Shown piece after piece: positions 1 through 64,000 of a DNA stretch of 64,000 bases. The stretch lies in NCBI RefSeq assembly GCF_003938605.1, contig NZ_RHWX01000002.1:248001-312000 (forward strand). The letters run 5' to 3'. The number at the start of each line of letters is the position of its first letter. Position 1 is the first letter of the stretch. Below the pieces are notes generated by a model that did not search any database, was not told the origin of the DNA, and saw only the letters and a program-made list of their open reading frames with translations. Made by a program: the position numbers and the translations under genes. This DNA comes from Brevundimonas sp. 357 (GTDB lineage: Bacteria > Pseudomonadota > Alphaproteobacteria > Caulobacterales > Caulobacteraceae).

Positions 1-389
1 CGCTGGATCTGGTCAAGCCGTCCATCTATTCCGAAAGCGTCTGGGAGGCGCGCAAGCACCGCGCCATCACCGAGGGCCGTCAGGTGACGATCGACTGGAT
101 CGTGGTCACCAACCGTCTGGCCGTGGCCGAGGCCCGTAACCGTCGCCGTCTGGAAGCCCGCATGAACAAGCTGGCCAAGCGTGTCGGCTTCCGTGTCGGG
201 CCGGGCCTGCGTGACCGGGTCATCTATCGCGAACTCTTCCCCTTCGGCCTGACTGTGGCGGACCTGTCGAACGACATCCGCCCGGTGTCGGTGTCGCTGG
301 CCCATGTCGCCGCGCGTCAGGAGATGCGCAATCTGATGCAGGCCCTGGGTCTGGACGACGCCATCGCCGCCATGGACGCGGCGGCCTGA
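1..389 (+). CDS. mipZ: MipZ division-plane positioning ATPase, C-terminal part
   Basis: The 5' end lies outside the window; the frame is open from position 3 to the stop. The visible 128 residues match the end of MipZ, the ParA/MinD-like ATPase that forms a bipolar gradient in Caulobacter relatives and blocks FtsZ assembly away from midcell. Recognisable stretches are DWIVVTNRL, the EARNRRRLEARM helix and RDRVIYRELFPFGLTV. The Walker motifs would be upstream. A J-domain protein follows 7 nt later on the same strand, so the two are probably co-transcribed. The assignment is from remembered similarity to Caulobacter MipZ and is strong for this conserved tail. Confidence 0.9.
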   Translation, partial: LDLVKPSIYSESVWEARKHRAITEGRQVTIDWIVVTNRLAVAEARNRRRLEARMNKLAKRVGFRVGPGLRDRVIYRELFPFGLTVADLSNDIRPVSVSLAHVAARQEMRNLMQALGLDDAIAAMDAAA

Positions 390-396
390 TCACTTC

Positions 397-825
397 ATGG
401 GGCTGATCTGGCTGGGTCTGGCCGCCGTGGCCCTGTGGGCCATGGTGCGTCTGGGCCGTCAGACCGAGCGCGCCAGGCGCGGTCACTGGCGCATCTCCGC
501 GACCATATTGAGCGCCGCCCTGCTGGCCGGGGCGGTGTTCGCCGTCGCGCGCGGAGCGTGGCTGATTGCGGGCGGCATGGCGCTGGCGGGCGTCTGGCTG
601 GCGGTGCAGTCGCGCATCCGCCCAGTGACGGTGAAGGCCCGCCCTGTCGAACCCATGAGCAAGGCTGAAGCCCGCGCTATTCTGGGCGTTGCGGCAGATG
701 CGGACGCCCGGACGATCCACGCCGCCTGGCGCCGTCTGATGGCGCGCGCCCATCCAGACCAGGGCGGTACAGAAGGGCTGGCCGCCCGCGTCAACGCTGC
801 GCGCGACCGTCTGTTGAAGGAGTAG
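397..825 (+). CDS. Membrane-anchored J-domain protein
   Basis: 142 residues. Two hydrophobic segments lie near the N-terminus (about residues 2-15 and 35-68). They are followed by a compact J-domain at about residues 88-141 containing the HPDQGG signature that stimulates Hsp70 ATPases. The architecture (membrane anchor, then C-terminal J-domain) is that of DjlA/TIM14-like co-chaperones rather than full DnaJ: there is no zinc finger and no G/F region. It starts 7 nt after mipZ and ends 12 nt before a convergent gene. The client is unknown. Confidence 0.85.
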   Translation: MGLIWLGLAAVALWAMVRLGRQTERARRGHWRISATILSAALLAGAVFAVARGAWLIAGGMALAGVWLAVQSRIRPVTVKARPVEPMSKAEARAILGVAADADARTIHAAWRRLMARAHPDQGGTEGLAARVNAARDRLLKE

Positions 826-837
826 GGGCGTTGTCCT

Positions 838-1608
838 CTAGAAACGGAGATCGGCCTCGCCGCGCAGGATCGCTTCGGCTTGCGGGCTGTGTTTGGCGCC
901 GTCGCGGTCGTGCAGGATCAGGGGCGGCAGCAATCGCAAGGGCGCCTTGCCGGTCTTGATGGCCTGGACCAGCACGCGCTTGGCGGGTTGATCGGCGTAA
1001 GGGTGGATCGGGCGGACGGCGAAGGAGCCCGCCTTGGGCGCCAGCAGGCTCAGGATGTCGGCGAGGCGGTCGGCGCGGTGGATGACGACGATGCGTCCGC
1101 CCTCGCGCACCGCCTTCAGCAGGAAACCCGCCCAGGCGGTCAGGCCGTCGTCGGCCATCCAGGCGCCGAGCTTGCCCTCGGCGGGGGCGCGCAGGGCGCC
1201 GGGGTCGTCGAAGAAGGGCGGATTGCTGACCGCCCAGTCGAACGGCGGCAGGTCCAGGGCGCGAAAACCCCGCGCCACGTCGCCGTCCACGATAGCGGTG
1301 CGCGCCTCGGCGTTGTTCAGTTCGGCATTCTGACGCGCGAGGGCGGCGGCGGCTGTGTCGCGCTCCAGTCCCGTCAGCAGGACGCCGGGGCGTCGGGCGG
1401 CGATCTGCATCAGGACGGCGCCCGCGCCGCAGCCCGCTTCGATCAGTCGTTCGCCGGGGCGCGCCTCGACGGCGGCGGCCAGCAGGGCGGCGTCCATGCC
1501 CGCGCGATAGCCCTTCGTCGGTTGGCGCAAGCGGATGCGACCGCCCAAAAAGGCGGATTCGGCCACATCTGCGGCGACAGTAAGGGATGACTCGGCTTGA
1601 CCCATCAT
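838..1608 (-). CDS. tRNA1(Val) A37 N6-methyltransferase-like (TrmN6 family)
   Basis: 256 residues, class I SAM-dependent methyltransferase. The SAM-binding motif is the E-A-G-C-G-A-G-A stretch, and the adenine-N6 catalytic motif is NPPFF, as in TrmN6/COG4123. The N-terminal GGRIRLRQPTKGYRAGMDA segment is characteristic of the family. The ATG at 1608 is chosen because the family homology begins just after it and a GGTGG sequence lies upstream; the frame stays open to 1743. It is divergent from the polyprenyl synthase gene, with about 100 bp for promoters between them. Substrate specificity cannot be proved from sequence. Confidence 0.85.
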   Translation of the reverse strand: MMGQAESSLTVAADVAESAFLGGRIRLRQPTKGYRAGMDAALLAAAVEARPGERLIEAGCGAGAVLMQIAARRPGVLLTGLERDTAAAALARQNAELNNAEARTAIVDGDVARGFRALDLPPFDWAVSNPPFFDDPGALRAPAEGKLGAWMADDGLTAWAGFLLKAVREGGRIVVIHRADRLADILSLLAPKAGSFAVRPIHPYADQPAKRVLVQAIKTGKAPLRLLPPLILHDRDGAKHSPQAEAILRGEADLRF

Positions 1609-1708
1609 AACGCCGCCACCATTGTGCGCCGCATCGCGTCCGGGCAAGCGGATGCGTGTGAATTTCGGGCGAATCTCCCCCTTCGCCCCTGTGCTGAAAG
1701 AGATTTCC

Positions 1709-2725
1709 GTGGACGCAGCTCTCGCCGTCGCTCCCCGTCCCAAGGGCGATGTGGACGCCCTGGTTCATCTGGCTAAGGACGACATGGCGGCGGTCGACGC
1801 CCTGATCATCGCGCGGATGCAGTCAGACGTGCCGGTGATCCCCCTGCTGGCCGAGCATCTGGTGTCGGCGGGCGGCAAGCGTCTGCGCCCGCTGCTGACC
1901 GTGGCGGCGGCGCGCGCGATCGGTCAGACAGGCGCCATCGAAGGCCCCAAGAAGCTGGCCGCCTCGGTTGAGTTCATCCACACCGCCACCCTGCTGCACG
2001 ACGACATCGTCGACGGCTCGGAAATGCGCCGGGGCAAGGTCGCGGCGCACCTCATCTGGGGTTCGGCCTCGTCGGTGCTGGTCGGCGACTTCCTGTTCGC
2101 CCGCGCGTTCGAGTTGATGGTCGAGACCGATTCCCTGCGCGCGCTTGGCATTCTGGCGCGAGCCTCGGCCGTGATCGCCGAGGGCGAGGTGCTGCAGCTG
2201 ACGCGCGCCCACGACCTGAACCTGGACCTCGACACCTATCTGCAGATCATCCGCGCCAAGACGGCCGAACTGTTCGCCGCCGCCGCCGAATCCGGCGCGG
2301 TCGGGGCGGGTGCGACGGACGAACAGGTCGCGGCCCTGCGCGACTACGGCATGGCGCTGGGCATCGCCTTCCAACTGGCGGACGACGCCCTGGATTACGG
2401 CGGCGCGACCGAGACCCTGGGCAAGAACGCGGGCGACGATTTCAACGAGGGCAAGGCCACCCTGCCGCTGTTGCTGGCCGTTCAGCGCGCCAAGGGGACC
2501 GAAGACCTGTTCTGGGATCGGGTCATCACCAAGGGCGACCGCAAGCCCGAGGACTTCGACCGCGCGCGGCAGTTGATCGTCGCCAGCGGCGCCGTTGAAG
2601 CCACGCTCGATACGGCGTCGGAATACGCCGACCGGGCCAAGACGGCCTTGCAGGTCCTGCCCGCCGGGCCGTGGCGCTCGGCGCTGGAAGCCCTGGCCGA
2701 TTTCGCCGTCAGCCGGGCGATGTGA
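1709..2725 (+). CDS. ispB: Long-chain polyprenyl diphosphate synthase
   Basis: 338 residues from a GTG start preceded by AAAGAG; an in-frame GTG at 1691 is an alternative. The protein carries the trans-prenyltransferase signature set: GGKRLRP near residue 55, the first aspartate-rich motif LLHDDIVD followed by EMRRG, and the second motif FQLADDALDY. These bind the Mg-diphosphates of allylic substrate and IPP. The family makes the isoprenoid tail of ubiquinone (octaprenyl or decaprenyl); chain length cannot be read reliably here. A type 2 IPP isomerase lies elsewhere in the window. The stop overlaps the start of the next gene by one base. Confidence 0.92.
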   Translation: MDAALAVAPRPKGDVDALVHLAKDDMAAVDALIIARMQSDVPVIPLLAEHLVSAGGKRLRPLLTVAAARAIGQTGAIEGPKKLAASVEFIHTATLLHDDIVDGSEMRRGKVAAHLIWGSASSVLVGDFLFARAFELMVETDSLRALGILARASAVIAEGEVLQLTRAHDLNLDLDTYLQIIRAKTAELFAAAAESGAVGAGATDEQVAALRDYGMALGIAFQLADDALDYGGATETLGKNAGDDFNEGKATLPLLLAVQRAKGTEDLFWDRVITKGDRKPEDFDRARQLIVASGAVEATLDTASEYADRAKTALQVLPAGPWRSALEALADFAVSRAM

Positions 2726-3138
2726 TGCTGGCGGCGCTGCTCGTCGCCGGGCAACTGGCCGCGCAGGAGCCGCCGCGCTTCCTCATGCCGCAAAGGCCGG
2801 GGGACGGTTTGAGGGCTGAGCTGTTCCGTCTGGAGCCGGGCGATCCCGGCGGTCAGGCGCGCGCCCTGCTGGGCGAGGCGATGATGCGGGACGACGCCGA
2901 ACTGGTGGTGCGCCCCGTGCCGCCGATCATTATGCTGTATCGCGAGGGCAGCCTGCCGGACGGCCCGATCGTGCTTTACGCCGGACCTGAGGTGGAGGGC
3001 GAGCCGGACGCCGCCTGCCGTCTGTCACGCCTTTCCGGCGGAGAGATCGACAATTCGGAGCGTGCGCTGGCGTGGTGCGCGGGCTTCATCCTGAAAACGG
3101 CGCCGACGTTGAACATTCCGCCGGCGCCGGTTCACTGA
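2725..3138 (+). CDS. Hypothetical exported protein
   Basis: 137 residues. The ATG at 2725 overlaps the preceding TGA by one base, implying translational coupling to the prenyl synthase gene. The N-terminus (MLAALLVAGQLAAQ) looks like a short signal peptide with cleavage near residue 14. The mature part is mixed alpha/beta with two cysteines (in DAACRL and AWCAGF) that could form a periplasmic disulfide. I recognise no domain. It ends 4 bp before the convergent aminotransferase gene. Confidence 0.75.
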   Translation: MLAALLVAGQLAAQEPPRFLMPQRPGDGLRAELFRLEPGDPGGQARALLGEAMMRDDAELVVRPVPPIIMLYREGSLPDGPIVLYAGPEVEGEPDAACRLSRLSGGEIDNSERALAWCAGFILKTAPTLNIPPAPVH

Positions 3139-3142
3139 AGGC

Positions 3143-4444
<1,302 letters not shown>

Positions 4445-4469
4445 TCAAAAGGCGATTTGGGCGAAATTT

Positions 4470-5192
4470 ATGCGGCGGGTCGTCGATTTTCTGCTGAATA
4501 TGGAGGCCAAGCGGTGGCGCACCCTGGCCGTGACCCTGCTGCTGCTGGCGGGAATCATCGCCCTGTTCGCCCTGGGCAAGACGCAGCTGGCGTTGGGGGC
4601 GGAGGACCGGCTGGAGCATTGGCTGGCCGGATACCGCATCGGCCCGTGGGGGCTGGCGGCGGCGGTGCTGGTCTTCACTCTGTCGGCCTTCATCGGCGTG
4701 CCGCAGTTCCTGTTGATCGCCGCCTGTGTCGTGGCCTTCGGGCCGTGGTTCGGTTTTCTCTATAGCTGGATCGCCACCATCGCCTCGGCGGCCGTCACCT
4801 ATTGGCTGGGGCGCGGGCCGACCGCGCGCACGCTGGAACGCTACGGCGGCGGGACGGTCGAGCGCATCCGCAAATTCGTCGGCCGCAACGCCTTTTCGGC
4901 CAGCTTCATCATCCGCAACGTGCCCTCGGCGCCCTTCATCGTCGTGAACATGGCGTTCGGCGCGGTGCGGGCGTCGTTCCCGGCCTATCTGGCGGGGTGC
5001 GCTTTAGGAGTGCTGCCCAAGACGGCGCTAGTCGCCTTTTTCGGCGGGTCGTTCATGGCGGCGGTCAGCGGCGACGGAATCTGGACGTCGGTGATCCTGG
5101 CGGCGGTCGCGGGCGTTTGGCTTGTATTGATGCTGGCGGTGCGCGAGTGGGTGAAGCGCCGCGAGGCTGCACGCAACCTGCAAGTGGATTGA
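4470..5192 (+). CDS. TVP38/TMEM64 (VTT-domain) inner-membrane protein
   Basis: About 240 residues with several membrane spans. The first hydrophobic stretch is at about residues 18-36, followed by one containing VGIPQFL-type residues (FIGVPQFLLIAACVVAFG). The central R-x-A-F/S-x-x-F-I-I-R-N-V-P-S segment and the GV-LPKTALVAFFGGSF tail are the VTT signature. Members of this DedA-related superfamily are implicated in lipid scrambling or small-molecule transport. The start is uncertain: ATG 4470, ATG 4500 and GTG 4428 are in frame and none has a strong ribosome-binding site. Confidence 0.85.
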   Translation: MRRVVDFLLNMEAKRWRTLAVTLLLLAGIIALFALGKTQLALGAEDRLEHWLAGYRIGPWGLAAAVLVFTLSAFIGVPQFLLIAACVVAFGPWFGFLYSWIATIASAAVTYWLGRGPTARTLERYGGGTVERIRKFVGRNAFSASFIIRNVPSAPFIVVNMAFGAVRASFPAYLAGCALGVLPKTALVAFFGGSFMAAVSGDGIWTSVILAAVAGVWLVLMLAVREWVKRREAARNLQVD

Positions 5193-5205
5193 TCGGAGAA
5201 CGACG

Positions 5206-5823
5206 ATGCTGAAGCTCTATTATTCGCCCGGCGCTTGCGCCATCGCTTCGCACATCGGCCTGGAAGAGGCGGGAGCGGAGTATGTGATCGAGAAGATCGA
5301 CCTGCGCGCCGGCCAGCAGCGCACGCCGGAGTATCTGGCCATCAACCCGGCGGGCGTGACCCCGGCCCTGCAGACCCCCAAGGGGGTGCTGACCCAGAAC
5401 GGCGCCATCCTGGCCTATGTCGCCCAGACTCATCCGCACGCCCAACTGGCCGATCTGGACGATCCGTTCGAGTTTGCGCGGATGCAGGCCTTCAACGGCT
5501 GGCTGGCGTCGTCGCTGCACCCGGCGATCGGCAAGGCGCTGTTCTCCAAGCCGCCGCTGGAAGGCGATGCCAGGGACGAGGCCGTGCGGATTGCGCTCGA
5601 GAAATATGACCTGGCTGAGAATCACCTGCTGGCCGGTCCGTGGGTCATGGGGGAAGATCATTCGATGGCGGACGGTTATCTGCTGGTCTTCACGCGCTGG
5701 GCGCGTCAGGCGGGTCTGCTGGACAAGGCGCGTTTTCCGAAGCTGAACGCCCATCTGGACCTCGTGCAATCGCGCCCGGCCGTGCAGCGCGTGCTTCATG
5801 CCGAGGGCATCACGGCGGTCTGA
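5206..5823 (+). CDS. Glutathione S-transferase
   Basis: 205 residues with an N-terminal thioredoxin-like domain (YYSPGACAIASHIGLEE) and a C-terminal helical domain, the usual bacterial beta-class layout. The Ser-Pro-Gly-Ala-Cys stretch supplies the likely glutathione-contacting residues. A GGAGAACGACG ribosome-binding region precedes the ATG. It conjugates glutathione to electrophiles in the cytoplasm; the physiological substrate is not evident. It starts 13 nt after the VTT gene and could be co-transcribed with it. A strong hairpin follows the stop. Confidence 0.9.
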   Translation: MLKLYYSPGACAIASHIGLEEAGAEYVIEKIDLRAGQQRTPEYLAINPAGVTPALQTPKGVLTQNGAILAYVAQTHPHAQLADLDDPFEFARMQAFNGWLASSLHPAIGKALFSKPPLEGDARDEAVRIALEKYDLAENHLLAGPWVMGEDHSMADGYLLVFTRWARQAGLLDKARFPKLNAHLDLVQSRPAVQRVLHAEGITAV

Positions 5824-5851
5824 GCCGCGAACCCGCAAGCGGGGCTGGAAA

Positions 5852-5890
5852 GCTTGAGCGGCAAGGCTTTCAAGCCTTGCCGTGACAAGC
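5852..5890. terminator. Perfect 11-bp hairpin downstream of the GST gene
   Basis: Arms 5859-5869 and 5872-5882 are perfectly complementary around a 2-nt TC centre. A further 5-bp outer pairing (GCTTG at 5852-5856 with CAAGC at 5886-5890) is separated by a small internal loop. It lies 35 nt past the GST stop. There is no T-run, so it may stop transcription with help or stabilise the 3' end. Confidence 0.5.
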
Positions 5891-7117
<1,227 letters not shown>

Positions 7118-7185
7118 GACTGATCGGCCTGCCGCAGGCGCCGCATTCCTGAAAAGGAGCGGATTTCTGGGGCAGGCTCACGCTT

Positions 7186-7207
7186 TCGGCGGGCTTCGCC
7201 CCGCCGA
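7186..7207 (+). terminator. Hairpin between mreB and mreC (possible attenuator)
   Basis: 8-bp perfect GC-rich stem (TCGGCGGG at 7186-7193 with CCCGCCGA at 7200-7207) and a 6-nt loop. It is followed by TTCCTAAG rather than a T-run, so partial termination or RNA processing is more likely than full termination. Confidence 0.4.
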
Positions 7208-7235
7208 TTCCTAAGCTCTAGCAGGAAGGCTGGCC

Positions 7236-8387
7236 GTGGCGTTTCGCGACGGACCGTTCGAGAATCTGAAGGTGCCGCTGGCCTGGACGGCGGCGGTCAT
7301 GGTCGTCGGCGGAATCGTCGCTGCGGTCATGCTTCTGCTCGCCGATCGGCCGCAACCGGCGGCCGACGACCTGGAGCCCGCGCGCGCCGCATTCGACAGC
7401 GCCGCCGGAACCACGGGCGGGGTTCTGGCCGCGCCGGTCCGCTGGGGCGGCGACGCCGTGGATTACGTCAAAGGCTATTTCTTCGCCGTGTCGGAGAATC
7501 GCCGCCTGCGCCGCGAACTGGCGGAGATGAGCGCCTGGCGCGACGACGCCCTGGCGCTGAAGAACCTCAACGCCCGCTACGAACAACTGCTGGGCCTGCA
7601 GACCGAGCCGCCCATCGCCATGACGGCCGGACGCGCCATCACCGACGCGCGCGGACCGTTCGCTCGGTCGCGCCTGCTGAACGTCGGCGCCGGCAAGGGC
7701 GTGCGCGTGGGCAATCCGGTGCTGAGCGAGCACGGACTGGTCGGCCGCATCTCGGGCGTCTCGGGCGCACACAGCCGCATGGTGCTGCTGACCGACGTGG
7801 CGTCGCGCATTCCGGTGATGGTGGAGCGCACCGACGCCCGCGCCATGCTGACCGGCGACGGCAGCCGCAGCCCGCGCCTCGACTATGTGCGGGGGCAGGG
7901 CTCGGTGCAGGAAGGCGACCGCATCCTGACCTCGGGCGACGGCGGCGGTTTCCCGCGCGGCCTGCCGGTCGGCATGGTGGCCAAGGGCGTGGACGGCTCG
8001 TGGCGGGTCAAGCTGTACAGCGACCGCACGGCCATCGACTATGTGCGCGTCCTGCTGTTCCAGGACTTCAGCCAGCTGGCGGATCAGAACGCCCTGAACG
8101 CAGCCCCATTGGCCAGTCTGAACACGGCGCCGCCGCCGAACGCCGCCCAGGCCGCCGCTATTCAGGACGTGGCCACGCGCCGCGCCGCCGCCGCACAGGC
8201 CGCCGCAGAGCGCGTCCGCGCCGCCAACGCCGCTCCGCCTCCGACGCCGGTTGCGCCCGCGACTGCGACGCCGCCTCAGGCCCAGCCGACGCCGCGTCCC
8301 GCCGCGCCCCGGCCGACAGCCGCCACGCCGCCGCAACCTTCGGCGCAGGCTCCGGCGCCGACCGCGCCTGACGGAGGTCGCGAGTGA
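7236..8387 (+). CDS. mreC: Rod shape-determining protein MreC
   Basis: 383 residues from a GTG start preceded by AGGAAGG. One transmembrane helix (about residues 10-32) is followed by a short coiled coil (about 85-115) and the beta-rich periplasmic MreC domain with GKGVRVGNPVLSEHGLVGR and LTDVASRIPVMVER. MreC scaffolds PBP2, MreD and RodA. The last roughly 90 residues are an Ala/Pro/Thr-rich tail with no predicted fold, a low-complexity extension seen in Caulobacterales members. Its stop overlaps mreD by 4 nt (GTGA). Confidence 0.96.
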   Translation: MAFRDGPFENLKVPLAWTAAVMVVGGIVAAVMLLLADRPQPAADDLEPARAAFDSAAGTTGGVLAAPVRWGGDAVDYVKGYFFAVSENRRLRRELAEMSAWRDDALALKNLNARYEQLLGLQTEPPIAMTAGRAITDARGPFARSRLLNVGAGKGVRVGNPVLSEHGLVGRISGVSGAHSRMVLLTDVASRIPVMVERTDARAMLTGDGSRSPRLDYVRGQGSVQEGDRILTSGDGGGFPRGLPVGMVAKGVDGSWRVKLYSDRTAIDYVRVLLFQDFSQLADQNALNAAPLASLNTAPPPNAAQAAAIQDVATRRAAAAQAAAERVRAANAAPPPTPVAPATATPPQAQPTPRPAAPRPTAATPPQPSAQAPAPTAPDGGRE

Positions 8388-8902
8388 GACGGACGATCAC
8401 CGTGCGGATGGTCGGTCCGATGCAGTGGATCGGCTACCCGGCGCTGATCGCCGCCGCGGCCACCATCCTGTTCGCCATTCCGCTGCGCCTGTTCGGCCTG
8501 ACCCTGCCTGAGCCGGTCTGGCCCATGGTTCTGGCCTTCGCCTGGCCGCTGATCCGTCCGTCCATGCTGGCGCCGGCGGTGCTGTTCGGTCTGGGCGTGT
8601 TTCTCGACTTCTTCTGGGGCGGTCAGACCGGCATGTGGGCGCTGAGCCTGCTGCTGATCTATGGCGCGATGCTGTTGGCGTCGAAGTATCTGGCGGGGCA
8701 GGCGACGATCGTCCTGTTCGCCCTCTATGTCGCTGCGACGGGCCTGGCCTTCGCGGTCGCCTATTTCGTGACGCGCGGCAGCCTTGGGAATGCTCCCAAT
8801 CTGCTGGCTGTTATGGGGCAGATGATCCCGACGCTTCTGCTCTTCCCCCTGGCTGACTGGCTGATCGAGCGCTTCGACGACGCGGATGTGCGATTCCGAT
8901 GA
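8384..8902 (+). CDS. mreD: Rod shape-determining protein MreD
   Basis: 172 residues, almost entirely hydrophobic with about five membrane spans; the GVFLDFFWGGQTGMWALSLLLIYG segment is typical of MreD. It starts at a GTG whose last bases form the mreC stop and ends overlapping the mrdA ATG by 4 nt (ATGA). Such tight coupling on both sides is normal for this operon. MreD links the MreC scaffold to the elongasome in the inner membrane. Sequence conservation is low in this family, so the call also rests on position. Confidence 0.93.
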   Translation: MRRTITVRMVGPMQWIGYPALIAAAATILFAIPLRLFGLTLPEPVWPMVLAFAWPLIRPSMLAPAVLFGLGVFLDFFWGGQTGMWALSLLLIYGAMLLASKYLAGQATIVLFALYVAATGLAFAVAYFVTRGSLGNAPNLLAVMGQMIPTLLLFPLADWLIERFDDADVRFR

Positions 8903-10899
8903 GCAGTGAACCGCATATCTTCTTTTCCGATGTGAACGAGCGGCAGGGCTCCTTCCTGCGGCGCACCATGCTGCTGGGCGGGGCGACGGTCGTGGGCGGG
9001 CTGGCCCTGGTCGGGCGCCTGGCGCATCTGCAGCTCTTCAAGTCGGAAGAGTTCGCCACCCTGGCGACGCGCAATCAGTTCAACTTCCGTCAGGTGCCGC
9101 CGCCGCGTGGCCTGATCAAGGACCGCAACGGCGTGGTCATCGCCGGGAACCGGCCCAGCTTCCGCGTCCTGGTGGTTCGCGACGAGACCAAGGATCTGGA
9201 CCAGACGCTGGACCTGCTGGGCCAGCTGTTGCCGGACACTCTGGAGCGCCGCCGCACCATCATTCGCGAGGTCAACGCCGCGCCGCGTTTCTCGCCGGTT
9301 CCGGTCAAGAGCGACCTGACCTGGGAGGAGTTCTCCAAGGTCAATTTGCATGCGGCGGAACTGCCCGGCGTCATGGCCGACATGAACGAGGCCCGCTATT
9401 ATCCGCACGGCGGCGCCTACGCCCACGTGGTCGGTTATGTGGCCAAGGTGTCCGACCGCGACGTGAAGGCGATCCGAGACAAGGGCGAACAGCCGCCGGC
9501 CATCCTGTTCAACCCCGGTTTCCGCATCGGCCGTCAGGGCATTGAACGATCGCTGGATCTGGACCTTCGCGGCGTCGAAGGCGGCAAGCGGGTCGAGGTC
9601 AATGCGCGCGGCCGCGTCGTGGCCGAGGATATCGCCGGATCGCGTCCGGCGGTTCAGGGTTCCGAGGTGGTGCTGACGCTGGACAACGACGTCCAGCAGC
9701 GCGCGCTTGAGGTGTTCGGCGAAGAGGCGGGCAGCATCGTCGTCATGGATGTGCGCAACGGCGACATCCTGGCCATGGTGTCGTCGCCGTCGTTCGATCC
9801 CAATCTGTTCGTGTCGGGCGTTCCGTCCAAGATCTATCGCGCCCTGGCGGACTATGAGCGCCGCCCGTTGCTGGACAAGGCGCTGAGCGGCACCTTCGCG
9901 CCGGGCTCGACGTTCAAGCCGATCGTCGGCCTGGCGGCGATGAAGCGGGGCCTGGATCCCAGCCGCCGCATCTTCTGCAACGGCAGCTTCTACCTGGGGC
10001 GCCGGTTCGCCTGCCTTGGGCGGCACGGGGCGTTGGATCTGCGCGGGGCCATCAAGGCCTCCTGCAACGTCTACTTCATGACCCTGGCGACCGAGATGGG
10101 GCCGGACGCCATCGCTGAGACGGCGCGGGACATGGGCTTTGGCCAGACGTTCGACATCGGCATTCCCGGCCAGAAGGCCGGGTTGGTGCCTGATCGCGAA
10201 TGGCGGCGGAAAAATCCCGTGCGCGGCGACGGCAAATGGTATCCGGGCGAGAACCCCAGCTATGGCATCGGTCAGGGCGCTCTGACGGTGAACGCCCTGC
10301 AACTGGCAGTCTATACGGCGCGCGTCGCCAACGGCTCCAAGGCGGTGTCGCCGCGCCTGATCAAGTCGATCGGCGGGGTGGAGCAGGGCGGCAGCGCCTT
10401 CGCCGATCTGCCCTATGATCCGCAGATGCTGCAGGTTCTGCGCGACGGGATGGAGGCGGTGACGGCCGCCGGGGGCACGGGCTTCCGCAACAGCCAGCTG
10501 GGTCTGGGCACGGTCAAGATGGCCGGCAAGACCGGTACGGCCCAGGCGCGCAACTACGGCTCAGGCTCGCGCAAGGGCGCCGGACGTCCCTGGGACCAGA
10601 AGGACCACAACCTGTTCGTGGCCTATGCGCCGACGGATAATCCGCGTTACGCCGTCTCGGTCATCGTTCAGCACGGCGGTCTGGGCGGCGGCACGGCCGG
10701 CGCGCCGCGCGCGCGAGAGGTGATGAAGGTCGCCCTGCTGAAGGATCCGGAAATCCGCGCCCGCATCGAATCGGCAGGCTTTGAGGCCCAGGAGGACGCC
10801 GGCGCGCGCGAAGCCGAGGCGCGAGGCGAGCCGATCGACGGCGCTGGCGTCGGCGTCGACGTCGTCGCGCCGCCGCCCCTGACGGAGCCCGGACAATGA
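8899..10899 (+). CDS. mrdA: Penicillin-binding protein 2, elongation transpeptidase
   Basis: 666 residues. An N-terminal membrane anchor (about residues 20-40) precedes the PBP dimerisation domain and the transpeptidase domain. All three penicillin-binding motifs are present: SxxK as STFK with the nucleophile Ser near residue 337, SxN as SCN, and KTG in MAGKTGTAQ. PBP2 crosslinks lateral-wall peptidoglycan and is activated by MreC and RodA, whose genes flank it. The C-terminal tail is acidic and Ala/Gly-rich. It overlaps mreD by 4 nt and rodA by 4 nt. Confidence 0.97.
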   Translation: MSSEPHIFFSDVNERQGSFLRRTMLLGGATVVGGLALVGRLAHLQLFKSEEFATLATRNQFNFRQVPPPRGLIKDRNGVVIAGNRPSFRVLVVRDETKDLDQTLDLLGQLLPDTLERRRTIIREVNAAPRFSPVPVKSDLTWEEFSKVNLHAAELPGVMADMNEARYYPHGGAYAHVVGYVAKVSDRDVKAIRDKGEQPPAILFNPGFRIGRQGIERSLDLDLRGVEGGKRVEVNARGRVVAEDIAGSRPAVQGSEVVLTLDNDVQQRALEVFGEEAGSIVVMDVRNGDILAMVSSPSFDPNLFVSGVPSKIYRALADYERRPLLDKALSGTFAPGSTFKPIVGLAAMKRGLDPSRRIFCNGSFYLGRRFACLGRHGALDLRGAIKASCNVYFMTLATEMGPDAIAETARDMGFGQTFDIGIPGQKAGLVPDREWRRKNPVRGDGKWYPGENPSYGIGQGALTVNALQLAVYTARVANGSKAVSPRLIKSIGGVEQGGSAFADLPYDPQMLQVLRDGMEAVTAAGGTGFRNSQLGLGTVKMAGKTGTAQARNYGSGSRKGAGRPWDQKDHNLFVAYAPTDNPRYAVSVIVQHGGLGGGTAGAPRAREVMKVALLKDPEIRARIESAGFEAQEDAGAREAEARGEPIDGAGVGVDVVAPPPLTEPGQ

Positions 10900-12053
10900 C
10901 CGCATCCGCCCTGACCCGTCCCGGCGAACGCGATCGCCTGTCCAGCAAGTTCGCCGAGCTGGATTGGCGCGTCATCGGCCTGCTGTGCATCCTGGCCGGG
11001 ATCGGCACGGCCATGCTGTATTCTATCGCGGGCGGCCACTGGCAGCCCTGGGCGGCCAAGCATCTGATCCGTTTCGGCGTCTTGCTGGTCGCCATGATCG
11101 GCATGGCCATGGTTCACCCCAAGTGGTGGTTCCATGCGGCCTATCCGCTGTACGGCGTGCTGCTGGTGCTGGTGCTGATGATCGAGTTCACGCCGCTGGG
11201 CTATACGGCGGGCGGGGCCAAGAACTGGCTGAACCTGGGCTTCACCCGCATCCAGCCGGCCGAGTTCGTCAAGATCGGCCTCGTGCTGGCTCTGGCGCGT
11301 TGGTACCACGGCCATTCGGCGCAGGAGGCGCGCTGGTCATGGAAGCTGCTGATCCCCGTGGGGATGATCGGCGTGCCCTTCCTGCTGGTGGCCAAGCAGC
11401 CGGACTTGGGTTCGGCCATGATCATCGGCCTGACCGGCGCCGCCGTCATGTTCATGGCGGGACTGAGCTGGCGCGTCATCGCCGCCGCCGTGGCCGCCGC
11501 CGTGGCCGTGATCCCGCCGTTCGTCATGTTCGTGATGCACGACTATCAGCGCAACCGCGTGCTGACCTTCCTGAACCCGGAGGCCGACCCCTCCGGCACC
11601 GGCTACAACATCATCCAGTCGAAGATCGCCCTGGGCTCCGGCGGCCTGATGGGCAAGGGCTACGGCCTGGGCAGTCAGAGCCAGCTGGAGTTCCTGCCGG
11701 AACGCCATACGGACTTCATCTTCTCGACCGTGTCCGAAGAGTTCGGCTTCCTAGGCTCCTTCACCGTCCTGGCCTGCTATGTCGCGCTGATCCTGATCTC
11801 GCTGCGGATCGCGGCCCTGTCGCACAGCCATTTCGGCCGGATCAGCGCGGCGGGCATGACGGCCTTCCTGGCGCTGTTCGTGCTGATCAACGGGGCGATG
11901 GTGATGGGGCTGGCGCCGGTCGTGGGCGTGCCTATGCCGCTGCTGTCTTATGGCGGATCGACCATGATGACGGTGATGATCGGCTTCGGCCTGATCCTGT
12001 CGATGCGGGTGCACCGCTATGTCGAACTGCCGAAGGGGCAGGGGCTGTTCTAA
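10896..12053 (+). CDS. rodA: RodA peptidoglycan glycosyltransferase (SEDS family)
   Basis: 385 residues with about ten membrane spans. The SEDS signature in the second half is complete: GYNIIQSKIALGSGGL, GKGYGLGSQSQLEFLPERH, TDFIFSTVSEEFGFLG and PLLSYGGS near the C-terminus. RodA polymerises glycan strands from lipid II and pairs with the PBP2 encoded just upstream. The ATGA overlap with mrdA couples their translation. It is the last gene of the shape operon; the next gene starts 28 nt later. Confidence 0.97.
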   Translation: MTASALTRPGERDRLSSKFAELDWRVIGLLCILAGIGTAMLYSIAGGHWQPWAAKHLIRFGVLLVAMIGMAMVHPKWWFHAAYPLYGVLLVLVLMIEFTPLGYTAGGAKNWLNLGFTRIQPAEFVKIGLVLALARWYHGHSAQEARWSWKLLIPVGMIGVPFLLVAKQPDLGSAMIIGLTGAAVMFMAGLSWRVIAAAVAAAVAVIPPFVMFVMHDYQRNRVLTFLNPEADPSGTGYNIIQSKIALGSGGLMGKGYGLGSQSQLEFLPERHTDFIFSTVSEEFGFLGSFTVLACYVALILISLRIAALSHSHFGRISAAGMTAFLALFVLINGAMVMGLAPVVGVPMPLLSYGGSTMMTVMIGFGLILSMRVHRYVELPKGQGLF

Positions 12054-12081
12054 TCGGCTGTACGGGCGTTAGGCTGTCGTC

Positions 12082-12558
12082 ATGACTGTTCAGACGCCCG
12101 AAACCGAAGCCGCCGACATCCCAAAGGCCGATCCGGCCATGTTCTCCGACTGCGGCGACACGCCCTGTCCGCAACCCGTTCTGGCGGATCCGAGGAATGA
12201 GGCGGCGGTCCAGGCCGAGGGCCTGCGGATGCGCGACAACCCGGCCGAGTGGGCCTTCGTGCGCCTGTCCAAGCTGATCGAGGAGTTCGAGGCCAACCTC
12301 GACAAGGACGAAGAGATCGGCGCGCGCGTGGTCGGCCTGCCGGGCGATGGGGCCATGCAAATCATGGACGTGGGCTTCTGGGGCCCGGACCTGATCATGT
12401 TCTTCGGCCGCAACGCTGACGGCAAGCCGGTGCGCCTGATCCAGCACTACAGCCAGATCAATGTGGTGCTCAGCGCCATGAAGAAGCCGGAGGAGCGTGA
12501 GGCGCGCCGTATCGGCTTCCAGCTCAGCGAGATGGTCGAGAAGACCAACCCGAAATAG
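12082..12558 (+). CDS. Conserved hypothetical cytoplasmic protein (possibly DUF6173)
   Basis: 158 residues, no signal peptide or membrane segment. The first 40 residues look disordered (acidic, Pro-rich, with CGDTPC). The rest is a compact domain containing WAFVRLSKLIEEFEANLDKDEE and DVGFWGPDLIMFFGRN. The protein resembles a conserved Caulobacterales hypothetical family that I believe is DUF6173; no function is known to me. It lies 28 nt after rodA on the same strand and may be read through from the shape operon. Confidence 0.7.
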   Translation: MTVQTPETEAADIPKADPAMFSDCGDTPCPQPVLADPRNEAAVQAEGLRMRDNPAEWAFVRLSKLIEEFEANLDKDEEIGARVVGLPGDGAMQIMDVGFWGPDLIMFFGRNADGKPVRLIQHYSQINVVLSAMKKPEEREARRIGFQLSEMVEKTNPK

Positions 12559-12579
12559 CGCCTGAACGCGCTGTGACGC

Positions 12580-13551
12580 CTAGAGCGTCGCCGCCCAGTC
12601 GGTGGCGCGGATCAGGCTGTCGATGATGCCGGGCTCGCTGGAAGCGTGGCCGGCGTCGCCGATGATGTCCAGCTTGGCCTCGGGCCAGGCGCGGTGCAGG
12701 GACCAGGCGCCCGAGATCGGCGTCACCACGTCAAAGCGGCCTTGCGCGATCCAGCAGGGGATGTGGCGGATGGTCTCGATGTTCTCGAGGATCCAGTGCT
12801 CGCTGTCGAAGAAGCCGCCGTTGGTGAAGTACCAGTTCTCGATCCGGGCGAAGGCCACGGCGAAGTCGGGATCGGCGAACTTGTCCGGCTTGCCTGACGG
12901 GCCCTGGATGCTGACGGTCTCGCCCTCCCAGGTCGCCCAGGCCACGGCGCAGCGGTTGCGTTCCTCCACGTCGTCGCCGGTCAGGCGCTTGTAGTAGGCG
13001 GCCATCAGGTCGCCACGCTCGGCCTCGGGGATGGGCGCCAGGAAGCGCTCCCAAGCGTCAGGGAAGATCATCGAGGCGCCGTCCTGATAGAACCAGTGCA
13101 ACTCCTTCTTCGTCAGCAGGAAGATGCCGCGCAGCAGCAGGGCCAGGCATCGATCCGGATGCTTGATGGCGTAGGTCATCGACAGGGTCGAACCCCACGA
13201 CCCCCCGAACACCACCCATTTGTCGATGCCCAGCATTTCGCGCAAGCGCTCGATATCGGCGACCAAATCCCAGGTGGTGTTGTTCTCAAGCGAGGCGTTC
13301 GGCCGCGACAGGCCGCAGCCGCGCTGGTCGAACATGACGATGCGGTACTTGGCCGGATCGAAATAGCGCCGCATCCCCGGATTGACCGCCCCGCCGGGGC
13401 CGCCGTGCACGACGATGACCGGCACGCCGTGTGGATTGCCGCTTTCCTCGTAGTAGATCTCGTGGACGCTGTCGGTCTGCATCCAGCCCGAGGCGTAGGC
13501 TTCGATCTCGGGGTAGAGGTCGCGGCGGAGCGTGTCGTTCACGGAAAACAT
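12580..13551 (-). CDS. pip: Prolyl aminopeptidase
   Basis: 323 residues, alpha/beta-hydrolase of peptidase family S33 that releases N-terminal proline from peptides. HGGPGGAVNPGMRRYFDP forms the oxyanion region, FGGSWGSTLSMTYA carries the nucleophilic serine, and DAGHASSEPG near the end supplies the histidine. The MLRGIFLL and WYFTN segments are typical of Pip. The length is normal and the whole protein is homologous from the ATG. It converges on the hypothetical gene with a 21-bp gap. Confidence 0.95.
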   Translation of the reverse strand: MFSVNDTLRRDLYPEIEAYASGWMQTDSVHEIYYEESGNPHGVPVIVVHGGPGGAVNPGMRRYFDPAKYRIVMFDQRGCGLSRPNASLENNTTWDLVADIERLREMLGIDKWVVFGGSWGSTLSMTYAIKHPDRCLALLLRGIFLLTKKELHWFYQDGASMIFPDAWERFLAPIPEAERGDLMAAYYKRLTGDDVEERNRCAVAWATWEGETVSIQGPSGKPDKFADPDFAVAFARIENWYFTNGGFFDSEHWILENIETIRHIPCWIAQGRFDVVTPISGAWSLHRAWPEAKLDIIGDAGHASSEPGIIDSLIRATDWAATL

Positions 13552-13575
13552 GCGTGGACCCTGTTCAGCTGAAGA

Positions 13576-13947
13576 TCAAACGTTCGTCGGGGAGGGCTTG
13601 AGAGCGGCGGCGACGATCAGGCACCAGGCCGCGATCATCATGACTCCGCCGATTGGGGCGATGGCTCCCATTGCGGGAAGGCTCAACAGGCCGATCATGG
13701 CCAGGGCCAGGCAGAAGACCAAGCCGCCGCCGCTGGCCAGCCATCCCGCCAGTCGGGCCAAGCGTCCTCCGTTGTTCCATAGCGCCAGCGCCACAGCCAA
13801 GGCCGCATGGACCATCTGATACTGGCCGCCTGTGGTCAGCAGGGTTTTGACGGCAGGTGCAGCGCCGTGAGCCGCAAAGGCGCCCAGCGCTACGGCCATG
13901 GCGCCGTTGAACCCGGCGAAGACGAGAAGGTTGCGGTCGGGACTCAT
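13576..13947 (-). CDS. DUF423 family small membrane protein
   Basis: 123 residues with four predicted membrane segments. The N-terminus MSPDRNLLVFAGFNGAMAVALGAFAAHG is the recognisable DUF423 signature (YgdD/YwdK-like). No function is established for the family. It lies 24 nt upstream of pip on the same strand, so the two may share a transcript, and is divergent from the MFS gene. Confidence 0.9.
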   Translation of the reverse strand: MSPDRNLLVFAGFNGAMAVALGAFAAHGAAPAVKTLLTTGGQYQMVHAALAVALALWNNGGRLARLAGWLASGGGLVFCLALAMIGLLSLPAMGAIAPIGGVMMIAAWCLIVAAALKPSPTNV

Positions 13948-13994
13948 GGTTTATGTCTAGACCACAAATCAAGGGAAGTCTGCTATGGCGCGCC

Positions 13995-15164
13995 ATGACG
14001 TCCGCCCCGCGCATGGCCCTGCAATACGTTCTGCTGTTCGGCGCCAGCGGGGTGACGCTTCCGTTCGCGGGCTTGTGGTTCCGAAGTCAGGGGCTGAGCG
14101 GGACGCAGATCGGCGTGTTGCTGGCGATTCCCATGCTGGCGCGGGCGCTGACTGGGCCGCTGATCGCCGTCTGGGCCGACGGCTTCACGCATCGGCGCTC
14201 GCCGATCGCCCTGCTGGGGTTGGCCATGGCTGCCGGCTATGGCGGGGCGGGGCTGGTTCAGGGGATCATCCCCTGGGCTGTCTTCTGGCTGATCGGAGCG
14301 TCGGCGGCGGCGGCTCTGATCCCGCTCAGCGACGTGCTGACGTTGAAAGTCGCGCGACGCGAAGGCTTTCCCTTCTCCCTCCCGCGCGGGTGCGGCTCGG
14401 CGGCCTTCGTTATCGCCAACGTCGTCATGGGGGTGCTGCTGACGCGGACATCGACGGATGTGGTGATTGTCTGGGCGGTCTCGGCCTCGCTTCTGATCGC
14501 GGTGACGGCGTGGCGGTTTTTGCCGGCGGAGCGGGTAGGCGAGGACGGGCCATTGTCCGGTTTCGAGCGCTTTAGAGGGTTGGGGCGGCTGGCGGCGGAT
14601 CCCGTGTTCATGACGGCCATCTTCGCCGTGGGAGCAGTACAGGCGGCCCACGCCTTCTATTATGGTTTCTCCGCCATTCTCTGGCGGGCGCAGGGCGTGG
14701 CCGAAAGCATGACGGGCCTGTTGTGGGCCTTTTCCGTCATGGTCGAGATCGGCTTCATGTGGGTGGTCGAGCCATGGCGCCGAAAGAGAGGAATCGGCCC
14801 GTGGTTCATCCTGGCCTTGGGCGCAGGCGCTGCCGTGTTGCGCTGGACGGCAATGGCCTTCGCCCCGCCGCTGTGGCTGTTGTGGCCGTTGCAGTCTTTG
14901 CACGCCCTGACGTTCGCAGCCACCTATCTGGCGGGGGTGCAGATTGTGGAGCGCCTGTGCCCGCCCGACAATCATACGGCGGCTCAGACGTTAAGTTCGG
15001 CGCTGTCTGCGGGGGTGCTGATCGGGCTGGCGACCTTGGCTGGCGGACCGTTGTACGATGCTTTCGGCCCGCGCGCCTACCTGGCCATGGCGGGGCTGGC
15101 GCTGGTCGGCGGAGTGACGGGGGTGGTGGTGGCGCGGCGGCTGAAGATCTCAGGCCGCGCTTGA
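13995..15164 (+). CDS. MFS transporter, HcaT/nucleoside-symporter-like
   Basis: About 389 residues with around 12 hydrophobic segments. The first helix region (LQYVLLFGASGVTLPFAGLWFRSQGLSGTQIGVLLAIP) and the R-G-C-G-S-A-A-F segment resemble the MFS_1-like (3-phenylpropionate/HcaT) subgroup, which has a conserved GxxYxxFxxxxW in the second half (AFYYGFSAILWRAQG here). ATG 13995 is preferred because an earlier in-frame ATG at 13953 would lie only 5 bp from the divergent DUF423 start; an SD-like GGGAAG sits at 13973. Substrate unknown. Its end overlaps the convergent gene by 15 bp. Confidence 0.85.
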   Translation: MTSAPRMALQYVLLFGASGVTLPFAGLWFRSQGLSGTQIGVLLAIPMLARALTGPLIAVWADGFTHRRSPIALLGLAMAAGYGGAGLVQGIIPWAVFWLIGASAAAALIPLSDVLTLKVARREGFPFSLPRGCGSAAFVIANVVMGVLLTRTSTDVVIVWAVSASLLIAVTAWRFLPAERVGEDGPLSGFERFRGLGRLAADPVFMTAIFAVGAVQAAHAFYYGFSAILWRAQGVAESMTGLLWAFSVMVEIGFMWVVEPWRRKRGIGPWFILALGAGAAVLRWTAMAFAPPLWLLWPLQSLHALTFAATYLAGVQIVERLCPPDNHTAAQTLSSALSAGVLIGLATLAGGPLYDAFGPRAYLAMAGLALVGGVTGVVVARRLKISGRA

Positions 15165-15752
15165 ACGGGGCAAGGGGGTGAGGTGGCGCGCCATTGCCGA
15201 GGCGGTGGTCTTGATCGCGGTCCGCACGGCGTCTTCCGTCGCTTCGTCGGGGATACGCAGGAGGCCGATAGAGGGCGAGTTCAGGCTGTCTGGCAGATCG
15301 GCCAGGACGCGATACAGAATATAGCTGCCCTGGTCGTCTTCTGCGTCGGACGCGGCGAGAACGGACAGGCCTGCCGCGGTCAATTCTCGTGACATTTCGG
15401 CGATCGGCGCGGTGACGCGCGCCACGCCGGGCCCGGTTTCATCCAGCCGGCCGGAACCGTCTAGGCGGCGGTTTTCCGCGCGCATCTGAAGACGGAAGTC
15501 TCCGGAATGGATCGTGCGGCCGATCAGCAGCAGGGCGCCGCAGTTTCGGGCCTTCAGCGCGGCGATGAGGCGCTCGGCCAGGGCCTCGCCGTCGGCGTCG
15601 CCTGAAATCGGCTGAGTGCGGGCGCCGGGAGGGCTCCACGGCTCGCCTGACAAGTCCTCGACTAAATCCCAGGTCGGATAGGAGGGATTCCAGACGCAGA
15701 TGGCGATGACAGGGCGTCGATCAGGACGGTTGCTGGAATCCGTGTCCACCAA
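15150..15752 (-). CDS. Pyroglutamyl-peptidase-like protein lacking the catalytic triad
   Basis: 200 residues. I see a full-length resemblance to pyroglutamyl peptidase I (family C15). Near the N-terminus NPSYPTWDLVEDL matches the NPSWEAV region. In the middle IGRTIHSGDFRLQMRAENRRLD matches the GGR...ERVAIN region. Near the C-terminus GSYILYRVLADL...GLLRIP matches GTFVCNHVMYGLL...GFIHIP. In this alignment the catalytic Glu, Cys and His become Gln, Leu and Arg. The fold is probably kept and the peptidase activity lost. The alignment is by eye. It lies 93 bp downstream of the tipN-like gene on the same strand. Confidence 0.65.
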   Translation of the reverse strand: MVDTDSSNRPDRRPVIAICVWNPSYPTWDLVEDLSGEPWSPPGARTQPISGDADGEALAERLIAALKARNCGALLLIGRTIHSGDFRLQMRAENRRLDGSGRLDETGPGVARVTAPIAEMSRELTAAGLSVLAASDAEDDQGSYILYRVLADLPDSLNSPSIGLLRIPDEATEDAVRTAIKTTASAMARHLTPLPRSSAA

Positions 15753-15845
15753 GGGGCGTGGCTCCTATACGTCGGGATGGCGCGGGGCCCCTCGACCGTG
15801 CGGGTAAAAACGTCGTGAGGTCAAGTCTCAAGCCGCAGCGGGGAC

Positions 15846-18431
15846 TCAGCTGAGATCGCCGATGGCGGCGTCCAGCAGCATGAAGGCCCGGCCTTCGTCG
15901 GTCGCTAGGCGCGCCTGGATATCGTGGGCGTCGCCGCGATCGGCCTGAAGACTCAGCCCACGGGCGAAGGCGCGGACGTAGGCTTCGGCGTCGGCGCGCA
16001 AGGCGTCGTCGCCTAGGACGCGCCGCGAAACGCTGCGCACGGCGGCGGGGGCGACGCGGCGCACGATCTGGCGTGCGCGAGACGGGTCACGCGCGGCGAA
16101 AGCATGAGCCGTTTCCTCGATACGCGGACGCGGCAACAAGGCGTTGGGATCCACGCCCATGCGGCGGATAGCATCGGTGATCCGAGCCGCCAGAGCGTCG
16201 ATCTGTTCGGGCGACGCGATGGGAGCGGACAGGTTCAGCGGGTCTTCCGGCATAGATGCGCCGTCTTGGCCGGCCGGGACGTTCCAGTCCAGATCGGCGG
16301 GAGCGTCGTGGCGCGTCGCCGGGGCCGCAGGCGCATGGGGGGGCGACGGACGCGCGGTCGGCGCGACGGGAATCGCTTCGATCTCGCTCGCGGGCGCGTT
16401 CTGCGGACGCAATCGGCCGCGCAGGCCGTCTTGTGTGCGTTCGACGGGCGGGCGAGTGGCGCTGTCGGCGGCTTGAGCGGCAGCCTGGGGGCGGCGGCGC
16501 GAAAGGCCGCCTTCGCCGGACACGGCGCCCATCAGGCGCACGGCCTCGGTCAGCATGTCGTAGTTGCGTCGCACGCGCTCCTGGAAGCCGGACTCCAAGG
16601 CTTCGGTGTCCTCAGCCGCCTTGCGCGAGGCGGCGTTGAGCGCCGTCAGGCCGTTCTCGACGGCGGCGCGGACAGAATCCACGCGCGCCTGAGCTTCCTG
16701 GGGCAGGCGGCTGGCGCGTTCGTCCATGTCGGATACCGCCTGCTCGACCTGAGACAGGGCTTCGGTCACGCGGGCCAGCGTGTTCTGCAGACTGTCGATC
16801 AGTCGTTCGCCGGTCAGATCGACCATTTCGGCGGTCTGGCTGACGATGCGGCGAGCGCCGTCGATGCGCGCTTCAGCGGCGGCGTCCGCCTGTTGAGCGG
16901 CGTCGAACAGGGATTGGCCGAGGCGGTCGGCGCGGATCTGGGCCTGTTCGATGGCGGCGTCGGCGGCGATGCGTTGATCGTCGGCGGTGGCCTGAAGAGC
17001 GGCCAGCGCACGGCGCGTCTCTTCGACCAGCAGGTCGCGGGATTCGGCGGACAGGGTCTCGAACCGATCCAATGCCAGTTTGGTGGCGTGGTCGAAGCCA
17101 TCGGCTTCGCGCTGCGACATCTGGACCAGGGCCTGGAACTGATCGACCACGGCCTCGACCTGGGCCTTGATCGCCTGGGCCGCATCGCCGCCCCGTTGGG
17201 TCAGGTCGTCAGCGGCGGAGCGGGTTTGAGACAGGTGATCCAGCAACTGGGCGCGCTGGCTCTCGATCTGGGCCGAGAAGTCTTCCTGATCGGTGCGCAG
17301 GGCGTAGGCGGCGGTGACCAGGGCGGCGCGTTGCTGGCCCAGGCCTTCCTCAACTGATTGAATCTGTTCGGCTACACCAGAGCCGGCCGTCTCCAGCCGC
17401 AGGGTCTGGCGAGCCAGGTCGTCGGCGGCGGCGCGCGCTGCGTCCTGTGCTTCATTGGCGGCGGCGGCCAGGTCTGCGGCGCGGGCGGCCAGGGCGGCCT
17501 CAGCCTCGCGTAACTGGGTCTGGGCCAGGTCCGAGGCGTCGGCGACCATGCGCGACTGGCGCTCGACTGTTTCGACTACGTTCGAAGTCTGGGCTTCCAG
17601 ACGTCCGCTGAGGCCGTGCATCTGTTCGCGTTCGACGGACATCTGCTCGGTCAGCTTGCGCGCCGTACCGCCAGCGCGTTCGGCCGCTTCATTCAGCAGG
17701 GTCGTTTCCTTGGCCAGGGCCTCGCGCAGCAGGGCCATGTCGTTGCGCGCGCGTTCGGCCGCCTGGGCCGCCTGGTTGATGTCGTCGCGAAGGGTGGTCA
17801 ACACCTGGCCGGCTTCGTTGGCGGCCAGGGCGGCCGGACCGACCAGGGCGTCGGCCATGTCTCGCGCACGACGGGTTTCCTGGGCCAGACCGGCGCCTTG
17901 GCGCACGGCGTGGGCCAACAGGATCGACAACCCGACCGGAGCCAGCAGGATCAGGGCGTAAACGGCCAGACGAAGTGGGTCGATCTCCATCATGCCTGAG
18001 CCCAGCTCATAGGCGAACCAGGACGCGAGGCCGCCGACCCACAGGGCGGAAGCCAGGCCGGCGATCAGATAGGCGTGATTGCCGCCGCCCTTTGCAGGCT
18101 TGCTGCGCGAATCGGCGGGGACCGGCAGGGGCGCCTGTTCGATCGTGGCGGGAGGGGCGTCGGCCGACTCGCCGAGAATGGCCAAGGTGCGCGCAGCCTT
18201 CTCTGCTTCGGCGGCGCGCTGTTCGGCGATAGCTTGCTGCTCGGCCAGGCGACGACGCTGGCGTTCGGACATGGGGCGTGCCGAGGCGCGCTCCGATTCC
18301 GGCGAGGTCGAGGTCTCCAACTCTGCCGGATGGGGCAAGTCGTCTGCTTCGGGCGCGAGGACGGGCGCCTCATTTGAAGAAGCGGGCTCGGGATCGGTCA
18401 GATTGAGCGGCGGCCGATGGCTGGATTTCAT
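15846..18431 (-). CDS. tipN: TipN-like polar coiled-coil membrane protein
   Basis: 861 residues. A charged, proline-rich N-terminal region (1-118) includes a short coiled coil at about 55-85. Two transmembrane helices follow (about 120-143 and 153-176), then a very long Ala/Gln/Glu-rich coiled coil (about 180-640), a Pro/Ala linker (about 650-735) and a helical C-terminal domain. This layout and length match Caulobacter TipN (888 residues as I recall), the new-pole birth-scar protein that guides flagellum placement and ParA-dependent segregation. Coiled-coil composition alone is weak evidence; the two N-terminal helices and the genomic setting support it. Confidence 0.7.
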   Translation of the reverse strand: MKSSHRPPLNLTDPEPASSNEAPVLAPEADDLPHPAELETSTSPESERASARPMSERQRRRLAEQQAIAEQRAAEAEKAARTLAILGESADAPPATIEQAPLPVPADSRSKPAKGGGNHAYLIAGLASALWVGGLASWFAYELGSGMMEIDPLRLAVYALILLAPVGLSILLAHAVRQGAGLAQETRRARDMADALVGPAALAANEAGQVLTTLRDDINQAAQAAERARNDMALLREALAKETTLLNEAAERAGGTARKLTEQMSVEREQMHGLSGRLEAQTSNVVETVERQSRMVADASDLAQTQLREAEAALAARAADLAAAANEAQDAARAAADDLARQTLRLETAGSGVAEQIQSVEEGLGQQRAALVTAAYALRTDQEDFSAQIESQRAQLLDHLSQTRSAADDLTQRGGDAAQAIKAQVEAVVDQFQALVQMSQREADGFDHATKLALDRFETLSAESRDLLVEETRRALAALQATADDQRIAADAAIEQAQIRADRLGQSLFDAAQQADAAAEARIDGARRIVSQTAEMVDLTGERLIDSLQNTLARVTEALSQVEQAVSDMDERASRLPQEAQARVDSVRAAVENGLTALNAASRKAAEDTEALESGFQERVRRNYDMLTEAVRLMGAVSGEGGLSRRRPQAAAQAADSATRPPVERTQDGLRGRLRPQNAPASEIEAIPVAPTARPSPPHAPAAPATRHDAPADLDWNVPAGQDGASMPEDPLNLSAPIASPEQIDALAARITDAIRRMGVDPNALLPRPRIEETAHAFAARDPSRARQIVRRVAPAAVRSVSRRVLGDDALRADAEAYVRAFARGLSLQADRGDAHDIQARLATDEGRAFMLLDAAIGDLS

Positions 18432-18576
18432 GGGCGTCGATCTCGATTACTGGTCGCCTGGAGACGCGGGCGAGGTCGCATGCGGACCGACCCTAACGAC
18501 TGGATCGAAAGGCGAAAAGGCTGGAGAGCGCATTATCCGGGCCGAAGGCGCAGCTTCACCGGACGGAAGTTGTGGA

Positions 18577-18759
18577 TCAGCAGGAGGCGGGGGCGTTGAC
18601 GTGGATGTGCGTCGAAGGCGCGTCAGCGCACTTTTTTTCGACCCGCTGAATCTCGCGTTCCGACTTCTTGGGCGAGCTCAGATCGACCCCGAACTGCGAC
18701 AGAGCAACCGCAGCGAGCAGGGCGATAAGGCCGATCACCATTTCGATCAGAGCTTGCAT
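18577..18759 (-). CDS. Possible small single-span membrane protein
   Basis: 60 residues from ATG 18759; an in-frame TTG at 18768 is possible. One strong hydrophobic helix (QALIEMVIGLIALLAAVALSQFG) is followed by a charged segment and a tail with two cysteines (KKCADAP and a terminal Cys). It is the only reasonable coding frame in the 490-bp gap between the tipN-like and phospholipase D genes. There is no clear Shine-Dalgarno sequence and I recognise no family. Confidence 0.4.
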   Translation of the reverse strand: MQALIEMVIGLIALLAAVALSQFGVDLSSPKKSEREIQRVEKKCADAPSTHIHVNAPASC

Positions 18760-18922
18760 GGGGCGCAATATGACAGATCACGGTTCCGGCGACAATGCGG
18801 CGAAGTAATGAAGCGTCGCCATTGACCCTGGTGATGCGGAAATGGAACGATCCTGTGCTGATCGACATCTGCATCAAGGGGCCGAGTATCAGGCCGTCAC
18901 GCGAATCGGTCATTGGAGGCTC
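18760..18922. other. Intergenic region upstream of the phospholipase D gene
   Basis: About 160 bp between divergent genes. It must hold the promoter for the phospholipase gene. A 40-codon open frame starting at 18838 is present but has no support. I see no palindromic operator or terminator. Confidence 0.3.
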
Positions 18923-20401
18923 ATGCGGCCAGATCGTTCCTATGAAGGCAGTCTGATCGGACCTGGTCCCGGGGTGTGGCGCGCCGCGCCCGCGCATCGG
19001 CTCGCGCCTCTGATGGAGAACAAGGCTTATTTCGACGCCCTGTCGTCGGCCCTGCACAAGGCGAAGCGGTCGGTCCTGATCCTGGGCTGGCAGTTTGATC
19101 CACGCACGCGTCTGAATCCTGAGGGGCCGCTGACCGACCGCCGGGCTGAGATCGGCCATCAGTTGAAGGCTCTGGTGCGTCACAAGCCCGACTTGGACGT
19201 GCGCCTGTTGATCTGGCGCTCGCCGCTGCTGATCGCGGCGTCGCAAGGCTTCTATCCGCACAGGGCTCAGCGTTGGTTCCGCCGGCGCATTGTCGAGTTC
19301 CGGCTGGATGGGCCGGGCATCCTGGGCGCCTGCCACCATCAGAAGGTGGTGGTGATCGACAATCAGATCGCCTTCTGCGGCGGCGGCGACATCTCGACCG
19401 ACCGCTGGGACACCGAAGAGCATTTCTCGGGCGATCCGCGTCGGTGCGAGCCGACGGGCGTCATCCCTGCGCCCCGGCACGAAGTCATGTGCGTGATGGA
19501 CGGCCCGGCGGCGCAGGCTCTGGGTGAACTGGCGCGCGAGCGGTGGAGGCGGGCCACCGGCGAGGTGCTGGAAGTCGCCATGCCGCGCGGCGGCGACGCC
19601 TGGCCCGACGGCGTGGAGCCGGCTTTGCAGAACGTCCCTGTCGCCATCTCCCGCACGGAACCGCAGGTGCGGGGCCGGCCCGAGGTGCGCGAGAACGAGG
19701 CCTTGCACCTGGAGGCCATCCGGCGGGCGCGGTCGCTGATCTATATGGAAAATCAGTATTTCACCTCGCCCCTGCTGGCGGCGGCGCTGGCTGCGCGGCT
19801 AGACGAGCCGGACGGGCCTGAGGTGGTGCTGGTCTCGACCGGCCGCAGCCCCAGCTGGTTTGACGGCCTGACCATGGATACGGCGCGGGCCGAGGTTCTG
19901 TACCGGCTTGAACAGGCGGACCGGCATGATCGTTTCACCGCCTTCTATCCGGTGACGGACGAGGGCGAGCGGATCATCGTCCACGCCAAGATGACCATCG
20001 TCGACGACAAGCTGCTGAGGATCGGGTCCAGCAACCTGAACAATCGCTCGATGGGGCTGGATACGGAGTGCGACGTTTCGGTTGAGGCTGAGACGGAAGA
20101 ACAGCGCGAGGTGATCCAGCGTTTCCGCCGTCACTCTCTCGGCCATTTCATCGGCGTGTCCGGCGACGCCTTTGCTGAGGCTGAGACTTTGCTGGGTTCA
20201 GTCGGTCAGGCGATCCAGACCTTCGGCCATGAGCGTATGAAGCCGCTGGGCGCGACTGAGCCGACGCGGGTCGAGCGAATGTTCGCCGAGTGGCAGTTCG
20301 GCGATCCGGTATCGGCCACCGACGCCTGGCGGCCATGGAAGCGGCTGAACCGTTCGCATCGCACCCGACCCAGGTCAGAGGGCGGTCAGGCGCCGGGTTG
20401 A
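18923..20401 (+). CDS. Phospholipase D / cardiolipin synthase-like protein
   Basis: 492 residues from ATG 18923, which has GGAGG 3 nt upstream; the frame is open to 18842 but that part has no family similarity. Two HKD motifs are present: HHQKVVVIDNQIAFCGGGDIS in the first half and HAKMTIVDDKLLRIGSSNLNNRS in the second. Together they form one phosphodiesterase active site. The family hydrolyses or transfers phosphatidyl groups. It converges with an EEP-domain hydrolase gene (16-bp overlap), a pairing often seen with PLD-like genes in proteobacteria. No signal peptide is visible. Confidence 0.9.
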   Translation: MRPDRSYEGSLIGPGPGVWRAAPAHRLAPLMENKAYFDALSSALHKAKRSVLILGWQFDPRTRLNPEGPLTDRRAEIGHQLKALVRHKPDLDVRLLIWRSPLLIAASQGFYPHRAQRWFRRRIVEFRLDGPGILGACHHQKVVVIDNQIAFCGGGDISTDRWDTEEHFSGDPRRCEPTGVIPAPRHEVMCVMDGPAAQALGELARERWRRATGEVLEVAMPRGGDAWPDGVEPALQNVPVAISRTEPQVRGRPEVRENEALHLEAIRRARSLIYMENQYFTSPLLAAALAARLDEPDGPEVVLVSTGRSPSWFDGLTMDTARAEVLYRLEQADRHDRFTAFYPVTDEGERIIVHAKMTIVDDKLLRIGSSNLNNRSMGLDTECDVSVEAETEEQREVIQRFRRHSLGHFIGVSGDAFAEAETLLGSVGQAIQTFGHERMKPLGATEPTRVERMFAEWQFGDPVSATDAWRPWKRLNRSHRTRPRSEGGQAPG

Positions 20402-21141
20402 CCCTTGGGTTGATCGATTTCGAAGTCGATGATCAGCGGCAGGTGGTCCGAAGCGGCTCGCGCCAGGGGCGATGACGGCGTGCGGGCGCCGGTCACGCGG
20501 ATTTCGCGGCTGACGAAGCAGTGGTCGATGCGAATGGCCGGGAAGGTGGACGGAAAGGTCTTGATCGAGGGCTTCAGTCCCAGCCGCCGCTGGGCGTCGT
20601 CCAGCCGCCGGGTCAGGGCTTGGTAGGGGCGGGTGATGGAGGTGGCGTTGAAGTCGCCGGTCAGGATGGTCGGCCCGTCGCACATCGGATCACCCAGCCA
20701 GTCCCGGCCGATCAGGGCCGCGACCTGAAGCCGCTGCTCGCGTGGGACCAGGCCAAGGTGGGTGTTCATGATGTTGACGACCACGCCGTCGAAGTCGACC
20801 GCTGACCACAGGGCGCCGCGCGGCTCCAATCCCTTGAGGCCGGGCAAGGTGGGCAGGGCGGCGGCGCGCACCAGACGCTCGGGCCGGTGGGTCAGGATGG
20901 CGTCGCCGTAAAGCTCGGCCTCGACCTTCATGGCGGGATGGAACTGCACGCTCATGGCCAGGCGCTGGGCGATGGAGTCAGCCTGATCGACCCAGCCGGT
21001 GCGGGCGCGGCCGACGTCCAGCTCCTGCAGGCAGACGACATCCGGCTCATGCTCGGCGATGACGTCGGCGATGCGGTTCACGTCCAGCTTGCGGTCGACG
21101 CCGACGCAGCGATGGACGTTGTAGGTCAGAAGTCTCGGCAT
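20386..21141 (-). CDS. Endonuclease/exonuclease/phosphatase (EEP) family hydrolase
   Basis: 251 residues with the complete EEP motif series: TYNVH at the N-terminus, LQELD, NTHLG, GDFNA, the RIDH pair and SDHLP near the end. These residues bind Mg2+ and cleave phosphodiester bonds in nucleic acids, phosphoinositides or sphingolipids. There is no signal peptide, so it should be cytoplasmic. Beside a phospholipase D gene a lipid-directed phosphodiesterase is plausible, but that is inference. It lies 82 bp downstream of the TPM-domain gene on the same strand. Confidence 0.9.
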   Translation of the reverse strand: MPRLLTYNVHRCVGVDRKLDVNRIADVIAEHEPDVVCLQELDVGRARTGWVDQADSIAQRLAMSVQFHPAMKVEAELYGDAILTHRPERLVRAAALPTLPGLKGLEPRGALWSAVDFDGVVVNIMNTHLGLVPREQRLQVAALIGRDWLGDPMCDGPTILTGDFNATSITRPYQALTRRLDDAQRRLGLKPSIKTFPSTFPAIRIDHCFVSREIRVTGARTPSSPLARAASDHLPLIIDFEIDQPKGQPGA

Positions 21142-21223
21142 GAATTCCTTGCCTGCGATCGCAGCGACTGTCGCGCCTCAATGCGGCGGTCGCGAGGCCC
21201 CGATAGCGATCCTGATAGCCGGA

Positions 21224-21907
21224 CTAGATGACAACCAGCTTGTCGGGGATCTCGTTTTCATCAGCGGGCTTGGGCGGAAAGCGTTCCGTCAGAACCTGAC
21301 CGCACAGGGCGATGGCCTTTTCGAAGCCCTCGACCGGCTGGTCACGCCGTAGCGCGCCGGTCAGGGCGGCCACGGCGTCGGCCCAGACTTCGGGGCTGAC
21401 GCAGGAGTGGATGCCCTCGTCGGCCACGACCTCGACCTGATGATCGGCCAGGGCGGCGAAGATTAGGACGCCGGTGCGCGCCTCGGTGACGTGCAGACCG
21501 TGCGCCAGGAACTGCTGCATGGCGGCGCGGCGAACGCGCGTGCGGCGCAGGGCGGCGGGTGTCAGAAGTCGCCGCACCACCGGGATCAGCGACAGCAGGA
21601 AGACGGCCACGAAGACGCCCGCCTGCACCAGGCCATAGGCCGTCAGGGCGCGCCCGATCTCGGCCGAGGCGGCGGGGGCGTGGGCGGCCTCCCAACCGCC
21701 GCCGAAGGTCAGCCAGTCGCCGTTGAAGCCGAGCGGGATCAGGCCCAGCGGCAGCAACAGGGCCGCAGCGGCCGCCCAGCCCAGACTGACGTCGCGATAG
21801 GACGACACCTGCCGGGCCACGACGCAGAAGATCTCGCCGGAGGTGTTCGCCTCGGCCTGGGCGATGGCCTGAGCCACCCTTGCGTGGTCGTCGTTCGTGA
21901 ACTGCAT
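21224..21907 (-). CDS. TPM-domain membrane protein
   Basis: About 227 residues. A short TPM domain at the N-terminus ([19 protein letters not shown]) is followed by two hydrophobic segments and the rest of the TPM domain ([23 protein letters not shown]). This is the split form found in the second gene of LemA/TPM operons. The ATG at 21907 overlaps the upstream TGA by one base; an ATG two codons earlier (21913) is also possible. It probably works in the membrane with the neighbouring TPM and LemA proteins; their role in bacteria is poorly defined. Confidence 0.85.
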
Positions 21908-22773
21908 CACCATCCCCCCGAGGCGCCGCCGCCGCCGAAGCCGCCGCCGCCTCCGCCGAAACCACCGCCTCCGAATCCGCCGCCGCCCCAGCCTCCACCG
22001 CCGCCCCAGCCGCCGCGATCATCGTCGTCGCGGTTGCGCAGAGCCTCGCTGGCGGCCCAGATCAGGATGGGCGACAGGCCATCGCCGCGCCCGCGCCGCT
22101 TGCGGCCGCCCGCCGCCGCGCCGATCATGCTGAAGAAGATGAAGGCGAACACCAGCAGGATGACGATGGCGGGCAGGACCGGCTTGGTCGTCGCGGTCGC
22201 TGCGCTCTTGGCCTCTTCGGCGCGCGCCTGGGCTTCGGCCGGGTCGGCGGTCAGCTGGGTGATGATGGAATCGGTCCCGGCGATGATGCCGGCGGCGTAG
22301 TCGCCCTGCCGGAAGGCCGGCAGGATGTCGTTGCGAATGATGAGCGAGGAATAGGCGTCGGTCAGCACGCCCTCCAGTCCATAGCCGACCTCGATCCGCA
22401 CCTTGCGCTCGTTCGGCGCGACGATCAGCAGGGCGCCGCCGTCGTTTTCCTTTTGCCCGATGCCCCAGTGACGACCCAGCTGATAGCCGAAGTCCTCGAT
22501 CTCCTGATCCTGAAGCGAGGGCAGGGTGACGACGACCAACTGGTCGCCGGTCTGCTGTTCCAGCGTCGCCAGCTTGCCGGTCAGGGCCTGTTCCTGTTCG
22601 GGCGTCAACAGTTGGGCGTCATCGACCACGCGGCCGGTCAGAGCGGGAAACTTGATCTCGGCGGCCAGGCTGACGCCGGGCAGGGCGGCCAGCCACAGGA
22701 TGAGGCCCAGCAGCAGCGCGGGGAGCAGGCCCCGCGCCGCGCCTTCCCTCGGGGCGAGGGCGGAAGGGTTCAT
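21907..22773 (-). CDS. YgcG-like TPM-domain protein with glycine-rich tail
   Basis: 288 residues. A signal peptide or first helix at about 15-38 ends in [13 protein letters not shown]. The TPM domain (about 45-165) carries [27 protein letters not shown] and [26 protein letters not shown] second transmembrane helix (about 200-225) precedes an extreme Gly/Trp/Phe-rich low-complexity tail. The topology is periplasmic domain, membrane span, glycine-rich end. It lies between lemA (7 nt upstream) and the second TPM gene, with one-base overlap downstream, so the three form an operon. Confidence 0.9.
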
Positions 22774-22780
22774 TTCAGGC

Positions 22781-23473
22781 TTACTGCGCCGCCGGGGCGG
22801 GCGCGGCCGCGGGCGGCGTGGATCCCGGCGCGGCGCTGGGGGCGGGCGCGCCGCCGCCGGGCTGGGCGCCCAGGTCGAAGTTTACCGTTGGCGCGGATTG
22901 AGCCTCGGCCGTGGCGGTGAACAACTGCATGGGCTTGGAGCCCCCGTGCAGCGTCTTAGCCCAGATCACGCTGGGGAAGGTGCGCAGCGTCGTGTTGTAG
23001 TCGCGCACGGCCTCATTGTAGTCGCGGCGCGCCACGGAAATGCGGTTTTCGGTGCCTTCCAGCTGCGATTGCAGGGTCAGGAAGTTCTGGTTGGCCTGAA
23101 GCTGGGGGTAGGCTTCGACCGTCACCAGCAGCCGCGACAGGGCGCTGGAAAGCTCGCCTTGCGCTTGCTGATACTGCTGGAAGGCGGCGGCGTTATCGAG
23201 GTTGGAGGCGTCGATGTTGACGCTGGTGGCCTTGGCGCGGGCCTCGATCACCTGGGTCAGGGTGGTGCGTTCCTGAATGGCCGCGCCCTGAACGGTGGCG
23301 ACCAAGTTCGGCACCAGGTCGGCGCGGCGCTGATACTGGCTCTGGACGTCGGCCCAGGCGGCCTCGGCGCGCTCCTGCTTGGTCGGAATGGTGTTGTAGC
23401 CGCAGGCGCCCACGGCGGGGGCCAGGACGACGACAGCGGCGACGGCCGCGATGCGAGGCGAGAAACCAGCCAT
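22781..23473 (-). CDS. lemA: LemA family lipoprotein
   Basis: 230 residues from ATG 23473, which has AGGAG 8 nt upstream; the frame is open to 23500. The N-terminus ends in a lipobox-like V-G-A-C around residue 24, suggesting a lipid-anchored form. The LemA core follows: NTIPTKQERAEAAWADVQSQYQRRADLVPNLV, then QLEGTENRISVARRDYNEAVRDYN. The last 25 residues are Ala/Pro-rich. LemA proteins are helical and membrane-associated, with no defined biochemical role. First gene of the lemA-TPM-TPM operon. Confidence 0.92.
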   Translation of the reverse strand: MAGFSPRIAAVAAVVVLAPAVGACGYNTIPTKQERAEAAWADVQSQYQRRADLVPNLVATVQGAAIQERTTLTQVIEARAKATSVNIDASNLDNAAAFQQYQQAQGELSSALSRLLVTVEAYPQLQANQNFLTLQSQLEGTENRISVARRDYNEAVRDYNTTLRTFPSVIWAKTLHGGSKPMQLFTATAEAQSAPTVNFDLGAQPGGGAPAPSAAPGSTPPAAAPAPAAQ

Positions 23474-23578
23474 GAAGAAGCTCCTGCGGGCGGTCCTCAT
23501 GACCGCTGATCGCTAAAGACTATCGGGCGCGAAAGGCTCCGCTTCAAGGCTGGATTTGATGCGGTCAATCATGGAATT

Positions 23579-23694
23579 CGTCATTCCCGGGCTTGTCCCG
23601 GGAATCCATAAACACGAAGGCTGACGTTCGCGCGCAGCAGGGCGGCCTGATACGTCGGCGTGTCTGGATCCCCGGGACAAGCCCGAGGATGACG
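23579..23694. repeat. Inverted-repeat intergenic element
   Basis: 30-nt arms at 23579-23608 and 23665-23694 are inverted copies with 28 of 30 positions complementary, separated by 56 bp. Each arm is itself nearly palindromic around CCCGGG...CCCGGG. It lies between folD and lemA, past the folD stop. The CGTCAT...CCCGGG(A)CAAGCCCG pattern resembles dispersed palindromic repeats of alphaproteobacterial genomes. Transcribed, it would fold into a long stem. Confidence 0.7.
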
Positions 23695-23720
23695 GATGAA
23701 GGTGCGGGGAACGGCCGCCG

Positions 23721-24644
23721 TCAGCCGTTCAGGTCTTCCGGCTCGACGCCCGCCGCGCGGCAGGCGGCGGTGTAGGTGTTGGCCAGCAGGCAGGCGATGG
23801 TCATGGGGCCGACGCCGCCGGGAACGGGGGTGATGCGACCGGCGGCCTCGACCGCCTCGTTGAAGTCCACGTCGCCGACCACGCGGGTCTTGCCTTCGGC
23901 GGCCTTGGCCGGATCGCGCGAGGGAACGCGGTTGATGCCCACGTCGATGACGGTCGCGCCCGGCTTGATCCAGTCGCCCTTGATCATCTCCGGGCGACCG
24001 ACGGCGGCCACCAGGATGTCGGCCGTGCGGCACAGGGCGGGCAGGTCGCGGGTGCGCGAGTGGGCGATGGTGACGGTGCAGCTCTCGCCCAGCAGCAGTT
24101 GCGCCATCGGCTTGCCGACGATGTTGGAGCGGCCGACGATGACGGCGTTCAGGCCTGAAAGATCGCCCAGTTGATCTTTCAGCAGCATCAGGCTGCCCAG
24201 CGGGGTGCAGGGGATCATGCCCGGCAGGCCGACGGCCAGGCGTCCGGCGTTGACCACGTGGAAGCCGTCCACGTCCTTGTCCGGCGAGATGGCGTCCAGC
24301 ACAGCGGCCGAATCGATGTGCTTGGGTAGCGGCAGTTGCACCAGAACGCCGTGGATGCCCGCGTCGGCGTTCAGCGCTGAGATCAGGGCCAGCAGCTCGG
24401 CTTGAGTCGTTTCAGCGGGCAGGCGGTGGGTGTCGGACCGCATCCCGGCCTTCAGCGTCGTCTCGCCCTTGTTGCGGACATAGAGCTGGCTGGCGGGGTC
24501 TTCGCCGACGATGACGACGGCCAGGCCGGGCTTGACGCCGTGGGCGGATTCCAGCCGTGCGGCGGCCGCTGCGACGCGCTCCACCAGGGTCTGGGAGAAG
24601 GCCTTGCCGTCGATCAGCGAGGCGCGGGCGGGTTCGACAGCCAT
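23721..24644 (-). CDS. folD: Bifunctional methylenetetrahydrofolate dehydrogenase/cyclohydrolase
   Basis: 307 residues from ATG 24644, with GGAG 8 nt upstream. FolD interconverts 5,10-methylene- and 10-formyl-tetrahydrofolate using NADP. Signature stretches are visible: [14 protein letters not shown] with the catalytic Tyr and Lys, [49 protein letters not shown] for NADP binding, and [18 protein letters not shown] at the end. The length is normal. It is divergent from the five-repeat PPC gene, with 93 bp between starts. Confidence 0.97.
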
Positions 24645-24737
24645 AATTGGCTCCATCTGCCGGGAACTGGAAAGCGTTGCCGCGATTTACAGGCGCTGCG
24701 GTTCGGCGTCTATGATGACGCCAGCAAAGAGGTTTTT

Positions 24738-26552
24738 ATGCGTTATTCCCTGCTCGCGGCGGTCAGTGCTGTCGCTCTTCTGTCCACCGGCGCCGCCTTG
24801 GCCCAATCGGCGACCGACGCCAGGCTGGGGGATGACGTCCGCGGTCGGCTGGAAGACGGCGATGCTCGCACGCGCGGCAGCGACGGCTATCGCTATGACG
24901 ACTACCGCGTGAACCTGCGCGCCGGTCAGCGGCTGGAAGCCGAGATGACGTCGGACGATTTCGACACCTATCTGGAAGTTTACGCCGAAGGCTCCCTGCG
25001 GGAGTCGCTGGCCAGCGACGACGACAGCGCGGGCGACCTGAACGCGCGCCTTCGGTTCACAGCGCCCGAGGCCGGGATATACATCGTGCGCGCCCGCACC
25101 TTCTCCGGCATCGAGACCGGCGACTATCAGCTGTCGCTGAAGGAGCGCGCCGCGCCGCGGATGCCGCGGCCGGGCCGCATCGCCATCGGCCGCGATGAGA
25201 CGGGCAGCCTGGGATCCAGCAGCGCCGAGGATGACGACGGCAAGCGTTACGACGCCTACGCCTTCCGCGCATCGGCGGGCGAACGGGTGAAGATCGACCT
25301 GGAGTCCGAGGACTTTGACAGCTTCCTGCGTGTCGGCCGCATCGTGAACGGCGCCTTCTTGCAGATGGCCGAGAACGACGACGGCGGCTCCAGCCTGAAC
25401 GCGCGCCTCGTGTTCACGGCGCCGCAGGCGGGGGAATATCTGATCCGCGCCACCTCCTATAACGGCTCGGCCGAGGGCGACTACCGCCTGTCGATGGAGC
25501 AGGGGCCGCCTGCGCCGACGGCGACGTCGGTGACGGTCGGCGAGGAGACGCGGGGCCGTCTGACCTCGGACAGCGTGACCAGCGATTCCGGCGCTCCGAC
25601 GGACCTGTATCGCTTCAGCGGCCGCGCTGGGCAGCGTGTGGCGATCACCATGAAGGCGGATGGCTTCGACACCTATCTTGAGTTGTTCGACGCCAACCAC
25701 AACAGCCTGGCGACTGACGACGACAGCGCCGGCGATCTGAACGCTCGCCTGACCCACACCCTGACCGAGGACGGCGACTACCTGATCGAGGCGCGCGCCT
25801 TCTCCAGCGGCGAGGGCCCCTACACGCTGAACATCGAAGAGATCGCGCCGCCGCCGCCGCCTTCGGCCATCGCCTTCGGCCAGACGGTCGAGGGCGAACT
25901 GACCAACAGCGACGCCACCGATGATGACGGACGTCTGTATGACGCCTTCGTCTTCAGCGGAACCGAGGGGCAGCGCATTCAGGCCGTCATGCGGTCGGGC
26001 GATTTCGACGCCTATCTGCAGCTGAGCGAAAACGGCGAGGAGTTCAGCGAGATCGCCAGCGACGACGACGGTCTGGGTCAGGGAACGGACGCGCGCCTGA
26101 TCTTCACCGTGCCGGAAACCGGCGAGTATGTGCTGCGTGCACGGTCATGGTCGCGCGACGCCAAGGGCCTTTATGCGCTGGAGCTGCAGGATCTGGGCGA
26201 CGAACCTTCGCCGGGCAGCCTGCTGATCGGCTCGACGGTGCGCGGACGGTTGAGCGAACGGGCCAGCCTCACCGACGACGGCGTCTACTACGACGCCTAT
26301 CACTTCAAGGCCAAGGCGGACGAGAAGCTGCGCTTCACCCTGATCGCCAGCAGCTTCGACGCTGTGGTCGAGGTCGGCGAGGAGAAGGACGGCGACTACT
26401 TCAAGCTGGAGGAGGACGACGACAGCCTTTCGGACACCCACGCCCGCCTGAACTGGACGGCCCCGCGCGACGGTTCCTATGTGCTGCGCGCCCGTAGCTT
26501 CGGCTCCAACTCGACCGGCGACTATGTGCTGATCACGGAGCGGCAGCCCTGA
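24738..26552 (+). CDS. Secreted protein of five PPC-like repeats
   Basis: 604 residues from ATG 24738, preceded by AGAGG. A signal peptide (MRYSLLAAVSAVALLSTGAALAQ) is followed only by five tandem beta-rich repeats of roughly 117 residues, starting near 28, 146, 264, 376 and 493. Each repeat contains a DFD-T/S/A-YL core, an ASDDDS-G-LNARL-type acidic loop and a Y-xx-RA-S....GDY-L end, the pattern of bacterial pre-peptidase C-terminal (PPC) domains. No protease or other catalytic domain is present. The acidic loops may bind Ca2+. The stop overlaps the presumed CTG start of the isomerase gene. Confidence 0.88.
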   Translation: MRYSLLAAVSAVALLSTGAALAQSATDARLGDDVRGRLEDGDARTRGSDGYRYDDYRVNLRAGQRLEAEMTSDDFDTYLEVYAEGSLRESLASDDDSAGDLNARLRFTAPEAGIYIVRARTFSGIETGDYQLSLKERAAPRMPRPGRIAIGRDETGSLGSSSAEDDDGKRYDAYAFRASAGERVKIDLESEDFDSFLRVGRIVNGAFLQMAENDDGGSSLNARLVFTAPQAGEYLIRATSYNGSAEGDYRLSMEQGPPAPTATSVTVGEETRGRLTSDSVTSDSGAPTDLYRFSGRAGQRVAITMKADGFDTYLELFDANHNSLATDDDSAGDLNARLTHTLTEDGDYLIEARAFSSGEGPYTLNIEEIAPPPPPSAIAFGQTVEGELTNSDATDDDGRLYDAFVFSGTEGQRIQAVMRSGDFDAYLQLSENGEEFSEIASDDDGLGQGTDARLIFTVPETGEYVLRARSWSRDAKGLYALELQDLGDEPSPGSLLIGSTVRGRLSERASLTDDGVYYDAYHFKAKADEKLRFTLIASSFDAVVEVGEEKDGDYFKLEEDDDSLSDTHARLNWTAPRDGSYVLRARSFGSNSTGDYVLITERQP

Positions 26553-27601
26553 GCGAACCTGACGACGCCGCCGCCTCGGCCCTGATCCTGGGCCGGAAAG
26601 ACCAGCACCTGGATGTGGTGCTGGCCTGCGGCGGGCGTCACGCCCTGTCGGCGGGGTTCGACGACTGGCGGTTCGTGCACGAGGCGCTGCCGGACCTGGA
26701 CCATGCGCGAATCGATCTGGGCGTCGACTTCCTGGGACGGCGGCTTAAGGCGCCGTTTCTGATCAGCGCCATGACCGGAGGCCCGGCGCGCGCCGAGGCG
26801 ATCAACGCCCGCCTGGCCGAAGCGGCTCAGCACTTGGGCATCGCCCTGGCGGTCGGCTCGCAGCGCGCGGCGCTGGAAGGCGGCGCGGCGGGCGGGCTGG
26901 ACTTCTCGCTGCGGCTGAAGGCCCCGGATACGCCGATCCTGGCCAATATCGGCGCAGCCCAGCTGACGCGCGGCTTCGGCCGGGACGAGGCGCGCCGGGC
27001 GCTGGACATGATCGGCGCTGACGCTCTGGTCGTTCACCTGAATCCGCTTCAGGAGGCCTGCCAGCCTGAGGGAGATCGCGATTGGTGGGGCGTGGGCGCG
27101 GCGCTTCAGGCGCTGATCCGCGACCTGGACGCGCCGGTCATCGTCAAGGAGACGGGGGCCGGGATTTCCGCTGTCACCGCGCAGCGCCTGATCGCCATGG
27201 GCGCGGTTGGCGTCGATGTGGCCGGAGCGGGCGGCGCCAACTGGGGCTTGATCGAGGGCGAACGCGCGACCGATCCGGCGGACAAGGCGCACGCCCTGGC
27301 CTTCGCCGACTGGGGCATACCGACTGCGCGCGCCCTGGCCGAAACGCGCAACGCCTTGCCGGACGCCCTGCTGATCGGATCGGGCGGCGTGCGCGACGGC
27401 GTGGATGGGGCCAAGGCGATCCGTCTGGGCGCCGACGTCGTCGGCATGGCTTCGGGCGTCATCCAGGCGGCGACCGTCTCGACCGATGCGGTCATCGAAC
27501 AGTTCCAGCTCGCCATTCGGCAACTTCGAACTGTCTGTTTTTGCGTAAACGCTTCAAATTTAGCGGCGTTGAAACGAGTTCCATTGCTTCCTGTCAAATA
27601 A
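26549..27601 (+). CDS. fni: Type 2 isopentenyl-diphosphate delta-isomerase, probable CTG start
   Basis: About 350 residues, FMN/NADPH-dependent IPP-DMAPP isomerase. Motifs: GRKDQHLDVVL at the N-terminus, MTGGPARAEAINARLAEAAQ, AVGSQRAALE, LANIGAAQL, HLNPLQEACQPEGD, VIVKETGAGIS, DVAGAGGANW and GSGGVRDGVDGAKAIRLGAD. The nearest ATG/GTG-type start in frame (GTG 26615) would remove the conserved RKDQHL segment. No ATG, GTG or TTG lies in frame between it and the stop of the preceding gene. A CTG at 26549 has GGAG 8 nt upstream and overlaps the preceding TGA, so I use it. Confidence 0.88.
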   Translation: MSEPDDAAASALILGRKDQHLDVVLACGGRHALSAGFDDWRFVHEALPDLDHARIDLGVDFLGRRLKAPFLISAMTGGPARAEAINARLAEAAQHLGIALAVGSQRAALEGGAAGGLDFSLRLKAPDTPILANIGAAQLTRGFGRDEARRALDMIGADALVVHLNPLQEACQPEGDRDWWGVGAALQALIRDLDAPVIVKETGAGISAVTAQRLIAMGAVGVDVAGAGGANWGLIEGERATDPADKAHALAFADWGIPTARALAETRNALPDALLIGSGGVRDGVDGAKAIRLGADVVGMASGVIQAATVSTDAVIEQFQLAIRQLRTVCFCVNASNLAALKRVPLLPVK

Positions 27602-27652
27602 GCTGGGCATTTTCGCCCCCTGCGTTTTTGCGTCGCACCCAAGGAGATTCCC

Positions 27653-28414
27653 ATGCGCGCCCTGTTGATGACGTCGGTCCTGACGTCCTCCCTGATTCTG
27701 GCCGGCGCCGCCGCGGCCCAGAGCTCCATCCGGCCTGGGCAGACCGTGACCGGCAATTTCAGCAGCAAGGACGCCCGTATGGACGACGGGTCGCACTACC
27801 GCTGCTATGTGGTGCAGACCCAGGCGGGTCAGGCCTACACGGTGACGATGCAGTCTGAGGACTTTGACACCTTCCTGATGGCGGGCGCCGGCACGGATTG
27901 CGACGAGACCTCGGTGACGAACGACGACGGCCCTGACATGGGCACGGACTCGCAACTGCGTTTTGTCTCCAACGGCGGAAACTGGATCATCCGCGCCAAC
28001 ACCCTGAGCGAAGGGCAGACCGGCTCCTTCCGCCTCAGCGTCTCGGAAGGCCAGCGCCTGCGCCCGACCACTCAGATCGTGCCGATTTCGGTCGGTGAAA
28101 GCCGTCAGGGTCGTCTGGAGGCCAGCGATCGTCAGGCCGACGACGGCTCCTTCTACGACTGCTACGTGCTGAACGTCAGCCGCGGGGGCAATGTCTCGGT
28201 TCGCATGGATTCGGCGCAGTTCGACGCCTACCTCTCGCTGCACGAAGGGCCGCAGTGCGACGGCGACAGCCTGGCCTCCGACGACGACAGCGGCGGCGGC
28301 ACCAGCGCCATGGTCACTCAGGATCTGCGCCCCGGCTCCTATTCCTTCCGCGCCAACAGCCTCAGCTCGGCGCAGGAAGGCGACTACACCGTCTCTGTCA
28401 CGACGATGCGCTGA
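27653..28414 (+). CDS. Secreted protein of two PPC-like repeats
   Basis: 253 residues. AAGGAG precedes the ATG. A signal peptide (ending GAAAAQ near residue 23) is followed by two repeats of about 115 residues related to those of the five-repeat protein on the other side of the isomerase gene. They share the DFDTFL/QFDAYL core, DDDSGGGTS loop and F-RANSLS...GDYTV ending. Each repeat here carries a cysteine in the first strand (RCYVV, DCYVL) and one in a loop (TDCDE, PQCDG), spaced for one disulfide per repeat. A strong terminator follows. Function unknown. Confidence 0.85.
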   Translation: MRALLMTSVLTSSLILAGAAAAQSSIRPGQTVTGNFSSKDARMDDGSHYRCYVVQTQAGQAYTVTMQSEDFDTFLMAGAGTDCDETSVTNDDGPDMGTDSQLRFVSNGGNWIIRANTLSEGQTGSFRLSVSEGQRLRPTTQIVPISVGESRQGRLEASDRQADDGSFYDCYVLNVSRGGNVSVRMDSAQFDAYLSLHEGPQCDGDSLASDDDSGGGTSAMVTQDLRPGSYSFRANSLSSAQEGDYTVSVTTMR

Positions 28415-28420
28415 CAAGGA

Positions 28421-28449
28421 AAAGGCCCCGGTTTCGCCGGGGCCTTTTT
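28421..28449. terminator. Bidirectional rho-independent terminator
   Basis: An 11-bp stem (28421-28431 with 28437-28447) closed by a TTTCG loop, followed by TTTTT on the + strand and flanked by A residues that give a U-run on the - strand. It lies 6 nt after the PPC gene stop. The convergent proline-rich gene ends at its edge, so it can serve both. Confidence 0.9.
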
Positions 28450-28931
28450 CAATAGAAGACGCTGTCTGATGCGGAAGGCTGGTCGAGCGCCGACTGACGC
28501 GCCTCGCGTTCGGCGGCGTAGTCGGGCTGAGGCGCATCAAAGCCGAAGCCGTAGTCGTCTCGTTCCAGCTGTGGCGCAGGCTGAGGCGGCGAGGGGCGGA
28601 CGATGGTCGGCGGCGCTTCCTGTTGGGGCAACGGCGGCAGGTCGGGCGTCAGCTCCAGCCAGGCGCTTTCGACATAGGGCTCGTCCTCGCCAGGCAGGGC
28701 GGCGAGCCGTTGGGGATCGTGCTCATATCCGTCCCGCAACTCCCCAACAGCCATGATGGAGCCGACCGGCAGGTCCGGTTCGACGGGCGGCACGACGTCG
28801 ATGGCGACGGCCGGGCCGGACGCTCGCCCGCCATGCGCCGCCGAGGTCGAGTTCCAGGCGGCCCAGCCCGCCGCCCCCAGTCCGGTCAGGACCAGGGCGG
28901 CGGAGGCCAGAATCACGGCGCTTTTGTTCAT
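28449..28931 (-). CDS. Hypothetical proline-rich membrane-anchored protein
   Basis: 160 residues. One N-terminal hydrophobic helix (about 5-26) is followed by a Pro/Asp/Glu-rich, probably disordered periplasmic region with repeated PP and a C-terminus QPSASDSVFY. No domain is recognised. The ending closely resembles that of the small lipoprotein at 54152-54421 (QPESDTLFY). The stop codon lies at the edge of the bidirectional terminator. It is upstream of and divergent from nothing obvious: the hut arm begins 56 bp away on the same strand. Confidence 0.7.
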   Translation of the reverse strand: MNKSAVILASAALVLTGLGAAGWAAWNSTSAAHGGRASGPAVAIDVVPPVEPDLPVGSIMAVGELRDGYEHDPQRLAALPGEDEPYVESAWLELTPDLPPLPQQEAPPTIVRPSPPQPAPQLERDDYGFGFDAPQPDYAAEREARQSALDQPSASDSVFY

Positions 28932-28987
28932 GGTCGGCGGCGTCCTGCGTTCGCTTTAGATACGAAAGCGCTCAACCGCCGTCCGGT

Positions 28988-30520
28988 TCAAGCCGAAGGC
29001 AGAAGATCGCCGGCGAAGGCGCGGTAGCGACCCGCGCGTACGCCTTCCGTCGCACGGGCGATGTCCGGCGCGAAATAGCGGTCTTCCGTATAGGCGCCGC
29101 AGGCTTCGCGCACGATGGCGTAGGTCTGTTCCAGTTCCGGCGACGAGGTCAGCGGGCGGCGGAACTCGACCCCTTGGGCGGCGGCCAGCAGTTCGATGCC
29201 GACCACGGTCGCCGTGTTGGCGGCCATGTCCAGCAGGCGACGCGCGCCGTGGGTGGCCATGGAGACGTGGTCTTCCTGGTTGGCGCTGGTCGGCACGGTG
29301 TCGATGACGCAGGGGTGGGCGACCATGCGGTTCTCGGCCACCAGAGCCGCCGCCGTCACCTGGGCGATCATGAAGCCCGAGTTCACGCCGCTGTCCTTGA
29401 CCAGGAAGGCGGGCAGGTCGGTCATCTTGGGGTCGACCAGGATGGAGGTGCGGCGTTCGCTGATATTGCCGATCTCGCATAGGACCATGGCGATCTGATC
29501 GGCTGCATAAGCAACGGGTTCTGCGTGGAAGTTGCCGCCCGAGATAACGTCGCCGTCCTCAATGAAGACCAGTGGATTGTCGGTTACGGCGTTGGCTTCG
29601 CGCTCCAGCATGGCGGCGGCGTTGCGCAGGACGTCCAGCGTCGCGCCCATGACCTGCGGCTGGCAACGCAGGGAGTAGGGATCCTGCACCTTGGCGCAGT
29701 CGTGACGATGGCTCTCGCGAATGGCGCTGCCGCTCAGCAGTTCGCGCAGGCGACGGGCCACGTCGATTTGGCCCGGTTGGCCGCGCAGGGCGTGGATGCG
29801 CGGGTCGAACGGCGCGTCCGAGCCCAGCAGGGCGTCGACCGACAGGCCGCCCGCAGCGATGGCGGCGGCGAAGACGTCCTCGGCCGCGAACAGGCCTGTC
29901 AGGGCCAGGGCCGTTGAACACTGGGTGCCGTTCAGCAGGGCCAGGCCTTCCTTGGGGCCCAGGACGACCGGCTTCAGCCCGGCCTTGGCCAGGGCCGACA
30001 CGGCGTCCAGCGTCTGACCCTGATAGCGGGCTTCGCTGACGCCGATCAGAACGCACGACATATGGGCCAGCGGCGCCAGATCGCCCGAGGCGCCGACCGA
30101 ACCCTTGGACGGGATCAGCGGCAGGATCTCGGCGTTGACCATGCCGATCAGCGTCTCCAGCGTGTGACGACGCACACCCGAAGCGCCCTTCGACAGGCTG
30201 GCGATCTTCAGCACCATCAGCAGGCGCGTGGTGTCGGCGCTCAGCGGCTCGCCGACGCCGCAGGCGTGGCTGAGCACCAGGTTCTTCTGAAGGGTTTCAA
30301 GATCTTCCGCCGCGATGCTGGTGTTGGCCAGCAGGCCGAAGCCGGTGTTGATGCCGTAGACCGTGCGGCCTTCGTCCAGGATGGCGGCGACGGTCGCCGC
30401 GCCCTTTTCGACATTGGCCCAGGCGGCGTCGGTCAGGCTGACCGTGACCGGGCCGTTCAGGGCCGAGCGAAGCTGAGCGAGGGTGAGCGGCGCGGCGCCG
30501 ATTTCAATGGTCGTGGTCAT
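28988..30520 (-). CDS. hutH: Histidine ammonia-lyase
   Basis: 510 residues, the usual length. HutH deaminates histidine to urocanate with a self-made MIO cofactor from the Ala-Ser-Gly triad, seen here in [14 protein letters not shown]. Other family stretches are YGINTGFG near residue 53, [18 protein letters not shown] and [14 protein letters not shown]. It is the second gene of the leftward hut arm, starting 4 nt after the hutU stop, so the pair is an operon. Expression is likely controlled by HutC through the palindrome at 32240-32249. Confidence 0.97.
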
Positions 30521-30524
30521 AAGC

Positions 30525-32189
<1,665 letters not shown>

Positions 32190-32239
32190 CGAATCCTCCA
32201 TGCGGCGTCAGCCGCCGTCGTGTGTTGGTCGTACTGTTA

Positions 32240-32249
32240 TGTCTAGACA
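32240..32249. promoter_or_regulatory. Palindromic operator candidate for HutC
   Basis: TGTCTAGACA is a perfect 10-bp palindrome in the 89-bp gap between the divergent hutU and hutC starts. HutC-family repressors bind palindromes of the TGTNTAGACA type, so this is the natural site for urocanate-responsive control of both arms. Centred close to both starts, it could overlap either promoter. Confidence 0.75.
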
Positions 32250-32278
32250 ATATCGCGTGCAAGAGGCATTTTCGTTTC

Positions 32279-32980
32279 ATGGATCAGGAGCCGCTTCATC
32301 GTCGCATCGCGGGCGACATCGAACGCCGCATCGCCTCGGGCGAGTGGCGGCCGGGGTTCCGCATCCCGACCGAGGCGGAACTGACGGCGGAATACGGCTG
32401 CGCGCGCATGACGGTGTCGCGCGCCATGTCCGACCTGGCGGCGCGCGGGCTGGTGGTGAGGCGGCGTCGCGCCGGGACGGTGGTGGCTCACCCGCCTCTG
32501 CATTCCTCGGCTCTGGTGTCCATCCCTGACATTCAAGGCGAGATCGAGAGCCGGGGCCTGGCCTATTCTCATCGCCTGCTGGGTCGGATCGTTCGCCCGG
32601 CGAGCGAGGAGGAGGACGGGCTGGGCGAGCGGGTGATCGAACTGCAGACCCTGCACCTGGCCGATGGCCTTCCGTTCGTGTTTGAGCGCCGCCTGATCTC
32701 CCTGTCCGCCGCGCCCGAGGCGGAAGCCGCCGACTTTACGACGCAGCCGCCGGGCGGCTGGCTGCTGGCCCACATGCCCTGGACAGAGGCCGAGCATCGC
32801 ATCTCGGCCGTCGGCGCTGACCGCGAGACGGCGGCGGGGCTGGGGTTGGCCGACGGCGCGCCCTGCCTGCGGCTGGAGCGCCGCACCTGGCGCGACGGTC
32901 AGGGCGTGACCTGGGCCTCACAGATTTTCCCCGGCGCGGCCTATGATCTGGTCGCGCGCTTCTCTCCGACCAAAGGATGA
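32279..32980 (+). CDS. hutC: Histidine-utilisation repressor, GntR/HutC family
   Basis: 233 residues. The N-terminal GntR winged helix (about 4-70) includes IPTEAELTAEYGCARMTVSRAMSDLAARGLV. A UTRA effector domain (about 90-230) has SRGLAYSHRLLGRI and ending FPGAAYDLVARFSP. In known systems urocanate releases HutC from the hut promoters. ATG 32279 is chosen because homology starts there; the longer frame from 32222 crosses the operator. The stop overlaps the upstream candidate start of hutG, indicating coupling of the rightward arm. Confidence 0.93.
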   Translation: MDQEPLHRRIAGDIERRIASGEWRPGFRIPTEAELTAEYGCARMTVSRAMSDLAARGLVVRRRRAGTVVAHPPLHSSALVSIPDIQGEIESRGLAYSHRLLGRIVRPASEEEDGLGERVIELQTLHLADGLPFVFERRLISLSAAPEAEAADFTTQPPGGWLLAHMPWTEAEHRISAVGADRETAAGLGLADGAPCLRLERRTWRDGQGVTWASQIFPGAAYDLVARFSPTKG

Positions 32981-32985
32981 CACCC

Positions 32986-33876
32986 ATGAGCCAACCGTCT
33001 GAAGCCCTGGGGTGGCGTTCTGTGGGCGATCTGGTGGGGCGTCACCCCGACGCCCGCGTCGCCCTGATCGGCGCGCCGTTGAACGAGCGGTCTTTGACCC
33101 CGGGCCGTTGTGACCTGGGGCCGAAGGTGCTGCGTGGGGTTCTGCCGCGTCTGTCGACCTATGACGTCGAGACGGGGCTGGAGCTTGAGATCAAGGTTCA
33201 TGACGCCGGCGATGTGGCGCTGAAGGCCGTCTCGCCGTTTGACGCCTTCGAGCCCGTGCGCGACGCCGTGGCGGCGCAGGCTCATCGCGACCTGACCATT
33301 CTGGTCGGCGGCAACAACGCCATCACCCGGCCGGGCGTTCATGCTCTGGGGCTGGACTGCGTCGGCGTGCTGACGCTGGACGCCCATTTCGACCTGCGCG
33401 ACACGGACCAGGGCCTGACCAACGGCAACCCGATCCAGGCGCTGCTGGATGACGGCATGGACGGGCGCCGGATCAGCCAGGTCGGCCTCGCGCCCTTCGC
33501 CAACACCCGACGCGCTCATGAGAAGGCTGAGGCGGCCGGCATCAGCGTTCGCACCGCCCGCGAGTGCCGCCAGCGCGGCCTGGCCAATGTGGTGGTCGAG
33601 GAACTGGAGCGCCTGTCGTCCCTGTGCGAGGTCATCTATGTCGACTTCGACATCGACGTGATCGACCGCAGCCAGTGGCCCGCCAGCCCCGGCGCGCGGC
33701 CGGGCGGGGTGTCGGTGCACGACTTCTTCGATGCCGCCCGCGCCATCGGCGCCCATGCCAAGGTGCGCGCCGTCGACCTGACCGAATACGACCCGTCGCT
33801 GGAAGTCGGCGACCTCGGTTCCCTGACGGCGGGCCGTTGGTTCTGTGAAATCCTGGCTGGAGTAGCCTCGCGATGA
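32986..33876 (+). CDS. hutG: Formimidoylglutamase (arginase family)
   Basis: 296 residues from ATG 32986 with AAAGGA 8 nt upstream; an ATG at 32977 overlapping the hutC stop is in frame. Ureohydrolase metal motifs: DAHFDLRD and DFDIDVID are intact, but the usual GGDH motif reads GGNNA, replacing one Mn-ligand histidine by asparagine. An asparagine here is, as I recall, natural in formiminoglutamase of Trypanosoma cruzi, so the enzyme should be active. It splits formiminoglutamate to glutamate and formamide. It overlaps hutI by 4 nt. Confidence 0.88.
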
Positions 33877-35087
33877 TCGACGCCGATCTGCTGATCACCG
33901 ACTGCCACGTCGCCGCCATGACCGAGGGCGGCGAGCCTTATGGCGCGATTGAGGACGCCGCCATCCTGATCAAGGACGGGCGCATTGCGTGGGTCGGGCC
34001 GCGCGCCGACCTGCCTGTGCATAAGGCTGTGGAAACAGACAGCCTGGGCGGGCGCTGGGTCACGCCGGGGCTGGTGGACTGCCACACCCATCTGGTCTTC
34101 GGCGGCGACCGCTCCGGCGAGTTTGAGCGGCGACTGGAAGGCGCGACCTATGAAGAGATCGCCCGCGCCGGCGGCGGCATCGTCTCGTCCGTGCGCGCCA
34201 CGCGCGAGGAGAGCGAGGATCAGCTCTACGCCTCGGCTTTGGCGCGTTTGGAGGGGCTGAAGGAAACCGGCGTCACCACCGTCGAGATCAAGTCTGGATA
34301 CGGTCTGGATCACGACAGCGAGCTGAAGATGCTGCGTGTCGCCCGCCGCATCGGGCGCGAGGCCGGGGTGCGGGTGCGCACCTCCTATCTGGGTCTGCAC
34401 GCCGTCCCGCCGGAGCATAAGGCCGACCGCGCCGTCTATGTGGACAAGGCTGTGGATGAAATCCTGCCCGCCGCCCACGCCGAGGGGCTGGTCGACGCCG
34501 TGGACGCCTATTGCGAACCCATCGCCTTCTCGGTCGAGGAGGTCAGCCGCCTGTTCGACAAGGCCGAGGAACTGGGCCTGCCGGTCAAGCTGCACGCAGA
34601 CCAACTGTCGGACGGCGGCGGGGCTGCGCTGGCCGCCCGCTATCAGGCCCTGTCGGCCGACCATATCGAGCACACGACCGAGGCGGGCGTGAAGGCGATG
34701 GCCGAGGCGGGCGTGGTGGCGGTGCTGCTGCCCGGCGCCTTTCTGATGCTGCGCGAGACGCAGGCTCCGCCGATCGCCCTGTTGCGTCAGCACGGCGCGC
34801 GCATGGCGGTGGCCACGGACTGCAATCCAGGCACCTCGCCGGTCGCCTCCATGACGGCGGCGATCAACCTGGCCTGCGTCCAGTTCCGCCTGACGCCGGA
34901 AGAGGCTCTGGCGGGCGCCACGCGCAATGCAGCCCGAGCGCTGGGGCTGCAGGACGAGATCGGCACGCTTGAGGCGGGCAAGGCCGCTGACCTGGCCGTC
35001 TGGGACATCAGCCGCCCGGCGGAACTGGCCTATTGGCTGGGCAAGCCGCTGCTGCATCGTCGCTATCTGGCGGGACGCGCGGCCTAG
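33873..35087 (+). CDS. hutI: Imidazolonepropionase
   Basis: 404 residues, amidohydrolase family. The metal-binding [16 protein letters not shown] segment is near residue 70. KSGYGL, the [17 protein letters not shown] region, [12 protein letters not shown] and [10 protein letters not shown] follow. HutI opens the imidazolone ring to formiminoglutamate, the step between HutU and HutG. Its ATG overlaps the hutG stop (ATGA), making hutC-hutG-hutI a coupled operon. With the leftward hutUH arm the whole pathway from histidine to glutamate is encoded at this locus. Confidence 0.97.
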
Positions 35088-35096
35088 GACTAGCGT

Positions 35097-35120
35097 CGCT
35101 CCCTCAAGCGGGAGGGAGCG
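35097..35120 (+). promoter_or_regulatory. Hairpin covering the ribosome-binding site of the oxidoreductase gene
   Basis: CGCTCCCTC (35097-35105) and GAGGGAGCG (35112-35120) form a perfect 9-bp stem with a 6-nt loop. The 3' arm contains the GGAGGGAG Shine-Dalgarno sequence, and the ATG follows 3 nt later. It could block initiation, or act as a weak terminator of the hut arm. Confidence 0.6.
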
Positions 35121-35123
35121 CGC

Positions 35124-36710
35124 ATGGCGCAGGCGGAAACGGACGTCGTCATCCTGGGCGGCGGGCACAACGGATTGGTTTGCGCCTTCTATCTGGCGCG
35201 GGCCGGTCTTAAGGTCATAGTGCTGGAACGACGCGGCGTCGTCGGCGGGGCGGCGGTGACGGAGGAATTCCATCCCGGTTTCCGCAACTCGACCGCCAGC
35301 TATACCGTCAGCCTGCTGAACCCGCGCGTCATCGCCGATATGGAGCTGGCCCGTCATGGCTTGCGCGTAGTCGAGCGCCGGGCGGCCAACTTCCTGCCCT
35401 TTGACGACGGGCGCTATCTGCTGACCGGCGAGGGACGGACCCAGGCCGAGGTGGCCAAGTTCTCTACGCGCGACGCCGAGCGCCTGCCGGACTATGAGGC
35501 GCGGCTGGAAACGGTCGCGGCCATCCTGCGCGACCTGATCCTGACCGCCCCGCCGAACGCGGTCGAGGGCGGCTGGCTGGCGGCCCTGTCGGAGATGCTG
35601 AAGGCGGCGTCCCTGGGACGACGGGTGTCGGGGCTGGGCCTCGCGGCGCAGCGCGATCTGCTGGACCTGTTCGCCAAGTCGGCGGGCGACTGGCTGGACG
35701 GCTGGTTCGAGAGCGACCCGATCAAGGCCCTTTTCGGTTTCGACAGCGTCGTCGGCAACTACGCCAGCCCTTATACGCCGGGTTCGGCCTATGTCCTGCT
35801 GCACCACGTCTTCGGCGAGGTGAACGGCAAGAAGGGCGCCTGGGGCCATGCCATCGGCGGCATGGGCGCCATCACCCAGGCCATGGCCGCCGCCTGCTCC
35901 GAGCAGGGCGTCGACATCCGGCTGGATGCGCCGGTCGCCGAGGTTCTGACGGAAAAGGGCAGGGCGGTCGGCGCCGTAACCGAGGCAGGCGACGCAGTCC
36001 GCGCCCGGGCCGTGGTCTCCAACCTGCACCCGCGTCTGCTGTTCGACCGCCTGGTCGATCCGGCCGTGGTTCCGGCGGACTTCACCGAGCGGATGAGCCG
36101 CTACGCCTCCGGCTCGGGCACGTTCCGCATGAACGTCGCCCTGTCTGAACTACCGCGCTTCACCGCTTTGCCGGGGGCGGGCGATCACCTGACGGCGGGC
36201 ATCATCATCGCGCCGACGCTGGCCTATATGGACCGCGCCCACGCCGAGGCGCGGCTGAACGGCTGGTCGTCAAAGCCGATCGTCGAGATGTTGATCCCCT
36301 CAACCTTGGACGACAGCCTGGCCCCGGCGGGGCGGCAAGTCGCCAGCCTGTTCTGCCAGCACGTTTCACCGGATCTGGCGGACGAGCATCGCGACACGGT
36401 GGCTGACCTGATGATCGAGACGGTCGAGGCCCATGCGCCGGGCTTCAAGGCCTCCGTGGTCGGACGGCTGGCGCTGGGACCGCGCGATCTGGAGCGGCGC
36501 TTCGGCCTGATCGGCGGCGACATCTTCCACGGGCGGCTGACGCTGGATCAGTTGTTCAGCGCCCGGCCGGTGCTGGGCCACGCCGATCATCGGATGCCCG
36601 TGCCTGGACTCTATCTGTGCGGATCGAGCGCTCATCCGGGTGGCGGGGTGACGGGAGCGCCGGGACACAATGCGGCGCGGGCCGTGTTGAAGGATTTCGG
36701 CAGGCGCTGA
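35124..36710 (+). CDS. Phytoene-desaturase-like FAD oxidoreductase (PYROXD2-like)
   Basis: 528 residues. The N-terminal dinucleotide-binding motif VVILGGGHNGLVCAFYLARAGLKVIVLE binds FAD, followed by VVGGAAVTEEFHPGFRNSTASY. The C-terminal FAD segment is PGLYLCGSSAHPGGGVTGAPGHNAA. This is the signature of the CrtI-like/PYROXD2 group rather than of the carotenoid desaturases proper, so the substrate is unknown. It starts 36 nt after hutI, behind a hairpin that also covers its ribosome-binding site, and is probably transcribed from the hut arm or a promoter hidden in hutI. Confidence 0.88.
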   Translation: MAQAETDVVILGGGHNGLVCAFYLARAGLKVIVLERRGVVGGAAVTEEFHPGFRNSTASYTVSLLNPRVIADMELARHGLRVVERRAANFLPFDDGRYLLTGEGRTQAEVAKFSTRDAERLPDYEARLETVAAILRDLILTAPPNAVEGGWLAALSEMLKAASLGRRVSGLGLAAQRDLLDLFAKSAGDWLDGWFESDPIKALFGFDSVVGNYASPYTPGSAYVLLHHVFGEVNGKKGAWGHAIGGMGAITQAMAAACSEQGVDIRLDAPVAEVLTEKGRAVGAVTEAGDAVRARAVVSNLHPRLLFDRLVDPAVVPADFTERMSRYASGSGTFRMNVALSELPRFTALPGAGDHLTAGIIIAPTLAYMDRAHAEARLNGWSSKPIVEMLIPSTLDDSLAPAGRQVASLFCQHVSPDLADEHRDTVADLMIETVEAHAPGFKASVVGRLALGPRDLERRFGLIGGDIFHGRLTLDQLFSARPVLGHADHRMPVPGLYLCGSSAHPGGGVTGAPGHNAARAVLKDFGRR

Positions 36711-36806
36711 GGCTTGTCGCGTGTAGGTTGTCCTGCAGTAATGTAAGGTTGTGTTTTTGCTAATATGCAACCTAATATTGTTCTCTCAGGGGTGGGAGAA
36801 CAATCT
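36711..36806 (+). promoter_or_regulatory. AT-rich leader of the MmeI-like gene with promoter candidate
   Basis: A short AT-rich stretch in otherwise GC-rich surroundings. A sigma70-type pair TTGTGT (36749-36754) and TAATAT (36773-36778) has an 18-bp spacer. A perfect inverted repeat (36777-36804) follows, and GGGAG lies at 36794-36798. AGGTTG/CAACCT at 36746 and 36768 gives a second, weaker dyad. Confidence 0.5.
36777..36804 (+). promoter_or_regulatory. Inverted repeat over the ribosome-binding site of the MmeI-like gene
   Basis: ATTGTTCTC (36777-36785) and GAGAACAAT (36796-36804) are perfectly complementary 9-nt arms around a 10-nt centre. The right arm contains most of the GGGAG Shine-Dalgarno, and the ATG follows 2 nt later. 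It may be a protein-binding operator or an RNA hairpin limiting translation. Confidence 0.6.
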
Positions 36807-39800
36807 ATGGATGTCGAAGCGTTCATCACGCGCTGGCGCAGCGCGACGATCAGCGAGCGTTCGCACTATCAGACCTTCATCAGCCAACTATGCGCCCTGA
36901 TAGGCGTGACGGCGCCGGATCAGGAGACGGTCGGAGATCGCGGCTACTGTTTCGAGCGGCGGGTGGAGTTCCGCTTTCACGACGGCGGCGCGCACCGGGG
37001 ATTCATCGACTGCTATCGGCGCGGCGCCTTCGTGCTGGAGGCCAAGCAGTCGCAGAAACGGGCGCCGGGCGGCGAGTTGGACCCTCAGCGGCATCTGGCC
37101 CTGTTCAACGGGCGCGGGCGCAAACCGCCGAATGGCTATGCGGGCGCAATCGAACGGCTGATGCTGGACGCCAAGCGCCAGGCCGAGACTTACGCCAAGG
37201 CGCTGGACGAATGGCCGCCCTTCATCGTCGTCGTGGACGTCGGGCGCTCCATCCACCTGTGGGCCGACTTTGATCGGCAGGGGAAGGGCTATGTGCCGTT
37301 TCCTGATCTGGCGCGCTGCCGCATCTCCATGGACGACTTGCGTGATCCGACGGTGCGGGAACGTCTGCGCCGGGTGTGGGACGAGCCGATGAGTCTGGAC
37401 CCGGCGGGCCATGTGGCGGCCGTGACCAGCGACATCGCCGAGCGGTTGGCCTGGTTGGTGCGTTCCATCCGCAAGCGGGCGCCGGCCGATCCCGCCGGTT
37501 ACGTCGATGTCGTGACGCGGGCGGCGTGGGACAAGCGCACATCGCTATTCGTCATGCAGTGCATCTTCGCCATGTTCGCCGACAGCGTGGGACTGATCGA
37601 CGACCGGGGATTTCTACGTCTGCTGGAAAGCTATCGCGGGATGGCGGATCGCTTTCACGTCAGCGCGGCGGACTTCTTTCGCCGCATGAACAGCGGCGGG
37701 CATTGCTCAGCGGTTCGCCAGGATCTGCGGCGTTTCAACGGCGGCCTGTTCAAGGAAGAGGCGGCCGTGCCGGTGACGGAGGCGGAGCTGGAGGCTTTGA
37801 TCGCCGCCGCCCAGCGCGACTGGGCTTCGGTCGAGCCGGCGATCTTCGGCGCCTTGCTGGAACAGGCGCTGGACCCGACGGAACGCGGCGAGTTGGGCGC
37901 CCACTATACGCCCAAGGCCTATGTGCGGCGGCTGGTCGAGGCGACGATCATGGAGCCGTTGCGCGCCGAGTGGGAGGCGGTCGCGGGCTTGGCGGTCGGC
38001 CATTACGCCAGCGGCGATGTCGTGCGGGCGCGCCGCGCCATGCGCGACTTTCATCGCGAGCTTTGTGGGACGCGAGTGCTGGACCCCGCCTGCGGCACCG
38101 GCAACTTCCTCTATGTGGCCATGGACATGATGAAGGATCTCGAGAGCGAGGTTCTGACCGCCCTGACCGACCTGGGCGACGCGCAGACGGCGCTCGGCCT
38201 GGAGGGGCATACGGTCAGTCCCGAGCAGTTCTGGGGACTGGAGAAGAACGTTCACGCCGCCTGGATCGCCGAGATGGTGATGTGGATCGGCTATCTGCAA
38301 TGGCATTTCAGGAACGCCGGCGACGCCAAGCCGACCGAGCCGATCCTGCGCAATTTCAACCGTATCCAGCATACGGACGCGCTGCTGACCTGGAAGGACG
38401 AAGAACTGGTGCGGGACGCGCGCGGGCGGCTGCTGACCCACGCGCGGGTGTTGAGCCGAGGCGGCGGCCTTTCCGCGGTTGTGGCGCACGAGGAGAGAGA
38501 GGTTACGCGATATATTGATCCGCGCCCGACAGCCTGGCCGACGGCGCATTTCATTATCGGCAATCCACCCTTCATCGGGGGCAAGGACGTGCGCGGCGAA
38601 CTGGGCGACGGCTATGTCGACGCCCTGTGGCGGGTGCGGCAGGGGCGGTTCCGCTCGGCGGATCTGGTCACGGCCTGGTGGGACCGCGCGGCGGAGATCC
38701 TGACGGCTAAGGGCAGCGTTCTGAGACGGTTCGGCTTCATCACCACCAACTCGATCACCCAGACCTTTTCCCGGCGCGTGCTGGAGCATCATCTGAACGG
38801 CGCGCCGCCTATGCGCCTGACCTTCGCCATCCCTGACCACCCATGGATCAAGGGCGCCGACCGCGCCGACGTCCGCATCGCCATGACCGTGGCCGAGCGC
38901 GGCGAGCCGAATGGGCAGGGCCGCCTGCTGACGGTGGTCGAAGAGAGAATGAGCGACGGGGAGACGCCGAACATCGTTCTTCGCGAACAGCGCGGCGACA
39001 TCGGGCCGGATCTGACCATCGGGGCGTCGGTCAGCGAGGCGCAGCCGCTTAAGGCCAATGCGCTGTTGTGCTCGCCGGGCGTGAAGCTACACGGCGGGGG
39101 CTTCATGGTATCGCCGGACCGGGCGAAGCAGTTGCAGGCGGCGTCCAGCGATGAGGCGGAAAATCCGATCCGCGCCTATCGCAACGGGCGCGATCTGGCC
39201 TCACGACCGCGCGGCGTGAAGGTGATCGATCTGTTCGGCTGGACTGAGGAAGAGGCGCGCCGCAGTCACCCCGCCGTCTTCCAGCATCTGTTGGAGGCGG
39301 TGAAGCCCGAGCGTGACCGCAACAATCGCGCCGCCTATCGCGACAACTGGTGGATGTTCGGCGAGCCGCGCAGCGAGTTCCGCCCGGCGTTGGAGGGGCT
39401 GTCCCGCTACATCGCCACGGTGGAGACGGCTAAGCACCGGTGGTTCCGTTTTCTGGATGCGGACATCCTGCCGGACAATACCCTGATCGCCGTCGCCTCG
39501 GACGATCCGCGCATCCTGGGCGTGCTGTCGTCGCATGCGCATGGGATTTGGGCCCTGGCGCGCGGCGGGCGGCTGGAGGATCGGCCCGTCTATAACAAGA
39601 AGGCCTGCTTCGACGCTTTTCCCTTTCCGGATCTGAACAGCGCCGCAGGCGAGGAGATCGGTGTCTTGGCAGAAGAGATCGACGAACGTCGTCGTCAGGT
39701 TCTGGCTCAGCACGAGGATCTGACGATGACCGGGCTCTACAACGTCCGGCGGCGCCTTCAGGAGGGCGCAGAACTGACCGGGGTCGAGCGCGATCTCTAT

Positions 39801-40274
39801 GATCGCGGTCAGGTCGGCTTGCTGCACCATCTGCATGAGCGGTTGGATCAGCAGGTGGCGACGGCCTACGGCTGGCGAGAGGGCATGACGGATCAGGCGA
39901 CGCTCGGCGCACTGCTGGAACTGAACCGCACGCGACGGGTGCAGCAGGAGAGGGGCGAGATCCAGTTCCTGCGGCCGAGCTACCAGGCGGGACGGATCAA
40001 GTCGTCCGCTCGCGCCGTGCAGATCGAGGCGCCGCTCGACAGGGCCAGCACACGAGCGCCGTTGCCCGATGCGCCTGCGGTTCTGGCGGGCGTGCTGCTG
40101 GAAGAGCTGCGTCGCGAAGGGCGGCCGCTGCAACCGCTGGAACTGGCGCGTCGCTTCGATGGCCGGATCGGTCGTCGTAAGACGGACCGGATCGAACAGA
40201 CCCTGGCGATCCTGGCGGTGGCCGGATCGGTCCAACACACGGACGAGGGCTGGTTCTCGCCGCGACGGCACTGA
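36807..40274 (+). CDS. MmeI-like type II restriction-modification fusion enzyme
   Basis: 1155 residues from ATG 36807, which has GGGAG 8 nt upstream (an earlier ATG at 36765 precedes the inverted repeat). Near the N-terminus GFIDCYRRGAFVLEAKQ gives D68-x9-E78-x-K80, the nuclease motif of MmeI-type enzymes. The central adenine-N6 methyltransferase has motif I DPACGTGNF (D426) and motif IV NPPF (N586). The C-terminal half should hold the target-recognition domain. Such proteins cut and modify with one chain, so no separate methylase or endonuclease is expected, and none is present. The base composition is like that of the neighbours. Recognition sequence unknown. Confidence 0.88.
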   Translation: MDVEAFITRWRSATISERSHYQTFISQLCALIGVTAPDQETVGDRGYCFERRVEFRFHDGGAHRGFIDCYRRGAFVLEAKQSQKRAPGGELDPQRHLALFNGRGRKPPNGYAGAIERLMLDAKRQAETYAKALDEWPPFIVVVDVGRSIHLWADFDRQGKGYVPFPDLARCRISMDDLRDPTVRERLRRVWDEPMSLDPAGHVAAVTSDIAERLAWLVRSIRKRAPADPAGYVDVVTRAAWDKRTSLFVMQCIFAMFADSVGLIDDRGFLRLLESYRGMADRFHVSAADFFRRMNSGGHCSAVRQDLRRFNGGLFKEEAAVPVTEAELEALIAAAQRDWASVEPAIFGALLEQALDPTERGELGAHYTPKAYVRRLVEATIMEPLRAEWEAVAGLAVGHYASGDVVRARRAMRDFHRELCGTRVLDPACGTGNFLYVAMDMMKDLESEVLTALTDLGDAQTALGLEGHTVSPEQFWGLEKNVHAAWIAEMVMWIGYLQWHFRNAGDAKPTEPILRNFNRIQHTDALLTWKDEELVRDARGRLLTHARVLSRGGGLSAVVAHEEREVTRYIDPRPTAWPTAHFIIGNPPFIGGKDVRGELGDGYVDALWRVRQGRFRSADLVTAWWDRAAEILTAKGSVLRRFGFITTNSITQTFSRRVLEHHLNGAPPMRLTFAIPDHPWIKGADRADVRIAMTVAERGEPNGQGRLLTVVEERMSDGETPNIVLREQRGDIGPDLTIGASVSEAQPLKANALLCSPGVKLHGGGFMVSPDRAKQLQAASSDEAENPIRAYRNGRDLASRPRGVKVIDLFGWTEEEARRSHPAVFQHLLEAVKPERDRNNRAAYRDNWWMFGEPRSEFRPALEGLSRYIATVETAKHRWFRFLDADILPDNTLIAVASDDPRILGVLSSHAHGIWALARGGRLEDRPVYNKKACFDAFPFPDLNSAAGEEIGVLAEEIDERRRQVLAQHEDLTMTGLYNVRRRLQEGAELTGVERDLYDRGQVGLLHHLHERLDQQVATAYGWREGMTDQATLGALLELNRTRRVQQERGEIQFLRPSYQAGRIKSSARAVQIEAPLDRASTRAPLPDAPAVLAGVLLEELRREGRPLQPLELARRFDGRIGRRKTDRIEQTLAILAVAGSVQHTDEGWFSPRRH

Positions 40275-40314
40275 TTTGGCCTAGCCGTGGGACGCGGCGA
40301 TCATTAAGTCATTT

Positions 40315-40342
40315 AAGGGCGGTTCCGGCGGGACCGCCCTTT
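40315..40342 (+). terminator. Terminator after the MmeI-like gene
   Basis: AAGGGCGGT (40315-40323) pairs with ACCGCCCTT (40333-40341); inner pairs extend it to a 12-bp stem with a 3-nt loop, followed by TTTGCTTT. It isolates the restriction-modification gene from valS. Confidence 0.8.
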
Positions 40343-40404
40343 GCTTTACCGAAGAATTCCAGCCCCGATCGACGGCGCGCCGCGTTGGTCGCCGGGGAAA
40401 CGAG

Positions 40405-43155
40405 ATGACCATGCTTGAGAAGACGTTCGAACCCAAGGCCGCCGAGCCGCGCATCTACGCCCAGTGGGAAGGCAGCGGCCTGTTCGCTCCGCGGGCGACC
40501 CAGCCGACGGACGGCGCCGCAGACGCCTATTCGATCGTCATTCCGCCGCCGAACGTAACGGGCAGCCTGCACATCGGCCACGCCCTGAACAACACGCTTC
40601 AGGACATCCTGGCCCGCTATCACCGCATGAAGGGCAAGGCCGTTCTGTGGCTGCCGGGCACCGACCACGCGGGCATCGCCACCCAGATGGTGGTCGAGCG
40701 CAAGCTGGCGGCAGAGGGCAATATCGGCCGCCGCGACATGGGCCGCGACGCCTTCATCGAGAAGGTCTGGGAGTGGAAGGCCGAATCCGGCGGGACCATC
40801 GTGCGCCAACTGCGCCGTCTGGGCTCGTCCTGCGACTGGTCGCGCGAACGTTTCACGCTGGACGAAGGGCTGAACGCCGCCGTCCGTAAGGTTTTCGTGC
40901 AACTGCACAAGGACGGCCTGATCTATCGCGACAAGCGGCTGGTGAACTGGGATCCGCATTTCCAGACCGCCATCAGCGACCTGGAAGTCGAGCAGAAGGA
41001 GGTCGACGGCGCCTATTGGCACTTCGCCTATCGTCTGTCGGACGGCGTGACCTATCAGCATCCGGTCGCCTTCGACGAGGACGGCAAGGCCACCGAGTTC
41101 GAGACGCGCGACTTCATCGTCGTCGCCACCACCCGGCCGGAAACCATGCTGGGCGACACCGGCGTGGCTGTTCACCCGGACGATGAGCGATACAAGGGTC
41201 TGGTCGGCAAGTTCGTCACCCTGCCGATCACCGGCCGCCGCATTCCGATTGTCGCCGACGACTACGCCGATCCGACCAAGGGTTCGGGCGCGGTGAAGAT
41301 TACGCCTGCTCACGATTTCAACGACTTCGGCGTCGGAAAGCGTGCAGGACTTGAAGCTCTGAACATCATGGACGCCTTCGGCCGGATCACTGCCGCCGAC
41401 ACGCCCGACGTGCCTGCGGAATACGAGGGCATGGACCGCTTCGCCGCGCGCAAGGCCATCGTCGCCCGCGCCGAGGAAGAGGGCTGGCTGCGCGAGATCG
41501 AGAAGACTAAGCACGTCGTCCCGCACGGCGACCGCTCGGGCGTGGTCATCGAGCCGTGGCTGACGGACCAGTGGTACGTCGACGCCAAGGTCATGGCCCA
41601 GCCCGCCCTGAAGGCGGTCGAGGACGGCGCCACCGTCTTCGAGCCGAAGTCCTATGAGAAGATCTACTTTGAATGGCTGCGCAACATCGAGCCGTGGTGC
41701 ATCTCGCGCCAGCTGTGGTGGGGCCACCGCATCCCGGCCTGGTACGGCCCGAACGGCGAGATCTACGTCGCCGAGACGGAAGAGGACGCCCGCGAACAGG
41801 CGATGTCGGACTATGATTCCGAGGTCGTGCTGACCCAGGACGAGGATGTTCTGGATACCTGGTTCAGCTCGGCCCTGTGGCCCTTCTCGACCATGGGCTG
41901 GCCCGAAAAGACCGAGGATCTGGAGCGCTTCTATCCGACCAGTGATCTGGTCACGGCGGCGGACATCATCTTCTTCTGGGTCGCCCGAATGATGATGATG
42001 GGCATCCACTTCATGGACGGCGAAGTTCCCTTCAAGCGCGTCATCATCAATGGTCTGGTCCGCGACGAGAAGGGCCAGAAGATGTCGAAGTCCAAAGGCA
42101 ACGTCATCGACCCCCTGGGCATCATCGATGAACTGGGCGCCGATCCCTTGCGCTTCACCATGGCGATCCTGTCGGGTACGCGCGACATCAAACTGTCGAA
42201 ACAGCGCATTGAAGGTTATCGCAATTTCGGCACCAAGCTGTGGAACGCCGCGCGCTTCAGCCAGATGAACGAGGCGCGCCGCGTCGAGGGCTTTGATCCC
42301 GCGATGGTGCAGCAGACGATCAACCGCTGGATCCGCGGCGAACTGACCAAGGCCGAGCGTCAGGTGTCGGACGCCATCGAGGGCGGCCGCTTCGACGATG
42401 CGGCGGGCGCCCTGTACCGCTTCATCTGGAACGTCTTCTGCGACTGGTATCTGGAACTGGCCAAGCCGGTGTTCAACGGCGCCGATGAAGCCGCCAAGGC
42501 CGAAACACGCGCCATGACCGCCTGGACCATCGACCAGACGCTGAAGCTGCTGCACCCGGTCATGCCTTACATCACCGAAGAGCTGTGGGCGGAACTGGGC
42601 AAGGAAGGCCCCGCCCGCGACGGTTTGCTGATGGGCGAGACCTGGCCGGTGCTGCCGGACGCCTTCGTCGACGCAAACGCCGAGGCGGAGATCGGCTGGC
42701 TGGTCGATCTGATTGGTGAAATCCGCGCCCTGCGGGCTGAGATGAACGTGCCGCCGTCGGCCAAGCCGCCGCTGGCCTTCGTCGCCCCGGACGCAGCCAC
42801 GGCTGAGCGCATCGCGCGCCATCGCGACCTGATCCTGACCCTGGGCCGGGTGTCCGAGGTCGCCGTGGTCGAGGCCGCGCCGACCGGGGCCGTGACCTTC
42901 GTCTCGGGCGGTGCGACGGTCGCCCTGTCGCTGGCCGGGATCATCGACCTGGCCGCCGAGCGCGCGCGTCTGGAGAAGGAGATCGCCGCCTTCGATAGCG
43001 ATATCGGCCATGTGAACAAGAAGCTGGGCAACCCCAACTTCGTCGCTCGCGCCGCCGCTGAGGTGGTCGATGAACAGCGCGCCAAGCTGGCCGAGGCCGA
43101 AGAGGGCAAGGCCAGGCTGCAGGCTGCTCTCGCTCGTCTGGACGCCATGGTTTGA
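40405..43155 (+). CDS. valS: Valyl-tRNA synthetase
   Basis: 916 residues, class I aminoacyl-tRNA synthetase. The HIGH motif is HIGHALNNTL near residue 57 and the KMSKS motif is QKMSKSKGNV near residue 563. The editing domain includes TTRPETMLGDTGVAV and the zinc-independent central region is typical of bacterial ValRS. The C-terminal arm is a coiled coil (AERARLEKEIAAFDSDIGHVNKKLGN). ATG 40405 and 40411 are both possible. Its stop overlaps the TTG start of tlyA. Confidence 0.98.
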   Translation: MTMLEKTFEPKAAEPRIYAQWEGSGLFAPRATQPTDGAADAYSIVIPPPNVTGSLHIGHALNNTLQDILARYHRMKGKAVLWLPGTDHAGIATQMVVERKLAAEGNIGRRDMGRDAFIEKVWEWKAESGGTIVRQLRRLGSSCDWSRERFTLDEGLNAAVRKVFVQLHKDGLIYRDKRLVNWDPHFQTAISDLEVEQKEVDGAYWHFAYRLSDGVTYQHPVAFDEDGKATEFETRDFIVVATTRPETMLGDTGVAVHPDDERYKGLVGKFVTLPITGRRIPIVADDYADPTKGSGAVKITPAHDFNDFGVGKRAGLEALNIMDAFGRITAADTPDVPAEYEGMDRFAARKAIVARAEEEGWLREIEKTKHVVPHGDRSGVVIEPWLTDQWYVDAKVMAQPALKAVEDGATVFEPKSYEKIYFEWLRNIEPWCISRQLWWGHRIPAWYGPNGEIYVAETEEDAREQAMSDYDSEVVLTQDEDVLDTWFSSALWPFSTMGWPEKTEDLERFYPTSDLVTAADIIFFWVARMMMMGIHFMDGEVPFKRVIINGLVRDEKGQKMSKSKGNVIDPLGIIDELGADPLRFTMAILSGTRDIKLSKQRIEGYRNFGTKLWNAARFSQMNEARRVEGFDPAMVQQTINRWIRGELTKAERQVSDAIEGGRFDDAAGALYRFIWNVFCDWYLELAKPVFNGADEAAKAETRAMTAWTIDQTLKLLHPVMPYITEELWAELGKEGPARDGLLMGETWPVLPDAFVDANAEAEIGWLVDLIGEIRALRAEMNVPPSAKPPLAFVAPDAATAERIARHRDLILTLGRVSEVAVVEAAPTGAVTFVSGGATVALSLAGIIDLAAERARLEKEIAAFDSDIGHVNKKLGNPNFVARAAAEVVDEQRAKLAEAEEGKARLQAALARLDAMV

Positions 43156-43886
43156 GCCGGCTCCGGCTGGATCAGCTCCTGGTCGCGCGCGGCCTGGCCG
43201 AAAGCCGGGCCAAGGCCAAGGCGGCGATCGAGGCGGGCGGCGTCACTGTGGACGGCGCGCCCGCCAGGGCGGCGTCTCAGGCAGTCAGCGAAGAAGCGGT
43301 CGTCACCTATGTCGACGCCTTCCGCTGGGTGGGGCGCGGCGCTTTGAAGCTGGAACGGGCGCTGGACCTGTGGCCGGTCGCGGTTCACGGCCGCGTCGTG
43401 CTGGATGTCGGCGCCTCTACGGGCGGATTCACCGAGGTGTGCCTGGATCGCGGCGCGGCGCGGGTGTTCGCTGTGGATGTGGGCACGGGGCAACTTCACC
43501 CGAAGGTTGCGGCCGATCCGCGCGTGGCGAACCTGGAGAAGACCGATGCTCGCGATCTGACGCCGGCCGTCATCACCGAGGCGCCGACCCTGATTGTTTG
43601 CGACGTCAGCTTCATCAGCTTGTCGAAGGTGCTGCCGACGGCGCTCGATCTGGCGGCGCCGGGGGCGGACCTGATCACTCTGGTCAAGCCGCAGTTCGAG
43701 GCGGATGGACCCAAGGCGGTCGGCAAGAAGGGCGTGGTCAAGGATCCGGAGGCGCACGCCGCCGCTGTAGCCAAGGTCCGCGACTGGCTGGACGAGAGTG
43801 GCTGGACCGTGCGCGAGGTCGCCGACAGCCCGATCACGGGCGGCGACGGCAACGTCGAGTTTCTGCTCTGGGCGCAGAAAGCCTGA
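43152..43886 (+). CDS. tlyA: TlyA family rRNA 2'-O-methyltransferase
   Basis: 244 residues from a TTG start that overlaps the valS stop by 4 nt (TTGA). An S4 RNA-binding domain (LRLDQLLVARGLAESRAKAKAAIEAGGV) is followed by an FtsJ-like methyltransferase with DVGASTGGFTEVCLDRGA as SAM motif, CDVSFIS, and LVKPQFEA. TlyA methylates 16S and 23S rRNA ribose 2'-OH groups and is the target that gives capreomycin sensitivity in mycobacteria. Some members are named hemolysins; that name is misleading here. It ends 14 nt before a terminator. Confidence 0.93.
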   Translation: MSRLRLDQLLVARGLAESRAKAKAAIEAGGVTVDGAPARAASQAVSEEAVVTYVDAFRWVGRGALKLERALDLWPVAVHGRVVLDVGASTGGFTEVCLDRGAARVFAVDVGTGQLHPKVAADPRVANLEKTDARDLTPAVITEAPTLIVCDVSFISLSKVLPTALDLAAPGADLITLVKPQFEADGPKAVGKKGVVKDPEAHAAAVAKVRDWLDESGWTVREVADSPITGGDGNVEFLLWAQKA

Positions 43887-43899
43887 CCCCAAACGATTT

Positions 43900-43927
43900 G
43901 AGGGCCGCCGGATATCCGGCGGCCCTC
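43900..43927. terminator. Palindromic bidirectional terminator
   Basis: 28 nt, a perfect palindrome centred on GATATC, giving an 11-bp or longer GC-rich stem on either strand. It lies 13 nt after tlyA and 32 nt after the end of the convergent glycine-zipper gene. The + strand continues with TTCAC, so there is only a weak U-tract. Confidence 0.7.
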
Positions 43928-43959
43928 TTCACATCGTCGATTGACAGGGGGGCTGAAAC

Positions 43960-44613
43960 TTAATCGACGACGCGATAGCGGCCCGACTGGTCGCGGCAGG
44001 AGCGGACATAGCGCGTCTCCATGCGACCGTCGGGAAGACGGATATTGCTCTCGGCCAGGCGGCATTCATCGCCATAGCCCTGATAGCTGTTGGTCTGGGG
44101 GCTGAAGCCCGGATCGATGGTTTGGGGATAATCGCGGTAGTAGTCGTAGCCGTCGCGACGATCGTCGTAGCGGCGGCCGTCGTCATAGCCGCGGTTGTCA
44201 TAGCCATAGGCCGGCGGGACGTAGGTTCCCTGATAGCCATAGTTGGCGTCGCGGCGATAACGGCTGTCGCAGGCGGCTGAGCTGTTGCCCACGCCTGCGC
44301 CGATCGCGGCGCCCAGAACGCCGCCCAGGGCGCTGCCCTCGGTGCGGCGGCCGCGCGCGGCCAATTGCGAGCCGGCGACGGCGCCGATGGCGGCGCCCAG
44401 CAGGCCGCCGGTCGTGGCGCGCTGACGCTGATCCCGCGCGCAGGGGTCGTAGTAGGTTCCCTGGCTGTAGCCGTTGTTGCCGTAGCCGTAGGCGGGCGGG
44501 TAGTCGTAGCCGTAGCTTTGGGCCGAGGCGACGCCGGGCAGGGCGACCGCTGAGGCGCAGGCCAGGGCGGCGATGGCGGCGGCCGAGGCTTTTTTCGAGA
44601 TGAGAGCGATCAT
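43960..44613 (-). CDS. Glycine-zipper, tyrosine-rich envelope protein
   Basis: 217 residues from ATG 44613 with AAGGA 8 nt upstream. A signal peptide (about 1-32, ending GVASA) is followed by a Tyr/Gly/Pro-rich region. A central glycine-zipper pair follows (GGLLGAAIGAVAGSQLA and GGVLGAAIGAGVGN), typical of the 17-kDa surface-antigen/RcnB-like outer-membrane group. Another Tyr/Asp/Arg-rich region and a C-terminal module (RLPDGRMETRYVRSC) complete it. Cysteines flank the zipper. Probably outer-membrane associated; exact role unknown. Confidence 0.82.
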   Translation of the reverse strand: MIALISKKASAAAIAALACASAVALPGVASAQSYGYDYPPAYGYGNNGYSQGTYYDPCARDQRQRATTGGLLGAAIGAVAGSQLAARGRRTEGSALGGVLGAAIGAGVGNSSAACDSRYRRDANYGYQGTYVPPAYGYDNRGYDDGRRYDDRRDGYDYYRDYPQTIDPGFSPQTNSYQGYGDECRLAESNIRLPDGRMETRYVRSCRDQSGRYRVVD

Positions 44614-44766
44614 CGTTTTTTCCTTCGACGGATGCCGCACCTGAACGGATCAGGTCGCCGTCTGTTGCAGCCATTGATAGGGCCGTGAAGCTGAACGGCT
44701 TTTGATCGCCTCGTTCATCTTCGTTCATGTTTCGATTTTCGCGCGGAAGCCGTTAGAAGCCGCTGC

Positions 44767-46011
44767 ATGATGCAGACGCTGACCATCGCCCGCATGGGCC
44801 ATCAGGGCGACGGGATCGCCGACACCGCCAACGGCCCGGTCTTCGTGCCGGGCGCCCTGCCGGGCGAGGTGATCGCCGCTGAGGTCAAGGACGGCCGGGC
44901 CGAGCGGTTCGATCTGATTGAGGCCAGCCCCGACCGTCGCCCAATTCATTCGCAGATCTATGCCGAGTGCGGGGTCGCGCCGCTGCAGCATTGGGCAGAC
45001 GAACCCTATCTGGCCTGGAAGCGCGAGGTGGTGCTCCAGACCCTGGCGCGCGAGGGGCTGGAAACCGAGGTCGAGGCGACCGTGGCGACGCCGCTGACCA
45101 GTCGTCGCCGCCTGGCGCTGCACGCGCGGCAGGGCGCGGACGGCCGCGTCATCCTGGGTTTCAAGGCGCGCAAGTCGTGGCGGGTGGTCGAACTGACGGA
45201 CTGTCCGTTGTCGGACCCGCACCTGACCGCGGCTCTGCCCGCCCTGGCCAAGGTGGCGGCCCCCTTCCTGGGGCATCCGAAATCGGCGCCGACCCTGCAC
45301 GTCACCCTGACCGACACCGGTCTGGACGTCGATGTGACCGGGGTCGAGAAGCGTTCGGGCGGCCTGAATGGAGATCAGTTGGCGCTGGCCATCGCGGCGG
45401 CGGCCGAGGCCGATCTGGCGCGGCTTAGTCTGGATGGCGACACGCTGGTCATGGCGCGCCAGCCGCGTGTGCGCTTCGGGCGCGCGTCCGTGCCCTTGCC
45501 GGCGGGCGGTTTCCTACAGGCCTCTCCGGCTGCGGAAGCGGCCATGGTCGAACGCGCGGTCGAGGCGGTGAGGGGGGCCAAGAAGGTGGCGGACCTGTTC
45601 TGCGGGGCGGGCACGTTCACCTTCCCCCTGGCCGAGATCGCCAGCGTGACGGCCGCCGATTCCGCCGCCGCCTCCATCGCCGCGCTGAAGGCGGGCCTGA
45701 GCACGGCCCAGGGACTGAAGGGGATCGAGGCCCAGGCGCGCGATCTGTTCCGCCGTCCGCTGTCGCCCTATGATCTGAAGGGCTGCGACGCCATCGTGCT
45801 GGACCCGCCGCGCGCGGGCGCTCTGGAACAGACGCAGCAACTGCCGGGGACGAAGGCGTCGGTCGTCGTCGGGGTGTCTTGCAATCCCCAGACCTTCGCC
45901 CGCGACGCGCGCGTTCTGGTCGACGCCGGTTTCCGACTGGAGAAGGTCACGCCCATCGACCAGTTCATCTGGTCGACGCACATCGAACTGGTCGGCGTGT
46001 TCCGGCGCTAG
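44767..46011 (+). CDS. Class I RNA m5U methyltransferase (TrmA/RlmD family)
   Basis: 414 residues. An N-terminal TRAM domain (1-58) is followed by the region that normally holds four [4Fe-4S] cysteines: here IYAECGVAPLQHWADEPYLAWK keeps only one of the first three, and TDCPLSDP the fourth. The methyltransferase domain has VADLFCGAGTFTFPLA, DPPRAGALEQ, the nucleophile VGVSCNPQTFARDA and the catalytic glutamate in STHIELVGVF. It should methylate uridine C5 in 23S rRNA or tRNA; the exact site is not decidable. A cluster-free enzyme seems likely. It converges on the lipoprotein gene with a 6-bp gap. Confidence 0.88.
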   Translation: MMQTLTIARMGHQGDGIADTANGPVFVPGALPGEVIAAEVKDGRAERFDLIEASPDRRPIHSQIYAECGVAPLQHWADEPYLAWKREVVLQTLAREGLETEVEATVATPLTSRRRLALHARQGADGRVILGFKARKSWRVVELTDCPLSDPHLTAALPALAKVAAPFLGHPKSAPTLHVTLTDTGLDVDVTGVEKRSGGLNGDQLALAIAAAAEADLARLSLDGDTLVMARQPRVRFGRASVPLPAGGFLQASPAAEAAMVERAVEAVRGAKKVADLFCGAGTFTFPLAEIASVTAADSAAASIAALKAGLSTAQGLKGIEAQARDLFRRPLSPYDLKGCDAIVLDPPRAGALEQTQQLPGTKASVVVGVSCNPQTFARDARVLVDAGFRLEKVTPIDQFIWSTHIELVGVFRR

Positions 46012-46017
46012 GCGAGA

Positions 46018-46863
46018 CTAGGGACGAGTGAGGGCTTCGGTCATTCGGGCCGTGAAGTCGGGCTGGCTGTGCACGTCGTTGTGGCCGGCTTCGGCGAAGA
46101 TCAGATGATCGACCGATCGTCCGTTCTCCGTCAGGGCCTGGGCCAGGCGACGGCTCAGGATCGGCGGCAGGACCGTATCGCGTCCGGCTTCCAGGACGAT
46201 GACCCGGCCTTGATAGTCGGCGAGCGTCGAGGGGATATCGATTTCCTCCAACGGCGGGGCCAGGCGAACGCGAACCAGCAGCCGTTTCCATCCCAGGGAC
46301 TCTTCGATGACAGCGCCGGCCGAGGGAGTGGTCGTTTCCAGCACCAGGATGTCAGCCTTGGCGGTTGTCGCGCCCTGGGCGCAGACCGTTCCTCCGAGAG
46401 AATGCCCCCATAGGATGAGCGTGCGCCGTTCCTTGTCGGCCGTTGCACGGGCATGCGCGGCCATGGCCTCGGCGGCCGCCTTCATGCCAGCGATGTCGGA
46501 CGCGCCGGTCGAGGCGCCGTAGCCGGGGTAATCGAACAGCAGGACATCGCCGAAAGCCGAGAGCTGTTCGCCCACCAGTCCGCCATAGGCCGATTGTCGG
46601 AACATGTTGCCGCCGCAGAACAGGATCAGCGGCGCCTGATCGCCTTTTGCGGAAGACAGCCGGGTCGTGGCCAGCTGGCCGCCGGCATAGGGCAGGGTCA
46701 GAGTCTGCGCGGATGGCGGCATGGCGGGGCCAGGGGTGAGCTCGATCTTCTCGGCTAAGATACGCGCATCGGGGTAGAGGAAGGCGTTCTCCGGCACGTT
46801 GACGGAACAGCCGCCGGCGCTGATGGCCGCTACTGCGACGATGATCATCCGGGTTCCGCGCAT
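46018..46863 (-). CDS. Alpha/beta-hydrolase, probable lipoprotein
   Basis: 281 residues. ATG 46863 has GAGGA about 8 nt upstream; a GTG at 46878 is the alternative. The N-terminus MRGTRMIIVAVAAISAGGC looks like a lipoprotein signal with a slightly unusual lipobox. The hydrolase fold shows LILFCGGNMF (oxyanion), GHSLGGTVC with the nucleophilic serine, an aspartate in LEAGRDTVLP and a histidine in EAGHNDVHS. It resembles the ABHD13/BEM46-like serine hydrolases. Probably anchored in the envelope; substrate unknown. Confidence 0.83.
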   Translation of the reverse strand: MRGTRMIIVAVAAISAGGCSVNVPENAFLYPDARILAEKIELTPGPAMPPSAQTLTLPYAGGQLATTRLSSAKGDQAPLILFCGGNMFRQSAYGGLVGEQLSAFGDVLLFDYPGYGASTGASDIAGMKAAAEAMAAHARATADKERRTLILWGHSLGGTVCAQGATTAKADILVLETTTPSAGAVIEESLGWKRLLVRVRLAPPLEEIDIPSTLADYQGRVIVLEAGRDTVLPPILSRRLAQALTENGRSVDHLIFAEAGHNDVHSQPDFTARMTEALTRP

Positions 46864-46909
46864 GGAGATGGTCCTCACCCTGCCTGCTGAAAGGTCATCC
46901 TAGGCGGCG

Positions 46910-47986
46910 TCAGGCGGGAATGTCGAACAGATCGAGCTGCGGCCGGGCGTCGGCGGGAACGCGGAACTGGGTGAGGTCCAGCGCCTGACGCGGCGCGTCC
47001 AGACCATAGCGCCTGGCCGCCGCCCTGAAGCGCGTGGCGATCAGTTCGGCGACGGGGCCGGTTCCCTTCATGCGTTGGGACCAGTCGGGGTCGTAATCCT
47101 TGCCGCCGCGCGTCTGGCGGATCAGGGACATGACGCGCGCGGCGCGGTCGGGACGGGCGTCGGCCAGCCACTCGCGGAACAAGTCCTTGATCTCCAGCGG
47201 AAGGCGCAGGGTCACATACATGGCCGAGGTCGCGCCGGCCTTCTGCGCCGCCTCCAGCACGGTTTCCAGTTCATGGTCGTTCAGGCCGGGTATGACGGGG
47301 GCGAAGCCGACGCCGACCGGGCATCCTGCGTCAGCCAGGCGGCTGATCGCCTCCAGCCGCTTGGCGGGCGTAGAGGCGCGCGGCTCCATCGCCCGCGCCA
47401 GCTTGCGGTCCAGGGTGGTGATGGAGACGAAGGCCGAGGCCAGACCGCGCCGCCCCATGTCGCCCAGGATGTCGGCGTCGCGCGCGATCAGCACCGACTT
47501 GGTGATGATGCTGAACGGGTGGTTGAAGCGTTGCATCACCGCCAGGATCGAACGGGTCGAATTCGTTTCGCGCTCGACCGGCTGATAGGGATCGGTGTTG
47601 CCGCCTATGTGGATGCGCCGGCAGACGTATCGGGGCTTTGAGAGTTCCTGTTCCAACAGACGCGCGGCGTCCGGCTTGAATAAGATCCGGCTCTCGAAAT
47701 CCAGGCCCGGGGATAGGCCCATCCAGGCATGGGACGGACGGGCGTAGCAGTAGATGCAGCCATGTTCGCAGCCCTTGTAGGGGTTGATGGAGCGATCGAA
47801 GCCGACGTCGGGACTCGTGTTTTTGGCGATGATGGTGCGCGCGTGTTCCGGGGACAGGGTGGTGCGAAGCGTGGCCGCCGCCTCGTCCTGATCCGTCCAG
47901 CCGTCGTCGTAGGCCTCGCGCCGATCGGCTTCATACCGACCCGAGGCGTTGGACCGTGCGCCGCGTCCGTTGATCGCCTTACTCAT
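46910..47986 (-). CDS. PA0069-type radical SAM protein
   Basis: 358 residues. The radical-SAM cluster motif is GCEHGCIYCYARPSHAWMG (C-x3-C-x2-C). SINPYKGCEH, the RIHIGGNTDPYQPVE segment and VGVGFAPVIPGLNDHELE are characteristic of the PA0069/SPL-related group. Members are widespread and uncharacterised, distantly related to spore-photoproduct lyase. ATG 47986 is chosen because the longer frame to 48217 is an Arg-rich antisense of tamB. It is downstream of tamB on the same strand with an 86-bp gap. Confidence 0.9.
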   Translation of the reverse strand: MSKAINGRGARSNASGRYEADRREAYDDGWTDQDEAAATLRTTLSPEHARTIIAKNTSPDVGFDRSINPYKGCEHGCIYCYARPSHAWMGLSPGLDFESRILFKPDAARLLEQELSKPRYVCRRIHIGGNTDPYQPVERETNSTRSILAVMQRFNHPFSIITKSVLIARDADILGDMGRRGLASAFVSITTLDRKLARAMEPRASTPAKRLEAISRLADAGCPVGVGFAPVIPGLNDHELETVLEAAQKAGATSAMYVTLRLPLEIKDLFREWLADARPDRAARVMSLIRQTRGGKDYDPDWSQRMKGTGPVAELIATRFRAAARRYGLDAPRQALDLTQFRVPADARPQLDLFDIPA

Positions 47987-48072
47987 GTTCGCAGGATGCG
48001 GAACGAATAAGAACAAATCAAGAACAAAATGAACGAAAGAACGAGACCGGCTTTCAGCCAGCCTTGCTCGCG

Positions 48073-51000
48073 TTAGCGCCGGGCGGCGGCGTTGGGACGA
48101 CGGTCGCCGCGATCGCCGCCGGGACGCGGGCCTTCGCGACGCCAGCGGATCGACAGAGCGGTGTCGCCTTCGCCGCCGAACTTGGAGGTGATGGCCAGGT
48201 TGCGTCGCACTTGCCACTCCACATTGACGGCTGCGCCGCGCTCGGCCCCGCCGATGACCTCCAGATAGATGTCGTCGGTGATGTAGCGCCCGCCCGCAAC
48301 GGTCAGGCTGGAGGCCTCGCCGCTGAAGGACAGACGGTCCAGACCGGCCAGTTCGCGCAGGTTGCCGACCACATCGAAGCCGCCGCCGCCCGCCAGGGAC
48401 GCCACGGCCGAGGCCAGCTGAGCCGCTTCGAACGGCGACAGTTGCGCCGCCGAACGTCCGAACAGCACTTGCGACAGGATTTCGTCCTGGGGCAGGTCGG
48501 GGGTGGAGGTCAGCTCGATCTTGGGCGAGACGGCGGTGCCCGTCACCTTGATCACGGCCGTCAGGGCCGGGTCTTCGCGGACGGCTTCCAGGTTCAGGCG
48601 GATGCGCGCCGGGTCGGTGGACAGGATCACCGAGCCGCGATCGTCGAAGACGAAGCGCTTGCCCGCGAACTCATAGTCGCCGCGCACCACATTGGCCGTG
48701 CCGCTCAGTTCGGGCTGGGTGATGGTGCCGCGCACGCGGGCACCGGCGCGCAGTTCGACGTTCAGGCCGCGGCCGCGCAGGTAGATTTCGCGTCCCGTCA
48801 GCGTCAGGTCCAGGCCGATCTGCGGACCTGCGGCGGCTTTTTTCTCGGTGTCGACAGTGTCGCCGCCGGGACGGTTGATCTCGACCACGTCCATTTTGAC
48901 GATGCCGGTGGAGCCGGGCAGATCGGGCGAAATCTCGGCCTCGTCGATGTTCACATTGCCGGTCAGGCGGATATTGCCGTCTGCGCCGCGCACGGCGGTC
49001 AGGCGACCGTTGGCGCGCGCCTTGGCGATGTCGTTGTCGATGATCTGGAAGCGCGCCAACTCCAGCCGCAGGGTCGAGGGCGAGCCCTGGCGCAGACCCA
49101 GGTCGCCGCTGCCGGACACCTCGCCCTTCACGCCGTCGGTGGCCTGGAAGCGTTCGATCACGGCCTGGCTGTCGTTGAAGCGGCTGGCCAGGGTCATGTT
49201 CTCGAGACGCAGGCCCGTCGTTCCGTCACGGAACGCGCCTTCGTTCAGGTCCAGCCGGCCGTTCAGGCGCGGCGCGTTCAGGGTGCCGGCCAGGGTCGCC
49301 TGGCCGTTCACCTGCCCCGACAGCGATTGAGCGCCGCCCAGGAACAAGTCCCAGATGGGCTGGATCTGGCCGCGAATGGCGATCTGACCCGACAGGTTTT
49401 CGGTTCGGGCGATGGCCAGACGCAAGGGCGCGGCCGAGGTTTCGACCGGCAAGGTGACGTCGGCGGTAGCCTGAACGGCCGTACCGTTGTGGGCCTCGGC
49501 GCGCAGGCGCAGGGCGTCGCCGGTCAGGTCGGCGTTCAGCGTGCCGTCGACGGCCAGGCCGCGCGGCGCGTCCAGACTACGCAGTTGCCTGAGGTCGACA
49601 TTGGCGGAGCCGCGTAGCGTGTCACCTTGCCCTTGCATTGAAACACGACCCGTCACCTGACCGCGCAGGTCGGGGACGAGCGAGCCCATTTCGACATTGG
49701 TCATGTCAGCCTGGATGACGCTGCCTTCGCTGTCCTGCTTCAGTTCGCCGGTCAGGAAGCCGCCGCCGACGCCCAGGTCCAGGCGCGCGACGCGGCCGTC
49801 GCCGTTGAGGGCGAAGACGGCGGGCGCGCGGGTGGTGAAGGCGATCTCACGCACGCGGCCGCCCCCGCGCAGGGTCAGGCTCTGCGCTTGACCCTGGCGG
49901 GCGTATTCGCCCGAGCCGTTGAACTGCACCGGATTGGCGCCGCCCACGTCTGCCGCCAGGGTGAAGGGTAGGCGGTCCAGCGTGCCCTGGCCCTTCAGCG
50001 ACAGGTTGCGCAGGGTCCAGTCCTGGCCGGTCAGGCGTACGTTGCGGCCCGTGACGTCTAGAACGGCGGTTTGGTCGCCCGCGCCTTCAGTCAGGCGGAT
50101 GCGGCCGTTGGCCTCGCCCGAGGCCAGGAAGGCGCCCTGGCGTGCCGTGAAGGTCAGGTCGGCGCTGGAGGGGAAATTGTTCGACAGGGCGACGTCGCCC
50201 TGAGCCGCGACGCCGCCGGCGTTCACATCGACGTCCGACAGGCGTAGGCGCGGCCCGCCCAGGAAGAAGTTGCCCGAGGCGTGAGCCGGTCCGTAGTTGG
50301 AGCCGGAGTTCAGCACCACGCGCCCGTCCGAGGCGTCGGCGCCCTTGCGGAAGCTGAGCACCAGATTGGCGTTGGTCAGGATCAGGCCGCCCGCCGCCAC
50401 CTTGTCGAAGGCGGCGCGCAGGTCGGCGCGCGGCTGGGCCAGGGTGCCGGTCAGGGCGCCGTCGCCCGACATGGCGCCGTCGATGGCGACCGGGCCGACG
50501 CCGAACGGGCCTTGGGCGTTCCAGTCCAGCGCCAGGCGCAGCTTCGATCCCTCGATCAGGCCCTTGGCGCCTGCGCGCCCGGCCGCGCCGGTCAGTTCTC
50601 CGCGATCAATGGAGACGACGCCGCCGTTCAGCGAACCGGCCAGTTGCAGGCGCGGCGCGGCGCCCAGCAGGCGATCCAGTTCTTCCATGCCGACAGCCAT
50701 GCGCGAGCCGCGCCCGTCGAAGTTGAGGGTCCAGGGCGCGCCGGTCTTGGCCGAGGCCGCCCGGATCGGGCCGCCGAACGCGCCGCGCGCGCCGGGCTGG
50801 ATGCGCGACAGGTCGGTCAGGTCGGCGCGGCCGCTGAAGTTCAGGCCGCCGTTCAGGCTGCGCCCGCCCGAGCCGGTCAGGGTCAGGCCCTGTCCGCGCG
50901 CGTCGATCTTCTTCAGCAGCATGGCGCCGTCGGCCATGCGCGCGCCTTCCATCTGGATGCGCGGCGCAGAGCCCAGCAGGCCGCCGATGATGCCCGCCGA

Positions 51001-52311
51001 TGAGCCGCCGACGGCGCGCACGTCGGTCGTGACGTCGATGCGGCCCTTGTTGGCGGCGATGTTGACCGGGCCCGAGATACGCGTGGCGCGATAGGAGGCG
51101 ATGTCGGCGTTCAGCAGACTGGCCGAGCCTTGCAGGCTCCACACCTGGGCGTCGCCCTTGAACACGCCCGTATAGGCGGCGGGACCGGCGATCGGACTGC
51201 CGACCAGGCGGCTGAGCGAGGGGGTGTTCAGCTCCAGGCTGATGCCGTCGGGCGAGGTGTTGTCCGTGGTGCGGATCAGGCCGCGCGCGCTGGATTCGAT
51301 GTTGTCGGCGTACAGGCGCCAGGCCACGCCCTGATAGCCTTCGCGCTTGGCGTCCGGCGTCATGGCGAAGCCGAAGCGGGCGGTGCGGCCGATGCGCTCG
51401 ACGAACGGCTCCAGCAGGTCGGAGCCCGAGAAGTCGGCATAGCCCGAGACCTTGGCGCCGTTGTCGCCATAGGTTCCCTTGACCGACAGGGGACGGAACT
51501 GGCCGGTCTGGACGGCCACGTCGATGACCTCGCCGTTCACCACGGCGACAGCCGAGAAGGGCTGATCCGGGGAGTAGCCCAGCGAACCGGCGATCGGCCC
51601 GCCCTGGGCCTCATTGGCGCGCAGGTTGACGCGCAGGTCTTCGGGCTTGTCGCCGAAGGCGGCGGCCAGGCGCAGGTAGTCGCCCTTGCGGTTCAGGCTG
51701 TAGGCGTTGACGTTGGCGGTCTTGACGCCCTTGCGCGGAATGGCGGCGTCGCCGCTGAGGGTCCAGCGGCCGTACTCCTTGGAGAAGCCTTCCAGCAGTT
51801 CGACATTGGCGCTGAAGCGGTCGATGTCGATGGAGATGGCCTGCGGCCCGCCCGGTTCGCTCGGCGGCTCAAGCTCGGGACGGCGTAACAGACGAATCTG
51901 ACCGGCGCTGATTTCCGTCGCATGGAAGCGCCGCGCCAGCAGAGGCCAGTAGGACCAGTCGACGCGGACGTCGGTCGCTTCCAGCCAGACGCCCTTTTCG
52001 TCGGTCACGGTGACGCGCTTCAGGCGGAAATCGTCGAACAGATCGCCTTGAAGTCCCTCGACGTTGATCCGGCCGTAGCGGCTGATCTTCTTGCCCGCGA
52101 CGAAGCTGGTGATCAGTTCGCGCCCCGCATCGGACACCAGATACATCCGCCCGCCCACCAGGGCGACGACGATCAGGGCCAGCAGACCGGCGAAGGTCGC
52201 CCCCCCGATAAAGGCCGCCAGTTGCAGACGCGTGCGCTTGCGCTTGGCCTTCTTGGCCGGGGTGTCGGCGACGTCTGCGCCCTTTTCGTGAGGCGGAGGT
52301 GTGTCGGTCAA
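48073..52311 (-). CDS. tamB: TamB, translocation and assembly module inner-membrane subunit
   Basis: 1412 residues. A Lys/Arg-rich cytoplasmic start and one transmembrane helix (about 30-52) are followed by a very long beta-rich periplasmic body of AsmA/VPS13-like repeats. The conserved C-terminal DUF490 domain has GTITQPELSGTANVVRGDYEFAGKRFVFD and LFGRSAAQLSPFEAAQLASA. TamB spans the periplasm and works with TamA in outer-membrane protein insertion and phospholipid transport. Its ATG overlaps the tamA stop by 4 nt. Length and layout are typical for alphaproteobacteria. Confidence 0.95.
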   Translation of the reverse strand: MTDTPPPHEKGADVADTPAKKAKRKRTRLQLAAFIGGATFAGLLALIVVALVGGRMYLVSDAGRELITSFVAGKKISRYGRINVEGLQGDLFDDFRLKRVTVTDEKGVWLEATDVRVDWSYWPLLARRFHATEISAGQIRLLRRPELEPPSEPGGPQAISIDIDRFSANVELLEGFSKEYGRWTLSGDAAIPRKGVKTANVNAYSLNRKGDYLRLAAAFGDKPEDLRVNLRANEAQGGPIAGSLGYSPDQPFSAVAVVNGEVIDVAVQTGQFRPLSVKGTYGDNGAKVSGYADFSGSDLLEPFVERIGRTARFGFAMTPDAKREGYQGVAWRLYADNIESSARGLIRTTDNTSPDGISLELNTPSLSRLVGSPIAGPAAYTGVFKGDAQVWSLQGSASLLNADIASYRATRISGPVNIAANKGRIDVTTDVRAVGGSSAGIIGGLLGSAPRIQMEGARMADGAMLLKKIDARGQGLTLTGSGGRSLNGGLNFSGRADLTDLSRIQPGARGAFGGPIRAASAKTGAPWTLNFDGRGSRMAVGMEELDRLLGAAPRLQLAGSLNGGVVSIDRGELTGAAGRAGAKGLIEGSKLRLALDWNAQGPFGVGPVAIDGAMSGDGALTGTLAQPRADLRAAFDKVAAGGLILTNANLVLSFRKGADASDGRVVLNSGSNYGPAHASGNFFLGGPRLRLSDVDVNAGGVAAQGDVALSNNFPSSADLTFTARQGAFLASGEANGRIRLTEGAGDQTAVLDVTGRNVRLTGQDWTLRNLSLKGQGTLDRLPFTLAADVGGANPVQFNGSGEYARQGQAQSLTLRGGGRVREIAFTTRAPAVFALNGDGRVARLDLGVGGGFLTGELKQDSEGSVIQADMTNVEMGSLVPDLRGQVTGRVSMQGQGDTLRGSANVDLRQLRSLDAPRGLAVDGTLNADLTGDALRLRAEAHNGTAVQATADVTLPVETSAAPLRLAIARTENLSGQIAIRGQIQPIWDLFLGGAQSLSGQVNGQATLAGTLNAPRLNGRLDLNEGAFRDGTTGLRLENMTLASRFNDSQAVIERFQATDGVKGEVSGSGDLGLRQGSPSTLRLELARFQIIDNDIAKARANGRLTAVRGADGNIRLTGNVNIDEAEISPDLPGSTGIVKMDVVEINRPGGDTVDTEKKAAAGPQIGLDLTLTGREIYLRGRGLNVELRAGARVRGTITQPELSGTANVVRGDYEFAGKRFVFDDRGSVILSTDPARIRLNLEAVREDPALTAVIKVTGTAVSPKIELTSTPDLPQDEILSQVLFGRSAAQLSPFEAAQLASAVASLAGGGGFDVVGNLRELAGLDRLSFSGEASSLTVAGGRYITDDIYLEVIGGAERGAAVNVEWQVRRNLAITSKFGGEGDTALSIRWRREGPRPGGDRGDRRPNAAARR

Positions 52312-54095
52312 AACGCCTGGCCGATGCTGAGATAGAGTTGGAACCCGGAGTCGCCCTCACGCTTGTTCAGCGGGAAGGCGATGTCGGCGCGTACAGGGCC
52401 GAACGGCAGTTTGTACCGCACGCCGACGCCTGCGCCGTAGCGCATATTGGTCAGGTTGGGCGTTTCCTGGAAGCCGATGGCGCCGCCGTCGACGAAAGCC
52501 ACGGCCTGGAATTTCTCGCCGATGTCGCGTCGCACTTCGATCGAGGTCTCGAACAGCGACAGGCCGCCGCGCGGTCGGTTGTTGGGCAGGCGCGGGTTGA
52601 TGCTCTGATAGGAATAGCCGCGAACCGAGCCGCCGCCGCCCGAATAGAACAGGCGGTCCGACGGGACGGTCAGTTCTTCGCCGCCGATGATGGAGCCGAT
52701 GCGGGCGCGTCCGGCCAGCACGGTCTTGGCGTCGTCCTGAAGCGGCAGATAGGCGGTCGCCTGACCCTCGGTGCGCAGGAACAGGACCGTATCCTCGCCC
52801 GCCACGGCGGTCGGCTGGGTCGACAGCGATAGACGATAGCCCGAGGTAGGGTTCAACGGATCGTTCGAGCGATCCATGAAGGCGCTGCCGCGTAGGGTGA
52901 CGATGGCCAGGTCGCGGTCGAAGGTGATCGGCGCCTGGGTCACCGGGTCGAACCGATACTCCGTGTAGCGGCCCGCATCGACGCCCAGGCCGTAGCTGAA
53001 CCAGGACGTCTTGCCGAGGCGTTGGGACAGGTCCGCGGCCAGGGTGATGGCGCTGCGGTCGTAGGCGTCCGTCTGCTCGTTGACGATGAAGGACGACAGC
53101 TTCAGCGTCCGTCCGGCCTTGCGCCAGTGCGGCTGGGACCACTCGCCGCCGATGCGGCTGTCGATGCTGGCGATGCGCGCGCCATAGCGCAGGGTGTCGG
53201 CGCGCCCGAACCGGTTGTAGCGCGTGCGGAAGACATCGACGCCGACGCCTTCATAGGTCGAATAGGTGGCGCCCGCCTCAAGCAAGCTGACCGGCCGGTC
53301 CGCGAGAGTGACGACGACCGGGCGCAGGCCGTCCGGCCGAATGTCGTCCAGCGGCGACAGAGCCACGCCCACGCCGTCATAAACGCCGGTGTCCAGCAGG
53401 CGACGTTCCAATTCGGCGATGTCCTCTGGATCGTAGCGATCGCCTTCCTTCCAGGGGACCAGGCTCTGGAGCCAGCTTTCCTTGGTCGGTCCGCGGGTCC
53501 GCAATTGAATCCCGTTCAGCCGCACCAACTCGCCGGAGTTGATGTTGAAGCCGGGTTGAACCAGGAAGGTGGCGTGATCCACGACCACGCGGCGGGGCAG
53601 GGCGACGGCGTCCGCATAGCCGCGCCTGGTCAGATCGGCGACGACGCGGCCTTCAGCTTCCAGAATGCCCGCGGCCCGGCCCGGCTCGCCGGGCTTGAGC
53701 CGGATGTCTTCAAGGACAGCGGTGCTGGTTTCCGCGTCCGGCGCAGGCGCAGTCCAGTTGATCGTGGTTTCGCCCAGGACGAAGCGGCGACCCGGCGCGA
53801 TCTGAACCACGGCGACAGGCTTGTCATCGCCCTCGACCTGATCCTCTACGGTGGCTTGGTAATAGCCTTCCGAACGCAGCAAGGCCTGAGCTGAAGTCAG
53901 CGCGGCACGGGCGCGACGACGCGCCTCGAAACGATTGGACGGCGCGCCGTCCACCTCGCCAATGGCCTGTTCGAGCTGGCGTTTGAGATCGCCGTCTATT
54001 TCACCGCGAATCTGAGCCCGGGGTTCGGCGGCGGCCTGGCTTGCAAAGGCGCATACTGCCGCGCCGGCAAGAAGGAGAGGAAGCCTCGACGTCAA
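52308..54095 (-). CDS. tamA: TamA, outer-membrane assembly factor of the Omp85 family
   Basis: 595 residues. A signal peptide ends near residue 22 (ASQAAAEP). POTRA domains occupy roughly 30-290 and the 16-strand barrel the rest. The barrel shows the lid-lock type segment VRGYSYQSINPR near residue 470 and ends in GFQLYLSIGQAF with a terminal phenylalanine, the usual BAM recognition signal. It pairs with TamB, whose start overlaps its stop. The promoter should lie in the 56 bp upstream or before the small lipoprotein gene. Confidence 0.95.
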   Translation of the reverse strand: MTSRLPLLLAGAAVCAFASQAAAEPRAQIRGEIDGDLKRQLEQAIGEVDGAPSNRFEARRRARAALTSAQALLRSEGYYQATVEDQVEGDDKPVAVVQIAPGRRFVLGETTINWTAPAPDAETSTAVLEDIRLKPGEPGRAAGILEAEGRVVADLTRRGYADAVALPRRVVVDHATFLVQPGFNINSGELVRLNGIQLRTRGPTKESWLQSLVPWKEGDRYDPEDIAELERRLLDTGVYDGVGVALSPLDDIRPDGLRPVVVTLADRPVSLLEAGATYSTYEGVGVDVFRTRYNRFGRADTLRYGARIASIDSRIGGEWSQPHWRKAGRTLKLSSFIVNEQTDAYDRSAITLAADLSQRLGKTSWFSYGLGVDAGRYTEYRFDPVTQAPITFDRDLAIVTLRGSAFMDRSNDPLNPTSGYRLSLSTQPTAVAGEDTVLFLRTEGQATAYLPLQDDAKTVLAGRARIGSIIGGEELTVPSDRLFYSGGGGSVRGYSYQSINPRLPNNRPRGGLSLFETSIEVRRDIGEKFQAVAFVDGGAIGFQETPNLTNMRYGAGVGVRYKLPFGPVRADIAFPLNKREGDSGFQLYLSIGQAF

Positions 54096-54151
54096 ATCCG
54101 AACCCTGGTTGCGAGACGATCATGAGCGATTAGCCCAGTTCGTCAGGAGAA

Positions 54152-54421
54152 TCAGTAAAACAGCGTATCGCTTTCGGGTTGCACTGTCTCTTCGGAGGAA
54201 CGCTGGTCCGGCGGCAGCGCCTCTACTGGCGTCGCCGCTTCGGGAGCGGCGGGGGTCTCAGCAACGGCGGGCGCGGCGGCGTCTTCGGCGGCGGGGGCCT
54301 CAACGGGCGCCGGCGCTTCGACGGGCGTCGGTTCGCTGTAGGGTTGTTCACAGGCGGCCAGGAAGCCGATGGCGGCCAGCGCCGCGCCGATCATCAGACG
54401 ATTCAACATGGATCGATTCAT
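54152..54421 (-). CDS. Small Ala/Pro-rich lipoprotein
   Basis: 89 residues. AAGGGGG precedes the ATG. The signal ends in the lipobox FLAAC (Cys near 24). The mature 65 residues are almost only Ala, Pro, Glu, Val and Thr with PVEAPAPVEAPA repeats, and end QPESDTLFY. Probably a disordered periplasmic linker or spacer. The C-terminus matches that of the proline-rich protein at 28449-28931. It lies 56 bp upstream of tamA and may share its transcript. Confidence 0.8.
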   Translation of the reverse strand: MNRSMLNRLMIGAALAAIGFLAACEQPYSEPTPVEAPAPVEAPAAEDAAAPAVAETPAAPEAATPVEALPPDQRSSEETVQPESDTLFY

Positions 54422-54653
54422 TTTTGATCCCCCTTCTAGGGGCTGGAAACGTGGAGAGGCGAAGCCGGTTCCTCTGGGCGCGCCTTTATGGGATTCATGT
54501 GAACCTGGGATGAATCGCGCGCTGGAATCGCCTTGATTTCGTGGCGGGGGCCGTCGTCAGAGCCTTGTTTGTGCGGTGAAAAATTTCCTGAAATTTCTAC
54601 TTGCCCGCCGCGAAGCTCATCCGTATGTTCCGCGCTCTTCGCAAACGCGATGT
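54422..54653 (+). promoter_or_regulatory. tRNA-Lys promoter region
   Basis: Non-coding gap. A sigma70-type promoter fits well: TTGCCC (54601-54606), a 17-bp spacer and TATGTT (54624-54629), placing the start about 18 nt before the mature tRNA. A small dyad AAATTTC-CT-GAAATTT lies just upstream. No gene is seen in the rest. Confidence 0.65.
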
Positions 54654-54730
54654 GCGCCCCTAGCTCAGTTGGTTAGAGCATCTGACTTTTAATCAGAGGG
54701 TCCTCGGTTCGAGCCCGAGGGGGCGTACCA
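54654..54730 (+). tRNA. tRNA-Lys (anticodon TTT)
   Basis: 77 nt ending in an encoded CCA. The acceptor GCGCCCC pairs with GGGGCGT (one G-T pair at the end). The anticodon stem CTGA/TCAG encloses loop CTTTTAA, giving TTT. The T arm is CTCGG-TTCGAGC-CCGAG. The 3' end is repeated imperfectly at 56472-56499, so this gene is the probable attachment site of a small island. Confidence 0.97.
54701..54729 (+). repeat. attL: tRNA-Lys 3'-end direct repeat
   Basis: 29 bp inside the tRNA 3' end. Matches 56472-56499 at all but one base plus one missing C. It marks the left border of the inserted segment. Confidence 0.8.
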
Positions 54731-54784
54731 TTTTCCCTTTTCAAAGGGTTAGTGGGCGGTCCCGCTGAAACCGGCGAGGTCATA

Positions 54785-54824
54785 TACAGCGCCATATACA
54801 CTTCTACAGCGCTATATACACTTC
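54785..54824 (+). repeat. 20-bp tandem direct repeat
   Basis: Two adjacent copies (54785-54804 and 54805-54824) of TACAGCGCYATATACACTTC differ at one base. They lie 55 bp inside the left border of the island, where integrases usually have arm-type binding repeats. Confidence 0.75.
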
Positions 54825-55026
54825 GCGTTCGCCCAGCGTTCTTAGCCTTGGCGCGCGTGCGGATCTTGATGACATTGTCAATCTTGTCCTGGGCGGCGTT
54901 GGCTCTTTTCCGGCAGTTGGCCTAGTGGCGGTGGGTTTTCGCTGCGGCTTCTGAGGTCTGCTCCAGCTGAGACATGATCTCGCTGTCTGAGGCGCCCGCC
55001 AGGGCGAACTCCACACCACGGGCATG
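54825..55026 (-). pseudogene. Decayed tyrosine integrase C-terminal fragment
   Basis: Read on the minus strand, a frame runs HARGVEFALAGASDSEIMSQ, then LEQTSEAAAKTHRH, a TAG stop, then ANCRKRANAAQDKIDNVIKI. The ALAG-x-SDSEIMSQLEQTS stretch and the RKRANAAQDKIDN stretch match the C-terminal helix region of phage/island tyrosine integrases. The fragment is preceded in frame by a TAA stop and has no catalytic Arg-His-Arg-Tyr region upstream, so most of the gene is gone. Its position directly beside the tRNA and its orientation toward it are typical of tRNA-targeting integrases. Confidence 0.75.
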
Positions 55027-55125
55027 TTAGCCGCACTTTAGAGGTGGTGCGAACGCAAGGTGAGACTGGAGTATCGTGGTTCAGTGAATTGTATATTTTG
55101 GCATCGCTTTATTTTGAGGTGCCCC
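55027..55125 (+). other. Leader region of the JAMM gene
   Basis: About 100 bp with lower GC than the chromosome. An in-frame ATG at 55060 exists but GAGGT just before ATG 55126 marks the better start. It should hold the promoter; TTGTAT/TATTTT-like boxes are present but not spaced convincingly. Confidence 0.35.
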
Positions 55126-55827
55126 ATGACCGATTCGCCACCAACTGAAGTGGATCCAATTTTTGTCAAGGGTCAGCGTAGAGCGCCTGGCGGAGTTTAT
55201 CCTCCTGTGTCTTCAGGCGGTAGCGGCTTGGGACCAGTACAAGATGAATTAGACCCTAACGGGCCTCCGATTGACGAACCGCATCCGTGCGATGATCCCG
55301 ATAATGCGAGGGAATGGAATGCGGATGCCGCCGCAGCTGAAGCTTTCAGGCGGATAAGAAAATATATCGCCGATCAGATGGATTCTACCCACCATCTCGC
55401 AAACCGAGAGTACGGTGCGATGATATGCGAAAGGCCTAACGGTACATTTTTCATTGGTCCAATCGAGCACGGCCCGCCAATATTCGACGAGATTGGCGTG
55501 CAGCCGGATGGCAGCAATCGGCCATATGTCGATATAAAAATAGATAGTTGTGGTCTTGGCGCTATACCTATTGCAATGATTCACACTCATCCAAGTACTG
55601 GGCCATCCTCTGGAGTGCCGTCATCATCAGATGCTACATGGATTGCCGCTCTAAATGCTCGTCGAAATGATGAATACGGTCGCATTTATGTAGTGGCTAT
55701 CGATGGGGGTAAACATAGAATCGAAATCTATGACAAGACTAATATCAGTGCGGCGCTTACGGGGGAGGTTGGACCGGAGGTTAACCAAAATGGAGTTCCT
55801 TGCCTTGCAGCTGGAGTTATAACGTGA
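55126..55827 (+). CDS. JAMM/DUF4329-like domain protein, candidate effector
   Basis: 233 residues from ATG 55126 (GAGGT 6 nt upstream). The first 60 residues are Pro/Gly-rich (FVKGQRRAPGGVYPP). A helix (65-90) and a JAMM-type metallo domain follow: E95 in NREYGAMICE, H153-x-H155 in IHTHPS and S/D near 168-169 in PSSSDA. This is the E, HxHP, SxxD pattern of JAB1/MPN proteases and of DUF4329 modules on Rhs-type toxins. No signal peptide. Codon use is AT-richer than in the chromosome. Its stop overlaps the next gene by 4 nt. A toxin role is inference; a housekeeping deubiquitinase-like role is unlikely here. Confidence 0.75.
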   Translation: MTDSPPTEVDPIFVKGQRRAPGGVYPPVSSGGSGLGPVQDELDPNGPPIDEPHPCDDPDNAREWNADAAAAEAFRRIRKYIADQMDSTHHLANREYGAMICERPNGTFFIGPIEHGPPIFDEIGVQPDGSNRPYVDIKIDSCGLGAIPIAMIHTHPSTGPSSGVPSSSDATWIAALNARRNDEYGRIYVVAIDGGKHRIEIYDKTNISAALTGEVGPEVNQNGVPCLAAGVIT

Positions 55828-56393
55828 GAGCAATATCGATTTTAATGTTTCTATTTATTGTATTTTTGACTAGTAATGCGCGAGCGAATGAAGGTCAATT
55901 TGAAGATATAGACAAAAATGTATTGCAAATACACGGAAAAACTCCCTTCTTTAGAATGCATGTTGAGGATGTTTTCGAGACAAGATCTATAAACATGTAT
56001 TACTTTGGCAGTAATAAACTTGATGCGCAGTCTGAATCTCGATGGATTGTCGCGAGGTTCGTGCAAAATAAGAATTCTTCTATAACTGAAATTGATTACA
56101 TAGATAGTATTAAATGCGATAGAGTTCATCCTATGTTGTGGGAGCTTTATAGTCTTCGCATTGCATCTTTTGATGTTCCTGGAATTACCCCACCACGGCC
56201 TATGGGGGTGGAATCTCGCGGTATTCCCACGCACGGACCGAGTTACACATTATGGGGAACAGTGACTGATCCTGAGGGAGGGTTTGCCTGGATCAATTTG
56301 AGGCTGTTCGGAGGCCAAGCGGCAGCCTGGGGTGTGCGAGCAGAGGAGTTGCTAAGAGGTTGCTGGCAAAGTTACGAACCATCAGCATTGTAG
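55824..56393 (+). CDS. Secreted protein coupled to the JAMM gene, candidate immunity protein
   Basis: 189 residues from GTG 55824; the GTGA overlap with the preceding stop implies translational coupling. A signal peptide (RAISILMFLFIVFLTSNARA) directs it to the periplasm. The mature protein has two cysteines (IKCDRV and GCWQSY) and aromatic-rich segments, with no domain I recognise. The GC content is the lowest in the window, a sign of recent acquisition. Position and secretion fit an immunity protein for a periplasm-acting effector, but a chaperone, inhibitor or unrelated function is possible. Confidence 0.7.
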   Translation: MRAISILMFLFIVFLTSNARANEGQFEDIDKNVLQIHGKTPFFRMHVEDVFETRSINMYYFGSNKLDAQSESRWIVARFVQNKNSSITEIDYIDSIKCDRVHPMLWELYSLRIASFDVPGITPPRPMGVESRGIPTHGPSYTLWGTVTDPEGGFAWINLRLFGGQAAAWGVRAEELLRGCWQSYEPSAL

Positions 56394-56578
56394 AGATGTC
56401 TGCTGTGTAAGCTTGCAGGATCGCTTTATGCGCCGACATCGGCTTCATACACTTTTGTGAAAATCGGAGGATCCTCGGTTCAAGCCCGAGGGGGGTACCG
56501 CTCCCTTTTCTTCGATAATCAGATCTGATCGCCCTTGCGGCTTGGCTTTTGTTGCGGTTGCGTGATTTAACATCGGTC
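56394..56578 (+). other. Right border of the island
   Basis: 185 bp without a gene. It contains the attR copy (56472-56499), preceded by ACTTTTGTGAAAATCGGAGG, which vaguely recalls the tRNA anticodon arm. A 12-bp perfect palindrome ATCAGATCTGAT lies at 56517-56528, beyond the border. Confidence 0.6.
56472..56499 (+). repeat. attR: imperfect copy of tRNA-Lys 3' end
   Basis: 28 bp matching the tRNA 3' end (54701-54729) with one G-to-A change in the T loop and one missing C in the acceptor strand. Similar CCCTTTTC sequence follows both copies. It marks the right end of the inserted DNA. Confidence 0.8.
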
Positions 56579-57127
56579 ATGCGCTCTCTTGCCTTGTCCG
56601 TCGTCGCCGGTTCTCTTTTGCTTGCCGGCTGCAACGCCGGCGCCTCCGCTCGAGACGGTGTGGATCAGGTGGGGACGGGCCTGGGCGACGCCGTGGCTGC
56701 GCCGCTAGAGGATCTGAACCTCAAGCGTCAGGAAATACCGACCGTTCTGCTGCAGGCGGAATCCAATCCCTATGACGTGCGCAACATGACCCGATGCACT
56801 GTCATCGCCGCCGAGATCGCGCGCCTGGATGAGGCTCTGGGGCCGGACACGGACGCCGCGCCCACCGACGACGGAACCTTCATGAGCGAGCGCGCCGCTG
56901 ACGCCGCCGCCGGGGCGGCGCTGGACGCCGTGCGCGGCACGGTGACGGACTTCATTCCGGCCCGCAGCTGGCTGCGCCGCCTGACCGGCGCCGACGCTCA
57001 CAGCAAGCACGTCCAGTCGGCCATTCAGGCGGGCCTGCGTCGCCGCTCCTTCCTGAAGGGCGTAGGAATGCAGCGCAACTGCGCCCCGCCGGCGGCGCCG
57101 GCCGGGTTCGTTCCGCGTCGCGGCTAG
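56579..57127 (+). CDS. Hypothetical lipoprotein
   Basis: 182 residues from ATG 56579. The lipobox LLAGC (Cys near 18) predicts a lipid-anchored protein. The mature part is mostly helical and Ala/Asp-rich with two more cysteines ([19 protein letters not shown] and QRNCAPP). The [27 protein letters not shown] stretch near the C-terminus may be membrane-interacting. It appears to be a Caulobacterales-specific family; function unknown. GC content returns to the chromosomal norm. Its end overlaps tgt by 4 bp (convergent). Confidence 0.8.
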
Positions 57128-58236
57128 GTCTTCAGATGCCGCGTACGGAAGTCGCGGCGGAACTGTTCGAACCGACCCTCGGCGATGGCTGCGCGCATGG
57201 CTGCCGTCAGCGCCTGGAAGAAGGCGATGTTGTGCCAGCTCAGCAGGATCTTGCCGAGAATCTCATCGGCGCGGATCAGGTGGTGCAGGTAAGCCTTTGA
57301 ATAGTCTTGCGAGGCCGGGCAGGGGACTTCGACGTCCAGGGGATCCTGATCCTCGGCGAAGCGGGCGTTCTTGAGGTTCAGCGGCCCGTCCCAGGTCCAG
57401 GCCTGTCCGTGGCGGCCGGCGCGGGTCGGCAGGACGCAGTCGAACATGTCCACCCCGCGATAGACCGCCTCGACCAGATCGATCGGCTTGCCGACGCCCA
57501 TCAGATAGCGGGGGCGGTCCTTGGGCAGGAACTCGGGCGCATAGTCCAGCACCTCGCACATGGCCTCATGGCCCTCGCCGACGGCCAGGCCGCCGATGGC
57601 GTAGCCGTCGAATCCGATCTCCTGCAGGCGTTCGGAGGACTCGCGGCGCAGGTTCTCATAGGTCGAGCCCTGCTGAATGCCGAACAGGGCCTGCGTGTCG
57701 CGCGTCCCAAAGGCGTTCTTGGAGCGCTGGGCCCAGCGCGCGGACAGCTCCATGCCTTCTCGCGCGCGCTTTTCCTCGGCGGGCCAGGCGACGCATTCGT
57801 CCAACTGCATGACGATGTCGGAGCCGAGGCGGTCGGCCTGAATCTGGATCGAGCGTTCCGGCGTCAGGACGTGTTTCGACCCGTCGATATGGCTGGAGAA
57901 GGTCACGGCCTCCTCGGTCAGCTTGGAGATGCCCGACAGACTCATGACCTGGAAGCCGCCGGAGTCCGTCAGGATCGGCTTGTCCCAGCGCATGAAGTTG
58001 TGCAGCCCGCCTAGGCGCTCCATCCGCTCCGGGCCGGGACGCAGCATCAGGTGATAGGTGTTGCCCAGCAGGATGTCCGCGCCGGTCTGCTTGACCTGAT
58101 CCACCGTCATCGCCTTGACCGTGGCGGCGGTGCCGACGGGCATGAAGGCGGGCGTGCGGATGTCGCCGCGCGTAGTCTTCAGCACGCCGGTGCGGGCGCG
58201 GCCTTCGACAGCGGAGATCTCAAACGGAAAAGGCAT
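57124..58236 (-). CDS. tgt: tRNA-guanine (queuine) transglycosylase
   Basis: 370 residues, usual length. Tgt exchanges guanine-34 for preQ1 in GUN-anticodon tRNAs. Visible motifs: [35 protein letters not shown] with the general-acid Asp, [18 protein letters not shown] and [15 protein letters not shown] with the nucleophile Asp. The zinc site is odd: where C-x-C-x2-C is expected the sequence reads [17 protein letters not shown], keeping only one cysteine plus the His. queA, the next queuosine step, lies 3.3 kb away. Otherwise the catalytic core looks complete. Confidence 0.95.
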
Positions 58237-58431
58237 GGGCGTTCCTTGCAGGGAGGCGCGTCTTAGGCCGAACGGGGGAAGGCCGCCAGTCCTTGGAGGC
58301 GTTCAGGCGAGGCGGTTCTGTGGCGGCAATCCGGCGTCGACGCCTTTGTTCGAATAGCGACGGTTATTTGGCAACCGAACGATCACGCGGCTGTTAGGGC
58401 AGCGCACAAAACCGTGAAAGTCGCCTGATTA
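58237..58431. promoter_or_regulatory. Divergent intergenic region tgt / TonB receptor
   Basis: 195 bp with no gene. It should carry the promoters of tgt and of the TonB-dependent receptor. I see no clear Fur box or other palindrome. Confidence 0.3.
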
Positions 58432-61038
58432 ATGCTGCTCCGTTCGGGAACCCTGGGTTCCGTCTCTCTGCTTGCGCTCGCCGTCGCCCATCCTGCCTGG
58501 TCTCAGGATTTCATTGAGGTCACGCCGCCGTCGGCCGCCTCCGACGGCCCCGTCCAGGTGCAGGACGTGGTGGTGACGGGCCTGCGCGGCAGTCTGCGCT
58601 CGGCCCAGGCGCTGAAACGCAACGCCGACGAGGTGATGGACGCCATCGTCGCCGAGGATATCGGCAAGCTGCCGGACGTGAACGCCTCGGAATCCCTGGC
58701 GCGGGTCACGGGCATCCAGGTCGAGCGCGGAGGCGGGGAGGCGTCGCGCGTGATCGTGCGCGGCCTGCCTGATGTGGCCACCACCTACAACGGCCGCGAC
58801 ATCTTCACGGATCAGGGGCGTTCGGTCGCCATGCAGGACTTCCCGGCGGCGGCCATCGCTGCGCTGGAGGTCTATAAGTCCAGTTCCGCCTGGCGACTTG
58901 AGTCCGGCATCGCCGGCCTGATCAATGTGCGGTCTCGGTGGCCGTTCGACTTCGACGGCTTCGAACTGTCGACCTCGGTGAAAGGTTCCTACGCCACCCA
59001 GTCGGAAAGCTATGATCCGAACGGCGATATCCTGATCAGCAATCGCTGGAACACGGGCGCGGGCGAGATCGGGGCCTTGCTGAACCTGTCCTACACCAGT
59101 CTCCGCTACCTCGACTCCGTGCGCTGGGACAGCGGCGGCATCGTCGCGGTGGACGGGCAGTCGGCCGATCCTGCGGTCCAGGGCGCGCGCTATCCCGATG
59201 CGGTCGGCATCTTTTACGGGACCGGCGAGCGCTGGCGGCCGTCGGCCAACCTGGCGTTGCAGTGGCGGCCGAACGACCAGTGGGAATTCTATATCGAGGC
59301 CCTCTATCAGGGCTATCGTAACAAGATTTCGGACCGTCAGTTCATCGTGCCGCTGAACCACGAGACCACCCGGTTCGAGGACGTGGCGCTGCGCGACGGC
59401 CGCAATGAGATCCAGGGCCTGACCCAGATCGCCGGGCGTCGTCCGGAGCAGTGGCAGGGCGCCTCGACCGGCAAGACGAACACCTGGCAGGCGGCCGTGG
59501 GCGGCAGTTACAACGCCGGGCCGCTTCAGATCGCCTTTGATCTGGCGCGCACCGACAGCACCTATGAGTTTTCGAACTACAGCTTCGACACGGCCTTCAC
59601 CCATGCTCCGGTGACGCTGATCGACTTCGATACGCCGGGCGAGGACGGCGGGGCGGCCTTCGAATTCCGCGACTTCGACGTCACGAACCCGGACAACTAC
59701 GTCTATCGCGGCCTGTTCGATCGCCACTTCATCGGCGCGGGCGACGATTGGCAGGCGAAGATCGACCTGACCTATGACACGGGAAACAGCCTGATCCCGC
59801 AGTTGAAGTTCGGCGTGCGCTACGTCGACCGCAACGGCTCCTATCAGAACGGCGAGCGGTATCAGAACCAGGAAGACCTCGGTCTTCCGTTGACCGCCCT
59901 TCCGGTCGAACTGGCCCTGATCCCGGCCGGGTTCAACGGCAGCGACGTTCAGGCCATGCGCGCCTGGGTGTCGCCGACCTACGGCAGCCTGCGCTCCAAC
60001 ATGGATGCCCTGCGCGCCCTGGCCGGGTTCGAGCCGGGCCGTCCGCCGATCAACCCGGTCCAGACCTATGAGGCGTCCGAGACGGCCTATACGGCCTATG
60101 GTCAGGCCGATTTCGCCATCAACACCCGTATTCCGATCGAGGGCGAACTGGGCCTGCGGATCGTCGCCACCGACTTCACCGTGCGGGGGACCAGCCGCTC
60201 GACCGAGGGGGAAGCCGAGGTCTTCACGCCGGTCGATCAGGGCGGACGCTACACCGACCTGCTGCCCAGCCTGGGCGTGCGCTTCATGCTGGACGACGGC
60301 CTGATCCTGCGCATGGCGGCGAACCAGACGCGGACGCGCCCGGCCTTCGGTCAGCTGAACCCCAGCGTGTTCGTCAGCCCGTCGGCCGATACCTCCGGAC
60401 GGCGCACGGCCTCGGGGGGCAATCCCGATCTGAAGCCGATCCAGTCGACCAACTATGACCTGACGCTGGAGCGCTATTTCGCCGATACCGGCGCCGCGAC
60501 CCTGGCCCTGTTCCGGCGCGAGATTTCAGGCTTCATCGCCGATCAGACGATGGATGTGGACGATCCCGTTTATGGCGTCCTGCGCGTTACGCGGCCGGTC
60601 AATCTGAACGACGCCGTGCTGCAGGGCGTCGAGGCGTCGTTCACGACCTTCTTCGATTACGATTTCGTGCCGCAATGGGCGCGCTCGTTCGGGGTGCAGG
60701 CCAACGCCACCTACATCGACGGGGCGCTGCCCTATGTGTCGAAGTACTCCTACAACCTGACCGGCATGTACGAGAACGGGCCGTGGACGGCGCGGCTGGC
60801 CTATAATCTGCGTACGAAGTTCGGCAACGGCGTCATCGGCGAGCATGTGGACGACGTGGCGCGGCTGGACTTTTCGGCGGGCTGGTCGCCGACCGAGCGG
60901 ATCACCGTCAGCTTCGACGCGACCAACATCCTGGGCCAGCCGTTCCGGTCGTTCTACGACTATGGCGAGGGCGTCTATCCGCGCGACGTGCGCTACGAAG
61001 AGAGCCTCTACACCGTGGGGCTGCGCTTCCGGTATTGA
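58432..61038 (+). CDS. TonB-dependent outer-membrane receptor
   Basis: 868 residues. A signal peptide (cleavage after AHPAWSQ, near 24) is followed by a short TonB-box-like start, the plug domain (VVVTGLRGSLRSAQALKRNADEVMDAIVAEDIGKLPDVNASESLARVTGIQVERG) and a 22-strand barrel ending VGLRFRY. The DIGKLPDVNASESL plug belongs to the large Caulobacter/Xanthomonas group often used for oligosaccharide uptake. No transport or glycoside-hydrolase gene is next to it, so the ligand is unknown. There is only a weak ribosome-binding site (GAAAG) before the ATG. Confidence 0.93.
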   Translation: MLLRSGTLGSVSLLALAVAHPAWSQDFIEVTPPSAASDGPVQVQDVVVTGLRGSLRSAQALKRNADEVMDAIVAEDIGKLPDVNASESLARVTGIQVERGGGEASRVIVRGLPDVATTYNGRDIFTDQGRSVAMQDFPAAAIAALEVYKSSSAWRLESGIAGLINVRSRWPFDFDGFELSTSVKGSYATQSESYDPNGDILISNRWNTGAGEIGALLNLSYTSLRYLDSVRWDSGGIVAVDGQSADPAVQGARYPDAVGIFYGTGERWRPSANLALQWRPNDQWEFYIEALYQGYRNKISDRQFIVPLNHETTRFEDVALRDGRNEIQGLTQIAGRRPEQWQGASTGKTNTWQAAVGGSYNAGPLQIAFDLARTDSTYEFSNYSFDTAFTHAPVTLIDFDTPGEDGGAAFEFRDFDVTNPDNYVYRGLFDRHFIGAGDDWQAKIDLTYDTGNSLIPQLKFGVRYVDRNGSYQNGERYQNQEDLGLPLTALPVELALIPAGFNGSDVQAMRAWVSPTYGSLRSNMDALRALAGFEPGRPPINPVQTYEASETAYTAYGQADFAINTRIPIEGELGLRIVATDFTVRGTSRSTEGEAEVFTPVDQGGRYTDLLPSLGVRFMLDDGLILRMAANQTRTRPAFGQLNPSVFVSPSADTSGRRTASGGNPDLKPIQSTNYDLTLERYFADTGAATLALFRREISGFIADQTMDVDDPVYGVLRVTRPVNLNDAVLQGVEASFTTFFDYDFVPQWARSFGVQANATYIDGALPYVSKYSYNLTGMYENGPWTARLAYNLRTKFGNGVIGEHVDDVARLDFSAGWSPTERITVSFDATNILGQPFRSFYDYGEGVYPRDVRYEESLYTVGLRFRY

Positions 61039-61045
61039 GGCGGTC

Positions 61046-61522
61046 TCAGCGCAGGAGCGTCTCGAGGCGCTCCGCGCGCTGCAGATCCTTGGGGCGGCCG
61101 AACAGGCGGCACTTCTCGATCTGTTCGGCGACGGTGGGGATATAGAGCGTGCCCCCGTCCAGTTCGATCGCCTGGCGCGTGGTGAAGATGACCGGCGTCC
61201 AGTCGGCGCCTGCGCGCACGTCCATCATCGCCATGACTTCGATAGGGACCGGCGTGGTCAGGATTTCGCCGAACACCTGCGACCGGAACAGGCCTTCGCC
61301 GGGGTCTTCGATGGCTTCGCCGTGCAGGGCCTCGATCAGGCGCCGGGCGTCGCGCGGGCTGGTCATCACATCGACGTCCGGCACGTGCCATTCTGACAGG
61401 CCCGACAACGCCATGCCCGCGCCCCCGAACACCCACCAGGGATCCTGAAGCTCACTGGCCGCTGAAGCCAGGATGTCGAAGGTCGCGGCCAGATTTTCGG
61501 GCAGGTCGTCGATGTGGCTCAT
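61046..61522 (-). CDS. Nucleotidyltransferase-fold protein
   Basis: 158 residues from ATG 61522, which overlaps the queA stop by 4 nt (ATGA). The N-terminal [26 protein letters not shown] contains GG followed by the D-x-D of nucleotidyltransferase-like (AbiEii/MNT-type) proteins; a third acidic residue may be in [10 protein letters not shown]. It is too small for a full polymerase-beta enzyme. It could be a tRNA- or nucleotide-modifying enzyme, or the enzyme half of a lone MNT-type pair, but no HEPN partner is present. Function unknown. Confidence 0.72.
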
Positions 61523-62613
61523 TGGGCGTCTTCCCGGAACAGCAGGCTTCCGTCGCCATAAGAATAGAAGCGGTAGCCGCTGTCGATGGCGTGGGCGTAG
61601 GCGGCGCGCATCGTCTCCAGCCCGGCGAAGGCGCTGACCAGCATGAACAGAGTCGATTTCGGCAGGTGGAAGTTGGTCATCAGCACGTCGCAGGCGCGGA
61701 AGCGATAGCCCGGCGTGATGAAGATGGCGGTGTCGCCGTGGAAGGGCTGGACCACGCCGTCCTCGCGGGTGGCGCTCTCCAGCAGGCGAAGCGAGGTGGT
61801 GCCGACGCAGACGATGCGCCCGCCCGCCGTGCGCACGGCGTTCAGGGCGGCGGCGGTCTCGGCCGAGACCTCGCCCCACTCGGAGTGCATCTTGTGATCG
61901 GCCGTGTCGTCCGCCTTGACCGGCAGGAAGGTGCCCGCCCCGACGTGCAGGGTCACGGCGTGGGTCGTCACGCCGCGCGCCTGGATGGCGTCCAGCAGGG
62001 CAGGCGTGAAGTGCAGGCCCGCCGTCGGCGCCGCGACCGAGCCGTCATGCTCGGCGAAGACGGTCTGATAGTCCTTCAGATCCTGATCGTCCTCGGCCCG
62101 CTTGGCCGCGATATAGGGGGGCAGGGGCATGACCCCGACCTCGCGGATGGCGTCGTCCAGCACAGGGCCGGCCAGATCGAAGCGCAGGATGACGAGGCCG
62201 TCCTCGCCCTTGGCGGTGATCTCGGCGTCCACCTGGCCCAGGAAGCAGGCGCTGTCTTCCTCGCGCCCGAAACGAACGCGGTCGCCGACCTTCAGCCGCT
62301 TGCCGGGCTTCATGAAGGCGCTCCAGACATCGGGCGCGTCTCGGTGGTGCAGGGTGGCCTCGACCGGGACCGACAGCAGTTCGCCTTCCGGCCCGGTGCG
62401 GTGGCGGACGCCCGATAGGCGGGCGGGGATCACGCGGGTGTCGTTGAACACCAGGGCGTCGCCCGGTTGCAGAAAGTCCGGCAGATCACGGATGATCCGA
62501 TCTTGCAGATCTCCGCCCTTCACGATCAGAAACCGCGCGGAATCGCGCGGGTCGGCGGGGCGCAGGGCGATGCACGCCTCGGGCAGGTCGAAGTCGAAAT
62601 CGGATGTCCGCAT
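61519..62613 (-). CDS. queA: S-adenosylmethionine:tRNA ribosyltransferase-isomerase
   Basis: 364 residues from ATG 62613 ([28 protein letters not shown]); a GTG at 62631 is in frame but outside the family homology. QueA transfers the ribosyl moiety of SAM to preQ1-tRNA, making epoxyqueuosine. Signatures include [15 protein letters not shown], the [17 protein letters not shown] segment, [11 protein letters not shown] and [19 protein letters not shown]. It works downstream of Tgt, encoded 3.3 kb to the left. Coupled to the nucleotidyltransferase-fold gene. Confidence 0.96.
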
Positions 62614-62726
62614 GAGGCGGCCAATGCTCACGCCCCGCCTTTGCGGTCAAGCGAGGCCCGGCCGAAAGTCGACTGGCGAAAACCGCTCCAGCCGCTATGT
62701 CAGACTGAGCAATGGGAGTTGAGTGC

Positions 62727-63185
62727 ATGACCGACCGCTATCTGGACGACCTGACCGTCGGCGAAAGCTGGGGCAGCGAGCCCTTCACGATCACCGAGGC
62801 TGAGATCATCGCCTTCGCGACGGAGTTCGACCCCCAGCCCATGCACGTGGACAAGGCGGCGGCCGAGGCAGGACGTTTTGGGGGCCTGATCGCCAGCGGA
62901 TGGCATGTCTGTTCACGCGTCATGCGCCAGTTCGTGGACGAAGCCTATTTCGGCCAGACGCCGCTGCTGGGCATGAACGTCGACGCCCTGTGGTGGGTGC
63001 GGCCTGTGCGTCCCGGCGACACCCTGACCGTGCGCCGTGAAATCATCGAAATCCGCCCGTCCAAGAGCCAGCCCGATCGCGGCGTCGTGCGCACCAAGAC
63101 GACCGTCACCAATCAGGACGGTGATCTGGCGATGAGCTTCGAGAACCAGATGCAACTGCCCCGGAACGCCGAGGCGCGGCTCTAG
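62727..63185 (+). CDS. MaoC-family hotdog dehydratase
   Basis: 152 residues from ATG 62727 with GGGAG about 9 nt upstream. A single hotdog domain carries the (R)-hydratase motif FDPQPMHVDKAAAEAGRFGG with catalytic Asp and His. LIASGWHVCSRVMRQF follows. Members hydrate or dehydrate acyl-CoA or acyl-ACP esters. The substrate is not evident and no fatty-acid gene is adjacent. Its stop overlaps the GNAT gene stop by 4 bp (convergent). Confidence 0.9.
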   Translation: MTDRYLDDLTVGESWGSEPFTITEAEIIAFATEFDPQPMHVDKAAAEAGRFGGLIASGWHVCSRVMRQFVDEAYFGQTPLLGMNVDALWWVRPVRPGDTLTVRREIIEIRPSKSQPDRGVVRTKTTVTNQDGDLAMSFENQMQLPRNAEARL

Positions 63186-63610
63186 GCCTCGTTTGAGCGC
63201 AAGAACAACGCCATGCCGATGGAGTTCGGCGCTGTGGGTTGGAAACCGTACTGTGCATAGAGGCGATGCGCCTCGCCGTCTGCGATCAGACTGATGTAGG
63301 CCTCGGCGGGCACGGTGGCGCGCAAGTGATCCACCAGAGCCTTCATGATCGCCTTCCCCAAGCCGCGCCCCTGGTGGGCAGGATCCACGGCGATGTCGAC
63401 GATCTGGAAAAACAGCCCGTTGTCGCCGATGACCCGCCCCATGCCGACGGTCTCATCCGCCTGGTTTTCGATCACCACGGCGAAGACGGTGTTGGGCAGG
63501 CCGGCGGCTGCCGCTTCGGCGCTGCGCGGGGTGAGGCCCGAAATGGTCCTGAGGCGACGATAATCGTCGATGGCGGGCGTGCGAGCGACAATGCGGTAAT
63601 CAGGACTCAT
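63182..63610 (-). CDS. GNAT-family N-acetyltransferase
   Basis: 142 residues. The acetyl-CoA-binding motif A is VDIAVDPAHQGRGLGKAIMKALVDHL (Q-x-x-G-x-G/A). The rest of the fold (DDYRRLRTISGLTPR, YAQYGFQPTAPNSIGMALFLR) is typical of small GNAT enzymes. The acceptor substrate is unknown. It is divergent from lysS with about 90 bp between the starts. Confidence 0.92.
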   Translation of the reverse strand: MSPDYRIVARTPAIDDYRRLRTISGLTPRSAEAAAAGLPNTVFAVVIENQADETVGMGRVIGDNGLFFQIVDIAVDPAHQGRGLGKAIMKALVDHLRATVPAEAYISLIADGEAHRLYAQYGFQPTAPNSIGMALFLRSNEA

Positions 63611-63703
63611 TGCGTCTTGCTAGCCGATGTAAGGCCGGGGCGACAGGGAGATTCAAGGGATCAAAAGTTGACGTGATGCTGCGGAGCCTTCAAAGCCCGA
63701 TGC

Positions 63704-64000
63704 ATGCTTCAGAACCTTGAAACCCTGTCCCGTGAGGCCCGTTCGTGGCCGTTTGAGCAAGCGCGCAACCTGCTGGCCCACGTGCTCAAGAAACGGCTGT
63801 CGGATGCGGAGCGCGACGCCGCGAAACTGCTGATCGACGCGGGCAAGACGGACGAAGCTCTGGCGACCTTCGAGGCGCTGAATCGGCCTGTGATCCTGGA
63901 GACGGGCTACGGTCCGTCGGGTCTGCCGCACATGGGCACCTTCGGCGAGGTGGCGCGCACGACCATGGTGCGCAACGCGTTTCGCGCCCTGACCGGCGAT
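63704..64000 (+). CDS. lysS: Class I lysyl-tRNA synthetase, N-terminal part
   Basis: The window ends inside the gene; 99 residues from ATG 63704 are visible. [25 protein letters not shown] is the N-terminal active-site region of class I LysRS, with PHMG as its HIGH motif. Many alphaproteobacteria use this archaeal-type enzyme instead of class II LysRS. Before the motif, the sequence [20 protein letters not shown] and beyond looks like a helical insertion longer than in homologues I remember. The KMSKS motif should lie beyond the end. The window also encodes one tRNA-Lys. Confidence 0.93.

What the first reader, a model, noticed from the sequence alone, without database searches (positions are those of the whole stretch)
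54654..56500. Miniature genomic island in tRNA-Lys
A tRNA-Lys 3' end is repeated imperfectly 1.77 kb downstream (54701-54729 and 56472-56499). Between the copies lie a decayed integrase fragment, a 20-bp tandem repeat and two AT-richer coding genes. Chromosomal-composition genes resume immediately after the second copy. This is the structure of a site-specific insertion that has lost its integrase, leaving a minimal cargo. At under 2 kb it is unusually small.
Basis: partly seen in the sequence, partly recalled or inferred. Interest (0 to 1): 0.75.

Follow-up and report, generated by a model that had tools for sequence, protein, structure and literature searches.

The report
Tiny tRNA island with toxin-immunity pair
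A 1.7-kb remnant of a mobile element sits in a lysine tRNA gene of a Brevundimonas-type bacterium, and all it still carries intact is what looks like a bacteria-killing enzyme and its protective partner, a pair that also occurs in some relatives.

Summary
tRNA-Lys(TTT) 54654-54730 is followed by a diverged copy of its 3' end (56468-56499; no equal in 500 shuffles), enclosing about 1.74 kb of 48.6% GC in a 66.8% GC window. Beside the tRNA lies the C-terminal remnant of a tyrosine recombinase. Its best relative (60% identity) borders the same tRNA in genome G119, whose roughly 45-kb element ends in a second tRNA copy just before the same lipoprotein gene. The 20-bp tandem repeat resembles, in position and motif, a repeat triplet beside 12 of 15 tRNA-adjacent relatives of this integrase. 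In relatives the interval spans 35 bp to 63 kb.

The cargo is the more interesting part. Gene T (55126-55827) encodes a JAMM/JAB-like protein of the DUF4329 (Tox-JAB-2) kind. Gene I (55824-56393) overlaps its stop and encodes a signal-peptide-like protein with two conserved cysteines. I adjoins T in 18 of 26 T copies, and the two diverge together. T's flexible N-terminus resembles the TonB box of the host's receptors. Best reading: a TonB-imported bacteriocin with a periplasmic immunity protein, designed like burkhocin M but with a JAMM warhead. Toxicity, import and release are untested.

The parts
54654..54730 (+). tRNA-Lys(TTT); its 3' end 54697-54729 is the attL-side copy
   Evidence: ARAGORN, Rfam RF00005 68.7 bits
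54731..54783 (+). element left end: sequence just after the tRNA resembles left ends of elements with this integrase more than the tRNA flank of relatives without the element
   Evidence: scores 6 to 8 against 6 of 7 element ends, 0.5 against the seventh (G082); -4.5 to 1 against 4 relatives without the element
54785..54824 (+). 20-bp tandem repeat: putative arm-type integrase binding sites ([TA]TACA[CG] motifs at +53, +65 and +85 from the tRNA end)
   Evidence: TRF; same motif as a triplet spaced 11 and 12 bp in 12 of 15 tRNA-adjacent integrase loci, window not counted
54817..55026 (-). C-terminal remnant of a tyrosine recombinase (internal stop, IYRR position reads THRH)
   Evidence: the G119 homolog matches Pfam Phage_integrase at 1e-07
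55126..55827 (+). T: 233-aa JAMM/JAB-like putative toxin with an N-terminal TonB-box-like stretch (residues about 9-20)
   Evidence: DUF4329 E 2.4e-4, 21.5 bits, below the cut-off of 28.6; E95, H153, H155, Y188 invariant in 22 aligned members; model pLDDT 81.3; MPN/JAMM matches
55824..56393 (+). I: 189-aa putative periplasmic immunity protein (signal-peptide-like N-terminus, two conserved Cys); GTG start overlaps the T stop
   Evidence: 27 members aligned, C98 and C180 invariant; adjacency; co-divergence with T
56468..56499 (+). attR-side copy of the tRNA-Lys 3' end
56549..57127 (+). flanking lipoprotein-like gene (an ATG lies at 56579), outside the element; present in 118 of 131 genus genomes

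Best explanation
The feature is the collapsed remnant of a site-specific integrative element in tRNA-Lys(TTT) (supported by comparison). A deletion removed almost everything from within the integrase gene up to just before the last two genes (inferred), leaving attL, repeats that look like arm-type sites, an integrase stump, one two-gene operon and a decayed attR. The operon most likely encodes a small bacteriocin and its immunity protein (inferred). T is released by an unknown route, binds a TonB-dependent receptor of a related cell, and presents its N-terminal TonB-box-like stretch (D-x-[IV]-x-V-x-G-Q-R-R) to TonB, so that it is pulled into the periplasm. There its JAMM metal-enzyme domain hydrolyses an amide or isopeptide bond; peptidoglycan cross-links or an envelope protein are candidates (speculation). 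The producer is protected by I, which is exported, disulfide-bonded and translationally coupled to T (all three inferred from sequence).
For: Island: second tRNA copy beyond chance; integrase remnant whose best match borders the same tRNA in an element of about 45 kb flanked by two tRNA-end copies; element-type left end and a shared repeat motif; interval from 35 bp to 63 kb in relatives. Toxin-immunity: I lies just downstream of T in 18 of 26 T copies; T and I distances correlate, r 0.668, 0 of 9,999 permutations, 17 of the 18 pairs used; T is split or truncated in 9 of 26 copies by my reading, and 9 I genes lie in 6 fetched stretches without T; dN/dS about 0.17 for one T pair. JAMM: E, HxH, S, D pattern and MPN-type structural matches. 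Own receptors: strict motif in 8 of 29 against 6 of 3,670 control windows, loose motif in 25 of 29 against 12.8%. More distant JAMM relatives keep such a stretch behind other N-termini, two of them behind double-glycine leaders about 3 kb from a C39-peptidase ABC transporter.
Against: No toxicity, import or TonB binding was measured. The window's own stretch (TEVDPIFVKGQRR) does not fit the strict receptor motif; many own receptors read VTA rather than VTG. No receptor-binding domain was recognised in T. T lacks a leader, and the own genome has no C39 transporter, so release is unexplained; a lysis gene was not looked for. The signal peptide of I was judged by eye and from the leading helix of the model. 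I is less clearly constrained than T (window against G008: pN 0.50, pS 0.84). 8 of 26 T copies have no clear I neighbour. JAMM structural Z stays under 8, the level below which the tool warns of common arrangements. Toxin JAB domains have been suggested to be nucleases (PMC3482391 passage), which fits a cytoplasmic target better. An exact empty site is not seen in the closest relative.
Confidence: 0.6

Rival explanations
1. T-I is an orphan cassette of a polymorphic toxin (Tox-JAB-2 tip of an Rhs or T6SS effector) with cognate immunity; the TonB-box-like stretch is only a linker.
For: DUF4329 overlaps Tox-JAB-2 and is known at Rhs C-termini with immunity genes (passages of PMC3482391 and PMC10469887).
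Against: TssK was found in 0 of 22 T-bearing genomes searched (the 23rd, G091, was not included). T is mostly free-standing with a conserved N-terminus that resembles receptor TonB boxes. Rhs genes were not searched for.
Confidence: 0.2
2. T is an intracellular JAMM protease or nuclease of defence or housekeeping, not an exported toxin; I is a substrate or unrelated periplasmic protein.
For: One family member (L115) weakly matches PADLOC JAB models, best E 4e-4; T lacks a signal peptide.
Against: No PADLOC match at E 0.01 for the window T or I; the partner looks exported and co-diverges with T; I genes occur without T.
Confidence: 0.12
3. The second tRNA copy is a chance or old duplication and the two genes are vertically inherited.
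For: The copy has 2 substitutions and a deletion; the closest relative has a 309-bp interval with other sequence rather than a clean empty site.
Against: Shuffles; integrase remnant and same-site elements; no T match at this site in the 56 relatives.
Confidence: 0.03
4. The 1.7-kb unit is not dead but a minimal satellite mobilised in trans by a related integrase.
For: Both att copies and the repeat motifs remain, including one ATACAC beside attR.
Against: The attR copy is decayed; no second copy of the unit in the own genome and no T at this site in 56 relatives.
Confidence: 0.1

Closest known systems
Colicin M / burkhocin M bacteriocin-immunity pairs (PMC4661593, passages seen)
   Same: Small toxin with a conserved short N-terminal stretch proposed as TonB-binding, low-GC locus, adjacent immunity gene, BmiB-type immunity with signal or anchor segment and two perfectly conserved Cys, orphan immunity genes
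   Different: T carries a JAMM/JAB-like domain instead of the ColM domain; no secretion signal seen on T; I has no Pfam family of its own
Tox-JAB-2 / DUF4329 polymorphic-toxin domain (PMC3482391, passages seen)
   Same: JAB-type E, HxH, S, D pattern; predicted toxin domain with immunity neighbours
   Different: Mostly free-standing here, with a TonB-box-like N-terminus; no T6SS in the genomes searched; score below Pfam's cut-off; partner looks exported
Class II microcin-type export (double-glycine leader, C39 ABC transporter)
   Same: Two distant JAMM relatives in G563 carry such leaders followed by the TonB-box-like stretch, about 3 kb from a C39 ABC transporter
   Different: The T of the window has no such leader and its genome no C39 transporter
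tRNA-site integrative element with tyrosine recombinase (G119)
   Same: Same tRNA, related integrase beside it, tRNA-end copies at both ends, repeat triplet between tRNA and integrase
   Different: Reduced to 1.74 kb with an integrase stump and one two-gene operon
Caulobacter CdzC/CdzD bacteriocin (PMC5380434, passages seen)
   Same: A bacteriocin system in Caulobacteraceae
   Different: Contact-dependent glycine-zipper proteins with a small membrane immunity protein and type I secretion; TonB is not mentioned in its text (0 occurrences)

Membership tests
tRNA-site genomic island | Direct repeat of the tRNA 3' end flanking the insert | tested here: met
tRNA-site genomic island | Integrase gene next to the tRNA | tested here: met
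   Only as a decayed remnant
tRNA-site genomic island | Variable occupancy of the site among relatives | tested here: met
tRNA-site genomic island | Excision or integration activity | not testable with these tools
   The remnant looks inactive; rescue in trans untested
JAMM/JAB (MPN) proteins | Glu, HxH, Ser, Asp metal-site pattern | tested here: met
   E95, H153, H155 invariant, S166 and D169 in 90% or more of 22 aligned (26 copies known, 4 split ones left out)
JAMM/JAB (MPN) proteins | Fold | tested here: met
   VIA list led by JAMM/MPN chains, best Z 7.8, rmsd 3.5, 123 aligned (Z under 8 is a caution); Foldseek best E 2.3e-3, Jab1/MPN chains
DUF4329 (PF14220) | Score above the curated cut-off | tested here: not met
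   21.5 bits against 28.6; 3 of 22 members match at E 0.1 or better, 13 of 22 match Prok-JAB
TonB-dependent bacteriocin | N-terminal TonB box | tested here: inconclusive
   Resemblance by sequence for the family; the window's own copy is diverged; binding untested
TonB-dependent bacteriocin | TonB- and receptor-dependent killing | not testable with these tools
   needs an assay
TonB-dependent bacteriocin | Linked immunity gene | tested here: inconclusive
   Adjacent, overlapping, co-diverging partner; protection untested
TonB-dependent bacteriocin | Receptor-binding domain | tested here: inconclusive
   None recognised in the 233-aa protein
Colicin M family | ColM catalytic domain | tested here: not met
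   Pfam scan of 22 members at E 0.1: Prok-JAB, DUF4329 and two weak single hits only
T6SS effector | T6SS in the genome | tested here: not met
   TssK (PF05936) 0 of 22 T-bearing genomes, E. coli control positive

The most novel reading that the evidence does not exclude
Caulobacteraceae make a so far undescribed class of bacteriocins: a TonB box that copies the host family's own receptor motif, a glycine/proline-rich linker and a JAMM metallo-(iso)peptidase warhead that works in the periplasm, neutralised by a new family of exported two-cysteine immunity proteins. Some members are exported by double-glycine leaders, and such an operon can be the sole surviving cargo of a collapsed tRNA island.
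Probability: 0.48. Interest if true: 0.78.

Novelty: new variant of a known kind. Interest (0 to 1): 0.6.

Why it matters
If T is a TonB-imported JAMM bacteriocin, it would add a metal-enzyme warhead with a likely periplasmic target to known bacteriocin activities and give a TonB-type bacteriocin family in Caulobacteraceae. Among the papers listed by the searches (15 of 118 shown; 15 of 84 shown; 2 of 2; 3 of 3; 0 found; 1 of 1) none is about such a system, judging from titles and abstract starts; the library lacks most subscription journals. It would also give the I family a function and make a predicted toxin domain (Tox-JAB-2) testable outside Rhs and T6SS contexts. The island itself shows how far such an element can shrink while its competitive cargo stays intact.

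Tried and rejected
T6SS effector: TssK in 0 of 22 genomes (23 genomes carry T, G091 was left out). Plasmid or phage carriage: no T match in plasmids or phages at E 0.001; a five-member T alignment found no relative in viral contigs. Named relatives: alignment A2 was not usable, the window protein found none, the five-member alignment found 6 loci, five titled Brevundimonas (B. denitrificans, B. lutea and three metagenome-assembled) and one 'Caulobacteraceae bacterium'. Class-wide: 14 of 385 genomes at E 1e-4, of which two of the genus are clear and twelve weak (E 2e-5 to 9e-5); two of three weak ones read look like RadC by eye. Family-wide: 19 of 299 genomes at E 1e-6, 3 of 22 genera; this profile also rings in G038, G074 and G077, which one search had missed and which are more distant JAMM proteins. 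Fold of I: no Foldseek match under E 0.001; in VIA-align three Mago nashi/EJC chains (Z 7.5-7.7, rmsd 3.8-4.7, 105-111 aligned) stand above the next row (4.2), under the tool's caution level, not used. Pfam for I: no family in more than 1 of 27 members. NCBIfam and PHROGs gave nothing for T and I. Right-end arm sites: one ATACAC beside attR in the window, none in G119, so not claimed. G097: only one tRNA in the fetched 20 kb around its T-I pair; partial copies there were not looked for. Rhs genes, lysis genes, synteny of the other T-I loci and the deletion history were not examined. The flank after the second copy was compared with a start offset of two or three bases, so its scores are rough.
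Full report
WHAT IS THERE. tRNA-Lys(TTT) lies at 54654-54730. A second copy of its 3' end lies at 56468-56499; it matches 30 of 33 positions (2 substitutions, 1 deletion), with an alignment score of 52 against a maximum of 26 in 500 dinucleotide shuffles of the interval. The sequence between the copies has 48.6% GC against 66.8% for the window. It holds, in order, a 20-bp repeat (54785-54824), a minus-strand integrase remnant (about 54817-55026) and two plus-strand genes, T (ATG 55126, stop 55825-55827) and I (GTG 55824 to 56393). The flanking lipoprotein-like gene begins 50 bp (TTG) or 80 bp (ATG) after the second copy and is found in 118 of 131 genus genomes.

THE ISLAND. The remnant matches places in 18 of 131 genus genomes, the own one included. 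The best, 60% identical, belongs to a 402-aa recombinase in G119 (Phage_integrase 1e-07). It lies beside tRNA-Lys(TTT) in the same orientation as in the window. In G119 a second tRNA-end copy lies about 45 kb on, starting 154 bp before the lipoprotein match. In the window the remnant has an internal stop, and the place where relatives read IYRR reads THRH (that this is the catalytic tyrosine is recalled). The sequence just after the window's tRNA resembles the left ends of elements with this integrase in 6 of 7 compared, and less the tRNA flank of four relatives without it; the flank after the second copy scores best, weakly, against one of those relatives (G055). In 12 of 15 tRNA-adjacent relatives of this integrase (window not counted, two further loci have no tRNA in reach) a triplet of [TA]TACA[CG] motifs spaced 11 and 12 bp lies between tRNA and integrase; one more has two motifs, two have none; several of these loci are near-identical and not independent. 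The window has three such motifs, at +53, +65 and +85, against 0.08 expected from base shuffles. The tandem repeat is therefore best read as a rearranged set of integrase arm-type sites (inference).

SITE COMPARISON. I looked at 56 genus genomes besides the window (69 loci, 13 of them longer second stretches of the same genomes). In 46, tRNA-Lys(TTT) and the lipoprotein gene lie on one stretch, 35 to 10,909 bp apart, and no ungapped tRNA-end copy in between has fewer than 13 mismatches in 34. In the other 10 they are farther apart or on different contigs. Of these, G013 has two identical copies about 10 kb apart (its stretch contains 2,204 masked bases), and G030 has a second copy about 63 kb from the tRNA, just before the lipoprotein gene; each has a recombinase with an Arm-DNA-bind_3 domain near the right end, the one of G013 scoring below cut-off for the catalytic domain. 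G009, G010 and G098 have partial copies upstream of the lipoprotein gene, on another contig than the tRNA. The site is thus a hotspot for at least two integrase types. The closest relative, G014 (93% identical over tamA to tRNA), has a 309-bp interval with neither repeat nor pair; an exact empty site has not been seen there.

THE CARGO. T matches DUF4329 at E 2.4e-4, below the curated cut-off; at E 0.1 or better 13 of 22 members match Prok-JAB and 3 DUF4329. Across 22 aligned members E95, H153, H155 and Y188 are invariant and S166 and D169 nearly so (26 copies known, 4 split ones left out, and only the larger piece of some others used). This is the pattern listed for Tox-JAB-2 in PMC3482391 (passages). 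The model (pLDDT 81.3) finds JAMM/MPN chains first (best Z 7.8, rmsd 3.5, 123 aligned; Foldseek E 2.3e-3 at best). T relatives occur in 23 of 131 genus genomes by single-sequence search and, by profile, in 3 of 22 genera of the family. I was found in 12 of 131 by single-sequence search and in 32 copies by profile in the fetched loci. 27 of these were aligned and all 27 share two cysteines; 5 copies were left out. No Pfam family matches more than 1 of 27. Its N-terminus looks like a cleavable signal peptide (by eye). I lies just downstream of T in 18 of 26 T copies; 8 lack a clear neighbour, 4 of them from one subfamily. Pairwise distances of T and I correlate (r 0.668, 0 of 9,999 permutations; 17 of the 18 pairs, the split T of L113 left out; not corrected for shared host ancestry). 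By my reading T is split or truncated in 9 of 26 copies, and 9 I genes lie in six fetched stretches of 10-20 kb without T; one of these is fused behind what looks like a stub of T's N-terminus. Breaks in I were not counted, and draft-assembly errors may explain some breaks in T. One T pair has dN/dS about 0.17; the window against G008 is saturated at synonymous sites (T: pN 0.29, pS 0.79; I: pN 0.50, pS 0.84).

HOW IT MAY WORK. The N-terminus of T is poorly ordered in the model (block means 42-68) and in the family carries a conserved D-x-[IV]-x-V-x-G-Q-R-R stretch. A profile of 14 such N-termini, searched over 131 genomes, gives 24 T places at E 7.7e-6 or better (its own 14 rows among them), then a second tier from E 2.4e-4. 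Of nine second-tier loci looked at, six showed a readable motif: five look like TonB-dependent receptors (two confirmed by the Plug domain) and one is a double-glycine-leader protein. The own genome has 44 Plug matches. In 29 of the 30 fetched, the loose motif precedes the plug in 25 against 12.8% of 3,670 control windows, the strict motif in 8 against 6 of 3,670. The window's own T fits the loose but not the strict form. More distant JAMM relatives keep such a stretch behind other N-termini. In G563 two have double-glycine leaders directly before it, about 3 kb from a C39-peptidase ABC transporter. In G015 a double-glycine protein without JAMM match but with the same stretch sits beside HlyD and C39-ABC genes. 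This suggests that the stretch acts outside the producer. Among 22 T-bearing genomes only G013, G103 and G120 have a C39 domain and none has TssK, so the release route of the Brevundimonas T proteins is open. The closest described design is burkhocin M (PMC4661593, passages). Shown: anatomy, family, conservation, motif resemblance. Inferred: toxicity, TonB import, periplasmic target, immunity, release.

NOVELTY. The island is a very small member of a known kind. The cargo would be a new variant: a TonB-box bacteriocin with a JAMM warhead and a new immunity family. Paper searches: DUF4329, toxin: 4 papers; Tox-JAB-2: 2 papers; none of the papers listed describes such a system as far as titles and abstract starts tell. 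Passages were read in PMC3482391, PMC10469887, PMC4661593 and PMC5380434; the last describes a different Caulobacter bacteriocin, in whose text TonB does not occur.

Noticed in passing
L277:1064-5348 (G015:C17): A 273-aa open frame with a double-glycine leader followed at once by a TonB-box-like stretch lies beside HlyD and C39-peptidase ABC transporter genes: a likely exported protein without a JAMM domain.
   Followed up: partly
L268:9741-11254 (G563:C3): Two tandem JAMM-type proteins with double-glycine leaders and TonB-box-like stretches, about 3 kb from a C39-peptidase ABC transporter.
   Followed up: partly
L176:3992-6681 (G093:C185): Array of four I-family genes without T; one is fused in frame behind what looks like a stub of T's N-terminus.
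   Followed up: partly
L144-L160: Of 15 tRNA-adjacent relatives of the integrase, 13 lie at tRNA-Arg(ACG), one at tRNA-Lys(TTT) (G119) and one at tRNA-His (G001); 12 have the same repeat triplet beside the tRNA.
   Followed up: partly
L119:7704-8928 (G097:C30): Another T-I pair begins about 230 bp downstream of a tRNA-Met gene, so tRNA association may not be unique to the window.
   Followed up: no
L071, L072, L073, L077: Four genomes share an interval of almost the same length (6,207-6,228 bp) between tRNA-Lys and the lipoprotein gene, apparently inherited.
   Followed up: no
L249, L250, L260 (G038, G077, G072): More distant JAMM-type proteins with a longer N-terminus, still with a TonB-box-like stretch before a glycine-rich linker.
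   Followed up: no
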